Part shown: positions 1 to 64,000 of the stretch, piece by piece
Position numbering within the stretch: position 1 is the first letter of the stretch
Layout: every line of letters begins with the position of its first letter
From: Proteromonas lacertae
Lineage: Eukaryota > Sar > Bigyra > Opalinata > Proteromonadidae
Assembly (NCBI GenBank): GCA_002245135.1
Contig: NGBS01000013.1
Location: 1-64,000, forward strand
Length of the DNA: 64,000 nt
Direction: 5' to 3'
The notes under the pieces: model-generated
Databases searched by the model: none
The model's input: the letters and a program-made list of their open reading frames with translations, nothing else
Told to the model about the DNA's origin: nothing
Position numbers and translations under genes: made by a program

Positions 1-8
1 TATACAAG

Positions 9-587
9 ATGATAAAGTTTTTTATTATGGTCAATAAGCAAGGTCAAACACGTCTTGCACAATATTATGAATTCTTGAAGATTGAAGAAAGAACTACACT
101 AGAAGCTGAAGCTGTTAGAAGATGTTTATCAAGGCCACAGGATTATGTATATTTATAGCATTTTATTCCATTAGTGTTCTTTTTTGGAATTTAGAGGATA
201 TAAAATAGTCTATAGGCGATATGCCTCATTATTTTTTATTATTGGTTTTAATCCTGATGATCAAGAAGTATGAATTGATGTATATATAAACTTGTCGATA
301 GAAATGAAATGGCACTATACGAATTCATTCACACATATGTTGAAAGTTTAGATACATTATTTGGTAAAGTGGTATGTTTATATTATTTCTATATTTTTTT
401 CATAGACAGAATTAGATGTATAGTAGAACAATATTTATATATTTATGTAGATCATGTTAAACCTTGACAGAGCCTACATGCTTCTCGATGAAATGTAATG
501 AATGGATGTATTGTTGATACAAATAGAAAGAACTGCTTTAAACCAGTTAATCTAATGGATAAAGTGTTAGAGAAGTCTGCTAAATAA
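9..587 (+). CDS. AP4S1: AP-4 adaptor complex sigma subunit
   Basis: Small subunit of a heterotetrameric adaptor complex that sorts cargo into vesicles at the trans-Golgi or endosomes. The protein opens [16 protein letters not shown], which fits AP-4 sigma better than AP-1, AP-2 or AP-3 sigma. Conserved blocks follow in order: [57 protein letters not shown] and NGCIVDTNR. Total length is about 145 residues, normal for the family. I infer at least three short introns: 147-174, one near 290-324, and others after GKV and after ELD. Two single-base frameshifts must be assumed, an extra A before NEMALYEF and a missing G after LLDEM. Since the flanking sequence is perfectly conserved, these look more like sequencing errors than decay. 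The stop is TAA at 585-587. Confidence 0.87.
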
Positions 588-734
588 AATATTAATAAAT
601 TATTATATATTCTTTTCATATTGTATTGTATATAATATATTTTATGTGTAATATTTCAAGAATTAAACAAAATCAGTTGTAAATTCAATATAAGGTATAA
701 TATATCAATGTAGTTAGATGTAACACTAACGAAA

Positions 735-3700
735 CTATATGGCGATATCTTTAGAAGGCATATTACTATAGTTTGTTGATTTTTGTTTCTTTAAACCTCT
801 CACTTCTCCAGTTTCTTCTTCTTTGAGAAGCAAAGGAATTAAAGATTTGTTCTAACGATGTTTGTGCAAAACTATATTCTTTGATTGATAATTCTTCTTT
901 CTTTCCTTCGATTAAACCAAATAATTCACCCAACTTTATATCATTCACATCAATCTTAAATCTCAAGTAATTATCATGTCTTTCTAATAATTCAATCTTA
1001 TCAAACATTCTTTTAAACTGCCATTTAATTCATCTACTCGATCTTCCAACTTCCACCAATCACTAAAGAAACTTTTACTTATTAATCCATGTTTATTCAA
1101 TTCACAAAATATTGACCAACCACTATCTACTTCATTGATTAAATCAAATCGACTTTCTTTTCCTAATTCTTTACATATATTCTCTATATCATTCTTTACT
1201 AAACTATCACCATTTACACTTTTCATCTTTTCTATTATTTCTTGCATTTCTTCTTCTTTATTATCATTCAATTTTACTTCTAACATAAATCCTTGACCAA
1301 ATTTATTCTTCAAATGTTGTAAAGATCCTAAACATCTCAATCTTCCACCTACCATTATTCCAACCAATGTACATAATGCTTCAGCTTCTTCCATTGAATG
1401 AGTTGTTAAGATTATTGTTGTATCACATCTCTTGATTGTTATATCAGCTATTATATCCCACATATGTCTTCTAGCTACTGGATCCATTCCTGTTGATGGT
1501 TCATCTAAGAATACTAATGGAGGATTTCCTATTAAAGCAATTGCTACACTCAACTTTCGTTTATTTCCTCCACTTAATGATCCAGCTGTTTTATTCACAA
1601 ATTTTCCTAAATCCATTTGATCGATCTTTTCATTTATTACATCTTCATTATATCATCTGGAACACCTTTGATTTTGGCATATAAATATAAATGTTCTTTT
1701 ACTGTCAAATACTGTAGTAAAGCATCAAATTGTGGACAATATCCCAACATCTTTCTAACTTCAATTTGATCTGTTAATATATCCAATTTGTTGATTTTCG
1801 CTGTTCCTTTCGTTTGGAATTATATCTCCACTCAACATTTCTAATGTTGTGGTTTTACCTGCTCCATTTATTCCTAAAAAACCAAAACAAGTTCCAGGAA
1901 TTAATCCAACATTCAAATTTTCAACAGCTATTTTCTTTTTATTCCATACTTTTCTTAATCCACGAATTTGAATTGTTTCTTCTTTTCCACTTTCATGTGG
2001 TTGTTTATTTATTATTCTTTCAGCTTCTTTCTTTACATCATCATCATCTACATATTCTCTCATTGGCAAATCTTTGTCTGGAAGTATTTTCTGTTTTAAC
2101 AGTGGATAAGATAATACATAATCACCAAGAATAGCCAAGAAACCATAAACCACAAACTGAATTGCCATAAACAATATATATTTTCCTATCTGATTAAATT
2201 CAAATGGGTCTCTTTCTCTTGAATATACTTCTGGGATCAACATATTTGTCATTCATTGCATCACACATATTATCAACAACTGGTAACATTCTCCAAACTC
2301 CCAATCTATACAATGCTTGACCAAAACTAAATGGTGGAAATAGAATACCAAAAATCCAACTACAATATATATAATATATAATATATACTCTACAATAATT
2401 GGAATTTTACAAGCTGATTTAACAAAGTTGATAAAGAACAATATTAACACAACAACAATCATCAGTAAATTGATGAAGAAAATAGATACTTGAGCAACTT
2501 CGTATTTCTTAAACATATAAGTTTCACAATATGTAAATGAGCAAATACTTAAATCAAAGAATAAAAATAACACTATAACAACAGTAATATGATCTGTATA
2601 TTCTTTTATGCTAAACAAAAAAAACATTATCAAAAGCTATTGCAGATCTATATAAATATAATCAAATCTTACTAAATATATACGGAATTAAGAATGTTAC
2701 AATATCCCAAATAAACGAAGATAACCAATAGGCAACAATGCTCATTCCACTAATTATTTGTTGATGTTTTACACCAAATTGCCTTTCTAAAACTAAGAAT
2801 GCACCATAATAAGCTGGAATATATGAAAGTGCCATTCCTACAATAGTTGGAGAACTATAGCCACTTACACCTTCTGCATCTTCTTTCTGACTTTTTGTAA
2901 ATGGAAGTGTTGTTCCAGATGTCCTTAATACTGCTTCAGGATCGTTAGTACATTCTCTTAATCGAGCTTCATTCAGTAAATTCAAACCAATTGAACTTCC
3001 ATGTCCACTTGAGGTATTTACAAAGATATAAGATACTATTCCATTTGATTCTAAATCAGGAACTTCTACACCAGCTAAATAACGTGTTGATTCATAAGTA
3101 AACATTGTTGATAATAAATATTCATACATTCCAAATAATGGAACTGCATAATTCGTATTGGCATTTAACTAAAAATATTACAAACATAAACTAAATAATA
3201 ATTATATACAATTGCACAATTTCTCTTCTTTTCTTCATCAGAAAGAGAATCAAATAGTATTTCATTTAAACAAGTTTCATCTGTATAATACAAAGAAGTG
3301 TCTACCGAAACAGGAACAACATCATTCTTATTCAAGTGATCAAAAACTGTACTAAAAGCTGGATTTGTTACTTTATCAAATGGAAATTGAGTTTTATATC
3401 TATCAGTTGCATTGTCAATTTTCTTGTTGTATCTGTGAGTATTCATTTCATATCTATTAGATAATAACATAAATAATATATACGTTGCTGGTTCACTTGT
3501 AATTATATTACTGACAGTTGATAATCCTATTATTAGTACGATCATTGGTACAACAATTTGAAGTATTATTGCATCTTTGTTTCCTCTCATATTCCATAAT
3601 CTCTTTTTAAGTGAAGCTTTTAAATGAGTGAAAAATAAGTTCTTTTTAACAGAATTAACTCTATCAAACTGTTTGTATTCTACTTTGATCCTCGTTTCAT

Positions 3701-6700
3701 TTGTGGGTTTTGATGTTTCTTCATCTTCAATCTTTGCTGAATTTAAAAATACTTCTTCCATCGTTGTTGCAGACATTCCATAACTATCAATTCCATATTT
3801 TTCTTTGTTATTATCTATCTCATTTAGTAATTCAGGAAATTCACTAGCTGAAGAGAATGGCAATCGAAATGAGATTTCTTTTCCAACATCTGTTAATAGC
3901 TCAGCTTTTGGAATCTTTTCTTCTAATAGTTTCATTATTTCTGCACTATTTTCCAACTCTTTCTTTACTATTGTTAAGGTATATCCTATTCCATATTCTT
4001 GTTTCAAATAGTGAGGTCTTCCACAACAGATTAATTGACCTTCATTCATTATTCCAACTCGATCTCCTAATAAATCAGCTTCATCCATGAAATGAGTTGT
4101 TAATATAATTATTCTTCCTTCTTTATTACTTTGTAATATTGACCAAGTACTTCTTCGAGAATAAGGATCCATTCCACTAGTTGGTTCATCTAAAAAGACG
4201 ATTTTGGAATTACCAATTAATGCAATTCCTACACTCAATTTTCTCTTTTGTCCACCACTTAATTCACATGATGGAGTTTTCTGTTTTTTCTGTAAGACCA
4301 ATTTCACTGAGCAGTTTATTCACAGCTGCTGGTAATTCTTTCTGTGGCATTCCCTTAATTGCTGCAAATAAATATAAATGTTCTTTCACTGTTAATTCAT
4401 CGAATAATACATCATGTTGAGGACAAATTCCCATTATCTTTCGGATTTCTTTCATTTGACTATTCATATCATAGCCATACATTGTTGCTGTACCACTTGT
4501 ACTATTAATTAATCCACTTAGAATGGATAAAGCTGTTGTTTTACCAGCACCATTATGACCTAATAACACAAAGATTTGATCTTCATACATTTGCATATTC
4601 AAATGATTAACTGCTACTTTCTTTCCATCACGAGTTTTAAATACTTTATACAAACCATTAACATCAATGCATTTACCTTCCTTATGTAATTCCCTTAACC
4701 TTGGTTCTAATTCTTCAAAGTGTTTTTTTCTTACACCATTTTGATCTAAATTTCCATCATCTTCCAATTCACTATTATCCGCTATTTTATTCAAATGATT
4801 ATCACCATTTCCAGTCCAATAAGAAATGGAGAAACAGAAGTTCCATCTGTAATGATTACCATAATCTTTTGGAATTACTTTATCTAAATACCAACCAATG
4901 AGTGAATAAACTATTGAATCAATAAATAGCATTAGCAATGCAGTTGAATATTGAGTTTGTTCAACATTATCATTTATTGTTGAGAAACTAATTCCAACTG
5001 CATTAGCTTCAAGTGTTGATAATATATTCATACCATTACTAAATGCAAAAGGAAAGAAGATGGATAAACCTAATTTAGCGGATGAAGTCAGATTTCCAGC
5101 AGCTGCAGCTATTTAATATAATATTAATAATAAAAACATACTTGCAACACATATAGCAAACATTAGATAAAATACCATTGTACCAACAGCGCTTGCATAT
5201 TTTACAGAGTTGAAAAAAGTAGTGATAATATAACCATAACTGATTAAAGCAATACCATAAAGCCAAAATAACAGAAATACTAAGAAGAAGTTTGAGTGAG
5301 GTGCTATAATAATACTATATACATAATAATAATAGATGAACATTATACAATATTAATGTTATAATAATAGCAACTACCAATGTTTCAATATAATAAAACA
5401 ATTGCCAAGAAACCATCATTGCAGTTTCATCTAATCCCATTACATACAACCCTTCTCTTATTCTCTTCTCTTTTTCAATCACAACATTGTTGATAAACCA
5501 CACTAGTATAAAAATAAACGAAATAACAAATATTGATCCTATGTAAGGAGCAATAGTGGCAAAGAAACCATTTAACTCATGGCCATACTCAGGAAATGAA
5601 GTGATTCTTGTGATTTGAGGATCATAGTTATATTCTTTCATAAAATTATTTATTTCATCCATTAGTACATTATGATGAGTTCTATTTAAAGCTAAAACTG
5701 TATTGTACAATAATTCGCCCTAATTAAGTATATACAAAACATATATAATATTATTATACTCTTTCTTTCTTTACTAGATAAGCTTTTGAAGAAAACTTTG
5801 TAAATAATTCATTATCACTCAATTTATTATTCGCTGCTGCTTCTTTATTGATGATCATTTTATCAATTGAATTTTGAAGTGTTAAAAATGATTGAGTTTT
5901 ATCAAAATAACACTTTTTCTTTAATTTGTCTACCTCTGAATCTGAATATCCAAAAGGAGAATAATCCATTGATATAAATTTATTAATCTCACTCCATGTT
6001 GTTTCGCTTCTATATTCATTCAATACACTATTCAAAAACATATTATATAGGACATAATATTATACTCCATTTCATTCATAAAACTAGGAGAATCATCACT
6101 CATATTGTAACGTAGTAAATAATCATAATTATTCTCTTTAAATGAATTAATATTTATTGCTAAGTATATTCTATCATGGTGAGTGTAATCTTCATCTTTG
6201 ATATAGTTTCTTAATTCATTTTCACTTGAAAATTTAATTGTAATTTCTGATAGTTTTGGCACTTTCAATAACTCGATTGAATCTTTTAGACTATTCTTTT
6301 CATCATCACTCAATACACTTGTATTGAAATTAAAACCTATTTACAATAAATGTCAATATAATATATATATACCAGGATAAAAACCATCCATTTTATTCAG
6401 AAAATTGTTCACATCATTTTCATTACCAACAACTGCTATATGCATACCCATATCCTTGATATGAGCAAACATATCTCCTAAAGGGTAAATCTCTTTAGCG
6501 TTTAATACAAAACTATGGCTCATTATAAAAAAATTACAAATACGTTTGAGTCTTATAAACAACTGGATCAACTGAATAATAAATTGGAATAAGAATAATT
6601 CCGATAAGCACTGGAATACACTATTATAGGTAATTAAATCATAAACGTAATACAAACTCAATAATCAGCTTTGGAAGATGTCTTATCTTTATGATCCATA

Positions 6701-6737
6701 TCTTTTTAAGCATTAGCCATAAATGAATCCAAAACAT
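735..6737 (-). pseudogene. ABCA-type full transporter, frameshifted copy
   Basis: Divergent paralogue of the gene at 7330-13394, with the same TMD1-NBD1-TMD2-NBD2 order and matching intron positions; for example the intron after the N-terminal helix falls at the same codon in both. NBD1 retains [22 protein letters not shown] and [14 protein letters not shown]2 retains GINGAGKTT, LSGGNKRK and FLDEPSTGMDP. Compared with the intact copy there are frameshifts near 4280 (NBD1 before LSGGQ), 2240 (CCC for CC), 1815 (extra A), 1645 (missing T), 1006 (missing A) and 825 (two bases missing). Most are single-base changes in homopolymers. Transmembrane and loop parts differ clearly from the other copy, while the NBDs are nearly identical in DNA. 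It is either a young pseudogene or a real gene with residual assembly errors; the adjacent AP-4 sigma gene has similar breaks. The start is taken at the ATG before FWIHLWLM. Confidence 0.75.
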
Positions 6738-7329
6738 TAGGCACAACACTAGAATATAAAAGATGATTTATAAATGCTTTTAGGAATTTGTAAAGTAAGT
6801 GTTATAGCGTGAAGAAAATATTGTAAAAAAACTGTTATCTCACAATCTGTATATAAAGTGTCTAGACAATTTTATAAAAATAACTTAACAACAGTTTCTA
6901 TCTTTTGGATTTTTCACACACTGTAAAAACACTTATCAACATCTTAGAAATATGCAATTATCAATTTATTAACTTTATAACCCCATAGTATCTTGGGTAT
7001 AACATCATTTTATTTATAATTACTTAATCCCACTACATATTAAGTGAATAATTTCTAAACTACAACCTGACTTGTTGATAAAGCATATAGATTTTTCTAA
7101 GGGCTTGATTACTGTAATTTCAAGATTAAAATAAAGTGCTTCTAACGATCTTGTAACATTGTCAATATCATCATTGTTCTTTTAATAGTATATTTTCCAT
7201 AGCCTGCTTATCATTTAATTAAATACATGGTAGCAAGTGTATTAGGTGTATTATTACTGTATTTCAAATAGTCCTACTGAGGCTTAAAGAAACCGACATT
7301 TGTAGATTAGAAAATCGCAAAATTTCACT
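6738..7329. other. Shared intergenic region between divergent ABCA genes
   Basis: About 590 bp lie between the two ABCA start codons, so the promoters of both genes must be here. I see no ORF, RNA gene or clear repeat. No specific promoter motif could be identified by eye. Confidence 0.4.
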
Positions 7330-10300
7330 ATGTTCAAAGGTATTAATTTTATTATTATTGTATAAAAGATTTCTGTGAGTCATTCTGGCTTGATCTGTGG
7401 TTGATGATCAAGAAAACTTGTGTTCTTAAGATGAGACATCCTGTTAGAACCTTTTTTGAAATTGTATTACCATCTATTCCATTTGTCTAGGGTCTACCAA
7501 TTCTTATGACTATCGGGTTCTTGCCAATATGGCTGGTTGTTGATCCATATTACTACCAAAAGGAGACGTATATATTTTATTGCTATATACAATAGCTTTG
7601 TAAGTAATGCAAGGGAAATTTACCCATTAGGAGACATGTTTGCTCATATTAAAGAAATGGGTATGCACGTTGCTGTTGTTGGTAAGCAAAGTGATGTAAC
7701 TAGTTTTATAGACAAGATGGATAATTTTTATCCAGGTATTATTTCATTAATATTAATGTTTGTTAAATAGGCTTTAATTTCGATGAAAGTATATTATCTC
7801 AGGATGAAAAAAATCAGTTCAACGGAACGATCGAGTTATTGAAAGTGCCAAAACTATCAGATGTCGTTCTAAAGTTTTACAGTGAAGATGATTTAAAAAG
7901 ATATGTTGAAGATGAAGATTATACACGTCATGATAGAATATACTTAGCAATAAACCTCAATTCATTCTCAGATAACAATTATGATTATTTATTACGTTAT
8001 AATATGAGTGATGATTCACCCAATTTCCAAAATCACAACAAAATACTCAATGGTTGGGGAAGAGAAATTATTTTTGATGATATTGACAAGTTCATTACAA
8101 TGAAATACACTCCAGATGCTGTTTCTACTAAAGAAAAAAATGAAATAAAAATGAGAGCTAGTTTCTCAGATACTCAATCGTTTTTAACACTTCAAAATTC
8201 AATTGATAAAATGATCATTAATCACAAAGCAGCAAATGAATTGAGTGATAATGAATTATTTGTAAAATTCTATTCAAAATCATATCTTGTTAAGAAAAAT
8301 AGAGTATAATATATTTATCTTTAAATTTATTTAGTATGATATGTTATATCAAACAATATTAGCTTTAAACAACACCCATCCAACTGAATTAATGAATGAA
8401 ATAAAGAAATTTACTCAAGAATATAACTATGATCCTCAAATCACCAGAATCACAACCTTCCCACAATTTCCATATTATTTAAGTACTTATTTCTTAAGAT
8501 TAGGTATGTTCTTTGGATTATGTTACAATTTGGTTTATATATTTACATTTTCATGGTTAATTTATGGTGTTGCTAGTGAAAAAGAGAAGAAAATTAGAGA
8601 AGGAATGTTTATAATGGGTTTAAACGAATCTGCATTATTCTGGTCTTGGATTATTGTTTATTATATTGAAACTATTTTTATGGCTTTAGTAATAATGGCA
8701 TTATAGTATATATAATGTAATATATTAATATTGTATAAATAGTTCAATTCTAATAAAATTCTCCAATTTATTCTTTTTATTCGTCGTTGTAGCGCTGTAT
8801 GGAATGGCTGGTACTAGTTTCTGTTATATGGTTTCTACATTATTCAGTCGTGCAAAGACTGCTACAATTATTGGTGTTGTCTTACTTATATTATGTTTAT
8901 TCCCTTCATTCTTCAGTATTTTTTTAATTATTTATTTATATTTTTTTAATAGCATCTGATTCTGAAATGACTAGAAGTACAAAAATGGGTTTATCCGTCT
9001 TATATCCTGTTGCATTAGATCTTGGAATGAATGTTTATGCACAATTAGAAGCAGATGGTATTGGTTTGACTGTTTCTACTCTTACAAAAGATTATAATAA
9101 CATATCATATGCTGATTGTATATTCATGTTGATTATTGATATAATTATATATTTAATACTTGCTTGGTATTTTGAAAAAGTTATGCCAAAGGAATATGGT
9201 ACAAATTACAAATGGTATTTCTTATTTACTAAATCCTATTGGTTTGGAAATGATCATTTGAATAAAATAGCTGATAGTAATGATGTAAGAGAAGTTGATA
9301 TTCCAACAAATGAAGATGAAAGTGGAAATAAAAGAAAACACTTTGAAGAATTAGAACCAAGATTAAAGAAACTTTACAGTGAGAATAAATGTATTGATGT
9401 TAAGAATTTATTCAGAACTTTTCATACACCAGATGGTATAAAAGTAGCAGTTAATCATTTGAATATGCAAATGTATGAAGATCAAATCTTTGTGTTATTA
9501 GGTCATAATGGTGCTGGTAAAACAACCACTTTATCCATTCTAAGTGGATTAATTAATAGTACAAGTGGTACAGCAACAATGTATGGCTATGATATGAATA
9601 GTCAAATGAAAGAAATCCGAAAGATAATGGGAATTTGTCCTCAACATGATGTATTATTCGATGAATTAACAGTGAAAGAACATTTATATATGTATGCTGC
9701 AATGAAAAGAATGAAGAAAGAAGATATTCCTGCTGCAGTGGAGAAGATTATTACTGAAATTGGATTGAGGGAAAAAGTGAACTATCCTTCTTGTAATTTA
9801 AGTGGTGGACAAAAGAGAAAATTGAGTGTAGGAATTGCATTAATTGGTAATTCCAAAATCGTCTTTTTAGATGAACCAACTAGTGGAATGGATCCTTATT
9901 CTCGAAGAAGTACTTGGTCAATATTACAAAGTAATAAAGAAGGAAGAATAATTATATTAACAACTCATTTCATGGATGAAGCTGATTTATTAGGAGATCG
10001 AGTTGGAATAATGAATGAAGGTCAATTAATCTGTTGTGGAAGACCTCACTATTTGAAACAAGAATATGGAATAGGATATACCTTAACAATAGTAAAGAAA
10101 GAGTTGGAAAATAGTGCAGAAATAATGAAACTATTAGAAGAAAAGATTCCAAAAGCTGAGCTATTAACAGATGTTGGAAAAGAAATCTCATTTCGATTGC
10201 CATTCTCTTCAGCTAGTGAATTTCCTGAATTACTAAATGAGATAGATAATAACAAAGAAAAATATGGAATTGATAGTTATGGAATGTCTGCAACAACGAT

Positions 10301-13300
10301 GGAAGAAGTATTTTTAAATTCAGCAAAGATTGAAGATGCATTAGTTGCTCAAGAAGTAATAAAAGATAGAGAATCAAGGACATCAAGAGTAGAAGTGCAA
10401 AAAGAATATCGTCAATATAATAGAGCTAGTGCTGAGAAAAAGAATATGTTTATGATTCATTTTGGAGCATTATTAAAGAAGAGAATTTTATATATTAAAA
10501 GAGATGTGAAAGGTATTTTGTTTCAAGTTATTGTTCCTGTTGTTGTGATGGCAATTGGATTGTTGTTGATGGGAATTGATTTTATTACACAACCACCAAT
10601 GTATATCTATTATTATTATATTATTTATATTATTTTTTATAGTTATGCAATGAATACCCATGATTATAACAAGAAGATTGAAAATGCAACTGATAGATAT
10701 AAAACTCAATTTCCATTTGATAAAGTAACAAATCCAGCTTTTAGTACAGTTTTTGATCACTTGAATAAGAATGATGTTGTTCCTGTTTCGGTAGACACTT
10801 CTTTGTATTATACAGATGAAACTTGTATGCATGAGAATGCTTTTAAAACATTGACTGATGAAGAAAAGAAGAGAAATTGTGCAATTGTATATAATTATTA
10901 TTTAGTTTATGTTTGTAATATTTTTAGTTAAATGCCAATACGAATTATGCAGTTCCATTATTTGGAATGTATGAATATCTTTTATCAACAATGTCCACAT
11001 ATGAATCAACACGTTATTTAGCTGGTGTAGAAGTTCCTGATTTAGAATCAAATGGAATAGTATCTTATATCTTTGTAAATACCTCAAGTGGACATGGAAG
11101 TTCAATTGGTTTGAATTTACTGAATGAAGCTCGATTAAAAGAATATAGTAAAAATTCTAATGCAGTGTTAAAGACATCTGGATCTGTATTGCCATTTACA
11201 TCCAATCAACTCAAAACAGCAGAAGGAATTAAGGGATTAAGTTCACCAATGATTATGTTATTAGCACTTGCATTTATTCCAGCTTATTATGTCTCATTTT
11301 TAGTGAAAGAAAAAGAAGTTGGAGTGAAACATCAACAACTGATTAGTGGTGTTAGTTTATCAGCTTATTGGACTTCTACATTCGTGTGGGATATAGTTTC
11401 TTATATTATACCGTATATATATTACAATTAATTTATATTTAGATGTGTATTTGGTATTGTATTTATGTATATATTCAATCTTAAAGCATTTAAAGATCAA
11501 ATTGGTGCTGTGATTGTAGTTTTTATTCTTTATGGATTAGCTATAGCTCCTGCTACCTATTTTGTATCATATTTCTTTAAGAATCATTCAACAGCTCAGA
11601 ATATTGTTTTATTCGCTAATATATTCATGGCAATCTTCATGACTATCGATTTCTTATTAAGTATGTTAGATTCTGCTTGTAGAGCTGGTGAAGTAATAGA
11701 GTATATTATATATATAATATTCAATATTTATAATGCTTAGATGGTTCTTTATGCTATTTCCAGGTTTCAATTTTGGTATGACGATGATGAGAATTGGAAT
11801 GTTTGAGCAATTGCCAATGATGAATTCAATGTGTGATATGTATCATGATATTCCAGTAGATACTTCAAAATTTAATGCAGATCATAATGCATTTGAATTT
11901 GATATGATTGGAAAGTTTATTCTATTCTTGGGATTAGAAGTTATTGTTTATGGTTTCTTGGCTATTCTTGGTGATTATGTATTATCTTATCCACTGTTAA
12001 AACAGAAAATACTTCCAGACAAAGATTTGCCAATGAGAGAATATGTAGATGATGATGATGTAAAGAAAGAAGCTGAAAGAATAATAAATAAGCAACCACA
12101 TGAAAGTGGAAAAGAAGAAACAATTCAAATTCGTGGATTAAGAAAAGTATGGAATAAAAAGAAAATAGCTGTTGAGAATTTGAATGTTGGATTAATTCCT
12201 GGAACTTGTTTTGGTTTTTTAGGAATAAATGGAGCAGGTAAAACCACAACATTAGAAATGTTAAGTGGAGATATAATTCCAACGAAAGGAACAGCGAAAA
12301 TCAACAAATTGGATATATTAACAGATCAAATTGAAGTTAGAAGATTATTAGGATATTGTCCACAATTTGATGCTTTATTAGATTTACTAACAGTAAAAGA
12401 ACATTTATATTTATATGCCAAAATCAAAGGTGTTCCAGATGATATAATTGAAGATGTAATAAATGAAAAGATCGATCAAATGGATTTAGGAAAATTTGTG
12501 AATAAAACAGCTGGATCATTAAGTGGAGGAAATAAACGAAAGTTGAGTGTAGCAATTGCCTTAATAGGAAATCCTCCATTAGTATTCTTAGATGAACCAT
12601 CAACAGGAATGGATCCAGTAGCTAGAAGACATATGTGGGATATAATAGCTGATATAACAATCAAGAGATGTGATACAACAATAATCTTAACAACTCATTC
12701 AATGGAAGAAGCTGAAGCATTATGTACATTGGTTGGAATAATGGTAGGTGGAAGATTGAGATGTTTAGGATCTTTACAACATTTGAAGAATAAATTTGGT
12801 CAAGGATTTATGTTAGAAGTAAAATTGAATGATAATAAAGAAGAAGAAATGCAAGAAATAATAGAAAAGATGAAAAGTGTAAATGGTGATAGTTTAGTAA
12901 AGAATGATATAGAGAATATATGTAAAGAATTAGGAAAAGAAAGTCGATTTGATTTAATCAATGAAGTAGATAGTGGTTGGTCAATATTTTGTGAATTGAA
13001 TAAACATGGATTAATAAGTAAAAGTTTCTTTAGTGATTGGTGGAAGTTGGAAGATCGAGTAGATGAATTAAATGGCAGTTTAAAAGAAATGTTTGATAAG
13101 ATTGAATTATTAGAAAGACATGATAATTACTTGAGATTTAAGATTGATGTGAATGATATAAAGTTGGGTGAATTATTTGGTTTAATCGAAGGAAAGAAAG
13201 AAGAATTATCAATCAAAGAATATAGTTTTGCACAAACATCGTTAGAACAAATCTTTAATTCCTTTGCTTCTCAACAAGAAGAAGAAACTGGAGAAGTGAG

Positions 13301-13394
13301 AGGTTTAAAGAAACAAAAATCAACAAAAGTAGAAGATAATAGTAAAAGAGTGTCTAGAAACTCAATTTTGGCTTTTGAAGTTGAACAAATATAA
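7330..13394 (+). CDS. ABCA-family full-length lipid/sterol-type transporter
   Basis: Full-size ABC transporter, subfamily A; family members move lipids across membranes. I resolve 12 exons: 7330-7339, 7369-7463, 7491-7567, 7596-7735, 7771-8303, 8335-8705, 8743-8915, 8953-10600, 10643-10886, 10928-11412, 11443-11700 and 11741-13394. Together they give 5688 nt, an exact multiple of three, for 1895 residues, within the usual ABCA size. The N-terminal helix (FWLDLWLM, then RHPVRTFFEI) is followed by a large loop, TMD1 and NBD1. NBD1 has Walker A GHNGAGKTT near residue 652, CPQHD, signature [19 protein letters not shown] and [12 protein letters not shown]2 has GINGAGKTT near residue 1504, CPQFD, LSGGNKRK, FLDEPSTGMDP and TTHSMEEAE. 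An in-frame TAG near 7488 lies in a 27-nt intron whose position is shared with the left copy, so it is not a nonsense mutation. Both ATPase sites look active. The substrate is unknown. Confidence 0.93.
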
Positions 13395-13471
13395 TGAAAC
13401 GCATATATTATTATAATCTTAACATATTAATTACAGTAATTTTCTTTATATATCACACAATATTGCAAAGA

Positions 13472-13939
13472 TCAATAATCACTCTTTTCTCTTTTATGCT
13501 TCTTACGGAGATAAACATATTTCTTCTTTAATACACAATATGAGCAAATATCCAATCCTTTTCTAAATCTTTGTAAAGATTTATTACAATTGCATCTGTA
13601 ACACTTTTTACTTAATTCAGATTGATTATGTCTTTCCCAATCCCTAAGTTTGTATATATTATCTACATAAACAGAACAATTCAAACAAATATATATATTT
13701 CCTTGAATATCAAGTTTTCCTTTCTCACAATATAGAAATACTGCATTCTTGTCATAATATTGAAAACATCCATAGCAAGTAACAATTTCTCCATATAATC
13801 GCATTAATCTAATGCTATGTGATATTATAATCCTTCTTTCTGGTATAATAGTCATTGATTTACCTACTTCATCCTCAGTTCGGTTGTTTATTTCCGAATT
13901 ATTGTTCCAAACATTTATATTTTGATCCATATTTTTCAT
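13472..13939 (-). CDS. Small Cys-rich zinc-binding-like protein
   Basis: A 155-residue single-exon protein of unknown function. It contains four CxxC-type pairs: CYGC, CLNC, CYRC (continuing NCNKSLQRF) and CSYC. The C-terminus is basic (KKKYVYLRKKHKREK). Pair spacing resembles the three larger proteins at 27.3-31.8 kb, so I treat it as a distant family member. It lacks their conserved HH-x-(K/R)-P-(L/I)-x-YF element. It lies just upstream of the disrupted HSP70 fragment and the MULE. It is likely a zinc ribbon or treble-clef protein, but no named family is recognised. Confidence 0.6.
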   Translation of the reverse strand: MKNMDQNINVWNNNSEINNRTEDEVGKSMTIIPERRIIISHSIRLMRLYGEIVTCYGCFQYYDKNAVFLYCEKGKLDIQGNIYICLNCSVYVDNIYKLRDWERHNQSELSKKCYRCNCNKSLQRFRKGLDICSYCVLKKKYVYLRKKHKREKSDY

Positions 13940-14116
13940 ACAATTGGTAAATAAAATAATTTATTAATAGCTTCGGTAAATTGAAATTATTTAAAGTTTA
14001 GCAAAATAAATTCGTTTTATATCCGTTTCTTTATCAACATTTTAACATTAAGATGTAGTGCATATGTATTCAATTTACTAATTAATTACTTTTTATCGAA
14101 TAAAAATATATTACAT

Positions 14117-14185
14117 CTAACCATATTGTCTAGATATATTATTTTTTTTCATTTCTTTTATTATATCTTCAGCTAACAATGAAAC
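14117..14185 (-). pseudogene. HSP70 nucleotide-binding domain, 3' fragment at MULE edge
   Basis: Immediately outside the left MULE terminus the minus strand reads VSLLAEDIIKEMKKNNISRQ, then YG and a TAG stop. This matches the end of an HSP70 ATPase domain (consensus GAALLAEDLVRG; the intact gene at 23273-24532 has GAALLAEDLV). The N-terminal end of an HSP70 domain lies at the other side of the transposon, in the same orientation (18999-19205). The element and an accompanying deletion of roughly 300 codons therefore replaced the middle of this domain. As in the intact neighbour, the protein would have ended soon after the ATPase domain, with no substrate-binding domain. Confidence 0.6.
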
Positions 14186-14187
14186 TC

Positions 14188-15446
14188 GGGGACTTTTTTT
14201 TTTAGCCTAGGTTCAAATTTTGAGCCTTACTTTTTTTTAGCTAGTCCGATAGTTTCTAAACTTCGATATTAAACTTAATTAGGTCAAAAACATATAACTA
14301 ATCTATTCTAAAAAAATTGAATCTTTCTTATTTCTAATTGAAAACATAATTAATCTCTATTTTTGCATTTCGCTTTTATGTGCATAAATCAGTTATGCAT
14401 TATCACTGCACTTAGGATCTCCAGTTTATTTTGTTATTAAGCTGATAATGGATGAGAAAAAAGCAAAATAAATTTCTTAACACAAGCTTTTGATTTGACA
14501 AACTATCTTGATTTTTATTTTTTGAGCCTACGCATTGTATATGCACTATATACTTATCTAATAGGTTCTGTTATAAATTGTGAATTAACGGCTGATAATA
14601 TATGGAGTTATGAAGTGAAATATGATAAAAATGACCTAAAATGTCTAAATCGAGACGAATTCGTATTATCATATATAGTTATGTTTGTGCATCACAGGAT
14701 TCAATGTTATATTTAGCAAAATATGATTTAATACTTGAATATTTGAAACAATTTCGTCTGGTTGGCTCTATAACTCTTTGTAGTTTATTCTGTAGTTACT
14801 ATACTCAATATATTTAGAAAATAATAATATTTAGATAGTAAGAGTAACATTAGTTGAAATCGATATAATCACAGGTATATTAACAAAATAAGTTCGATGC
14901 TGCCGAATATCATATTAATTCTATTACTGTTTAACATTATTCAATTCAAAAATAGTATCAAATACAGAAAATTATGACAAACAGTTTGAAATCGGAGAAT
15001 ATAAAAGAATACTATTTTCTTTTCTTATGTTGTCACTTATTTCAATGTATTATTAAATAGGAAATCGGACTATATAAAGGTATAATATAATTAATTGTAA
15101 AGTTTCAACATATATGTCAAGAATATTACAAATACTATAAGTAGTTCGCTCAAGATGTTATTTCCTAATACACTATGCTGCAATGGGACAAGCATAAAAA
15201 TAATATTCGTTGATAATAAAACTAAATTAATTTTACACAGAAATCTATCATTCGAAAAGGAAGAACTACAAATAAGAATTATAGAAAGTAGATTTTTCTT
15301 GTTGAATATTAAATAATTTATTTATTATTTATGTTGTTATTATTATAGTTAAAATAACACATGCTACAAATATTTATGAATGGGATAGAATGAAAAATGA
15401 AATGAACAATATTTTCGCTTGTATTTAGTAGCTAAAAATTTTTATA
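14188..15446 (+). repeat. Left terminal inverted repeat of MULE
   Basis: This arm of 1259 nt matches the reverse complement of 17626-18883 along its full length as far as I can follow by eye. The inner boundary is TAAAAATTTTTATA at about 15446, after which the two arms differ. Confidence 0.88.
14495..14716 (+). CDS. 73-residue ORF inside the left TIR
   Basis: This short ORF (starting MTNYLDFYFLSLRIVYALYT) has an identical copy in the opposite TIR at 18356-18577 on the minus strand. It has a hydrophobic N-terminal half and a charged C-terminal half. I recognise no domain. Perfect conservation may only reflect TIR homogenisation, so coding status is doubtful. Confidence 0.25.
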   Translation: MTNYLDFYFLSLRIVYALYTYLIGSVINCELTADNIWSYEVKYDKNDLKCLNRDEFVLSYIVMFVHHRIQCYI

Positions 15447-15550
15447 TCTTATTTTTTTTATCAATCAATAATTAAAGTAATTGTCAGCATAAATAAATAA
15501 ATAATAAACACAAAATATAAATAATATATATAATTAAGTAATTAAAAGAA

Positions 15551-17520
15551 TTATTTGTTAATATTATTATCTATAAATAATAATACGTTATCAAAGTTAT
15601 CTATCTTTTTATTTAATAAATAAATAAGAGTGATAATAATTAACTGTCCGTCAAATGAAATATTATTATAATTATTATTAATAAATAAACAAAAATCATG
15701 TTTGTTTATTCTATCATACATTAATGAAGTTAATTCATCATATATACCTGTAATACAGTATTGATCAATTTCATTGATGATATTGACATTAAAACATTGT
15801 TTAATACTTTGACATGTCATATTAATTTCGCTTTCTGAAATAATCAATCTATTACTCTCACAATATCTTGATATATCATTTTCATTATTACCCTCATTAA
15901 CAGTACTATTATAATTTTGACTTTCTTTATCAATAATTTCATTTATATCTTCTGGATATTCTAAACGACCATTATAATTTGTAATATTAGTTTGACTATT
16001 AAAATAATCTTTGAAGCACTCGTTGGATATCATTTCACTTATACAAACATTAATATTACATCTTATTCTAGCATATAGAATGTGATCGCAAGGAACACCG
16101 CTTACTTCTTGATAGCCACATGAACAAATAAGAGTAGAATCGTTCCTTGATATATAAAATTCGTTATTCACCACATAGCTGTTTTCATCTTCTTTATATG
16201 CAGTATAGTAGTTTTCAGACAACAGCTGCAATTGATTATACAAATTTGAACTGCATTCTTTCCATAGAATTGATGAATAATATAAACATTCTTTTTCTTG
16301 TATTTGGTTGTTTATTTCATCAATTTCTTCTTTATATAAGTTTTGTAAAACTTCTAATAATCCATCAAATCTCACTCTTTTATTATATAATTCTTTTTTT
16401 ATTTTATAATTATTAAATTCTACATTTCCTGTTGAATGAATCCCATATATTCCATACTGCTTTATTCCTTCTTTAGTAAAATATACTTTATATTTATCAT
16501 CGGCTTCATCTACAATTTTTTGTTTTTCGCTTAAACTAGGAGCTTTAATATACTTGTATATTATTCTTTTTAACTCTGTTTCTTTCAAATACAGAAATAA
16601 ATGATAAGTATCAAACACGAAGTTTATACCTAAGCTTCTTAAGACACTGACAACAGCTTTTTCTTTGTCATGCACAACGTTTATTATGTTGCAATACTTC
16701 TATAAATGGCCATATATAAACAGATAATCTTCTTTATTTCTTGTAGTCATAATTGCATAAGCAACTAACAATATTAGTTTAGGTGATACAGCACAATAAA
16801 CCAAATAAAGCTGCTCTTTTCCAAGCAAACAGTTAAATGTTCCATCAGCTAAAAGCGTTGTGTACTTCTTTAAATGTTTTTCATCCATTATAACCAACAT
16901 TACTGATTTACTTTTATAGTATTTATAATTATTGATTATCATTTTAAAAAATTTGTATTTACCATCAATTATATCTTTTAGATTCTTTTTTTCTGTAATT
17001 ATTTGATTTTTATTTGTTGTTTGACTTCTTTCGATATTATATATTTCATTTCTATGATTTTGATTATATTAGGTACCTTTAAAGCGCTGTTATTTACTAA
17101 TATATTAACGTCATTTTTTATTTCACTTGTCATTGTTTCTATCATTTTTAAACTCTCATATTTTCTTACTTCATGATTATGACTTAACCTATAGCTACAT
17201 CCTGTTAGTTTATATTTAACTGTAAAACTACATCCAACTTCTTTGCAGTAGAACGCTAATTCGTTAACATTATAGTGAACTCTGACTTTGAAATTTCTTT
17301 GACGGCTGTATATATGCACTACAAAATAGAAAATCTCCATGTTTTTGAACCTGAGCTGAAATATATTATCATTAATTTCTTCAAACGATTCTATGGGAGG
17401 ATACTTTTTTGCTATCTCTTTAAGTCTTTTACTTCTGCCGTCCAGAATTGAATACTTCTTCTCAGCTGTTGAAAATGTAGGTAAATCTACCTCGCCATTA
17501 TCAATTATCAATTTATTCAT
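15551..17520 (-). pseudogene. MULE transposase (FAR1-like zinc finger, DDE, SWIM), broken
   Basis: Transposase that would cut and paste the element. The N-terminal part (17520-16999) has a FAR1/FLYWCH-like Cys/His zinc module (YCKEVGCSFTVKY ... HNHEV). The central part (about 16990-16700) has the MULE catalytic signature LLADGTFN, with the first catalytic Asp. The next part has HDKEKAV, a likely second Asp, and FVFDTYHL. The C-terminal part carries a SWIM zinc finger, CSCGYQEVSGVPCDH. Two lesions split it. A frameshift near 16990 follows ATCAAATAA, and an in-frame TAG lies at 16700-16702 between IYGHL and KYCNIIN, with the frame continuous on both sides. The total would be about 640 residues, normal for a MULE transposase. 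Confidence 0.85.
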
Positions 17521-17625
17521 AAAAACTACATTAGAAACATACCATTATAATAAAATAATTATTATATATACATATATATTCTATTAAAAATGACTAATGA
17601 TTTTTGTAACGGTTATTTATTATAT

Positions 17626-18883
17626 TATAAAAATTTTTAGCTACTAAATACAAGCGAAAATATTGTTCATTTCATTTTTCATTCTATCCCATTCATAAAT
17701 ATTTGTAGCATGTGTTATTTTAACTATAATAATAACAACATAAATAATAAATAAATTATTTAATATTCAACAAGAAAAATCTACTTTCTATAATTCTTAT
17801 TTGTAGTTCTTCCTTTTCGAATGATAGATTTCTGTGTAAAATTAATTTAGTTTTATTATCAACGAATATTATTTTTATGCTTGTCCCATTGCAGCATAGT
17901 GTATTAGGAAATAACATCTTGAGCGAACTACTTATAGTATTTGTAATATTCTTGACATATATGTTGAAACTTTACAATTAATTATATTATACCTTTATAT
18001 AGTCCGATTTCCTATTTAATAATACATTGAAATAAGTGACAACATAAGAAAAGAAAATAGTATTCTTTTATATTCTCCGATTTCAAACTGTTTGTCATAA
18101 TTTTCTGTATTTGATACTATTTTTGAATTGAATAATGTTAAACAGTAATAGAATTAATATGATATTCGGCAGCATCGAACTTATTTTGTTAATATACCTG
18201 TGATTATATCGATTTCAACTAATGTTACTCTTACTATCTAAATATTATTATTTTCTAAATATATTGAGTATAGTAACTACAGAATAAACTACAAAGAGTT
18301 ATAGAGCCAACCAGACGAAATTGTTTCAAATATTCAAGTATTAAATCATATTTTGCTAAATATAACATTGAATCCTGTGATGCACAAACATAACTATATA
18401 TGATAATACGAATTCGTCTCGATTTAGACATTTTAGGTCATTTTTATCATATTTCACTTCATAACTCCATATATTATCAGCCGTTAATTCACAATTTATA
18501 ACAGAACCTATTAGATAAGTATATAGTGCATATACAATGCGTAGGCTCAAAAAATAAAAATCAAGATAGTTTGTCAAATCAAAAGCTTGTGTTAAGAAAT
18601 TTATTTTGCTTTTTTCTCATCCATTATCAGCTTAATAACAAAATAAACTGGAGATCCTAAGTGCAGTGATAATGCATAACTGATTTATGCACATAAAAGC
18701 GAAATGCAAAAATAGAGATTAATTATGTTTTCAATTAGAAATAAGAAAGATTCAATTTTTTTAGAATAGATTAGTTATATGTTTTTGACCTAATTAAGTT
18801 TAATATCGAAGTTTAGAAACTATCGGACTAGCTAAAAAAAAGTAAGGCTCAAAATTTGAACCTAGGCTAAAAAAAAAGTCCCC
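17626..18883 (-). repeat. Right terminal inverted repeat of MULE
   Basis: Reverse-complement partner of 14188-15446, ending in GTCCCC at 18883. It contains the minus-strand copy (18356-18577) of the 73-codon ORF. Confidence 0.88.
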
Positions 18884-18998
18884 AAAATAATTGAAAAGGG
18901 CAAATTGTACCCTTTTCTATTTTTAGATAGTATAAAGGACGCCCCTTTCAATTTTTGCCCGGGACATGCCCTTGTCCCGCCACTGCCCTGTCCCTTTA
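18884..18998. other. GC-rich island with short hairpins between MULE and HSP70 fragment
   Basis: About 115 bp of locally GC-rich sequence in a very AT-rich window. It contains two clear hairpins: GAAAAGGG pairing with CCCTTTTC around 18893-18917, and GGGACA with TGTCCC around 18961-18978. It is not part of the MULE TIR and not HSP70 coding sequence; the HSP70 frame stops at its edge. It may be the terminus of another mobile element. No coding potential is seen. Confidence 0.5.
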
Positions 18999-19262
18999 TT
19001 ATTCAACCCAGCTTTGTATACTATTTTTTGCTTTTTCGCCTACAACTACTGATTCATTGAATTGTACAAATGATGGAATAGATCTCTTACCACATTCACT
19101 TTCAACTATGATGGAGTTTCTATTAATTGAATAAGCAACATATGAGTTTGAACTACCAATATCAATACCAAATGTGAATAATGGATTGCTACAATTATAT
19201 TCCACTCTAAATGGAATTACTGAGATTTCTGGCTCATTTAATTCTATTTTATCATATTAATG

Positions 19263-19300
<38 letters not shown>

Positions 19301-20224
19301 TTTTTAATTCAGATATTATTTCATTCAATTTCATACGATCTTTCTTTTCTTTGACAAGTATTTTACTTAAAAATGGGTTTAATATATCACAAAATTCATT
19401 TTTCAATGGAATATACTCCACAAACAATATATTCATCATAGTTTCAGATATGTTATTACCAATAAAACAATGTTTACCACATTCTACATAATAGAATATT
19501 AATCCAAAATTCCAAATATCGCTTGATATATCTTATTCTTTTCCTAATAATTCATCATAACAAACAAAACATAAATCTTCTAACTTCATATATCTGTTTC
19601 CTTCTCTTCCTTTATATAATAGATTATTACAATAATCACTGATTATAACTTCATTTTCATCAGTTAAAAAGATGTTTGATGGTTTTAAATCACTATGGAT
19701 AGTCCCATTTTCATATAAATGCTTTAATATATTCAATATTCCATTTAATATATCAAATGTGCCAATCTCCTTAAAGTATTTCAAAGGTTCAATAACATCT
19801 AAGTGTGTTTTATATTCTCTCATTATTCGATATAACACATTACTATAGCTTTCAATTTTTTCATAATTCATTAAACCATTAATATTCAGATTATTCATTA
19901 TGCTCATTGTAGCAACTATTTTCTTAACTATTTTCGAATCTAACTCAGCAATATTCAACACTTTCAAAATTTTCTTTAAATTGCTATGTGTATCCCTAAT
20001 TTCGCATATTTCCTTTTGATTTCGATATTTTAACAACTACAAAATAAGAATTAGTCAAATTTAATAAAATATACATTATATTTGTTTTTATTTAGCCAAG
20101 AAGATATTAAATCCATAATAATTTGATTACTCCCACCAACACGGTAAAAATAATGAGAAATTAAATATTTTCTAATCAAACTCTTTACACTAGGCTTGAA
20201 TAATAGAATTCTTATTTTTCTTAT
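18999..20224 (-). pseudogene. Protein kinase-HSP70 fusion gene, 5' part, disrupted
   Basis: The minus strand encodes a kinase-like domain followed in frame by the start of an HSP70 ATPase domain. An N-terminal exon (to about 20120) precedes kinase sequence at 20036-19300. The catalytic loop is HSDLKPSNIFL; DFG is changed to DYC (ISDYC), and SSDIWNFGLIFY is present. A 56-nt intron of TA repeats (19245-19300) joins ISELK to LNEPE, in frame with FTFGIDIGSSNSYVAYSI and IPSFVQF, the HSP70 phosphate-1 region. An in-frame TAA at 19533-19535 interrupts the kinase, and the HSP70 part ends after 68 residues at the GC-rich island and MULE. A matching HSP70 3' fragment lies beyond the MULE at 14117-14185. 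No clear GxGxxG loop was found. The start is uncertain because there is no in-frame ATG in the first exon. Confidence 0.65.
19267..19300. repeat. (TA)n microsatellite inside an intron
   Basis: An uninterrupted TA dinucleotide run forms most of the short intron that joins the kinase and HSP70 exons. Confidence 0.8.
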
Positions 20225-20245
20225 TCACGCAAAAAATACACATTA

Positions 20246-22706
20246 TTAAACTACGATATATCTATAGAACAAAAAAACAACTATGATCATTGAAGGAATA
20301 GCAAAATAATGAATAGAATTCCCTTCTTCTCTTTTAACATAACATCGTTTATACATTGAAAACGTAGTAGTGTCACTATTTCTATATCTTTTACCAATGT
20401 TGAATATTACATCTATTTTCACAATTCCTGTTTTTTTACAGATAAAATTCAACTCTAAATCATTTCCATACATAGAAAGTGTAGTTATTGTATATATTGA
20501 TCCACTTACTTCAACTTCACAGATATATTTGTTGCTTGATATTACACGTGGTTTTTCTTTTACATCTATACTAGATTCTATATCTGCTTAAACAAGATTA
20601 AATATAAACCAATATAAAAAAGAAATTATGAAAAAAAGATATAGCGAAATAAAAAATGCTATAATCATTTTTTGGATCAATTATATTCCTAGGATCATAT
20701 GATTTATAACTTTTCTGAACATTACCATTGTATATTACATCAACTATCAATGACTTTGTACTGCATCCTTGATTTTCAGAGTAGTATTTATCTTAAAAAA
20801 ATTAGTCAAAAAAACTGTATGAAAGGAAATGTAAAAAATGATATTTCATAAGTTGTTCTTACTGAATATGTTATTACATTATTATCACAAACTTTTATAA
20901 AACTAAATGTAAGTGGAGTATTTTCTATCAATATCTCCATAATAATATGATATTCACCTAAACGTTTACAGTAATACTTTAATTCCATAATTATTGGACC
21001 ATTTTCTTTATTTAATGTAATTTGATCACCTTTATTGTATCCAATCACTCTTACTATACATTCTAAGTCATAAAGATAAAAAGTATTAATCAATTTTGGA
21101 TAACTTATTACCAAATCTTCATTACCTTCGTTTTCTATATAAAAATGTGATATCTTTTCACCCCAATTCACTCTAGTTGAATAATATCCAAACACATAAC
21201 CTGGAGAAACAATTCCATTCTTAACTGCATAACTATCTGGTTCTGTTGATATATACATACCTGCAGTAATGGAAATAAGATATTTTCTACAATCTTTTTT
21301 ATAGCTAAATGATAAATTTGTTTTATTTTCAGCATTTATTACATCAAATGAAACTTTTACTCGTTTTATTCCATTTTCATTACATTTGTGATATATTGTG
21401 AAATTATGAAATTCTTTTCCTACACTTATTACTGCGGTTGTTACTCCTTCTATAATACTTATATCAATATCATCTCCTTTAACAATTAGATTTGCTATAT
21501 TTGTAAAACCGAAACGACTCTATTTATAATAATAATAACAATAATAATATTACGCAATACTTTAAATTCTAAGACTAAACTTAATTCATTACTTGATAAT
21601 ATTACATTATCTTCATCATTTCCAATAAATGGAGATTGAACTATACCATCATTCATTGCAACATAGATATAATTAGAAATATAATTATTCTTTTCCAATA
21701 ATACATCAAATCCAGGATTTGGACCAATTTGGTAATTTTTTATAAATGAAAAATAGAAATATTTTTTGGGATTGTAAATTGGTATTCCATTTGTAAATCT
21801 ATCTTCTCTTTCTTTATAACAACAATGAAAATATACTTTATGTCTATTTGCTTCGCCAGAAAATAATAATTCTATTACTTGAATTACATTATTCAAATAA
21901 GCTTCTTTTATTAATATGCTTTTGTTATTATTTTCCATTAAATCACATGTAACTCTTTTAGGCGGTTTAATTTTTAGAATAATATAAGTTATTGAACTAC
22001 TATTGTCAACAAACATATCATCATTATTGTATGGATTAAAACTTCTACCAATAAAGCCTTGATTTAAAATGTTATTCTTGTCAGTCATTTGATTCTATAA
22101 CAATAGTAATATATATAGAACATTATTAATACTATGTAAATATATTGATTTTTCATTGTATAATCACATTCTTTTGTAAAGTGAAGAGTAAAATTTATAT
22201 TATTATTATTATCTTCAAATTCAATAGATAGTGATATATTTATTTCACTATTTCCTTTCCTAAAGCATCCAAAACTAATAGAAAAATTACCTTTATATTG
22301 ATAATTTTCTAAAAAGGTAATTGGCTTATTCACAAATGGTTCAATAGTAGAATTTTTATTGTTTATTCCTAATTTTACATTAACAGTAAATCAATAGTTA
22401 AGTAATTTATGTTAATTAAACAACAACAATCATAAAAATGATATAATGGTCTGGTTTCAATTGACATTTCATAATAACAGTCAAGATAATCAAATTTATA
22501 ACTTACCAAACATGAAGTACTATTCAAAAAAAATAAATGATATACTCGATGAAATAACCATCTTCAACTATATTATACATTTCACCATAACCACTTGTTT
22601 TTGCGGTACAATACATATCCATTGATGGCAATGATTTTGTTAACACTTTACAACCATTTTCAGTTAATAATATTATCACAATCACTCTAAATATTGATTT
22701 TATCAT
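20246..22706 (-). CDS. Secreted/type I membrane protein of unknown family (copy A)
   Basis: Multi-exon gene. The first exon begins MIKSIFRVIVIILLTENGC, a good signal peptide. Main exons are at about 22085-22333, 21495-22088, 20806-21258 and 20246-20473, separated by AT-rich introns with GTA/TAG-like ends. The C-terminus is hydrophobic (IPSMIIVVFLFYRYIVV, then stop), which suggests a single transmembrane helix with almost no cytoplasmic tail. The ectodomain is beta-rich in appearance, with repeated short segments such as PLTFSFIKVCDNN and FSFIKNYQIGPNPGFDVLLE that recall Ig-like folds, but I recognise no named domain. A homologous gene on the plus strand is at 32566-34956. Exon joins were not all verified. 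Confidence 0.6.
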
Positions 22707-23186
22707 TTTTGAAATTGTTGAAATAATGTTTAAACATTTTCATTTTTTCATATTTTGAGAGTTTCAATGGGAAATATGTGATTTGTATGTATGATTATTG
22801 TAATGTTTCACTTAATTTACACTTTCAACTAGGTAATGAAATAATTGATGATTGAAGTCATCAATATAATTCATTCACCACTTAATTAATTCTATTTATT
22901 CAATAACAGAGTAAAATTCTACAATTTCTTCCTTACTACTAACATCAACCAAACGGTGTTCATGACCAAATATATTCCCATTTCCACCTGTATTCTACTA
23001 TGTAATATATAAAATCATTGATATGAATAGTAACAACAAACAATAATACTCTAGTTAGGTCAAAAACATAAATTTTAATATTTTGGGGAATTAATACAAC
23101 GAAAAAAGTTTAAAAAAATATTATAGTTTTTCATTTATATCCTTTCAGTTTCTTATTCATTCTCTTCAAATCATTAATATTATCTA
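20246..23186 (-). repeat. Inverted duplication, arm A
   Basis: This arm covers membrane gene A and about 480 bp upstream of it. Its reverse complement resembles 32087-34956. The non-coding upstream part is the better conserved: for example, the segment around 22940-22990 matches 32290-32350, and 23040-23186 matches 32087-32230. Coding parts have diverged substantially. Confidence 0.7.
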
Positions 23187-23272
23187 TATTTTCAATATTA
23201 ACAGTAAACAATTAAATCAATAATTTTAGGTTTTATTTCTTAGAATTTTATATTAGAACAACAACTAAGCAA

Positions 23273-24532
23273 TCATACACTTTCTGGAGGTTCAATATCA
23301 TTACATCTACAAACAAAATTTCCACTCTTTGAATCTATTATCACCTTCGATCCATTTGGATATGTCTTTTCTTCACATCCCCTCACTAAATCTTCAGCTA
23401 ATAATGCAGCACCAATAGCTACAACTTCTTCTCCGTTTATATTATCATAAATATTCCTTCTTGAGAAATAATTATTTATAATTTCTTTTACTTTTGGTAT
23501 TTTACTACTTCCTCCTACTAGTAATACATCATCAATATCATCTTTACATAATTTACACTCTTTCAATGTTTTTTCCACTAATTCGATAGTTTTAACAAAC
23601 ACTTTTTCATTTACTCGATTGAAGATTTCTCGAGTCAATATATTACTAATTCCATTATCTTTCAGCATTTCATAATTCACTTCAGCTTCATTCTTCTTAC
23701 TTAACATAATTTTAGCTTCTTCACATAAAATCTTTAATTTACTTAATTCTTTATTATCTTTCATTATATATTTACCGCATACTACATATAATCTTTGACA
23801 ATAATAATTTACTAAATTATTATCTATTTTATCACCTCCTAAGTGATCATCTCCTCCATTTCCTTTTATTGATATTTCATTGTCTTTAACTTCCAATATT
23901 GTAACATTAAATGAACCTCCTCCAAAATCATACACTAATACTCTCCTATTTGATTTTTCTTTATCATTTTTGTAACCAAAGGCGAGAGCTGCTGCAATTG
24001 GTTCATCTATTATTCTTAATACATTTAATTTGCATAATTCACACATTTTACGCATTTCACTTCTTTGATCGTCATTAAAATAAGCTGGAACTGTTATAAC
24101 AACATTTTTACTTTCATCAACACCTATATCGGTTTCTTTTACGGTATATTTAACTAATTCGTCTATTATATATCTCGATATTTCGTACGGAGCGAAATCT
24201 TTTTCTTCTTCACCCATTTTTATTCTGATTTTTGGATTATTATCATCATTTACTACTTTATAATGCCAATGTTTTATATCTTCTTGAATACTTTTCTCAT
24301 CATATTTACGTCCAATTAATCGTTTTAAATCATAAATTGTGTTTATTAAATTATTAAATCGATCATTTTTTGCTGATTCGCCAACGATTACTTCAGATCC
24401 ACAAAACTCTACAAATGAAGGTGTAGATGCATTACCAACTCCATTTTTCACTACAGTTACTTTATTGTCTACACAATAAGCTATAGAAGAATATTTAGTG
24501 CCTAAATCCAAGCCTAATGTGAATAAAGGCAT
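23273..24532 (-). CDS. HSP70-like protein with ATPase domain only
   Basis: A 419-residue single-exon protein covering the complete HSP70 nucleotide-binding domain. It contains LGLDLGTKYSSIAY, TVPAYFNDDQR, RIIDEPIAAALAFGY, VYDFGGGSFNVTILEV and VLLVGGSSKIPKVKEII. It ends shortly after GAALLAEDLVRG with a Cys-containing tail (NFVCRCNDIEPPESV) and has no substrate-binding domain. This length matches NBD-only HSP70 relatives rather than a canonical chaperone of about 640 residues. The conserved Thr/Gly-rich nucleotide-binding loops are present, so ATP binding is likely; classical peptide chaperoning is not expected. A second HSP70 NBD, fused to a kinase, lies about 4 kb away, which points to a local family. 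Confidence 0.9.
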   Translation of the reverse strand: MPLFTLGLDLGTKYSSIAYCVDNKVTVVKNGVGNASTPSFVEFCGSEVIVGESAKNDRFNNLINTIYDLKRLIGRKYDEKSIQEDIKHWHYKVVNDDNNPKIRIKMGEEEKDFAPYEISRYIIDELVKYTVKETDIGVDESKNVVITVPAYFNDDQRSEMRKMCELCKLNVLRIIDEPIAAALAFGYKNDKEKSNRRVLVYDFGGGSFNVTILEVKDNEISIKGNGGDDHLGGDKIDNNLVNYYCQRLYVVCGKYIMKDNKELSKLKILCEEAKIMLSKKNEAEVNYEMLKDNGISNILTREIFNRVNEKVFVKTIELVEKTLKECKLCKDDIDDVLLVGGSSKIPKVKEIINNYFSRRNIYDNINGEEVVAIGAALLAEDLVRGCEEKTYPNGSKVIIDSKSGNFVCRCNDIEPPESV

Positions 24533-24594
24533 TTTAAAAATTTTGGGGAATTTTTGGATGATTAATTTTCATTTTTTGATGAAAAGAAAAATGG

Positions 24595-24619
24595 TATTTA
24601 CAGCTAATTATGTATGATA
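24595..24619 (+). repeat. Copy of 21-nt motif found near tRNA-Val loci
   Basis: TTTACAGCTAATTATGTATG occurs here and also at about 52422-52445 and 59602-59624, and inverted at 60847-60869. This copy is not near a tRNA gene; it lies just upstream of the HSP70-like gene. Confidence 0.5.
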
Positions 24620-24719
24620 AATAATGACTTATTTTACCTCCAACTTCAGTAAAATACCAACATAAATCAACTTTCTTATCTATTATCTTTACTAATGATT
24701 GAACAAAATTACTAAACAT

Positions 24720-25156
24720 TCTTATTAATCCACATACATGTATTCTTTCTTATTCACGACTTTTAGAAATTCAAAATTCACTCTTGTAAAGGTAATACAC
24801 CATGATTTACGTTTATTTTACATTGATCTACTTTTTTTAATGACATTTTATTTAATACTAACTAAAACATTATCAATAATCTTCTATAACAACATTAACA
24901 CATTAACCCACACAATCAAGTTAATCACATAATAATATACTCATATTATCGGTACTAAAATGAAATATAATAACAATATTGTAGTTACAGTCATATATTA
25001 ACAATTAAATCACATTTTAATTTTTGGGTTATTCAAAATTTTGATAAAAATCTAATTTCGTTATTTTTGTTTTATATTTACATAAAGAAGATAATAAAAG
25101 TGAATAAAAGCATAAGAGAAGAGGGGTATATTTTATATTTATTTTTATGATAGATT
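24720..25156. other. Intergenic region without recognised features
   Basis: AT-rich spacer between the divergent HSP70-like and BTB/SPRY genes. It presumably holds both promoters. I see no conserved ORF or RNA. Confidence 0.4.
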
Positions 25157-26683
25157 ATGTCGAAAATTGGTTGAAAGTGGTTTTGGTGATATAGAAGTGA
25201 AGATTAGAGATAATCGAATAATGTCAATCAAGTCAATTTTAGTGAATGGAAATGATACTGTAAAGAAACTGTTGTTAGATGGTGAGTTTGTAGGAGTTTT
25301 GGAGTTATATGAAGAAATCGAAGAAATTGGTTATTATGAGATGGAGAAATACTACAGTGGTGGTGAACTGATAATCAGTAAAGATAGTGTGTGTGAAGTG
25401 TTGATGTTTTGTTTATGTTATAGTGAAAAAGAGATAATAAATGATTGTTATGAATTTATGAAGAATAATATAGATGATGAAGTATTAATGAAATTAATTC
25501 ATCTATGTAATGTATTTGGTGGATGTTTGAGAGAGATAGAAGACTTGAAAAATATGGAAATAGAAAGTACAAATACTAAAAATATATTTAAATAGAATAT
25601 ATCTCAAATATCGAAAAGAGAAATCTATTGGAAAGATTATGTATGGAATATAATGAGAATAAAAGAAATCGAACAATGAAGTGTTTATGTTTGTTTGTTG
25701 ATGATAGAAAGAATATTTCAATAATAGAAGAAGTATGTGGAAAAGAGATTCTTTTTAGAATATTGAATGAAGATAATTATTTAAATTCCAAATCCAAAGA
25801 AATATTAATAGAATATATAAAAGAGAATAAATTGAATTTAGAAGAAGAAGAAGAAATGATTGTAATAATGAAAGATAAAGAATTATTGGAAGAATTAAAA
25901 ACAAAAGAAATCACATCATTTTCATATCCTCAATCAGAATATTCATTTGGATTAAATGAAGAAATGTCAATAATTCCTTTATTTGATGGAAATCGATGTG
26001 AATTTTCAATCAATCCTTTATTGCCAGATGGAATGATGATAGAAAAAGATAATGGAATAATTCATGGAAAAGTGAATAAAGAAATCGAAAAGAGAGAATA
26101 TGAAATAAGTTGCAAGAATATTCTAAATGAAAAGAAATTGAAAATATCATTAGAATTTGTTGATATAACATTCACAGAATTAAACAAAAGTAAAAAACTA
26201 TCAATATTAAATAATGGGAAATTAATAATAAATGTATTCTATGGTTATCATCATTGTTATTTGAATTTGAAAATGGAAAATGGAGTTTATCATATCAAAT
26301 ATAAATATCATCAAAATGGAAATAAATATAATGATGATTTAATGTTAGGATTATCAACAAATAATACATATTCTGGTGATTATATTTATGATAAATCAAC
26401 AACATGTAATTATCGTGCTTATAGTGGTGAAAGTCAAGATATTAATGATTATTGTCATATTGGAAGAGTTGTTAATGAAAATCCAAATTTCAAAAATCAT
26501 GGAGATGGTTCAATTTATGAAGTGATTGTTGATATGAATAAAAAAGAGTTTTGGATTAGTCATAATGATTCATCTCCTGTTTTACTTGTTAAAGATTTAC
26601 CTTCTCCATTATATCCATATGTTGTATTATATGGTCAAAACACTTCACTTGAATTATTATCAGTTTCTCATCAAACAGGTTAG
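25157..26683 (+). CDS. BTB domain - putative Ig-like - SPRY-like protein
   Basis: Two exons joined by an intron at about 25569-25596 (IEK to YISNIEK). The N-terminal 140 residues look like a BTB/POZ fold (DIEVKIRDNRIMSIKSILV ... YYSGGELIISKDSV). The middle part, about residues 230-320, resembles a putative Ig/cadherin-like (He_PIG) module: SYPQSEYSFGLNEEMSIIPL, then LPDGMMIEKDNGIIHGKV. The C-terminal 170 residues resemble a SPRY/B30.2 domain (LMLGLSTNN, IGRVVNEN, GSIYEVIVDMNKKEFWIS, SPLYPYVVLYG). Such proteins may act as adaptors for cullin-3 ligases, but that is inference. The ATG at 25157 needs removal of one A in an A4 run to enter the long frame, so either an upstream exon exists or the sequence has a one-base error. 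Confidence 0.65.
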
Positions 26684-27295
26684 AAAATATGAAAATTTAA
26701 ACATTTACATTCTTCATATTGTGTTGCTGTTTATATTTACTCAAAAACAAAGAAAATATAAAAATAGTTTGAATTACTCTTTTTAAGGCTTGATTCTCAT
26801 TTTTATAAAAATCCAAATAAAAAGTGATGTAGTGATATTTTTATGTAATTGACTTCATAATAGTTATAAATGGAAGTGTTGATAAGAATATAGTGAAATG
26901 AAAAAGAAATTCCAACAGATTATATTTTTTGTGTATTAGGGGTGTTTGATGTGATTTATCATGCATTTATTAATCAATATTCTATGTACTTAATAGAAGT
27001 AGTGATCTTTAACAAAATAGTTATACTAAATCATTTTAAAAAATTGAAACTATCACTTATATATTTATTTGAATATAATTGAATTTTCACACAGCTCATA
27101 GTTTCATAGTATCAATGCTAATGAAGCTATTTGCGGGGCATCTGCAAGATTTGAACATATTTAAATGTATAAAAGAAAGAAAGAATAAAAGTAATATGAT
27201 TTATTATTCAAATATAAAAACATTTAGAATCATAATAAATGCGTTAATAACTTTAAATATCGTTGTTACTAACATATAGCTATTTTACAGGATTT
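26684..27295. other. Intergenic region without recognised features
   Basis: AT-rich spacer between convergent genes. A 66-codon open frame at 27079-27279 has no recognisable features and I do not call it. Confidence 0.4.
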
Positions 27296-28564
27296 TCATT
27301 CTTTGCTTTGCTGATATTCTACAGCCTTATACATTTTACAATAACTACAAAGTTGTTCTATTTTATAAGTATCTTTCTTTTCATTGTGACTTAAATAATA
27401 GAATAGAGGTTTACTGTGATGTAATCTATCACATTTGAATAACATATCATAATTATCAAAATTCTCTTCCTTTGAAATATCATACTTCAATTCCTCTTTA
27501 GGAATTCTACACTTTATTGCACATTTTAAACAAAAATAATGATCTTGATAATAAAACAGAAATAATTTGCATATATTATCTTTACACCTATAACAATGTT
27601 TCTTATTCTTTTCATCATTTACAAAGTATTGATAATACCTTATTAAATCTACAGTTATTTCTATTCTTGATTTAAAATCTTTAATTTTTAATCCACTTTT
27701 GTATTTGAAGGGAACAAATCTCCATGACTTATTACAATGCCTCTTTGGTTTGGATAATTCATCATCATCATCATCATTTTCTTCTACTAGTTTTCTTTTA
27801 TTATTCCTTTTACCTACTGATTGACTTGATTCTTTACATCCACCATAACCTTCACATGATATATTAAATTGTATAGCTGGCGGTAAAGGTTTAGATGATT
27901 TATTTATACTAACACTTGTGAAGTTAAATAAACCATCTGCTTTAGCGTGATGTGGATGTAAACTACAATCTTCAGGATTGATTGAAAGATGATCTCCAGC
28001 ATCTGCTTTTGTCAAACTACTTTTAGCTTGACTTGCTCTTTCTTTTGAATTTTTCTTTGAAGTTGCAATTGCATATTCAGCTGGATATCTACGACGATGA
28101 TGTTTAGTTGGTTGATCTATTGGTTCTACACAGGATTCTGGATGTAATTGGTAATAAAGATCATCTCTTTTGTTTAAATCATTTAACTCTTTAAATGGAT
28201 CACTATTACTCTCTTGATTTGGAAGATTTACTAATTGATGAAGATGACTCCCTTGCATGTATGTTTGTGATTCTATTACACCTAATATATAGTCTTCTAT
28301 TTGAGGATTTATGTAAACTTTCGTCTCAGTACTATTTAAAAAGGGATTATCTACTAAACTTCCACAATCTGAGACTTCAAATGGATTGTCCATTTGAATA
28401 CTCACTGGATTATCAGTTTCATAATCTTTGTATGGAGGAGTATTGTTCCAATCACAACTATCGTATTGAGTAGCACTTTGACTATCATACTGTTCTGAAT
28501 CAAAAATATTGGATTGGATTCCTAACAATCCATCATGAACGTCATGTTCAAGTGTATCAGACAT
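27296..28564 (-). CDS. Cys-rich zinc-binding-like protein, family member 1
   Basis: A 422-residue single-exon protein. The N-terminal 280 residues are polar and probably disordered, with acidic and basic stretches (EENDDDDDELSKPKRHC; KKNSKERASQAKSS). The C-terminal 110 residues form a Cys/His module: CYRC, then CLKC about 20 residues later, an acidic segment (YDISKEENFDNYD), C-x-RLHHSKPLFYYL, and a final CSYC near the end. The same module occurs in the next two genes, so this is a tandem family. Possible nuclear localisation is suggested by basic patches. I do not recognise a named domain; a RING-like or treble-clef zinc fold is possible. Confidence 0.7.
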   Translation of the reverse strand: MSDTLEHDVHDGLLGIQSNIFDSEQYDSQSATQYDSCDWNNTPPYKDYETDNPVSIQMDNPFEVSDCGSLVDNPFLNSTETKVYINPQIEDYILGVIESQTYMQGSHLHQLVNLPNQESNSDPFKELNDLNKRDDLYYQLHPESCVEPIDQPTKHHRRRYPAEYAIATSKKNSKERASQAKSSLTKADAGDHLSINPEDCSLHPHHAKADGLFNFTSVSINKSSKPLPPAIQFNISCEGYGGCKESSQSVGKRNNKRKLVEENDDDDDELSKPKRHCNKSWRFVPFKYKSGLKIKDFKSRIEITVDLIRYYQYFVNDEKNKKHCYRCKDNICKLFLFYYQDHYFCLKCAIKCRIPKEELKYDISKEENFDNYDMLFKCDRLHHSKPLFYYLSHNEKKDTYKIEQLCSYCKMYKAVEYQQSKE

Positions 28565-28833
28565 GATAAGATTCTATGTAACCTTAATCTGAAGTTGAAA
28601 TATCTTTTGATTTAAAATTATTTAATAGAATTAATGACTGGTAAGTAGCTGAAAATGATTAGTTATAGTAATTTCAAATGATTAAATAATTACGATAGAA
28701 ATGAAATGGCTAAATTTTAAAATAGAGTTGTTAATTTGTATTTTGATATACTTGACAAACAACCTATATTTTAATATCAATATAATATAGTATATAATAA
28801 GAAATATATTAATTAAAACCAAAGGAAATGGAG

Positions 28834-30360
28834 TTATTCATTAACCATTCTTAGGTTTTTATTAGCAGGTCTACTTTTAGTAAATAAACATAATACACAT
28901 GTTTTTCTTACTTTCAATTCTTTACCATCAGCATCTATGAAATACCTCAATGGACGACAATGATTACCATTTTGACACTCATACAATTGTTCTTCTTCAA
29001 AACTCTCATCCTCAGCTATATCATCTCTCATATCAAATCTTTTAAGTATTTTTATTTTATAACATACTTTACAGTGATATTCATTATTTATAACACATTC
29101 ATGACAAATATAATCATCTTCATATCTTACTAAAAACAATCTACATATCATTCTATTACAACAGACACACTGCTCACTATTCTCTATATTATTAATGAAG
29201 GATATATATTCATTCTGCTTGTTTGTATCTCCTTTAAACTCATTCTGAATATTTGTTTCTTTTATTAATGGTTTTTTAAGATCTTCAATATTAACTATTC
29301 TTCTTCTATCTTCCCTTTTATATCTACTATCAGCATTTCCACGTTTCTTATCATATTTATCAGTGCAGTTACAAATATCATCATGATCATCATCATTATC
29401 TTTCTTGCTTTGTTTTATGTGTTTTCTTTTAACACCTTTATAGATAATTATTTCATCTTCCTTACATTCAACATAACTTTCACATATACTTCTTTTATTT
29501 GATATTGGTAGAGGAGGTTCTGTGGTATTATCTACTATATAATTTGATTTATTTACTACACTTCTACTTGCAAATGTAGAAAATAAATCTATTGCTTTTG
29601 TTGCATTTGCATAAGCTGAATTATGTTGATGTTGTTGTTGTATATTGCTTATATTCATTATTACTTCAAGTTTGCTTTGTATTTCACTTATAGCGTTACT
29701 TTCTTTTATATTTGGTGAATTTGGACAAGTACTATTAGTTATAATAGCATTTGTCCTTGCATATATACTTGCAATTGCTTTATCTAAATGTAATGGAGGA
29801 TCTTTAGTGTTTATTGTTGCATTTACTAATGAACATTCTTGTGGAGTGTTAAAAGCACTCTTTTCTATTAATTCTACACAAACTTGTGCAGATATCTGTA
29901 TTGGTGGAGGTAGTTCACTATCTTCTGCAGGTAATTGGCCAATGTCTTTATCTGGGTCATTTCCTCCAAATATGTGAAAATAATCATTATTTGCATTTTT
30001 ACTAGTAGATCTTTCACTATCTTTATTCTCATAAAGCACAAGTTTACCATCAATGTTTTCTTTATATAGAACGGGTAATATGTGATTTTCACTACTTTTA
30101 TCATACCATTCTCCGTTTATATTATCTGATAAATTATCATTAAAGGTTGTACTGCTGATTATGTCCTCTTTCTTTTCGTCGCCTGGATCTACCCCAGATT
30201 TGTTCATATCGTCAAATATATTGATTAATGCATCAGCAACTGTCTTTATAGAGTTTGTTGATTTGTTAAAGTAATCATAAACTACTATTTGATTATTGTT
30301 ATCTACATTATCAGCATGTTGTAATGCATCCTCTACATTTCCATGGCTAGAAAGTATCAT
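28834..30360 (-). CDS. Cys-rich zinc-binding-like protein, family member 2
   Basis: A 508-residue single-exon protein. A long polar N-terminal part contains a segment shared with member 3 (PLHLDKAIASIYART). The C-terminal Cys module has CVCC, CHEC and CKVC, followed by DDIAEDESFEEEQ, a C-x(4)-HCRPLRYF element and CVLC. It has one more Cys pair than members 1 and 3. A basic region (KGVKRKHIKQSKK) and a Cys/Asp-rich stretch (DDHDDICNCTDKYD) lie before the module. Function unknown. The arrangement in tandem with its paralogues and the rapid N-terminal divergence suggest a lineage-specific expansion. Confidence 0.7.
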   Translation of the reverse strand: MILSSHGNVEDALQHADNVDNNNQIVVYDYFNKSTNSIKTVADALINIFDDMNKSGVDPGDEKKEDIISSTTFNDNLSDNINGEWYDKSSENHILPVLYKENIDGKLVLYENKDSERSTSKNANNDYFHIFGGNDPDKDIGQLPAEDSELPPPIQISAQVCVELIEKSAFNTPQECSLVNATINTKDPPLHLDKAIASIYARTNAIITNSTCPNSPNIKESNAISEIQSKLEVIMNISNIQQQHQHNSAYANATKAIDLFSTFASRSVVNKSNYIVDNTTEPPLPISNKRSICESYVECKEDEIIIYKGVKRKHIKQSKKDNDDDHDDICNCTDKYDKKRGNADSRYKREDRRRIVNIEDLKKPLIKETNIQNEFKGDTNKQNEYISFINNIENSEQCVCCNRMICRLFLVRYEDDYICHECVINNEYHCKVCYKIKILKRFDMRDDIAEDESFEEEQLYECQNGNHCRPLRYFIDADGKELKVRKTCVLCLFTKSRPANKNLRMVNE

Positions 30361-30593
30361 TAACCTTCTATTGTCAATTAAAAAATGAAATATTAATTAT
30401 CCAATAAAATCGAATCAGTTGAGACTAAAAAATTGTATATATATTCGTTTCATTTTTGTATGTAAATTATTATACTCTATTTTACTCCACTATGCTCTTA
30501 AAATAGTAGATAATTGTTAGATAAATAACTAATTCAACAACAAATAATTCATAAAATAAAAAAATGCGTTAATAATTAATAGCTTTATTTTAT

Positions 30594-31790
30594 TCATTTT
30601 CTATCACTTTCTTTCTTTCTTGCATATTCTTGACTTTTATATAATCTACACCATTTACAGTTGCTCATATATCGATATTCATCTCCACTTTCATTATACT
30701 TTATAAAATATTCAATTGGTCTTGCATGATGTTGTCTTTCACACTGATATAGTATTACATCTTCATTATCAAAATCCTCTTCTTCAGCTATATCAACTTT
30801 TAACCTTGTCAAATCAAATTTTTTCTTTATTCCACAACTCTTACAACATATATATCTATTATCCACAATTAATACTTCTAATTTGCTTATTATGTTCTTA
30901 CAATAAAAACATTCTCTCATATTCTTTGGATTATTTATCAATAACTGATATTTTACTTTATCTTCTTCAGAAACTGGATTGTTTTGTATTTAATTTTATA
31001 CCTTTTGGATATTTACTATTGATACTTTTACAGGTTTTATTTCTGCTTATTTTCTTCTTCTTCTTCTTCTTTATAGGTTGTTGTTCTTCATCATTATATT
31101 CATATTTATATTCATTTACTTGCTTTCGTTTTACTTTTGTTTCTTTTTGTATGATTAATGCGTTATTATTACTTGTTGTTGATGATGATATACATAAGTT
31201 GTAACTTGCAATTGCATTACCTAAGTATAAGGAATATCTTTAATATTACCACTTTCTTCTTCTTCTTCTTCTTCTTCCATTTTTTTTACTATTTGTTCTG
31301 TAGTATTGAAAATAATTACTTCTTCTTCTTGCTCTATTGTTTCAACAGTGCGTGATTGTTGTAGATAATATGAAATATCATCTACTGCGTTTAAATCGTC
31401 AAGTTCTTCTAAAAAATCATCTTTATTACTGTCATTCGTTTCTGATTTGATATGATTATTTTTCTTTGGATGCATTGGTATACTTTTTGTCACATTAATT
31501 ATATCTTCTGCTATTCTATGATCTACTTTCATACACCCCTCTCTACTGTTATAAAAAGGACTATCCAGGAAATCAGCTTCACTATAATATTTGAACGGAT
31601 GATGAGGTGAAATATGCATTGGATTATCCACTCTGTCATATTCATTTGGAGGTTCTTCCTTCTTATTTGTTGAATTGCTATAACGAAGATTCACAGCTTT
31701 AATCTCTAATGAATTGTTGATATTTGGTTGGATCTTCAACAATCCACCTTGATAATCATCTTGAAGCAGTTTATGCATTTCAAAATTCAT
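30594..31790 (-). CDS. Cys-rich zinc-binding-like protein, family member 3 (two frameshifts)
   Basis: Third tandem paralogue. The N-terminal part (31790-31221) shares GGLLKIQPNI with member 1 (GLLGIQSNI) and a similar polar composition. The C-terminal part (30941-30594) carries CFYC, CKSC, VDIAEEEDFDNEDV, C-x-RQHHARPIEYF and CKWC. Two single-base shifts separate the frames. One is near 31222, after KDIP, where the next frame reads LYLGNAIAS as in member 2 (LHLDKAIAS). The other is near 30985, before PVSEEDKVKYQLLINN. Both lie beside short homopolymers. Read through, the product would be about 395 residues. It is either decaying or affected by sequencing errors. Confidence 0.6.
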
Positions 31791-32086
31791 TGAAACTTCA
31801 ATTATTTTGTTTCTTTGCTTATTTTATATAAATATGATAGAACTAATGATTCAACAGTTGTTCAAAATAACCTGTTATTGAAATATTCAATAAATTTGAT
31901 AATTATGATGAATCGAAACGAATATATTTTTTAAAACAAAATTAAATTGTGAAAATTTAAAAGAATAAATCACTATTTTGCATGTACTCTGTGTATAAAT
32001 AATATGTTGAAGTTTATCATTTTATTTATTAACTTGTACATCTTTCTTCTTCATCGTTATAAGGAAATTTTTATTTTATTGTATAC

Positions 32087-34956
32087 TAGATAATATTAAT
32101 GATTTGAAGAGAATGAATAAGAAACTGAAAGGATATAAATGAAATACTATAATATTTTTGAAACTTTTTTCGTTGAATTAATTCCCCAAAATATTAAAAT
32201 TTATGGTTTTGACCTAACTAGGGTATTATTGTTTGTTGTTAATATTCATATTAATGATTTTTAATATTACATAGTAGAATACAAGTGGAAATGGGAATAT
32301 ATTTGGTCATGAACACCGTTTGGTTGCTGTTAGTAGCAAGGAAGAAATTATAGAATTTTATACTGTTATTGAATAAATAGAATTAATTAAGTGGTGAATG
32401 TATTATATTGATGACTTCAATCATCAATCATGTCTTTTCCTGGTTGAAAGTGTAAATTAAGTAAAACATTACAATAATCATACATACAAATCGCATATTT
32501 CCCATTGAAACTCTCAAAATATGAAAAAATGAAAATATTTAAACATTATTTCAACAATTTCAAAAATGATAAAATCAATATTTAGAGTGATTGTGATTAT
32601 ATTATTAACTGAAAGTTGTGGTAGTGTATTAACAAAATCATCTCGACTAGATAGGCAAAAGTTAGTATATAATTTTAATATAAATACATAGCTTTCAACT
32701 GAAATGGACATGTATTGCAGTGATGGTCATGAGAGCGATAAAATAGTTGCAGAAGGTATTTTAGTAGAGTATATACAGTTCTATTATTTTCTTCTAGAAA
32801 TGATTTTAGTTATCCTCCAAAGAATGAAATTTATGATACATTATCTTATTTTGATTGTTATTATGAGATGATCAGTAAAACTAAGCCAATATATCATTTT
32901 GATTTGATTTTTTAAAGATTTATATATATCCTTCATTATGTTTTACAAGAAATAAGATATCTAATGTAAAAGATAATAAATACAAAGGTATTTTTTCAAT
33001 TAACTATGGATGTAAAAATACTAAAACAGTAACAGTTAAAATCCTAATGTCATTGATATTAGAAGATAAATATAATTTTGTATTTGATTTAGTTGTAAAT
33101 AAGAGTTGTACTTTTGTAGGTATGAGAGATGAGAATATATATATAGTATTGTTATTATGTTATATAGTGATAATAGCATAATGAAGCTATTAATAATACA
33201 ATTTCACATGAAGGTTTAATTAATCCAATTTTTGATCCTTCTAATGAAGATTTATATATAGATAATGTTGGTTCAATAACAAGCATATTATTAAGTGGTA
33301 AAGTATCATATAACATGTGTTGTGAATTAAAGGATTTTAACTATGATGAAATAAAAATAGAGAAAGTATATAATAATCGAGATGATAATATAAATGAAAT
33401 TAGAATTGTATTTTCAGGTGAACCAAAAAGATATAAAGTAACTGTTAGATGTAGTTATTATTATGGAATTGAATTTTCATTCATTAAAGATTATAGAGTA
33501 GGTCCAATTCATGGTTTTGATGTTGTAATGGATGAAAGTAATTTTGTTTCATATAATAAGGTAATAACTGATGGAGTAGTTAAATTTCCATATTCAAAGA
33601 ATGCTGAAAAAAATATAACATTAGAAAGTAGCCAAATTTATTTAATTTTGCATATTCGAGTATTAAATATATTTAAATATTATATCAATAGAGTCATTAT
33701 GGAAAAACAAATATTACATATCCAGTAATAAGAGGCGATGATATGGATGTAAGAATAATAGAAGAATCATCCAAAATAATGAGTATTGGAAAAGACAATA
33801 AAAAGTTAATAATTTATCACAAATGTAATGAAAATGGAATAAAAAGAGTAAGAGTATCGTTTGATGTATTATCTACAGAAGCTAAAACAGTTGATTCATT
33901 ACCCAAGTTTTCTTTTGGATATAACAAAGAATGTAAATTATCTAAAAAATATCCAATTACTATAACTTCATATGATTGTGAGGATTCAAAATCTGATAGT
34001 TATGTAGTAAAGAATGGAATTGTATTACCTGATTATACACATGGAAATAATTCAGTGAAAGTAAATTGGGATGAAATTAAATCTCATTATTATATGGAAA
34101 ATGAAGGAGATGAAGATTTGGTAATATCACATCCAAGAATTATAACTGGAGTATATTATGATAGTCTTAAAGCTAAAATAAGTTTAGTTAATTATAAAGG
34201 TGAAAAAAAAATAACTTTAAGCAAAGAAAATAGAAGAGGAGAATTGATAATAGATTATAAATGTAGTGTAGATGGTGAATTTGAAGTAATAATAGAGATA
34301 TTAGTAGAAAACACTCCAATCACATTTAGTTTGATTAAAATTTGTAAAAAAGATATATTTTTATATGCTGTTAAAACGAATCATTTTATATCATTTTTAT
34401 AATATATATTTTATATTTCTTTTTTAACTCCTAATCTTCAAGATTTACATAAGTATACATGTTATTACGATTACTATGAAGATTATGTAGTATACAATGG
34501 TTATGTACAGGAAGATTGGTATTCAGCCAATCCATATCCATGTGATGAAAAAACATATCATTTTGTTATATCTTTTTTTAAAATAGATAAACCGTATTAG
34601 TAATTGCTTAATTTATTTTAAGCAAATAAATCAGTAGAATATGAAGTGATCGATAAACCTTATGCAATATCAAACAAAGTATTTGTGAAGTTAAAGTAAG
34701 TGGATCAATATTGCATGTTAAGAAATTGAGTGATAAAACAAAATAATTGACATTAAAATTAAATGTAAAGGAAATGGAACTGTAAGAATAGATGTGGTAT
34801 ATAAAATTGGTAGAAGAGATAGAATTAATAACTCAACTATATTTTCGATATTGAAGGATTGTACATAAAAAAAGAGAAGTGAATAAGATTCACTATTTTG
34901 CTATTCCTTCGCTGGCTCTAGTTGTTGTTTTATATATTTTATTATTTATTATTTAA
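32087..34956 (+). repeat. Inverted duplication, arm B
   Basis: Plus-strand counterpart of 20246-23186. It includes about 480 bp of well-conserved upstream sequence and membrane gene B. The two arms are separated by about 8.9 kb holding the HSP70-like, BTB/SPRY and Cys-rich genes. Confidence 0.7.
32566..34956 (+). CDS. Secreted/type I membrane protein of unknown family (copy B)
   Basis: Homologue of the minus-strand gene at 20246-22706. The first exon starts MIKSIFRVIVIILLTESCG, an almost identical signal peptide. Later exons include about 33315-33690 and 33743-34402 (with FSFIKDYRVGPIHGFDVVMD and PITFSLIKICKKD matching copy A), then sequence to a C-terminal hydrophobic segment (IPSLALVVVLYILLFII) and a TAA stop. 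The length of about 600-650 residues is estimated because not all introns were resolved. Some exon joins (around 32880-33180 and 34560-34740) may contain frame breaks. No named domain is recognised. The signal peptide, beta-rich ectodomain and terminal helix suggest a cell-surface protein. Confidence 0.55.
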
Positions 34957-35431
34957 TAAAGTTATTTAATATGTTTTTATACCTCTAATAACAGTAAAGC
35001 TATATATTTGTAAAATTGATTGATTTGCCCCATTCTTACAGCAATTAAAAAAATAATTATATATATAAACATATGTCATTTCAGTTTTTAAAAGAACAAA
35101 ATAAGAATAAACAATTTAATCTATAATGATTGTAATAGTTATAATGATGACAATGAAGAAAATGAAAATAGAAAGATATTTGATAATAATAAGAGTATAG
35201 ATATTTTAAAGAATGGTCGAAATAATGTTAGTAATGAAATTAAAGAAAACTCAAATTTGAGAGCTTTATCAGTTTAATATTTATTATGTTATGTTTTCTG
35301 TACGGATTATCTTAATTGATCATAATTTTTAATAGTAATTTTCACAGTTTATGTAAATATGAAGTATTTACATAAAAAAACATTTAAAAAATATTTGGCT
35401 TGATAGATTTTGAGATTAAAATTTCTTAAGA
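34957..35431. other. Intergenic region with a short coding-like stretch
   Basis: From about 35074 an ATG frame (MSFQFLKEQNKNKQFNL) stops early. The adjacent frame then stays open to TAA at about 35277 with an acidic, Asn-rich composition (NEENENRKIFDNNKS). It could be a broken small gene or an exon of a neighbour; I do not call a gene. Confidence 0.3.
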
Positions 35432-37482
35432 ATGGAAGAATTTGAAAGTATAAGGGATGAATATTCTGTATATTTTACTGTTGTTTAATATGAAATAGTT
35501 GATAAGAGTGATAAAGAAGAGTGATTTAAGTGTTTTGTTGGAAGTTAAAAAAAAGAATAGTAATGATATAAAATATGTGAAGATATATAACAGAGATAAA
35601 ATGATTTTGAGGTGTCTGGATCGTTTTGTTGAATCACTAGAGAAATCGAGTAATTTGAGAGTGAGCAATGTATTGATATATGATAAATACATAATTACCG
35701 AAAAATATGTGATATTGATAATGAAAAAATATGAGAGTAACTTAGAAGAGTTAATGTTTAAGAAAGAGTTAAAAGAGATAGAAATCAATGAGATAATGTT
35801 AAAATTGATAAAAGCGATAAAGACACTGGAAGAAAATGGTATGATATATAACAATATCAAGCTGAATAATATCTTGTTTGATGAAGAAGGAGATATAATA
35901 ATAGTTGATAATTTAAAATATTTGTTATTGAAAGACAGATTAAATGATATAAAAAGAGATATGGATGAGATAATATATTTAAGTCCAGAAATATTGAAAG
36001 ATGGAGAAATGAATGTTGCAAGTGATATATGGAATATAGGAATAATCTATTATAGATTATTAAGAAAAGAAATTCCATTTAAAACCAATTCAATATCTGA
36101 TTTAATAGAATCCATAACAGAATTTAAATATGAAAATAATGATAAACTAAACTATAGATACAATAATATATTATGTAGATTATTAGCAGTGGAAAAGTAT
36201 AATCGAATGACAATAGAAGAATTAATATTCAGAATTAGAGTTAATGTTATTATTGAATTATTGAAGAATAAAGAAAAAGAAAAAGCGAATGAAATGATGG
36301 TAGAAATGAGAGAAAACAATTCACAAAAAGAAAACTGTGAAATGAATGAGATAATAGGAGATTATTATTATGAAAATGTATATTGTTATATATGATGAAA
36401 TAAATAGAAAGAATACAGAGAAGCAATTCCATATTACGAAAATGGATTAGAATATGCTTTAACAAATGATCATAAAAAATATTGTTATAATAGTTTAGGA
36501 TGTTGTTATTTTGAATTAGTATTTATAGATTGATATATAGCGTAGAATGAATATCAAAAATCAATTCAATATTATAAAAAATCGTTATTATTTTCTACAT
36601 TAAATGAAGAAAAAGAAATAAATAATCATGGTATAGGAAAATGTTATTATAAAATTGTATATATATAATAATTATTCATTAGCATCGTTATATGGAAGCA
36701 ATTATATATTATAAAATTGCATTAGAATATTCATCAAGAAATGAAGATAAAGAATATAATAATAGAATGATAGGCAAATGTTATTACTATTCAGTATGTT
36801 AATCATTGTAATAATAAATAGAAAGAATATAGAGAAACAATTCCTTACTTTAAAATTGCCTTAGAATATTCATCAACAAATGAAGAAAAAGCATGTAATA
36901 ATAATTGGTTAGCTTATTGTTATTATATTTTAGTATATTCACCATTGTAATATTAAGTAGAAAGAATATAATATTGCAGTTCCATATTATAAAACTTCAA
37001 TTGAATATTCTTCTACAAATGAAAAAATACATATATATAACCGAAATCTTGGTAATTGTTATTTTAATTTAGTATATTTATTATTGTAATAATTAACTAG
37101 AAAGAATATGAAGAAGCATTGAAATATTATAGTACTTCATTAGATTATTTAGAAAATGAAAAAGATAAAAATCTAGTAAAGGTAGATATAGCAGAATGTT
37201 ATTTAGAATTAGGAAATAAAGAAAAGACAATTTCATATTTGAATGAAGTAAAAGATGAATTATGTGATGATGAAACAAAATATTGGTATAATAAAGTAAT
37301 GGGAAAATATTATCTTCAAATTGTATTATTTGATAATTGATATATGATATAAATAGAAAGAAAAAGAAAAGAGTAAAGAATATTTAGAAGAATCATTAAA
37401 ATATGTAGATAGTCAAAGAAATGATGATGAAGAGAAAGAAAAAATAAACAAATTGCTAAAAGATTTAAACATAATGAATTAA
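35432..37482 (+). CDS. Kinase-like protein with C-terminal TPR/Sel1-like repeats
   Basis: Nine exons: 35432-35467, 35499-36377, 36408-36518, 36546-36656, 36683-36793, 36822-36932, 36961-37071, 37101-37322 and 37357-37482. They sum to 1818 nt, giving 605 residues. Residues 13-265 form a kinase-like domain. The invariant HRD Asp is changed (MIYNNIKLNNILF), DFG is IVDNL, and SPEIL and SDIWNIGIIYY are kept, so it is probably a pseudokinase. The C-terminal half consists of 37-residue helical repeats of the type KEYREAIPYYENGLEYAL. Exons 3-7 are each exactly 111 nt and encode one repeat; exon 8 is 222 nt and encodes two. All the introns between them are phase 0. The repeats probably form a protein-binding solenoid. 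The neighbouring membrane gene lies upstream, as with the kinase-HSP70 gene on the other arm. Confidence 0.85.
36408..37322 (+). repeat. Tandem 111-nt exons, one TPR-like repeat each
   Basis: Five consecutive exons of exactly 111 nt, then one of 222 nt, separated by introns of 26-30 nt. Most exons start AAAGAATA or similar and encode KEYxxAIPYYKxxLEYSSxNEEK. Array growth by duplication of an exon plus its intron explains the pattern. The 222-nt exon suggests either loss of one intron or fusion of two units. Confidence 0.85.
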
Positions 37483-37691
37483 TAATTAAAAATAATTATT
37501 ATTCAAATCCTTTCTGTAATTTGGGATTTTTGTTGAATGATATATTCGTAATTAGAAAAAATCGCTTTAAAAGTCCCACATATTACATTCATTTATAATT
37601 TTTATTTTTTACCATAGACAAACATTGAGCAATCTACCAAAACAAACAAATATCATAACAAATTACATTAGATTAAACAATAAAATACTTT

Positions 37692-40600
37692 CTAAAATTC
37701 ACTATCCCAATTTGAAGTTGATCCTTCATAATGTGGTACTTCCTCTTCAGGATCATTACATCCAAAATTAGAATAATCTACTTCATCTTTCACTGGAGGA
37801 ATCCAAGGCACATCGTATTTCTTCTTCATTAATCTTTTCCAGTCAATATCTTTAAACCAAATATTATCTTTTATATCTCTAACACCTCTTCTTAAACATC
37901 CCATTCGACGGTTCACATCAACTGTCAATAACTTTTGAATTAAATCTCTAGCTGCAAAATCGAAGAATTTTGGTGGAAATTCTAGTACGCCTTCTGTAAT
38001 CTTTTGGAATAATCGATCTTCTTGTTGTGCTCTGAATGGTGCATGACCACATAACATTTCATAGATTAATATGCCAAATGCCCAAATATCGCACGATCTG
38101 TTGTAGCCTTTACCTGTTAATACTTCTGGAGCTAAATATTCAGGTGTACCGCATAATGTATAAGTTTTATCTCTTATTTCTTTAGCAAAACCAAAATCTA
38201 TCATTTTGATATAACCTTGAGTATCAATTAAGATATTTTCTGGTTTTAAATCACGATGGACTATTCTTTTACCATGGATATATTCTAATATTGATAAGAC
38301 AGAAGCAGCATAGAATTGAGCTTTAATTGGCCTTAATCGATGTCTAATAAACAATTTAAAATAATAATTATTATAATATATATATATATATACTTAGGTG
38401 TTCTTCTTAATAAACCATATAGCTCACCACCTTGAGCATATTCCGTCAACATATACACTTTCTCACTGTCTTGGAAAGTTCTATATAATTTCAATATAAA
38501 TGGATGATCTAAAGATAATAATATATTCTTCTCATTTACTACAGCTATTTCTTGTTTTTTGTCAACTATTGTGTATTTATGCATTGCTTTTAATGCATAA
38601 ATATCATTTGATTGTGGATTTTTTACTAGTGTAACTCGACCTAATACTCCAGTTCCTAGTAAGGCAACTGTTTCTAGTTTATCTAAGGTGAGTGATTTCA
38701 TTTTGTCATTTACTTGAGATTGTTCTCTCAAATCATCGGCTTGACGTTTTTGAGATGCGCTTTCTTGAAGTTTTGACTATTGTTAATAATAATAAGAAGA
38801 AGTAAATTGATAGAAAAAAAAGAGGGAAAAAAAAGATAAGAGATAAATAATAATAATAATAATATATATATAATACTAATATTGGTGCAAACAATGTGCT
38901 AAACTCCTTCGCTCCCAATACAAATACATCCACTTCAGTCTCAGCAATGGCATTGGCAGTTCTCAAATCATTCGTTACCAATGCAATTTCACCTAAATAA
39001 CTACCATTACCACACTTACTAATAGGAATTTGACCAGTTGGAGTATTCTTCGTTATATTTACACATCCTTCACTTATTATAAAGAACTCATTACCTTGTG
39101 TACCTTCTTCAATTAAATATTCACCTTTGGAATATTTCCTTCGTCTTAAAGCATGTGCTAATGATTCAATTTCTGTATTAGAAAGTGATCTAAATAGTGG
39201 AACTGATCTGAGAGTTCTAGTTACAGAATGTTGACCCATAATATCTTTCAAAGGACCAAACAGTTTGATGAATGATTGTCGATCTAATGTATAACATGTT
39301 ACAGTAGTTACTGCTATTACATTAGCTGTTCTTCTATCTTGGGAGTATAAAGCTAATTCTCCAAAGTAACTACCTTCATCTTCAATCTTTCGAATGAATT
39401 GTTCGATTGGTTGTCCATCTTTGTCGACAGTTTTAGTAACGTCACATATTCCGCCATGTAAAATATAAAACTTATCACCAATTTCTCCTTGTCGAATTAT
39501 ATAACTACCTGAAGTATAAGTTTCTAATACAAAAGCTTCATCTAATTGTTCTAATTCCTGATAACTCAAATATTGTAACAATGGTATAGATAATAACGCT
39601 TTTAATCGATTATTATGATCGATCACATCACCGATATCACCGACTACTCGAACAAAATCGTTGTAATGTACAGTGATGCATGTTAAGTTACTCGTTGCTC
39701 TTACTGTATAAGTGGGATTTTTATGTTGTAATGTTTCTTCACCAAAACTATCTTCTTCTTTGAGTTCAGTTTCTTTACCATTTCTGTCTTTGTATTTGGC
39801 TGTACCTTTCTGGATTATATAGATAGTGAAGTTCTTTGTATCTGGTGAGACTAAAATGTCATCTGTTTTGTATTCTTCCACTCTGACTACTTCTGCTACT
39901 GAGGCTAATTGCTCTTCAGTCAGTGATTTCAAACAATTCAAATTCTTCAAGTAATTTTGATAATTTGTTGATTCTTTTTCGGAGAGTTGTGCAACAATTG
40001 CTCTGAATGCAGCACGGTCTAATACCCAAACTTTGCTTGGCATAGAGCTCTGGACAGTGGCTGAACATGGACAATTATATAATAACGCTAATTCACCAAA
40101 TAACTCACCAGGACCTAGTTTATTTACCATAGCATTGCCTTTGGATTTTTCATAAATGCAAAATTCGCCTGATTCTATCACATAACAGTTATCACCCATA
40201 TTGCCTTCTATGATGATATTTGTACCTTTAGAAACTAATAAACAGTCCATTGAATCAATAATTGAATCTTCCATCTCTTTATCTAAGAATGAAAACAGAA
40301 AATGACTTTTTAATGCTTTGGATATCAATTCTCTTGTTTCTGGTGGTTTTCGATTGTGTTGTATTACACTCGGTATTGCTGATGTGGAAGGTCTTGATGG
40401 ACTAATACCCATTAATGGTTTTCTTTTTAAATCAACTTGTTGCAAATCAACGGGTGTTTGTGGAGCTAAATCATCTTCTTCTGCTGATTGTGAACATACA
40501 CTTTTTGTGGATCTGTCTGAAGAATTTACATAATTACTTCTATTTCAATAAATATGAAATTATAATTTAATATAAAATATATACGATGTTCTAGCAGGCA

Positions 40601-40844
40601 ATCTAAAACTGGTAGTAGTATGTAGATTCAAAATATTTGTTCCTTGCTGTTGTGGAGGTTGACCAAACTGGCTTTCAGTCTTACTATTATTGAATGATGT
40701 TCTTGATGTTCTTGATTTTCTTATTGATGTTCTAGGAGACATTTTTGATTCTAAAGGACGAGATTGTCTCATACCACCTCTGATTAAAGGATTATGCTTG
40801 TCATTGGACATTTTTATTGGTAAATTCACTCTTTCTAATGACAT
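37692..40844 (-). CDS. PKG: cGMP-dependent-type protein kinase with four CNB domains
   Basis: Cyclic-nucleotide-regulated AGC kinase. Four exons (40585-40844, 38877-40539, 38394-38776, 37692-38343) total 2958 nt, 985 residues. After a disordered N-terminus come four cyclic-nucleotide-binding domains between about residues 160 and 640. Phosphate-binding motifs are: CNB-A LFGELALLYNCPCSAT (Arg replaced), CNB-B SFGEETLQHKNPTYT (Arg absent), CNB-C YFGELALYSQDRRTAN (canonical) and CNB-D YLGEIALVTNDLRTAN (near canonical). The kinase has LGTGVLGRV, YALKAMHKY, VHRDLKPENIL, DFGFA, TLCGTPEYLAPE and an AGC C-tail ending WDSEF. The layout with four CNBs in one chain resembles alveolate PKGs rather than animal PKGs, but the intact sites here are C and D. 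It is divergent from the SNARE gene next to it. Confidence 0.92.
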
Positions 40845-40937
40845 TTTACCTCTATATTTTGAAAAAACAAAAACGAAACTTTTGTCAAGCCAAGCTTAAA
40901 AATTTATTAGAATTTTTGATAAAAAGATTTTAAGGTG

Positions 40938-42041
40938 ATGACTGATATAAAGAAACTAATAGTTAAAATACAAGAATTACAAGACTTACATGGAGTAGAT
41001 CTAGAAGATCCTGCAGCTAGAAAAGCTGCAGCAGATGTATGCTTACAAAAACAGAAAGAAGTTCAAAAAGGAATAAATAGCATTCGAGATGTATGAAGTT
41101 TTATAACTATTTTAATAGCTTGTTAAAAAGAGAAACGCCTTAGTTGATAGAGGTGGTAATAGAAGGTTAATTATAGAATTAAATTCAAATATAAGAAGAG
41201 AAATTAATACTGTTATAACTTCCTTTACAGAATTAAGTAAATTGATGGATAAAGAAATGAAAAAGAGAAGATCCAAATTAACACCAGATGAAAAGAAGTT
41301 CCGACAAGATATAGTTCAAGATCTATTAGATCAACTAGAAGAAATAAAAAAATCAGCAGATGAAAAAGTTTCAAGTATATTTCCTATAAATCATTAATAT
41401 TTTATACCATTATAATAGAACTGGATGAAAGAGATGAAGATTTCATGAGTGATGTAGGTGGAATCATCGAGATCAGAAACGTAGAAGAAGCAGTTCCACC
41501 AGGAGCAGGAACAGGTTTTGGAGCTGAATCAGGTGGTTCAAATATAACTCCACAACAACAACAAAAAATACCATTACTACCTAAGAATGCTAAAAATGCA
41601 TTAGTAGGAGGTGGGTCTTCAAATCCCTTCGGTGAGCCAGGCGGTGGTACTATTGATGCACCTACAGGTGGAGGTGGTGGTCCAGAATTAACTGATGAGC
41701 AAAGACAAGGCTTGGCACAGATTAAACAGAATGATCAGGAATTAGACGAGATGGTGAAGCAAATAGGTGATGGTTTGGATGTTTTATCAGTATTTTTGTG
41801 TTTTTTTATTGTATTATAGGATATAGCTAATACAATGGGTGATGAATTGAAGAAACAGTCAGATAAATTGGATCAAATAAATGAACATATGGATAAAACT
41901 CAAGATAAATTAGATCGTAATGTTAAAAAGGCTAAAGAGACGCTTGAAACTGCACAGGCTGAAGATCGTTTTTGTATCAATCTGATTCTTATTGTGGTTA
42001 TAATTGGGGTTGGAGTATTGATATACAATTTTGTAAAGTAA
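40938..42041 (+). CDS. Qc-SNARE, SYP7-like
   Basis: Tail-anchored SNARE for vesicle fusion. Four exons (40938-41090, 41119-41374, 41419-41789, 41820-42041) sum to 1002 nt, 333 residues. The N-terminal helical region is followed by a Gly/Pro-rich linker (SNPFGEPGGGTIDAPTGGGG). The SNARE motif, about residues 235-300, contains QNDQELDEMVKQIGDGLDVL then DIANTMGDELKKQSDKLDQI, with Gln at the expected zero layer. The C-terminal anchor is FCINLILIVVIIGVGVLIYN. The ELDEMV...IGDGL...LKKQ pattern resembles plant SYP7 Qc-SNAREs. It lies between two PKG-type genes. Confidence 0.88.
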
Positions 42042-42136
42042 TTTGTGTTATATATATATATAATAAATTTTTATATGCTTGTTTAGTAAAAATGACATTT
42101 TAAAGACAAACAACCAACAAAAATTCGTTACAAAAT

Positions 42137-45058
42137 ATGGGTATTTGTACTTCTGATTTGAATAAAGTAGGGGCTGTCTATGATGATGTAGCCACTATTC
42201 CAGTAGTACCTAAAGAAACTACTGATAAGACAGTAGCTGCTCCGCCACCTGAAGTGAAGGAAGAAGAGAAGAAAGAAGTGGCAATAACAGACTCACAAAA
42301 ATTACTGGAGACTCAAAAGAAGGATAAGCATCAAATACCATTAAGAAAGAGACAGGTATATTCATTAATTATACTCATTTTAGTATGCCGTTATTGATGG
42401 TGCTAATCAAGCAGTAGATGAACATGAAGTGTATCATGTAGTGCCTAAGAGTGATGATATCATCCAGCTAATACGAAAATCAATGAATTCCCACCCAATA
42501 TTTAATAACATGGACGAAATCCAAATAACAAGAGTCATAGATGCAATGATCAAAATAGAAGTACCAAAAGGCTCTATATGTAGTCAACAAGGTAAAGTTG
42601 GTAGATCCTTCTATGCAATTGAAACAGGTCAATTTTCAATGAAAACAGTCCTTCCAGATCATACAGAATCCAAGAAAATGCTCGGACCAGGGGAATCTTT
42701 TGGTGAAATCTTCATTTTCGATACTCCAAGAATGAATACAGTTATAGCAGAAACAGGTGGTATCTTATGGACAATAGAAAGATCAACGTTTAGAAGAACA
42801 CTTGAAATCTATGAAAGAATGAAGATTAAAGAAAGAATCAAGTTTTTAAGAGAATTGTCTTTATTTTCCTATTTAACATCAGATGAAATGACAAGATTGG
42901 CAGAAGCATGTATTTATTTATACTACGAAGCTGGTGAAAAAATCATAAATAAAGGTGATAAGATAAATAATCAATCTGATTTCTATATTATCTGTCAAGG
43001 TGAAGTAGTCTGTACAGATCCAGACAATCCTGGTGAAGAATTAATTTTGGGGATAGGAAAATTTTTCGGGGAAAGAGCATTTTTAACAGATGAACCAAGA
43101 TCTAAAACAATTACTGCAAAAACTGATGTAACATTAATAGCTTTAGATAAAGAATCATTTATTAAATTATTAGGTCCGGTAGAACCCATTTTAAGCAGAT
43201 CTTTAGAATCATATGGAACAATCATATTAAAAGAAATTCCAATTCTATCATTCCTTACTCAAGAAGAAAGAGATGAAATATTCCAATTAAGGCATGAAGT
43301 TACCTATAAGAAAGGGACAGTAATTTATCATAAAAACAGTGATGTAACTAATTTCCATATAATCATGAAAGGAAATGTAGTAAGATCATATTTGTACAAA
43401 AAGGACAAAAAAATTGTGCTGTATATATATTTATTTATTTATTTATTTATATTATATATTTGAAATATAGTAAAAGAATGGCATCATCAGAATCTATAAC
43501 TTTATTAGATTCAAGATCATTAGGAATTGGTAAAAAGCAAACTGATGAAGAAAATAAAAACAATAATCAGCCTAAGACATTAGATGTAACACCATCAGCA
43601 ACAATAACAATAACCAACAATACAGAAATGAAACGAAATTCTTCCTCTGAAAATGTAAAAAATAAGAAAACAAACATCAATAATCCAATTTCTAGAATAA
43701 TGCATGAGAAAGAGAGAAAATTACAAAGTGATTTTGTAATGAATGAACATGAAATGAATAACAGTTTCGATTTAAAACCACGAAGACAATCTGAATGGAC
43801 TGAAGCTGAGAAGAAAGAATATGTTAATGAGGTGTTGTCAAAGGGAGATTATTTTGGTGGAACTGCATTGATGATGAATAAAGGAAAATCGCCTTACACT
43901 TACACTGCAGATACTGATGTTGAATGTATGACAATATCATCATTAGATTTTGAAAAAATCATTCAAAAACCCAATGCAAGAAGATATTTAAAAAGTTGTT
44001 TATTAGCTGATGATTTCAATAACAATAATAAAACAGTATTTGAAGAGAATAAGACCAATCAGAATAGAATTACCAGCGTCAGCGATTTCGATTTTATTCG
44101 TTATCTAGGTAAAGGATCCTTTGGTATGGTTGTTTTAGCTAAAAATAGAGTTACTAATCAACAATATGCATTGAAATGTATTAAAAGAGAAAGCTTATTT
44201 AAAGATAAAAAGGAATGTAAAGATGTAATTATTTCTGTTTTACAGGAGAAATTGATTCTTTCAACTTTACCTCAATCTCCATTTATTGAACAATTCTATG
44301 GCGCTTCTGTGGATGAGAAGTTTTTGTATTTTATTATTGAATATATTGATGGAGGAGAATTACATTCGCAAATGTATAATATTCATGGAGAACCATACAT
44401 TCTGAATGAAAATGTTGCTAAATTTTATTGTGCCAATATCGTCATCATGTTATCTGATTTACATAAAGAAAGAATAGCCTATAGAGACTTAAAACCAGAA
44501 AATTTAATAGTAGATGCAAAAACAGGATATTTAAAACTAATTGATTTTGGTTTTGCTAAACAAGTATTCCGTAAAACATGGACATTATGTGGAACACCGT
44601 ATTATTTAGCTCCTGAGATATTATGTTGTACTGGCCATGATACTGGAGCTGATTGGTGGACGTTAGGTATTGTCTGTTACGAAATGATGACTGGTGAAAC
44701 TGCATTTAGTGGAAAAGATCCATTAGAAACTTTTACACTGATATTGAAAGGTAATATTGATTTTACAGCTGGTTATTTCTCTAAAGCTCAAGAAGATTTA
44801 ATTAGAAAGTTATTATGTAGATCAAAGACATTGAGATTAGGCAATTTGAGTAATGGAGCTGAAGATGTAATGAAACATGAATGGTTTAAAGATATTAATT
44901 GGGAGGATATGAGAGAATTGAAAATAAAAGCACCACCTCCACAATCACCACCAACTTCAAAGAATGAGAATAAACATAGTGAATTATTCCAAAATTTAGG
45001 ATATGGTGATAGTCATTGGATTGATGGAACAATGTTACAAGGATTTACTCAGTTTTAA
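42137..45058 (+). CDS. PKG: cGMP-dependent-type protein kinase, second paralogue, acylated N-terminus
   Basis: Three exons (42137-42355, 42384-43420, 43471-45058), 2844 nt, 947 residues. It starts MGICTSDLNK: Gly2 fits N-myristoylation and Cys4 palmitoylation, so membrane association is likely. CNB1 has SFGEIFIFDTPRMNT and CNB2 has FFGERAFLTDEPRSKT; both keep the Glu and Arg needed for cyclic nucleotide contact. A third CNB begins after EERDEIFQLRHEV but is split by an insertion of about 120 Asn/Lys-rich residues. It ends with YFGGTALMMNKGKSPYT, where the Glu and Arg are lost. The kinase domain has LGKGSFGMVVLA, YALKCIKRE, AYRDLKPENL, DFGFA and TLCGTPYYLAPEIL, and appears active. Confidence 0.92.
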
Positions 45059-45254
45059 TAAAAATAATAATTATTATTATTATATATAGTAACTTAAATA
45101 AAAAGAATCGTTGTATTTTTAAATAATTAGATATAAAGTAGATTATTTAAATATTTATTATTAAAAAGTATTATTTGTTTTAAAAGAAATTATTGTTTTT
45201 GTTTCTAATAATAAAAAAAAAAAAAAGAAAAGAAGTAAAAAAATAATATTATTT

Positions 45255-47220
45255 TTAATCTAAATCAACAATATCATCAACTTTTATCTTCTTAATATCT
45301 TCTTTTCTTCTTTTCTCATTCTCATCAACATTATCATTTCTTTTTCTCTTCACTAATTCATAACAATCCAAACCATCATCATTATCTTTATTCTCTTCTT
45401 CTTCTTCATTATTTGGTGGTTCAATTAATTCTCTAATTTCACCTTCAAATATATATCCTTCTTCATATTTATCACAATCAATAGAATCTAAATCTTGATG
45501 ATAAATAAAGATTGTACATCTTTTATAACTGTCATTATCATAGATACAGATAATGGATTTATCATTTATTCCACCTCCTGGTAAGCTACAAAGTTTTGTT
45601 TTCATATTATAATCTTCTTTATCATTGTCATCATAAATACAATTATTACCAATAAAGATGTTGGGAGATTCTATTTTCAATTCATTCTATATAAATATAT
45701 ATAATAGATAATAAATATAAAAATATAGAATATTATATATATATATACTTTTATTAAATTCAAGAATCCTGTAAGATGTGCCTGCTTCGTATCCATTTTT
45801 AACACAGCATAATTCATATTACAAACTGTACAATGAACATTTGGTAATTGTAATTTTGTTGGCAAAATAATATTTCCTTTTCTAGTTGGTAATTTTCTAA
45901 TATAAGTATAATGACAATTATTAATAATATTATTATTTTTAAATATATTAATAATTTCTGAGATTTCTATTGCACTTGCCATTGCATTCGTTGTACTAAT
46001 AGCAGAGATGATATTTCCAGCAATTTCCTGTGTTTTAAAGAGTGTTTCAAAGGGAATATGGAAGATATAAGCTCGTATATTGCAAGCTGCTGTAATAAAT
46101 TCTACATCTATATTTCTATCTTTATCAAATACCATTGTGCCAATTAACTAGATAAAACATTAAATAATAATAAATATATATACATTTGAATATTGTTTTT
46201 TTATTTTTATATAAGATGAAATGAATAATTTTAAATAATCATTCAATTCTAAAACCTTGTATTTATTAACTTTATAATTATTAATTTCATCTATACTTAT
46301 CTAATAAATAATAAAAATTAATAGATACGTTGAATTTATCTAAATCCTTCAATACTATTGGTTGTTGTAATAATCCTTTATACAATTCCATTGATATTTT
46401 TTTTCTATTTCTTTACAGAATAAAGAGTTCATTAATCTCTTTATATATTCTATTAATGCATAATCATTCTTTAAATCATTTTCACTCGGTTCAACATCTT
46501 TCATAAACACTGATTCGTCATAATTTTCCTCAAATAACATCGAATTTGTTTTATTACCGAATAATAACGATAACAATTCTTTTGCCCATACAATACAATG
46601 CACAATTTTTTCTGGAGTACTTCTGATTGTACAAATTGGATAATTTTTGGGAATAGGCTTTGGTTGACAACTATAACACTCAGTTTCTTCTCCTTTAATG
46701 ACACTTACTTGGCCAAAGTAACCTGTTGTTCCACTTTCTATTAATGGTCTGTTTGTTGCAATACACATCATATTTACGTGTGCTCTTGCTTCTACATTGT
46801 CTAATGCATTGATTACAAGGTCAAATTGCTTATAGAAGTAATAGTCGAATTCTGGACTCTTGACATTACCATGGTGAGCTTTAATTTTGCATAATGGATT
46901 GAATTTTGAAACCTATGACGCAAATTATTCTAAAATGTATACAACTGCACAAGCTACTTCTGCTTTAGATTGACCTACATTTTCTTTTCTAAATAAGAAT
47001 TGTCGATTTAGATTAGAAACATCTATGGTATCTAAATCGATTACATCAATATCTATATGCAATATAAAAGCAAAATACTCTCTACTCCAATCATAACAAG
47101 GTTTTTCAACAATTCACAACCAATTCCGCCAGCTCCTATAACCAAAATTTTAGATTTATTTATTTTGTTAAACAATTCTTCTCCTAAAATAGGAATTAAG
47201 TAAGAATATCGCTTATTCAT
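45255..47220 (-). CDS. UBA2: SUMO-activating enzyme subunit 2 (UBA2)
   Basis: Catalytic subunit of the SUMO E1, which adenylates SUMO and forms a thioester with it. The start is [10 protein letters not shown] at 47220. The ATP-binding Rossmann motif is [17 protein letters not shown], followed by [33 protein letters not shown] and [16 protein letters not shown]. The catalytic Cys is in [20 protein letters not shown]. Later blocks are [20 protein letters not shown] and [15 protein letters not shown]. At least four short introns are needed. One frameshift lies in an A8 run near 46395, after CKEIEK; the next frame continues [20 protein letters not shown]. The acidic C-terminal tail has KRKR and ends DDIVDLD, a SUMO-interaction-like motif. 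The shift may be a homopolymer error. Confidence 0.88.
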
Positions 47221-47285
47221 TGAGAAAAATGATAATTAATAAAATCCTTATTTTATAAGCTCAATTTAAAGTTTGAATTTCGAGT

Positions 47286-47367
47286 GTCAGGCTGTCCGAG
47301 TGGTTAAGGAGTCAGACTTGAAATCTGATGGGCTCTGCCCGCGTAGGTTCGAATCCTGCGTCTGACG
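47286..47367 (+). tRNA. tRNA-Ser(TGA)
   Basis: An 82-nt type II tRNA. The acceptor stem GTCAGGC pairs with GTCTGAC, followed by a G discriminator. The anticodon stem TCAGA/TCTGA encloses loop CTTGAAA with anticodon TGA. It has a long variable arm (TGGGCTCTGCCC) and a T arm with TTCGAAT. No intron. It is flanked downstream by a T run, a likely Pol III terminator. Confidence 0.96.
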
Positions 47368-47512
47368 AATACTTTTATTTTTTATTTGTATGTTTTTTTT
47401 TTTTTAAATATACAATTCTCTAACAAAACATTTGGTATAAGGAGAATGATTATAATATAGCAATAGATTTAAATAATTTCTACTAGTTACAATATACTAT
47501 ACAATTATTAAA

Positions 47513-48535
47513 TTATTGAAAATATCTATTAACTTCCTCAGCAGAGGGACGATCCAACGGATTAGGAGAAATCATGCTTCTGATTAAGTTAAGCAAATCA
47601 GGATCTATTTCCCTTTTATCATCCAATAATAAACCTTGACGTAGGTGCCGCCAATCATCTCCTGCACTGGGTAGTTCTTCACCTATACATAGTTCATATA
47701 TCGATAAGCCTAAACTGAATATATCAGAAGAACATAAATTATTCTTTTCTTCATTCATCACTTCCAATGAACAGTAGCGACTATCACCTTCGCTATAGTT
47801 TATACTTCCATCACTTTTACTCATCAAACCAAAATCACATATCTTAAATAACCACTTTTCACCTTCTGCATTTCCCATTTTACTTATCAGTATATTATCT
47901 GGCTTTATATCTAAATGAACATACCCATTAGTATGTAATGTTGCTAAAGCATCACTCATTTGGTATAATATCTGCAATATTACTTTCTCTGGAATATTCC
48001 TGTTATATTTTTCATATAATGTTGTATTTACTTGTCCATATTCGCATGCTTCATATTGCATATATAATGTTGATTCTTCTTGCCAACAACTGTAATATTT
48101 GACGATATGAATGTTAAAAATACTGTTAAAAGCCAAAGAAGAGGATGCAAATACGTCATGGAGTGCTATCTTCTGCTCTGATTTTGATTGGATTGGATGT
48201 TTAATCTTTTTAATAGCATATTTACAACCATCTAATCTTTTTGTACAGAGATAAACGACAGAGAATTGGCCTTTGCCAAGTAATGACAACTGCTCAAAGT
48301 CGTTTATATAACGTAAATTTGAGTCTTTACCTGTTGAGTCATTACTTTTTTCGTTTTCACTTTCACCAACGAACGGATTTGAAAGCGTTGCAAATGAATC
48401 ATATGCTATTTTCTTCCGATATGGTTCTATACAAATGTATAATTTAAGCAATATACCTGATATATCACTTGCAGAAGAATAATCCAGTATAGAACTATTG
48501 CTATGAGGAGATGGTGTGCTAAAATCTAAATCCAT
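47513..48535 (-). CDS. Wee1-like protein kinase, copy A
   Basis: Two exons (48457-48535 and 47513-48426, intron 30 nt) encode about 330 residues. The kinase domain is LGKGQFSVVYLCTKRLDG, CKYAIKKIK, a Wee1-style catalytic loop VHLDIKPDNILI, ICDFGLM and the Wee1 hallmark EGDSRYCSLEVM in the activation segment. The C-terminal lobe ends DRPSAEEVNRYF. Wee1 kinases phosphorylate Cdk1 to hold back mitosis. A short Ser-rich N-terminus precedes the domain. A 461-bp block (47655-48115) appears identical to the neighbouring paralogue, which suggests recent gene conversion. Confidence 0.87.
   Translation of the reverse strand: MDLDFSTPSPHSNSSILDYSSASDISGILLKLYICIEPYRKKIAYDSFATLSNPFVGESENEKSNDSTGKDSNLRYINDFEQLSLLGKGQFSVVYLCTKRLDGCKYAIKKIKHPIQSKSEQKIALHDVFASSSLAFNSIFNIHIVKYYSCWQEESTLYMQYEACEYGQVNTTLYEKYNRNIPEKVILQILYQMSDALATLHTNGYVHLDIKPDNILISKMGNAEGEKWLFKICDFGLMSKSDGSINYSEGDSRYCSLEVMNEEKNNLCSSDIFSLGLSIYELCIGEELPSAGDDWRHLRQGLLLDDKREIDPDLLNLIRSMISPNPLDRPSAEEVNRYFQ
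47655..48115 (-). repeat. 461-bp tract identical to 49065-49525
   Basis: By visual alignment this tract and 49065-49525 are identical and equal in length, with sharp loss of similarity at both ends. It covers the kinase region from the front of the catalytic domain through EELPSAGD. Confidence 0.85.
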
Positions 48536-48887
48536 GGTTCTGCTTATTCTCTAAAAGCTATAAAATGAAAAATACGGGTGGAGTCAAAGAGATTTCTTCA
48601 AAGTGTCTTGAAGGTGTTATAGGTGAGGCACTAAAATCAGAAAAATATTCGTCATCCTCCTGAGGATCAATGTGAGGCATATTTAACTTTCTTTTGGACA
48701 TTCAAATCTATTGTCCTTTCAAATTTAAATTTTAAAACGAACTACTTAAATTTAATTTCTCATTTCTTAAAAGCACTCGGTTTATTTTCAACCAAAAACA
48801 AAATCCATTTATGTTTAGATATATTAGAGTAATATATATAACCTTACTTTTACATTATATGTTACAAATCTTAAAAACTAAGAATAA

Positions 48888-50235
48888 TTACAAATAGAAC
48901 AGAGGATTATTCATCACATCATTTACAGATGGACGATCCATCGCATTAGGAGCGATCATTTTCTATCAATATTACAAAATAATTCAAATACCTTCAATAA
49001 TATCTGTAAATGAGGACTCACCTTTAATTTACGTGTAAAATTACCTTCTCTCAATTGTTGCCATTCATCTCCTGCACTGGGTAGTTCTTCACCTATACAT
49101 AGTTCATATATCGATAAGCCTAAACTGAATATATCAGAAGAACATAAATTATTCTTTTCTTCATTCATCACTTCCAATGAACAGTAGCGACTATCACCTT
49201 CGCTATAGTTTATACTTCCATCACTTTTACTCATCAAACCAAAATCACATATCTTAAATAACCACTTTTCACCTTCTGCATTTCCCATTTTACTTATCAG
49301 TATATTATCTGGCTTTATATCTAAATGAACATACCCATTAGTATGTAATGTTGCTAAAGCATCACTCATTTGGTATAATATCTGCAATATTACTTTCTCT
49401 GGAATATTCCTGTTATATTTTTCATATAATGTTGTATTTACTTGTCCATATTCGCATGCTTCATATTGCATATATAATGTTGATTCTTCTTGCCAACAAC
49501 TGTAATATTTGACGATATGAATGTTGAATATATTATTGTATGCTAACGAAGAAGAGGCAAATACATCATGCAAAAAATAAATCCTATTTCAATTTATATA
49601 TATTTTTAATACTTATCTTTTTCACATGTAATTTCACTTATTATTTTCTTTATTGCATATTTACAACCATCTAAACGTTTAGTACAGAGATAAACAACTG
49701 AAAATTGACCTGAACCAAGTGTCTATGAATAATAATTTAATAATATATAATACTCTTATTTCTTGAAAATCATTAATATATCTTGATAATGATTTTGAAT
49801 AAGTCGGTTCAGTAGAATGAGTACTGGGAGGTGCATCTGTATTAATAAAAGGATTATAATATGATATTAAGGATTGAAAAGCTACTCGTTTTCTTTCAGG
49901 CCCTACAAAATGAATTAATATAATTACATACCTAAAACATCTAAACCAATTAACCCATTAACTATAATAATTATTTAATATTTTATATAATACCTCCACT
50001 TATATTATTGTTGTAAACAGAAAATTTACTTGGAGATGGGGTAGGAGGAGGAGCATGATCGACAGGAACTCCTTGATCCTATTAATATATATAAAGAAAG
50101 TGTTACTTTAGGAGTTTCACAAATGCTGTCACATGGACTGAAGGGACTTGATGGTAAATAACATTGGTGAGGAGAACTTTCTGATAATATGTTATTATTA
50201 TTATCTTCTATTTGTAGGAATTGTTTAAGAGACAT
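48888..50235 (-). CDS. Wee1-like protein kinase, copy B
   Basis: Tandem paralogue of the gene at 47513-48535, with more introns. The N-terminal exons start MSLKQFLQIEDNNNNI and encode a Ser/Pro-rich region (PPPTPSPSKFSVYNNN). The kinase exons contain TLGSGQFSVVYLCTKRLDG, HDVFASSSLAYNNIFNIHIV, VHLDIKPDNILI and EGDSRYCSLEVM. After an intron at about 48966-48992, the last exon encodes KMIAPNAMDRPSVNDVMNN, then PLFYL and a TAA stop at 48888-48890. The middle of the kinase is identical in DNA to copy A while the flanks differ. I infer about seven exons; not every join is certain. Confidence 0.8.
49065..49525 (-). repeat. 461-bp tract identical to 47655-48115
   Basis: Partner of the tract in Wee1-like copy A. 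Both ends coincide with abrupt divergence, as expected for a conversion tract. Confidence 0.85.
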
Positions 50236-50390
50236 AGAAATTTAAAAAACAAATTCTAGAATTTTACCGTTTCAAAGAATCACACTATTGTCTATTCGTT
50301 AATTAGCATATTTTATTCTTCTAATTTATTATATGTGTTAGATACTCATAAATAGAAATTTAATTAAACAGAAAAATATAGAAAATATTT

Positions 50391-51981
50391 TCATTCTTTA
50401 CTATCATCAACCAATTTCTCTTCTTCACTCTCATCTTCGGCACTGCTACTTTCACTATCATCCTCTTTTTCATCATCCCCTTTCTTATCATTGAAATCAC
50501 TATCTTCTTCATCATCCTCTTCTTCCATACCATTATCATCATCATCACCTGAATCAGCTTGCAATTCCTCATCAGTTGATTTCGTTACTTTCAATCCTTT
50601 TTCAATCAGAAAATCATTTACTTTTTTATATTCCTTTCTAGCGATACCAGCAAATAAAAATATTTTTGGTTGCAATGTACCAACTTCTCTTGCTGTGATT
50701 TGAATATCAAAAGTCTGTGGACCACCTCGATTAGAATAACGTTGATATTGAACACTAGAAACATCATCAAATCTAATAAAAATAGGAGGTTTATGAATAA
50801 AAATAAAACAAGTTTCAAATAGGTAAAGTAATCCTCCATTAGAGCCATACGCACATCTAATGCATGAAGCTCCTTCTGAGTTCTTAAATGCACCTGGAAC
50901 ATATACTTTCTTACTAGTAATATGTTTAGTTAATTTACCAACTATAGTATGAACTTCGCCTGTCATATTGTGGCTCAATTTGGGGTATTTGGTTGACAAC
51001 TCCTCATCACTTAAATTCAAAACGATTACTCTGTTTTCACGTGTAAATTGCATGACTAAATTATTATACTGTTGATTTCCTTGTCTAATGGGAACTAACA
51101 GACTAATAACATAAGAAACATGTCGACCATCATCTTCAGGTAAGAGATAGAAACTATGAATATTTTTATACATGATTTTGTAATCATATGTTTTGCCATG
51201 CATTCTAAGATAGTGTTCATACATTTCTACATCATATCTACCACGAGGAGTCATGAAGTAACAGAACGATTCATCTAATGAAACAATTGCATTTCCTGTT
51301 TCACGAGTTATTCCAGCTTTTTCTAAGATCATTTGGTGGATTTTGTATGCTGGACAGGAGGTTAAATCTCTCTCTTCACCTGGTGGAATATGGAATACCA
51401 TTGATACCACATTTTCAGTTTTTCTATCACTTGTATCATCTTCTGCAAATTGTAATTCTAATTCATATTTACTTGGTAATGCTGCTTGTGTAATATCACT
51501 TAATGGAACGTCGAATAATAACTGGTCACTATTCTTAAATACTAAGGTATTTTCACCATTTGGACCTGTTACATCAATATCACCCCAATTACAACCTGTC
51601 GAACACAATATCTCTTCTCCAAAGGCAACGTTCTTATCTGAAAGGTATTTCTTTATAACATCAACACTCTATTATATGAAATAAATTAAAATATATTTTC
51701 TTACATGAAATCCATCAAATCGAATATCTCCTTGATCTTTTAATGAAAATCGCACTTGAAATAAATCACCTATTCTATTCCACACAGCTTCAGTAATATC
51801 TGGTACATTGATCTATGTTCATTATTAGACTCATAATTATATACTTTTATATTGCTATTAGCTGATAACCACACAATAGCATCTTGATCTATCTTTAATT
51901 GACCTGGTATCTATGACATATTATAGTACTTTATACTCTTGATTGACCAGTTAAGTAAATCTTCTCATAGGATTGATTCAT
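50391..51981 (-). CDS. SSRP1: FACT complex subunit SSRP1/POB3
   Basis: Histone chaperone subunit of FACT, acting on nucleosomes during transcription and replication. It starts MNQSYEKIYLTGQSR at 51981. Four exons are read: three short ones, with introns after QSR, SNIK and DGFH, and a long one (to 50391) with VAFGEEILCSTGCNWGDIDV. Typical blocks include KYELELQFAEDD, VSMVFHIPPGE, LDESFCYFMTPRGRYDVEMY, IMYKNIHSFYLLP, and the PH-like middle domain with GAFKNSEGASCIRCAYGSN. The C-terminus is highly acidic (GDDDDNGMEEEDDEEDSDF) and has no HMG box, as in yeast Pob3. Length is about 500 residues. Confidence 0.92.
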
Positions 51982-52046
51982 TAGTAAAATGGAGGGAAAT
52001 GAATTATAGTTTGGTATAAGAATGTTAATTTAAAACAAAACAACAG

Positions 52047-52120
52047 GTCGTGATGGTGTAGTTGGTTATCACGTATCCTTAACACGGATAAGGTCTCGGG
52101 TTCAAACCCCGATCGCGATA
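52047..52120 (+). tRNA. tRNA-Val(AAC)
   Basis: A 74-nt cloverleaf. The acceptor GTCGTGA pairs with TCGCGAT (two G-U pairs), discriminator A. The D arm is GTGTAGTTGGTTATCAC. The anticodon stem TATCC/GGATA has loop TTAACAC with anticodon AAC, and the T arm TCGGG/CCCGA has TTCAAAC. It is followed at once by a T run. The 3' half and 860 bp downstream are repeated at 59263-60160, the retrotransposon 5' region. Confidence 0.96.
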
Positions 52121-52421
52121 CTTTTTTTTTCTTTTTTCTCTGCTTTTTATAATTCTATAAATTTAGTTCAAATAATAATTTTAAATATTTAAGTAATATA
52201 ATTTTGTTTAAATTTATTATGTGACATTTTTGCTATGAATTTTATGAATAATAGTCTATACAATCTATATGTCAGTGAAAATATTGTAAAATGTTTAGCA
52301 TCAACGTTTATTTTGCTTGTGTACATCATTTAAATAATATTAAGTGAATTATGAGAAATAAATAAAAATAGAAACGAATATAATTATTTATTTTTATGTA
52401 ATTATTTCTGATTTATCAACA

Positions 52422-52445
52422 ACATTTACAGCTAATTATGTATGA
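52422..52445 (+). repeat. Motif ACATTTACAGCTAATTATGT, 302 nt downstream of tRNA-Val
   Basis: This motif lies 302 nt past the tRNA-Val 3' end. It recurs about 302 nt past the tRNA-Val fragment (59602) and, on the minus strand, about 296 nt past the third tRNA-Val (60847-60869). Confidence 0.55.
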
Positions 52446-52604
52446 AAAAAGTGTTGCTGAAGCATTCATCAAATACAACATACCAACCTCACCTATTCAA
52501 AGTCAAACACAAATATTTACATATACACCAATTTCACCAATTCAAAGAGTAAATAAAGCAAACTGCAAAAAAACTAATCTACCTCACCAATCAATAAACT
52601 AAAT

Positions 52605-52904
52605 CTAAATATACACTAAATACCCTAAATATACACTCGCCTGCAGCACAAATGTTGAATAGATTGTAAAATTGTATAAATTTGGCTTGGTATAATAAGT
52701 ATCTTGAACAATTGAAAATTTATTAGAGTATAATCCTAACAGTATATTATAATATTGTTGTAAATATCGTTCTCTACCAGGTTCTGCTTTGATGATATCA
52801 ATAACATAATCAGCTAATTCGTTTACTAAAATTTTAGCTATGAATATTGACAGAACATCATCTAACCAAAGAATTATTTTATGATGAGAATCTCTAAAGT
52901 ACAT
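52605..52904 (-). CDS. Antisense ORF in retrotransposon 5' region
   Basis: A 99-codon ORF (start MYFRDSHHKIILWLDDVLSI) overlapping, in antisense, the probable start of the sense ORF. It is conserved in the second copy (59794-60072) with very few changes, and differs mainly at its end because of a small indel. Composition is protein-like (LVNELADYVIDIIKAEPGRE). No domain is recognised. Conservation may simply reflect recent duplication, so expression is unproven. Confidence 0.35.
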   Translation of the reverse strand: MYFRDSHHKIILWLDDVLSIFIAKILVNELADYVIDIIKAEPGRERYLQQYYNILLGLYSNKFSIVQDTYYTKPNLYNFTIYSTFVLQASVYLGYLVYI

Positions 52905-55900
52905 ATAAAAAAAATATATATTTATATAATAAGCTTATTAATCAATCTATTATCCCAATATCTCAAGAAAAACAATATCAAACCAAACCCCATAATTCCA
53001 ATTTAATATCATATAGTCAATATTTCATTTATATTATAATAGTTCCTTATGATACTAACAATGGCAATACAATTTACTTATATGTAGATCATAATATCAA
53101 CCCATTTCAATGTTTGATCCTGAATTACCCTTACAGAACCATTATTAGCTTGAATTTAGATTATATTTACCCTTGTCATACCAAAACATATTTCATTAAG
53201 AGCTCCACTCAACTTAATTCCTATAACCCTAAGAAAACATTATACTCTCAATATCGTGCCATCCTTATATTAATCCCTGCTTATATAAATAATAACAACA
53301 CCTCCTGTTTATTTGCATACTTCAGTAGTAACTCACTGCAAAATTCAATCCTGGATTATGCTTACAAAATTACTATTAGCTTAAATTTAGATTATCCTCA
53401 CCTCAACAATGATACATTATATTTTATTCTGCTCATATTTTGGAATGCTCAACTAATTAACAAATGGAAGCCTTCAGACTACATTCATAACATTATTATA
53501 GACCATGACTATACCAGAATCATCCCTTATACCTTATTAAAACCTTATCACAAATATCACCATAAATCAATCAACCTTCATAACTGTTACCCTAATTACA
53601 TTAATACATTATCCTCAAATAAGGTATCTAGTGTAGTTTTCTCACCAATATTATCAATGACAGATATATTAACATATTATTCCAATTATTGTGCATCCAT
53701 TAAAGTTCAGATAACACAAATATCAATCTTACATTACAAAGGAGGGAATAAGGATAAAACAGCTAGTAGTTTAAACAATACACAACAAGATATTATACCC
53801 CTTAATAACTTAGGTAATACTTGTCATATCTCTTCAACATTCCAGTTACTTTATTCCATTGATACATTTAAAACTATTTGTAATAATGAGATATACACAA
53901 ATTTAGAACAAGAGTCAATAGTAAAGGCTTTTAACAAAGTAATTACATCTAAAAATATCACACCCTTAGCAGAGATTCTACATTTAGATATTAATGAACT
54001 TGGCAATGCTTCAGATAATATCATTATCATATTAAACTCCTTCAAAAATATTTTGGATGGTAATATTGAAATAAAAACACAATACTCTTGTGCTAGCTGC
54101 AAGTGTAAATATGATGAAATAATAACAAGAACATCTTTTCAAATTATTCTAAATGGATGCCTTTCTGTCCTTAATATGGAAAAGTTAACTAACTATAAAA
54201 AATGTAATATACACTGCAAACAGTGTAACAAGGATTCTACAACAATAACAAAATCCATTAATTCATTTCCAAAAACCTTAATCATTAACATCGAAAGAAC
54301 ATCACACGATCAAAGAATAATTTTTCAAAGATCCCTAACATTCAATAAATCTACTAGTTATACATTAACTTTTTTAGTTTTATTTACTGGTGATTATACT
54401 GGTGGACATTATACAACAGCAAGATATATACAAGGTAAATGGATTAATATTAGTGATAATAATATCTATCACATTGATAATATTTATAGTATGACAAAGG
54501 AAGTAGTACTATTATTATATACAAAAGAAGATCCTTCAACATTAACAAAAGTTAATACACCAATTTCAATAAACAACCCAACAAGTAACATAAAACCTAA
54601 TCCAATTCAAACAGCTATGCTTCGTACAGATGGAGGAGCAAGAAATAATCCTGGTGAAGCAGCAGCAGCAGCTTATATAGTATTCAATGATAAAGAATAC
54701 AAATTATATTCATACTTTCCTAAAGCAACCAACAATGAAATGGAATATACAGGTTTAATCATTGGATTAAGAAAAATTAAAGAACTAAAAATCAAAAATG
54801 TAGATATAATACTAGACTCAATGTTAATAGTTAAACAATTAACTAATAAAGCAAATTGTAACCATCCGAAACTTCAAAAATTAAAAGAATTAGTATTAAA
54901 AGAACTATCGGAAATAAACTTTACAATAACACACCAAAAAAGGAAATACAATGTAGTTGCTGATGGATTAGTTAACACATCAATAGATAATAAATCATCA
55001 TGTATTGAAGATATTAACATAAATGACATCCTTAACATTATTATCCAACCAAATAGTAATAAAAATAACATTCCAGATACAATTTTAAATCCACCTAAGA
55101 GAAGTTATAATACAATCAAATGCTCTATCTGTAACAAAGAATATAAAGCAAATTGGATACAAAGACATATTAATACAGTACACAAACACATATTCAAGAT
55201 TGTCAAAACTCCAGATATATCACCAAATATAAACAATTCAACTGAGTTAATAGATGAACTTAATAAGACTATTATGGACAATATACCTATTCAAAGTCAA
55301 ATACAAAATATTAAAAACAATGAAATCAAAATATTAAGTGAAGATAAACATGTGAAGACTATTTCCATTAATAATGAAATATTTAGAAGAGACATTATAT
55401 CTCAGCCTAATCCAACAGAAGAAAATAATAAGTTTATATATAGTGAAAGTACCAACTCTAATACCAATATTAATGATTCTATAAAATGCAGATTTTGTTC
55501 TCGATGTTTTAAATCAAAAGTAAGTAGAGGTCAGCATGAACACCAAACCCACCCAAATGAGTTTTATGAAACATTTAGAAAAGACAACCCTTTCAGTAAT
55601 CCTAGACCAGAGTTAAACCCAAATACTATAAAACCAAATGAGACAGAAGTAAAAATAGATAAAACAAACAAGAAAAAATCAATATTTCAAAAATTAGAAG
55701 TTTCAGAAGATGAATTTTGGAAAGGTTTTTACTTCCCAGAACTATATCAATTACAGATAAAACCTGAACTTGATAAATATGAATTTATCAATCAAATTAC
55801 ATACCCTACTGATCCAAAAAGAAGAAATCAATTACTAAAGAAATTAACCAAAAAACTTATACCAATCTTTAACTGGTTAAGAATTCTTCCATCAGAATCC

Positions 55901-56092
55901 ACAATATCAACTAAAGGTATAACAGAGGAAGACTTCATGTTTATTAACCAACTATATAACAAAACAATTTCAATAATCCAAACAACTATGAACCCTACAT
56001 CAAATAAAAAACCAGATTATAGTAAATTAAACTATAAATATCAAAGAAATGAGTATGATAACAACAATACATTAAAAGAGCGTCAAAAATAA
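52898..56092 (+). CDS. Retrotransposon polyprotein, N-terminal part: USP-like peptidase, RNase H, zinc fingers
   Basis: Open from 52898 to a TAA at 56090-56092; no in-frame ATG occurs in the first 700 nt. The likely start is ATGATGAGAATC at 52881, which is in frame in copy 2 but needs a one-base correction in the A/TA run here. A peptidase C19 (USP) Cys box PLNNLGNTCHISSTFQLLYS (codon about 237 from 53114) pairs with CxxC/CxxC zinc ligands (CASCKC; CKQC) and His box GGHYTTARYIQGKWINISDN. An RNase HI domain follows: LRTDGGARNNPGEAA, NEMEYTGLIIGL, VDIILDSMLIVKQL. Two C2H2 fingers are CSICNKEY...HINTVH and CRFCSRCF...HEHQTH. Together these suggest nucleic acid binding, primer/RNA removal and removal of ubiquitin-like tags. 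Confidence 0.82.
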   Translation, partial: STYKKNIYLYNKLINQSIIPISQEKQYQTKPHNSNLISYSQYFIYIIIVPYDTNNGNTIYLYVDHNINPFQCLILNYPYRTIISLNLDYIYPCHTKTYFIKSSTQLNSYNPKKTLYSQYRAILILIPAYINNNNTSCLFAYFSSNSLQNSILDYAYKITISLNLDYPHLNNDTLYFILLIFWNAQLINKWKPSDYIHNIIIDHDYTRIIPYTLLKPYHKYHHKSINLHNCYPNYINTLSSNKVSSVVFSPILSMTDILTYYSNYCASIKVQITQISILHYKGGNKDKTASSLNNTQQDIIPLNNLGNTCHISSTFQLLYSIDTFKTICNNEIYTNLEQESIVKAFNKVITSKNITPLAEILHLDINELGNASDNIIIILNSFKNILDGNIEIKTQYSCASCKCKYDEIITRTSFQIILNGCLSVLNMEKLTNYKKCNIHCKQCNKDSTTITKSINSFPKTLIINIERTSHDQRIIFQRSLTFNKSTSYTLTFLVLFTGDYTGGHYTTARYIQGKWINISDNNIYHIDNIYSMTKEVVLLLYTKEDPSTLTKVNTPISINNPTSNIKPNPIQTAMLRTDGGARNNPGEAAAAAYIVFNDKEYKLYSYFPKATNNEMEYTGLIIGLRKIKELKIKNVDIILDSMLIVKQLTNKANCNHPKLQKLKELVLKELSEINFTITHQKRKYNVVADGLVNTSIDNKSSCIEDININDILNIIIQPNSNKNNIPDTILNPPKRSYNTIKCSICNKEYKANWIQRHINTVHKHIFKIVKTPDISPNINNSTELIDELNKTIMDNIPIQSQIQNIKNNEIKILSEDKHVKTISINNEIFRRDIISQPNPTEENNKFIYSESTNSNTNINDSIKCRFCSRCFKSKVSRGQHEHQTHPNEFYETFRKDNPFSNPRPELNPNTIKPNETEVKIDKTNKKKSIFQKLEVSEDEFWKGFYFPELYQLQIKPELDKYEFINQITYPTDPKRRNQLLKKLTKKLIPIFNWLRILPSESTISTKGITEEDFMFINQLYNKTISIIQTTMNPTSNKKPDYSKLNYKYQRNEYDNNNTLKERQK

Positions 56093-59023
56093 AGGCTAAA
56101 CAAGCTCCAACAATACAAGAGTATACTTGATAAAATTAAATCAAACCCAACAAATCTTAATTATTACATAAAGAAACTATGGATTGATCATCAAATTTAC
56201 ATCAAAGAAAACACAACAAAAGATATTACACAAGTTATAAATACACTTACAGAAGAAGTAGAAGAAATAATATTAGAAAATAACTTGAATAATATTGGAT
56301 TTACAAATAATTCTTCATCCCTAGATGATGAATACAAAAACCACAGAAAAAGTTTCATATCAAAATTATTTAATGATAATCAGAGAGATGTAAAACTAGA
56401 TATTAGAAAGATGGAAAAGATGTTTAATATTCTAAATAATAGCAACATAAACTGGAACACTCAAATCGATACTCCAAAATTCTGGAAAGACATCCAAGAA
56501 TTGTATCCATCAGAAATAAATATGGACATGAACATTACAATAAAAGATTATATGGATGCTATAAGGCACACAAACATCAATTCTGCAGCAGGTCCAGATG
56601 GTATACCATACGCTATTTACAAAGATTGTGAAATATTATCAATAATAATGGTAAAATTCTTTAACTTATTTACAATAAGCGGAAACATCCCGACATGGTG
56701 GAACAAAACAAAGACTATATTAATTGATAAAATGAAAGAAAATGTAAATGAAGTAGGAAATTGGAGACCAATAAGTCTTCAATGTACCATTAGCAAAATA
56801 TATACCAAAATTATAAATTTTAAACTGATGAACACAATAAAGACCCAAAAGATTCTTGAGCCTGAACAAAAAGGATTCATTAGTAAGATTGCTGGCTGTG
56901 AAGATCATATCTTCACAGTCCAGTCTATTATTACAGACATGAATTCAGGATTAAGTGAGAACCAAGTAACCATGACACTCCTAGATCTGCAGAACGCATT
57001 TGGCTCTATACCCCATAATATTATTCAGAAAATATTAACTATAATGAAATTTCCTAAATCATTTATAAATATAATAAAAGCATTCTATACCAATCCAACA
57101 ATGAATTTATATATCAATGATAGATATTCAAATACAATCAAAATTCAAAAAGGTGTAAGACAAGGAGATCCTATATCTCCCTTAATATTCAATCTAATGA
57201 TTGACCCATTAATCAAATTAATCAAACTTAACAATGTAGGTTATAAATACAAATATGACAATTCCTTAGAAGTAGTATGTTCACTCTATGCAGATGACTT
57301 AATATTATTTACAAACACAATAGAGGACATGAAAAAACAACTGAACACTGTAAATGAATATTTAAACTGGAGTAAACTAAAACTAAATCCAGAAAAATGT
57401 GAAACATTTTACAAAAGAAAAACTAGTACTAAAACATACTATAGTAACCCGAATTTGATTATTAACAATCAATTTATACCATATGTTAAAGCTGATAGCA
57501 ATTTCCACTACCTAGGATCATTACTACATATAAAGAATTCTATATTCCAAAGAGATGATTTTACAAATCAAATTGAAAATATTAAAAAGAAAATTAATAA
57601 ACTTAACCAAATTAATATACATCCAGCTTACAAATTAAACATACTAAGAACTTACATCATTCCAACGATAAAATTTTCATTAAGAAATCAAACAATCAAT
57701 CTGACAGAATTAGATAAGTTAGATAAATTCATTACTAATAATATTAAAATGTGGATAGAATGCAATCAAATCACATCGAAAATATTTCATCTTAAATGGA
57801 AAGATGGAGGACTTAATATACCACTATTAAGTGAACGATACTTAATAAACAAAGCAGTGTTATTTTTAAAACAATATTACAATCCAGATCCTAAATTAAG
57901 AAAGATAATTCAATATAAATTATTCTGTATATTTAAACAGAAGAAATTAAAATTATACAATAATGATAATAATGAAATTCAATTTCTCAGATTTTCTATG
58001 AACAATCAATTAGAACTCCTGACCATAGATGATAAACAGACAGTAAAAAACTTAAAAGCAACCATTGTAGACAATTTAATCCACCTTCAAAAACACCTCA
58101 AAATCCAAATCATAGAAACTAAAGGAGGTGAAATATTATTTCAAGACAAAGATGGATTAATTATGAACAAAGTCAGTAATGATTATCAATCAGCATCACA
58201 ATTATTTAAGAATTTGTCACAACATCTGTATAGTATACATAAAGCAGATTGGTGTAACAATGAAGATATAAAACTACAAAATATTAAATCAACATTCTTA
58301 CAAAATAATAAAATCAACAATAAATGGATAATTAATCCGAAAGGAATAAGTGCAAGACAGTATAACATAATGTGGAAAATCAGAACAAATACAATGATAT
58401 GTCAAGATAATCTTAATATTTGGAAACTATCAAAAACTAAAATATGTCAAAGATGCAAGAAAGATAAGGAAAATTATATTCAGAACAACAAACATGTACT
58501 ACAAAGTTGTAAACCACTTTTGTTATTATACAGAAAACGTCATAATAAAATATGTTACAGATTACACAAATTATTTGAATATTCAAATAATTTCAAATGT
58601 TTTAGTGATATTACAGTAAAAAGATTTATAAATCATTTAAGTCCTAATAATGAAAAGCTAAGACCAGATCTAATATTAATTAATAAAAATATTAAGCAAA
58701 TGATCATAATAGAAGTAGGTATTGCTTATGCAGAGGTTAAAAATAATATATCATCAATGATAAACACAAGAAATATGAAATATAATAAATATAAATCATT
58801 ATTGGATGAATTAGAATTAAATGGCTGGCAAACGAAAATGCATGTGATCATAATGGATTCAACGGGAATTATTGATAATACATCATATAAAGAGATTACT
58901 AATATAATTATTCAATATACTAATATTAAATTAAAATCAATTACCTCAATTATACAAAATATTCAATTAGATATGGTATATTCTGCTATAGAGATGTTCC
59001 ATAGAACAACAATGATATGGTAA
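56093..59023 (+). CDS. Retrotransposon polyprotein, C-terminal part: reverse transcriptase and REL endonuclease
   Basis: Continues the upstream frame without shift after the single TAA (QK-stop-RLNKLQQYK), so the two parts form one reading frame of about 1,970 codons from 53114. No good ATG start is near the junction; the first candidate is weak. RT motifs are GPDGIPYAIYK, WRPISLQCTISKIYTKII, EQKGFISKIAGCEDH, LLDLQNAFGSIPH (catalytic Asp), GVRQGDPISPLIFNLMI, SLYADDLILF (YADD) and LNPEKCETF. The C-terminus has the R2-type knuckle CQRCKKD ... HVLQSC and an endonuclease core RPDLILI ... MIIIEVGIAYAE. It would carry out target-primed reverse transcription at a specific site. Confidence 0.88.
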   Translation, partial: RLNKLQQYKSILDKIKSNPTNLNYYIKKLWIDHQIYIKENTTKDITQVINTLTEEVEEIILENNLNNIGFTNNSSSLDDEYKNHRKSFISKLFNDNQRDVKLDIRKMEKMFNILNNSNINWNTQIDTPKFWKDIQELYPSEINMDMNITIKDYMDAIRHTNINSAAGPDGIPYAIYKDCEILSIIMVKFFNLFTISGNIPTWWNKTKTILIDKMKENVNEVGNWRPISLQCTISKIYTKIINFKLMNTIKTQKILEPEQKGFISKIAGCEDHIFTVQSIITDMNSGLSENQVTMTLLDLQNAFGSIPHNIIQKILTIMKFPKSFINIIKAFYTNPTMNLYINDRYSNTIKIQKGVRQGDPISPLIFNLMIDPLIKLIKLNNVGYKYKYDNSLEVVCSLYADDLILFTNTIEDMKKQLNTVNEYLNWSKLKLNPEKCETFYKRKTSTKTYYSNPNLIINNQFIPYVKADSNFHYLGSLLHIKNSIFQRDDFTNQIENIKKKINKLNQINIHPAYKLNILRTYIIPTIKFSLRNQTINLTELDKLDKFITNNIKMWIECNQITSKIFHLKWKDGGLNIPLLSERYLINKAVLFLKQYYNPDPKLRKIIQYKLFCIFKQKKLKLYNNDNNEIQFLRFSMNNQLELLTIDDKQTVKNLKATIVDNLIHLQKHLKIQIIETKGGEILFQDKDGLIMNKVSNDYQSASQLFKNLSQHLYSIHKADWCNNEDIKLQNIKSTFLQNNKINNKWIINPKGISARQYNIMWKIRTNTMICQDNLNIWKLSKTKICQRCKKDKENYIQNNKHVLQSCKPLLLLYRKRHNKICYRLHKLFEYSNNFKCFSDITVKRFINHLSPNNEKLRPDLILINKNIKQMIIIEVGIAYAEVKNNISSMINTRNMKYNKYKSLLDELELNGWQTKMHVIIMDSTGIIDNTSYKEITNIIIQYTNIKLKSITSIIQNIQLDMVYSAIEMFHRTTMIW

Positions 59024-59057
59024 TAATATTATAAGATTAATATTATAATATATATTT

Positions 59058-59072
59058 AAAAAAAAAAAAAAA
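59058..59072 (+). other. Poly(A) run at retrotransposon 3' end
   Basis: Fifteen A residues lie 35 nt after the REL stop codon, taken as the 3' end of the element. Confidence 0.55.
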
Positions 59073-59262
59073 TTATATATTCTTATACTTATAATATTAG
59101 TGGACAAAATAGAAAGTATATAAAATCTCTAAATGTTGCTAATTAAACATTAAAATAATCATATTAATAAACATAAATTGACTTTGAATGTAAGGTGATA
59201 ATTGTTCAATATAATTAAATAGCTAACTAAAAGGCGATCGGGCATCCCTAATTGTTACTTAA

Positions 59263-59299
59263 ACGGATAAGGTCTCGGGTTCAAACCCCGATCGCGATA
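59263..59299 (+). pseudogene. tRNA-Val 3' half
   Basis: From ACGGATAAGG to GATCGCGATA this matches the 3' half of the tRNA-Val at 52047-52120 (anticodon stem 3' strand, variable loop, T arm, acceptor 3' strand). The 5' half is replaced by only weakly similar sequence, so no cloverleaf forms. It marks the edge of a duplication or of a retrotransposon insertion at the tRNA. Confidence 0.85.
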
Positions 59300-60160
59300 C
59301 TTCTTTTTTCTTTTTTCTCTACTTTTTATAATTCTATAAATTTAGTTCAAATAATAATTTTAAAATATTTAAGTAATATAATTTTGTTTAAATTTATTAT
59401 GTGACATTTTTGTAATGAATTTTATGAATAATAGTCTATACAATCTATATGTCAGTGAAAATATTGTAAAATGTTTAGTATCTACGTTTATTTTGCTTGT
59501 GTACATCATTAAAATAGTATTAAGTGAATTATGAGAAATAAATAAAAATAGAAACGAATATAATTATTTATTTTGATTAATTTTTCTGATTTATCAACAA
59601 CATTTACAGCTAATTATGTATGATAAAAGTGTTGCTGAAGCATTCATCAAATACAACATACCAACCTCACCTATTCAAAGTCAAACACAAATATTTACAT
59701 ATACACCAATTTCACCAATTCAAAGAGTAAATAAAGCAAACTGCAAAAAAACTAATCTACCTCACCAATCAATAAACTAAATCTAAATATACACTAAATA
59801 CCACTCGCCTGCAGCACAAATGTTGAATAGATTGTAAAATTGTATAAATTTGGCTTGGTATAATAAGTATCTTGAACAATTGATAATTTATTAGAGTATA
59901 ATCCTAACAGTATATTATAATATTGTTGTAAATATCGTTCTCTACCAGGTTCTGCTTTGATGATATCAATAACATAATCAGCTAATTCGTTTACTAAAAT
60001 TTTAGCTATGAATATTGACAGAACATCATCTAACCAAAGAATTATTTTATGATGAGAATCTCTAAAGTACATATAAAAAAAGATATAAATTTATATAATA
60101 ATCTTATTAATCAATTTATTATCCCAATATCTCAAGAAAAACAATTTCAAAACGCAACAA
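59300..60160 (+). mobile_element. Truncated second copy of retrotransposon 5' region
   Basis: About 860 bp highly similar to 52121-52980: the 5' UTR, the antisense ORF and the first codons of the sense ORF. Small indels distinguish them; copy 1 has an extra 12-13 bp near 52620. Similarity ends after the codons for IPISQEKQ. Farther on, the short ORF reads LQYSSFHTNYIYLSLDLKD, only loosely like the repeated N-terminal motif of copy 1, so this copy is probably internally deleted or degenerate. Confidence 0.8.
59794..60072 (-). CDS. Antisense ORF, second copy
   Basis: A 92-codon ORF, nearly identical to 52605-52904 over 88 residues and ending FVLQASGI. See the first copy for description; coding status is uncertain. 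Confidence 0.3.
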   Translation of the reverse strand: MYFRDSHHKIILWLDDVLSIFIAKILVNELADYVIDIIKAEPGRERYLQQYYNILLGLYSNKLSIVQDTYYTKPNLYNFTIYSTFVLQASGI

Positions 60161-60285
60161 CCTTTAATTTTATTTTGCAATATTCTTCCTTTCATACAAA
60201 TTATATATATTTATCCTTAGATCTTAAAGATATATTTAGTATCAATGTATTACACGGCATTCTGATAAATTGGATAATAAAATAG
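60049..60285 (+). pseudogene. Start of retrotransposon ORF, second copy
   Basis: A 78-codon ORF starting MMRISKVHIKKDINLYNNLI, in frame with INQFIIPISQEKQ. It shows the probable true N-terminus of the element protein. In copy 1 the same start is shifted by one base in an A/TA run. The ORF ends at TAG after 78 codons, so the protein is truncated. Confidence 0.5.
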
Positions 60286-60289
60286 CTAT

Positions 60290-61164
60290 AAATGACCATT
60301 ACAGTGCATATCCACTTTATTTTCAATTGAAGGCTATATTTGCACTTTACAGCAATTGTTGAAGGGCCAGAGGTTAAGTTTATGATATTAGAATTGAAAA
60401 AAGTCTTCTTAACGCTCAACGGCGCATTTAGCTCAACGGCGCACAACAATTACTACATATCGTGGTAAAATTGAATAATATTGGTTGGATTGAAGAATTG
60501 TGCAAATGAGCACTTCCCCTACAGGCTAAATATATATTTAAGTTGTTTGTAAGAATTGTAATGGACTGGGATTTATTTTGTAGGCCCAGGTTGATATTTT
60601 GAAATACATGTTAAATGTGTATATTTGACTGAACTGAAGACGCTAAATTGATAACATAAATATTTACTAGGTATTAAGATGAAATTTGTGGTCTTTGATA
60701 CTAATTGTCTTATGAGGTTCTTTAATGGTTTGAGTTTTGCTTTTTATTAATTCTTTATTTTATATATTATATTTGTTTGTTATATAATTATCTATTAATC
60801 GTATAATTTTCAAACAAAGGTTAAAGTCATTATACAACATTATGATTATACATAATTAGCTGTAAATGTTGTAATAAAGCAGAAAAAAATAACATTCAAC
60901 TATATAGTCGTTTCAATTTCATAATTTTTGTTATAAGTTAAATAACTTTGTTTAAACTGTATTTATTTACAACAAAAACGTGTATATGAAATATATTAAA
61001 AATTAAAATCCACTATTATTCCATTCCTACTAATTTATTGAATAACCGTTTAAAAAATATAAACCTATCTACTTTATTTCATTTTATTCATTTACTATGA
61101 AATAAAAATATTTAAATAAATCTAAAACATAATAGGAAAAAGAGTTAAAAATAGAAAAAAAGAG
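60290..61164. other. Non-coding stretch with retrotransposon-related motif
   Basis: No supported gene. It contains a direct repeat AGCTCAACGGCGCA near 60415-60448 and an inverted copy of the tRNA-Val-associated motif at 60847-60869. The latter lies about 296 nt downstream of the minus-strand tRNA-Val, so this may be a decayed element remnant or an ancestral tRNA flank. Confidence 0.4.
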
Positions 61165-61238
61165 TATTGAGATCGGGGTTTGAACCCGAGACCTTATCCG
61201 TGTTAAGGATACGTGATAACCAACTACACCATCCCAAC
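61165..61238 (-). tRNA. tRNA-Val(AAC), second gene
   Basis: 74 nt on the minus strand. The acceptor GTTGGGA pairs with TCTCAAT, discriminator A. D arm, anticodon stem-loop (AAC) and T arm are identical to the gene at 52047-52120; only the acceptor stem differs, with compensating pairing. It is intact and has no retrotransposon ORF beside it. Confidence 0.95.
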
Positions 61239-61347
61239 CTATAATTTCGACTAAAATTGACATTTTTATACTAATTTAAATTTAATTTTGAAAAATACTT
61301 CATTCAAAATACCCTTCATACAACATCAATATATTATTATTATTAGA

Positions 61348-63199
61348 TTATATAACTAATGGTTTGAGAGATAATAAATCAGATTCATATTCTTCACCTT
61401 CTTCTATATGTTTTATTAATTCTTTCACTTTTTCTTTTTATATATCCATATTCTTACTCTCATTATCTTCATTTCTTTTATATACACTTTCATGACTTGT
61501 CTCACTATAAATATATATAACACATAATTATATTATACTAATGATTAATATAATAATATAATATCTTTTCCATACTTTCTAACCATTTTACTAAGGTTGA
61601 GAATTCAGCTATCTATTTAAATATATTATTATTATTATTATTATTATTATTTACATTATATATTTTATTATTATGAATCTGTTTTATTACTATGATTAAT
61701 TGAGAATAATCGTTATTACTGTATCTTATATTATTAAATCTCAAATTATTCATTAATGATAAGAAATTGGGTTGTAATAACATATTGGTACATTCTTCAA
61801 CTGTATTTGGCTTATTTTGATGAGTAATTATCGCAATTCCTCGAAATAAGGGAATTAAGGACGTATTTACTTTCTTTGAATTGTATTTCTTTCTTATTAA
61901 TTGCATATCATATCCTTGTAATAAACATCTAAAATATATAAATTAATTATATTATATACTTTGATTTTATCAACATATCTTTCATTATATTATTATATTG
62001 ATCTTCATAAACTGAATCTATTATTATATAATATATTAATAATACGATTGTTTGTTATTGTTGTATTGTTTATATTAGTTGATTCAATTGAAGTATTTGT
62101 ATTTGTTATTTTATTTTTATTGGCATTTATAACTGGTAAAGAACCTGACGAATATTGAATTACTCTTATTTTATTATTACCACTATCACACTATTTTCAT
62201 TATATTATTATATTGATATACAACAAATAAATTCATTTGATATTCTATTAAGCTTATTCCAATTGGACTACTAAATTCACAACTACTCGCTTTACCATCT
62301 ACATAACCACTATGACCATTTCCACAATAAGTATTTATTATTCCACTACTCAAATCTATATATCTTATTGTATCACTCATTTCACTTAATAATAATCCAT
62401 TTGAAAATATACATAATCTTCGAGGATAATATAATTTACATTCATTAAATGAACCATTTTTATATCCACTCTCACCATTTCCTACTAAGGTTTTCACTCT
62501 CTTCATTTTTAAATCAATTAAACGAATTACATGATTAAAACAATCACAAACATATAATTTGTTATTATTGTATATTATTCCATCAGGATGATTAAATATT
62601 GATTCATTAAAACTTCCATCTATTAAACTATATTCTTCTTCATTATTATTATTATTATTTTCATAATCTTTTCTATATCCATTACCTATTGTATCAATAT
62701 AATTTCCATTACTTAAACATATTATCACTATTCCATTATCACTTGTTATATATAATTCATCGTTATTTATTGACATACATCGAGGATTTAATAACATTGG
62801 ATAACTTTCATTATTTCCATATAATACTTCAACTTCTTCTGTTTTGCTTGAATAACTTAAAATTCGATTATTTCCTGTATCACTTATTAAGTAAAACATT
62901 TCGTCATTTTTACTATAACATACAATGTCTGAAGGATGACAAAACTCAACGGAAGAACTAATACCACTTTCTTCACCTACTAAACCACTTCCTATTATTG
63001 TACCACATTTAGGGGTTTCACCTATTCCACTAATTTTTCGAATGTTGTTATTATCAAAATCACTTATTAATAAACACTCATTTTTGAAATCGTAACATAT
63101 TCCACATGGTGAACCAAATTCACAAACATCATAATCTCCATCATTCATACCATACTCATTACCCATCAAAGTTAATACTTCTCCTTTTAAAACGTTCAT
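61348..63199 (-). CDS. NHL-repeat beta-propeller protein
   Basis: The main exon (62222-63199) encodes six or so NHL-type repeats: SDFDNNNIRKISG, SDTGNNRILSYSS, CDCFNHVIRLIDL and related segments, each followed by a G(N/S)G motif. A 31-nt intron (62191-62221) restores another repeat, LFV joined to CDSGNNKIRVIQ. A further intron near 62025-62052 leads to a C-terminal region with LLQGYDMQLIRKKYNSKK and a conserved-looking LMNNLRFNNIRY. An (ATT)n intron near 61622-61650 follows, then acidic helical sequence. An in-frame TAA at 61438-61440 precedes more coding-like sequence ending at 61348. NHL propellers bind proteins or RNA; the specific role is unknown. The C-terminal exon structure is tentative. 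Confidence 0.7.
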
Positions 63200-63471
63200 T
63201 TTTCAAAAAATATTATCAAGCTTTTATCAAACATATTCAAAAATAAAATCGAAATTAATGATGAATGAGATTGGTTATTATGATGATAACTTTATATACA
63301 TATGTTTTAAGTTGAATGAGTTACATTTATAAGAATTATGTTTATTAAAATAGAAAATGACAAAAAACATTAAAAGAACAACAATATGATCTATTCAATA
63401 TTAGAGAACTGTTTTGATAATTCTATATTTTCTTCTTCTACAATTCCTGTTAGTTTCATTATTTCAATTGA

Positions 63472-63630
63472 TTAAAACTCTTCTAAAAATGATTGTAATT
63501 CTGTTTTATCTATATTTTCTTTCACTGTTATTGACAAGTCATCTAAATTATCAAACAGGTTTTGGTTTTCTATCATCAATCTCAGCACTTCTTCATTTAA
63601 TTCATTTTCTGATAGATTCAACTTTCTCAT
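63472..63630 (-). CDS. Small coiled-coil-like ORF or exon
   Basis: 52 codons starting MRKLNLSENELNEEVLRLMI, helical and charged. It ends at TAA, and in the same frame there is coding-like sequence beyond (EIMKLTGIVEEENIELSKQF). Upstream on the same strand, another short open stretch (MYNEIESIFDDLKTSVNMDM at about 63832) could be an earlier exon. It may be one multi-exon gene with a disrupted frame; evidence is weak. Confidence 0.3.
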   Translation of the reverse strand: MRKLNLSENELNEEVLRLMIENQNLFDNLDDLSITVKENIDKTELQSFLEEF

Positions 63631-63899
63631 TTTTTTTCTTTTCTTTTATTCATTCATTCTGTTTTTTATATCTTATACACTTTATTATTTCTATTCGATA
63701 AAAAACACTCACTTCTTTCATACTCTCTTTCAACACTTCACATACCTATTTCTAAATTATATTATGCTCATACATTCATGTCCATATTAACACTAGTTTT
63801 TAAATCATCAAAGATACTCTCAATTTCATTGTACATTTCTAATACACATTATTTGTATTGAGTGTATTATTTTGTATTGGATTATATATAAGTAAATAA

Positions 63900-64000
63900 A
63901 TGGATTTTGATGAAGAAAGTAATAATGATGATAATGTAGATGAAGAAATCGAAGATATGTTAATAAATGGTGAAAGAAGTGAAGAAGTAGTAAATGAAGA
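63900..64000 (+). CDS. Acidic protein, N-terminus only
   Basis: The ATG at 63900 opens a frame rich in Asp/Glu/Asn (MDFDEESNNDDNVDEEIEDM) that runs off the window. Too short to identify. Confidence 0.4.
   Translation, partial: MDFDEESNNDDNVDEEIEDMLINGERSEEVVNE

Follow-up and report, generated by a model that had tools for sequence, protein, structure and literature searches.

What kind of element carries a deubiquitinase-like domain next to a tRNA gene of Proteromonas lacertae, where does it insert, and what could such a domain do for it? The locus lies in a 64,000-bp stretch of DNA (positions 1-64,000 of contig C104 in a genome of 50.2 Mb and 1181 contigs; "the window" below), in which an initial annotation, made from the letters alone, had placed a site-associated non-LTR retrotransposon with a USP-type domain at 52121-59072. 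The body of the element does lie within those limits, but both ends differ: the element runs from near 52873 to 59262, and 52122-52872 is host flank. The features of the locus are as follows:

52047-52121, + strand: intact tRNA-Val(AAC) gene, very probably the target of the element (ARAGORN; anticodon AAC at 52081-52083)
52122-52872, + strand: host flank outside the element, with a second copy at about 59301-60040 (direct repeats D1-D5, junction alignment)
52873-53113, + strand: 5' part of the window copy; its first 110 bp recurs at about 60041-60151
53732-53749, + strand: HYKGGN, a Gly-Gly just upstream of the USP domain and, speculatively, a possible cleavage site
53801-54520, + strand: USP-type (peptidase C19) domain (Pfam UCH, PF00443)
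53804-53836, + strand: Cys box NNLGNTCHISS (motif)
53807-53824, + strand: oxyanion Asn (53807-53809) and nucleophile Cys (53822-53824)
54089-54226, + strand: zinc ligands, CxxC (54089) and CxxC (54215), invariant in 5 of 5 elements
54401-54457, + strand: catalytic His at 54407-54409 and a Ser-Asp pair at 54452-54457; the His and the Asp are invariant in all 5 elements compared
54401-54418, + strand: His box GGHYTT (motif)
54437-54463, + strand: KWINISDNN (motif)
54623-54970, + strand: RNase H domain (PF13456, RVT_3, 55.7 bits)
55121-55183, + strand: C2H2 finger 1 (sequence motif)
55487-55552, + strand: C2H2 finger 2 (sequence motif)
56090-56092, + strand: in-frame TAA of the window copy
56741-57517, + strand: reverse transcriptase (RT), YADD from 57287 (PF00078, 127.9 bits, residues 217-475 of the frame from 56093)
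58445-58860, + strand: CCHC knuckle and restriction-like endonuclease (RLE; RPD, E, K..KY), end approximate (motif; columns invariant in five elements)
59024-59262, + strand: 3' UTR, with an A-run at about 59058-59072 and GCGATCGGG at 59234-59242
59263-59300, + strand: 38-bp copy of the tRNA-Val 3' half, the target-site duplication
61164-61238, - strand: second tRNA-Val(AAC) gene (ARAGORN), empty in the window and filled in C398 by a related 5'-truncated element

The identity first proposed was borne out by profile, predicted fold and other copies, and the element is almost certainly an RLE non-LTR retrotransposon with a USP-type domain. Pfam UCH (curated cut-off 23.9 bits) matches 53801-54520 at 47.0 bits in a profile search of the genome and scores 44.6 bits on the translated ORF; the copies on contigs C398 and C437 (below) reach 51.9 bits each in the genome search, and the C398 frame scanned alone gives 49.4 bits for UCH together with matches to RNase H and RT. 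The Cys box, CxxC pairs and His box named in the initial annotation are all there, and the residues of peptidase C19 are present (Cys, His and two CxxC pairs, with Ser and then Asp at the third place of the triad). The predicted structure matches the USP fold, and its nearest solved structures include USP12/46 and USP1, ranked less than 1 Z unit apart. Profile, fold and conservation in remote relatives (below) place the observation beyond chance. The active site looks intact, and the domain may be an active enzyme that benefits the element; the function suggested in the initial annotation, stripping of ubiquitin from the element's proteins or from chromatin factors, would fit such a conserved site.

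The remainder of the protein has the order that had been described: USP, RNase H, two C2H2 fingers, RT, CCHC and an RPD..E..K motif. The RT is of the non-LTR type by its PF00078 match, and in the PDB the full protein matches R2 proteins best. The C-terminal CCHC and PD-(D/E)xK-like motif (RPD..E..K..KY) is present at motif level; fingers, CCHC and RLE were all assigned by motif, with no profile above its curated cut-off. For the 2055-residue frame of the intact copies neither the APE endonuclease (PF03372) nor Ulp1 (PF02902) is listed up to E 1, UCH being found instead of the latter. There is no LTR, since the flanking repeats are target duplications; the ~0.9-kb flanking repeat, considered as an LTR, was rejected because it consists of the tRNA 3' half and host flank. 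A small open frame over the 110-bp repeat has no Pfam match (in its C398 version) and no PDB match, and a ubiquitin-like N-terminal domain was also considered and discarded, having no sequence support.

The ORFs at 53114-56092 and 56285-59023 share one frame with a single TAA between them, and the Met codon that opens this frame in intact copies lies at 52881 in the window copy, in another frame than the USP domain; the window copy is therefore broken. Its 5' junction also departs from the canonical form seen in C399 and the array (below); recombination or a chimeric assembly could have produced it. Might the union of USP and RT itself be an assembly chimera, or a chance fusion in one copy? 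The odd 5' junction would suit such an origin, but C398 and C437 each hold a single open frame of 2055 codons, and separate database proteins outside the window have the identical domain order; in our view intact frames and database proteins already refute it, and its probability is close to nil.

Searches of the genome with the RT and the USP domain found six small contigs that bear near-identical copies (C398, C399, C437, C438, C893 and C980). The USP region is kept in them: among 13 USP stretches (array contigs plus window), 7 run through 246 residues without a break and have every one of the eight critical residues, and the other 6 are frame-broken or ended by a contig edge. The units lie head-to-tail, 6.56-6.65 kb from joint to joint, with the 38-bp copy of the tRNA 3' half between them. 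In C399 the 5' end of the element, which opens with a T-run, comes immediately after an intact tRNA-Val(AAC) gene beside the SSRP1 flank, and at the right end of C398 the 38-bp tRNA copy is followed by host flank again. Because C437, C438, C893 and C980 contain units only, without flank, we infer their place in a single array.

How specific is the association with the tRNA gene? A 26-base pattern from the tRNA-Val 3' half, searched genome-wide with up to 1 mismatch allowed, has 15 occurrences in the whole genome, all with zero mismatches. Four are in intact tRNA-Val genes (2 genes, each on two contigs), and the other 11 are orphan halves, every one directly after an element 3' end and followed by the next unit (8 of 11) or by host flank (3 of 11). 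The duplication begins at the base following the anticodon AAC. At the second tRNA-Val gene, C398 holds a 5'-truncated relative (60% protein identity) and then the tRNA 3' half. A more distant relative on C826 (34% identity over query residues 16-450, with RNase H and fingers) ends within a tRNA-Gln(UUG) gene at AATCCAATAATCC, the position immediately past the anticodon TTG; the 26-base tRNA-Gln 3'-half pattern has 8 exact matches, 7 in intact tRNA-Gln genes and 1 at the C826 joint. These three junction cases (window family, C398 relative and C826) thus represent three element lineages in two tRNA species with the same joint position, and site-specific targeting of tRNA-Val(AAC) genes by the window element is very probable. 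(A joint in C438, found by blastn, lies outside the 15 pattern occurrences.)

Two copies, that in the window and that at the second site in C398 (both 5'-truncated), have a flank repeat of about 0.83-0.9 kb, including the tRNA 3' half, versus the 38 bp seen otherwise. The breakpoint in the window falls in the 110-bp stretch common to the element 5' end and the flank. An aberrant second-strand step and an assembly switch would both fit these long duplications.

Is the USP domain older than this family? Three protein searches returned 113, 14 and 7 proteins. The first yielded P0001 (49% identical over the RT-RLE part) and P0002, and the second P0114 and P0115; the third, made with the five-element alignment and scoring the 7998 candidates that share most words with it, gave no further USP-bearing element among its 7 matches. 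The USP domains of these four proteins were recognized in their sequences and are absent from precomputed Pfam lists (P0115 has such a list, without UCH); scanned singly, P0001, P0002 and P0114 do not have UCH listed up to E 1. Searched alone against the PDB, P0001 (E 0.005) and P0002 (E 0.001) match USPs weakly and P0115 has no USP among its matches at E<=0.1, so that the USP identification in these three proteins rests on the alignment and the profile. Run against 133 retrieved proteins, the USP profile passes its inclusion threshold for only P0001, P0002, P0114 and P0115, all of which are members of the profile.

In an RT tree of 48 rows, none of them a named reference family, C826, whose row fills 28% of the columns, groups with the five USP elements in one clade (100/100). 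The neighbors of this clade are 13 elements in which no USP domain was matched (support for the join 92/96, not starred). Six other rows, of which 4 bear an Ulp1 label and 5 are Caenorhabditis by name, make up a separate clade (100/99), and P0014 (JAB) and P0126 (Ulp1) are placed together elsewhere (100/98).

Could the domain be a captured host fragment that travels as a passive passenger? UCH matches in the genome number 134 (counting element copies and exon pieces), some of them multi-copy host proteins, and the C826 relative has no UCH match in the genome profile search; either the domain is dispensable or the C826 copy is rearranged. Against a passenger, elements with an RT of just 39% identity (P0002) still have the active-site and zinc residues, and USP identity to P0001 (44%) is near that of RNase H (50%) and above 3 of 4 linkers. 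We consider a functionless passenger very unlikely. Six other UCH-bearing loci, on C216, C630, C925, C855, C976 and C684, were examined as possible retroelements and rejected as such because their UCH frames have no visible RT-like part. Three of these six show GNPGCGK(S/T), a fourth begins at GCGKS and two pieces begin downstream of that place; we take the six to be Crinkler-like. The element-USP profile, run against 14 host loci, gave no matches with default filters and matched six frames with filters off (best E 1.1e-8).

How might the parts work together? As a whole, the best explanation is, with moderate confidence, a tRNA-Val-specific RLE element with a USP deubiquitinase acting in cis. 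Judging from the junctions, the RLE would nick the tRNA gene immediately 3' of the anticodon, and the RT would copy element RNA at the nick (target-primed reverse transcription). Cleavage of the second strand at the 3' end of the tRNA would give the 38-bp duplication; a nick and then second-strand cleavage is the manner established for R2-type elements. Insertion would spare the upstream tRNA and bring its own T-run, which is a Pol III terminator. With the upstream tRNA whole and the target partly restored, later insertions can therefore build a head-to-tail array. By taking ubiquitin, or a tag resembling it, off the RT-endonuclease complex of its own element, the USP domain would protect that complex until integration. 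Since RT, RLE and the domain share one polypeptide, this complex is the simplest substrate, and we put cis-protection forward tentatively, as the likeliest of the functions considered though short of probable.

The main rival to the element's own complex as substrate lies in host proteins of chromatin or DNA repair where the element inserts, such as ubiquitinated histones, PCNA or FANCD2-like proteins, on which the USP domain would act to ease access or the repair of a half-finished insertion. The deubiquitinase shares its protein with the target-site endonuclease and would therefore be brought to the site. OTU and Ulp1 domains of DNA transposons have been proposed to engage repair in the Ginger paper (PMC2836005). 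The presence of USP12/46 and USP1 among the nearest solved structures might be thought to point the same way, but their ranking is a tie and uninformative on substrate. We regard host factors as a rather unlikely substrate. A third possibility is cleavage of the element's own polyprotein after the preceding Gly-Gly, which would free an N-terminal ubiquitin-like piece. A Gly-Gly does precede the Cys box by about 25-30 residues in the window family (HYKGG) and in P0001 (FLGG), both members of one subclade, but the N-terminal parts are not detectably related (their score is reached by 309 of 1000 shuffles) and P0115 has about 20 residues before its Cys; self-cleavage is improbable. Whatever the substrate, the separate occurrence of Ulp1, USP and AMSH-type JAMM (the last in one protein) in RLE elements favors a selected tag-removal role.

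How does the element compare with known systems? RLE elements with a deconjugating protease are already known, as are elements tied to tRNA genes (TRE, Dewa, Dada). NeSL-type RLE elements of nematodes carry a protease of another family (Ulp1, C48, versus USP, C19) and target the spliced-leader gene rather than a tRNA gene, and NeSL-like Ulp1 elements form an RT clade separate from that of the window element. Utopia (oomycete families) likewise belongs to the RLE elements that sit in small-RNA genes, and its RNase H also precedes the RT. It targets U2 snRNA genes, and the portion of the description consulted does not mention a USP domain. The dictyostelid TRE and NLTR elements are also non-LTR elements at tRNA genes; they belong to the L1 group and insert at a distance outside the tRNA, whereas the joint of the window element is inside it, beside the anticodon. 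TRE5-A nicks with an APE (PMC5911963). Dualen/RandI elements carry APE and RLE, while the window element frame has no APE match. Dada DNA transposons have fixed insertion sites within tRNA or snRNA genes (PMC3706591); they are DDE transposons with 6-7 bp duplications, and the portion of the source consulted mentions no USP domain. The site of Dewa (zebrafish) is a spacer, not a gene, again with no USP domain mentioned in the portion consulted.

Trichomonas XP_001314237.1 joins peptidase C19 to a transposase_11 DNA transposase (PMC2836005, from its discussion), and thus resembles the window element in having a USP-type domain in a mobile-element protein, but that of a DNA transposon. In P0014 (source jgi), an RLE element, a C-terminal AMSH-type JAMM is fused to RT and an RLE-like end, as a deubiquitinase is here; the JAMM is a metalloprotease of another family, at the opposite end and in another RT clade. 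The titles and abstract openings of the literature matches listed (Repbase and most subscription journals being outside this scope) report no USP or UCH domain in a non-LTR retrotransposon, and an unread precedent is possible; the USP type of protease and the anticodon-adjacent joint are new to us. The USP domain, whose fusion is conserved across a clade, would add a cysteine-protease family to those of non-LTR retrotransposons, and with the Ulp1 of NeSL and the AMSH-type JAMM it suggests a recurrent need for removal of ubiquitin-like tags. It also makes the long-standing question of the protease's role in RLE elements testable, in a well-understood enzyme family with existing activity probes, and the precise joint beside the anticodon is an unusual site-specific target of relevance to targeting work.

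Does the element RNA help to find this target? The 3' UTR of element A holds GCGATCGGG and that of element B TGAGATCGGGG. Each is the reverse complement of a tRNA-Val 3' end, namely that of the variant in which the element sits. The best anti-target match in C826 is 6 nt, with no comparable motif there, and the motif of element A agrees with its target at 1 of the 2 positions within the motif that differ between the two tRNAs, so that we treat the motif as a lead only. That an RLE clade joins DNA after the tRNA anticodon, has a deubiquitinase of its own and recognizes the target in part through RNA pairing of a 9-11-nt antisense 3' UTR motif, besides zinc fingers, is as a combined reading quite unlikely. 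For elements A and B themselves, matches as good arose in 5 of 2000 (A) and 2 of 2000 (B) dinucleotide shuffles, and calculated pairing energies with own versus other tRNA were -21.9 versus -15.9 kcal/mol for A and -28.1 versus -22.8 kcal/mol for B.

The size of the flanking duplication differs between truncated and full-length copies: the duplications are 0.8-0.9 kb long at the 5'-truncated copies in the window and on contig C398 (the latter at a second tRNA-Val(AAC) gene), whereas those at the full-length array units are only 38 bp. The features concerned, and others close to the elements, are as follows:

Window 52084-52982 and 59263-60151: flanking duplication of the 5'-truncated window copy
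C398 7603-8430 and 10933 to about 11760: flanking duplication of the 5'-truncated C398 copy
Window 52873-52982 and 60041-60151: 110 bp common to the element 5' end and the host flank
Window 59234-59242: antisense copy of the 3' end of its own target tRNA, in the 3' UTR of element A (the window element)
C398 about 10883-10893: the same type of antisense copy, in the 3' UTR of element B (the 5'-truncated relative at the second tRNA-Val gene in C398)
Window 50391-51608 (minus): frame for an SSRP1/Pob3-like subunit of FACT, next to the target tRNA; no HMG box is among the matches listed for it

Part of the shared 110-bp stretch runs antisense to an open reading frame of 98 codons that lies on the minus strand (59794-60090), and the element may have acquired its 5' end from this locus.

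A different deubiquitinase domain, of AMSH-type JAMM, lies at the C-terminus (residues 1270-1443) of the database protein P0014 (source jgi), as shown by matches to PF01398 (61.2 bits) and to STAM-binding protein (E 5.9e-58). The same protein also contains an RT and an end that resembles an RLE. P0014 is our single example of such an RLE element (n=1), and its RT clade is separate from that of the USP elements.

Upstream of RNase H in the related C826 element, which lacks the USP domain, positions 5380-6000 of its locus (L055) apparently hold many inverted and direct repeats when inspected by eye; these may be responsible for that absence. UCH matches were also seen in large host proteins, presumably Crinkler-like, at six loci (L049-L054; contigs C216, C630, C925, C855, C976 and C684), and four of the six pieces show a P-loop-like motif, which is partial in one.
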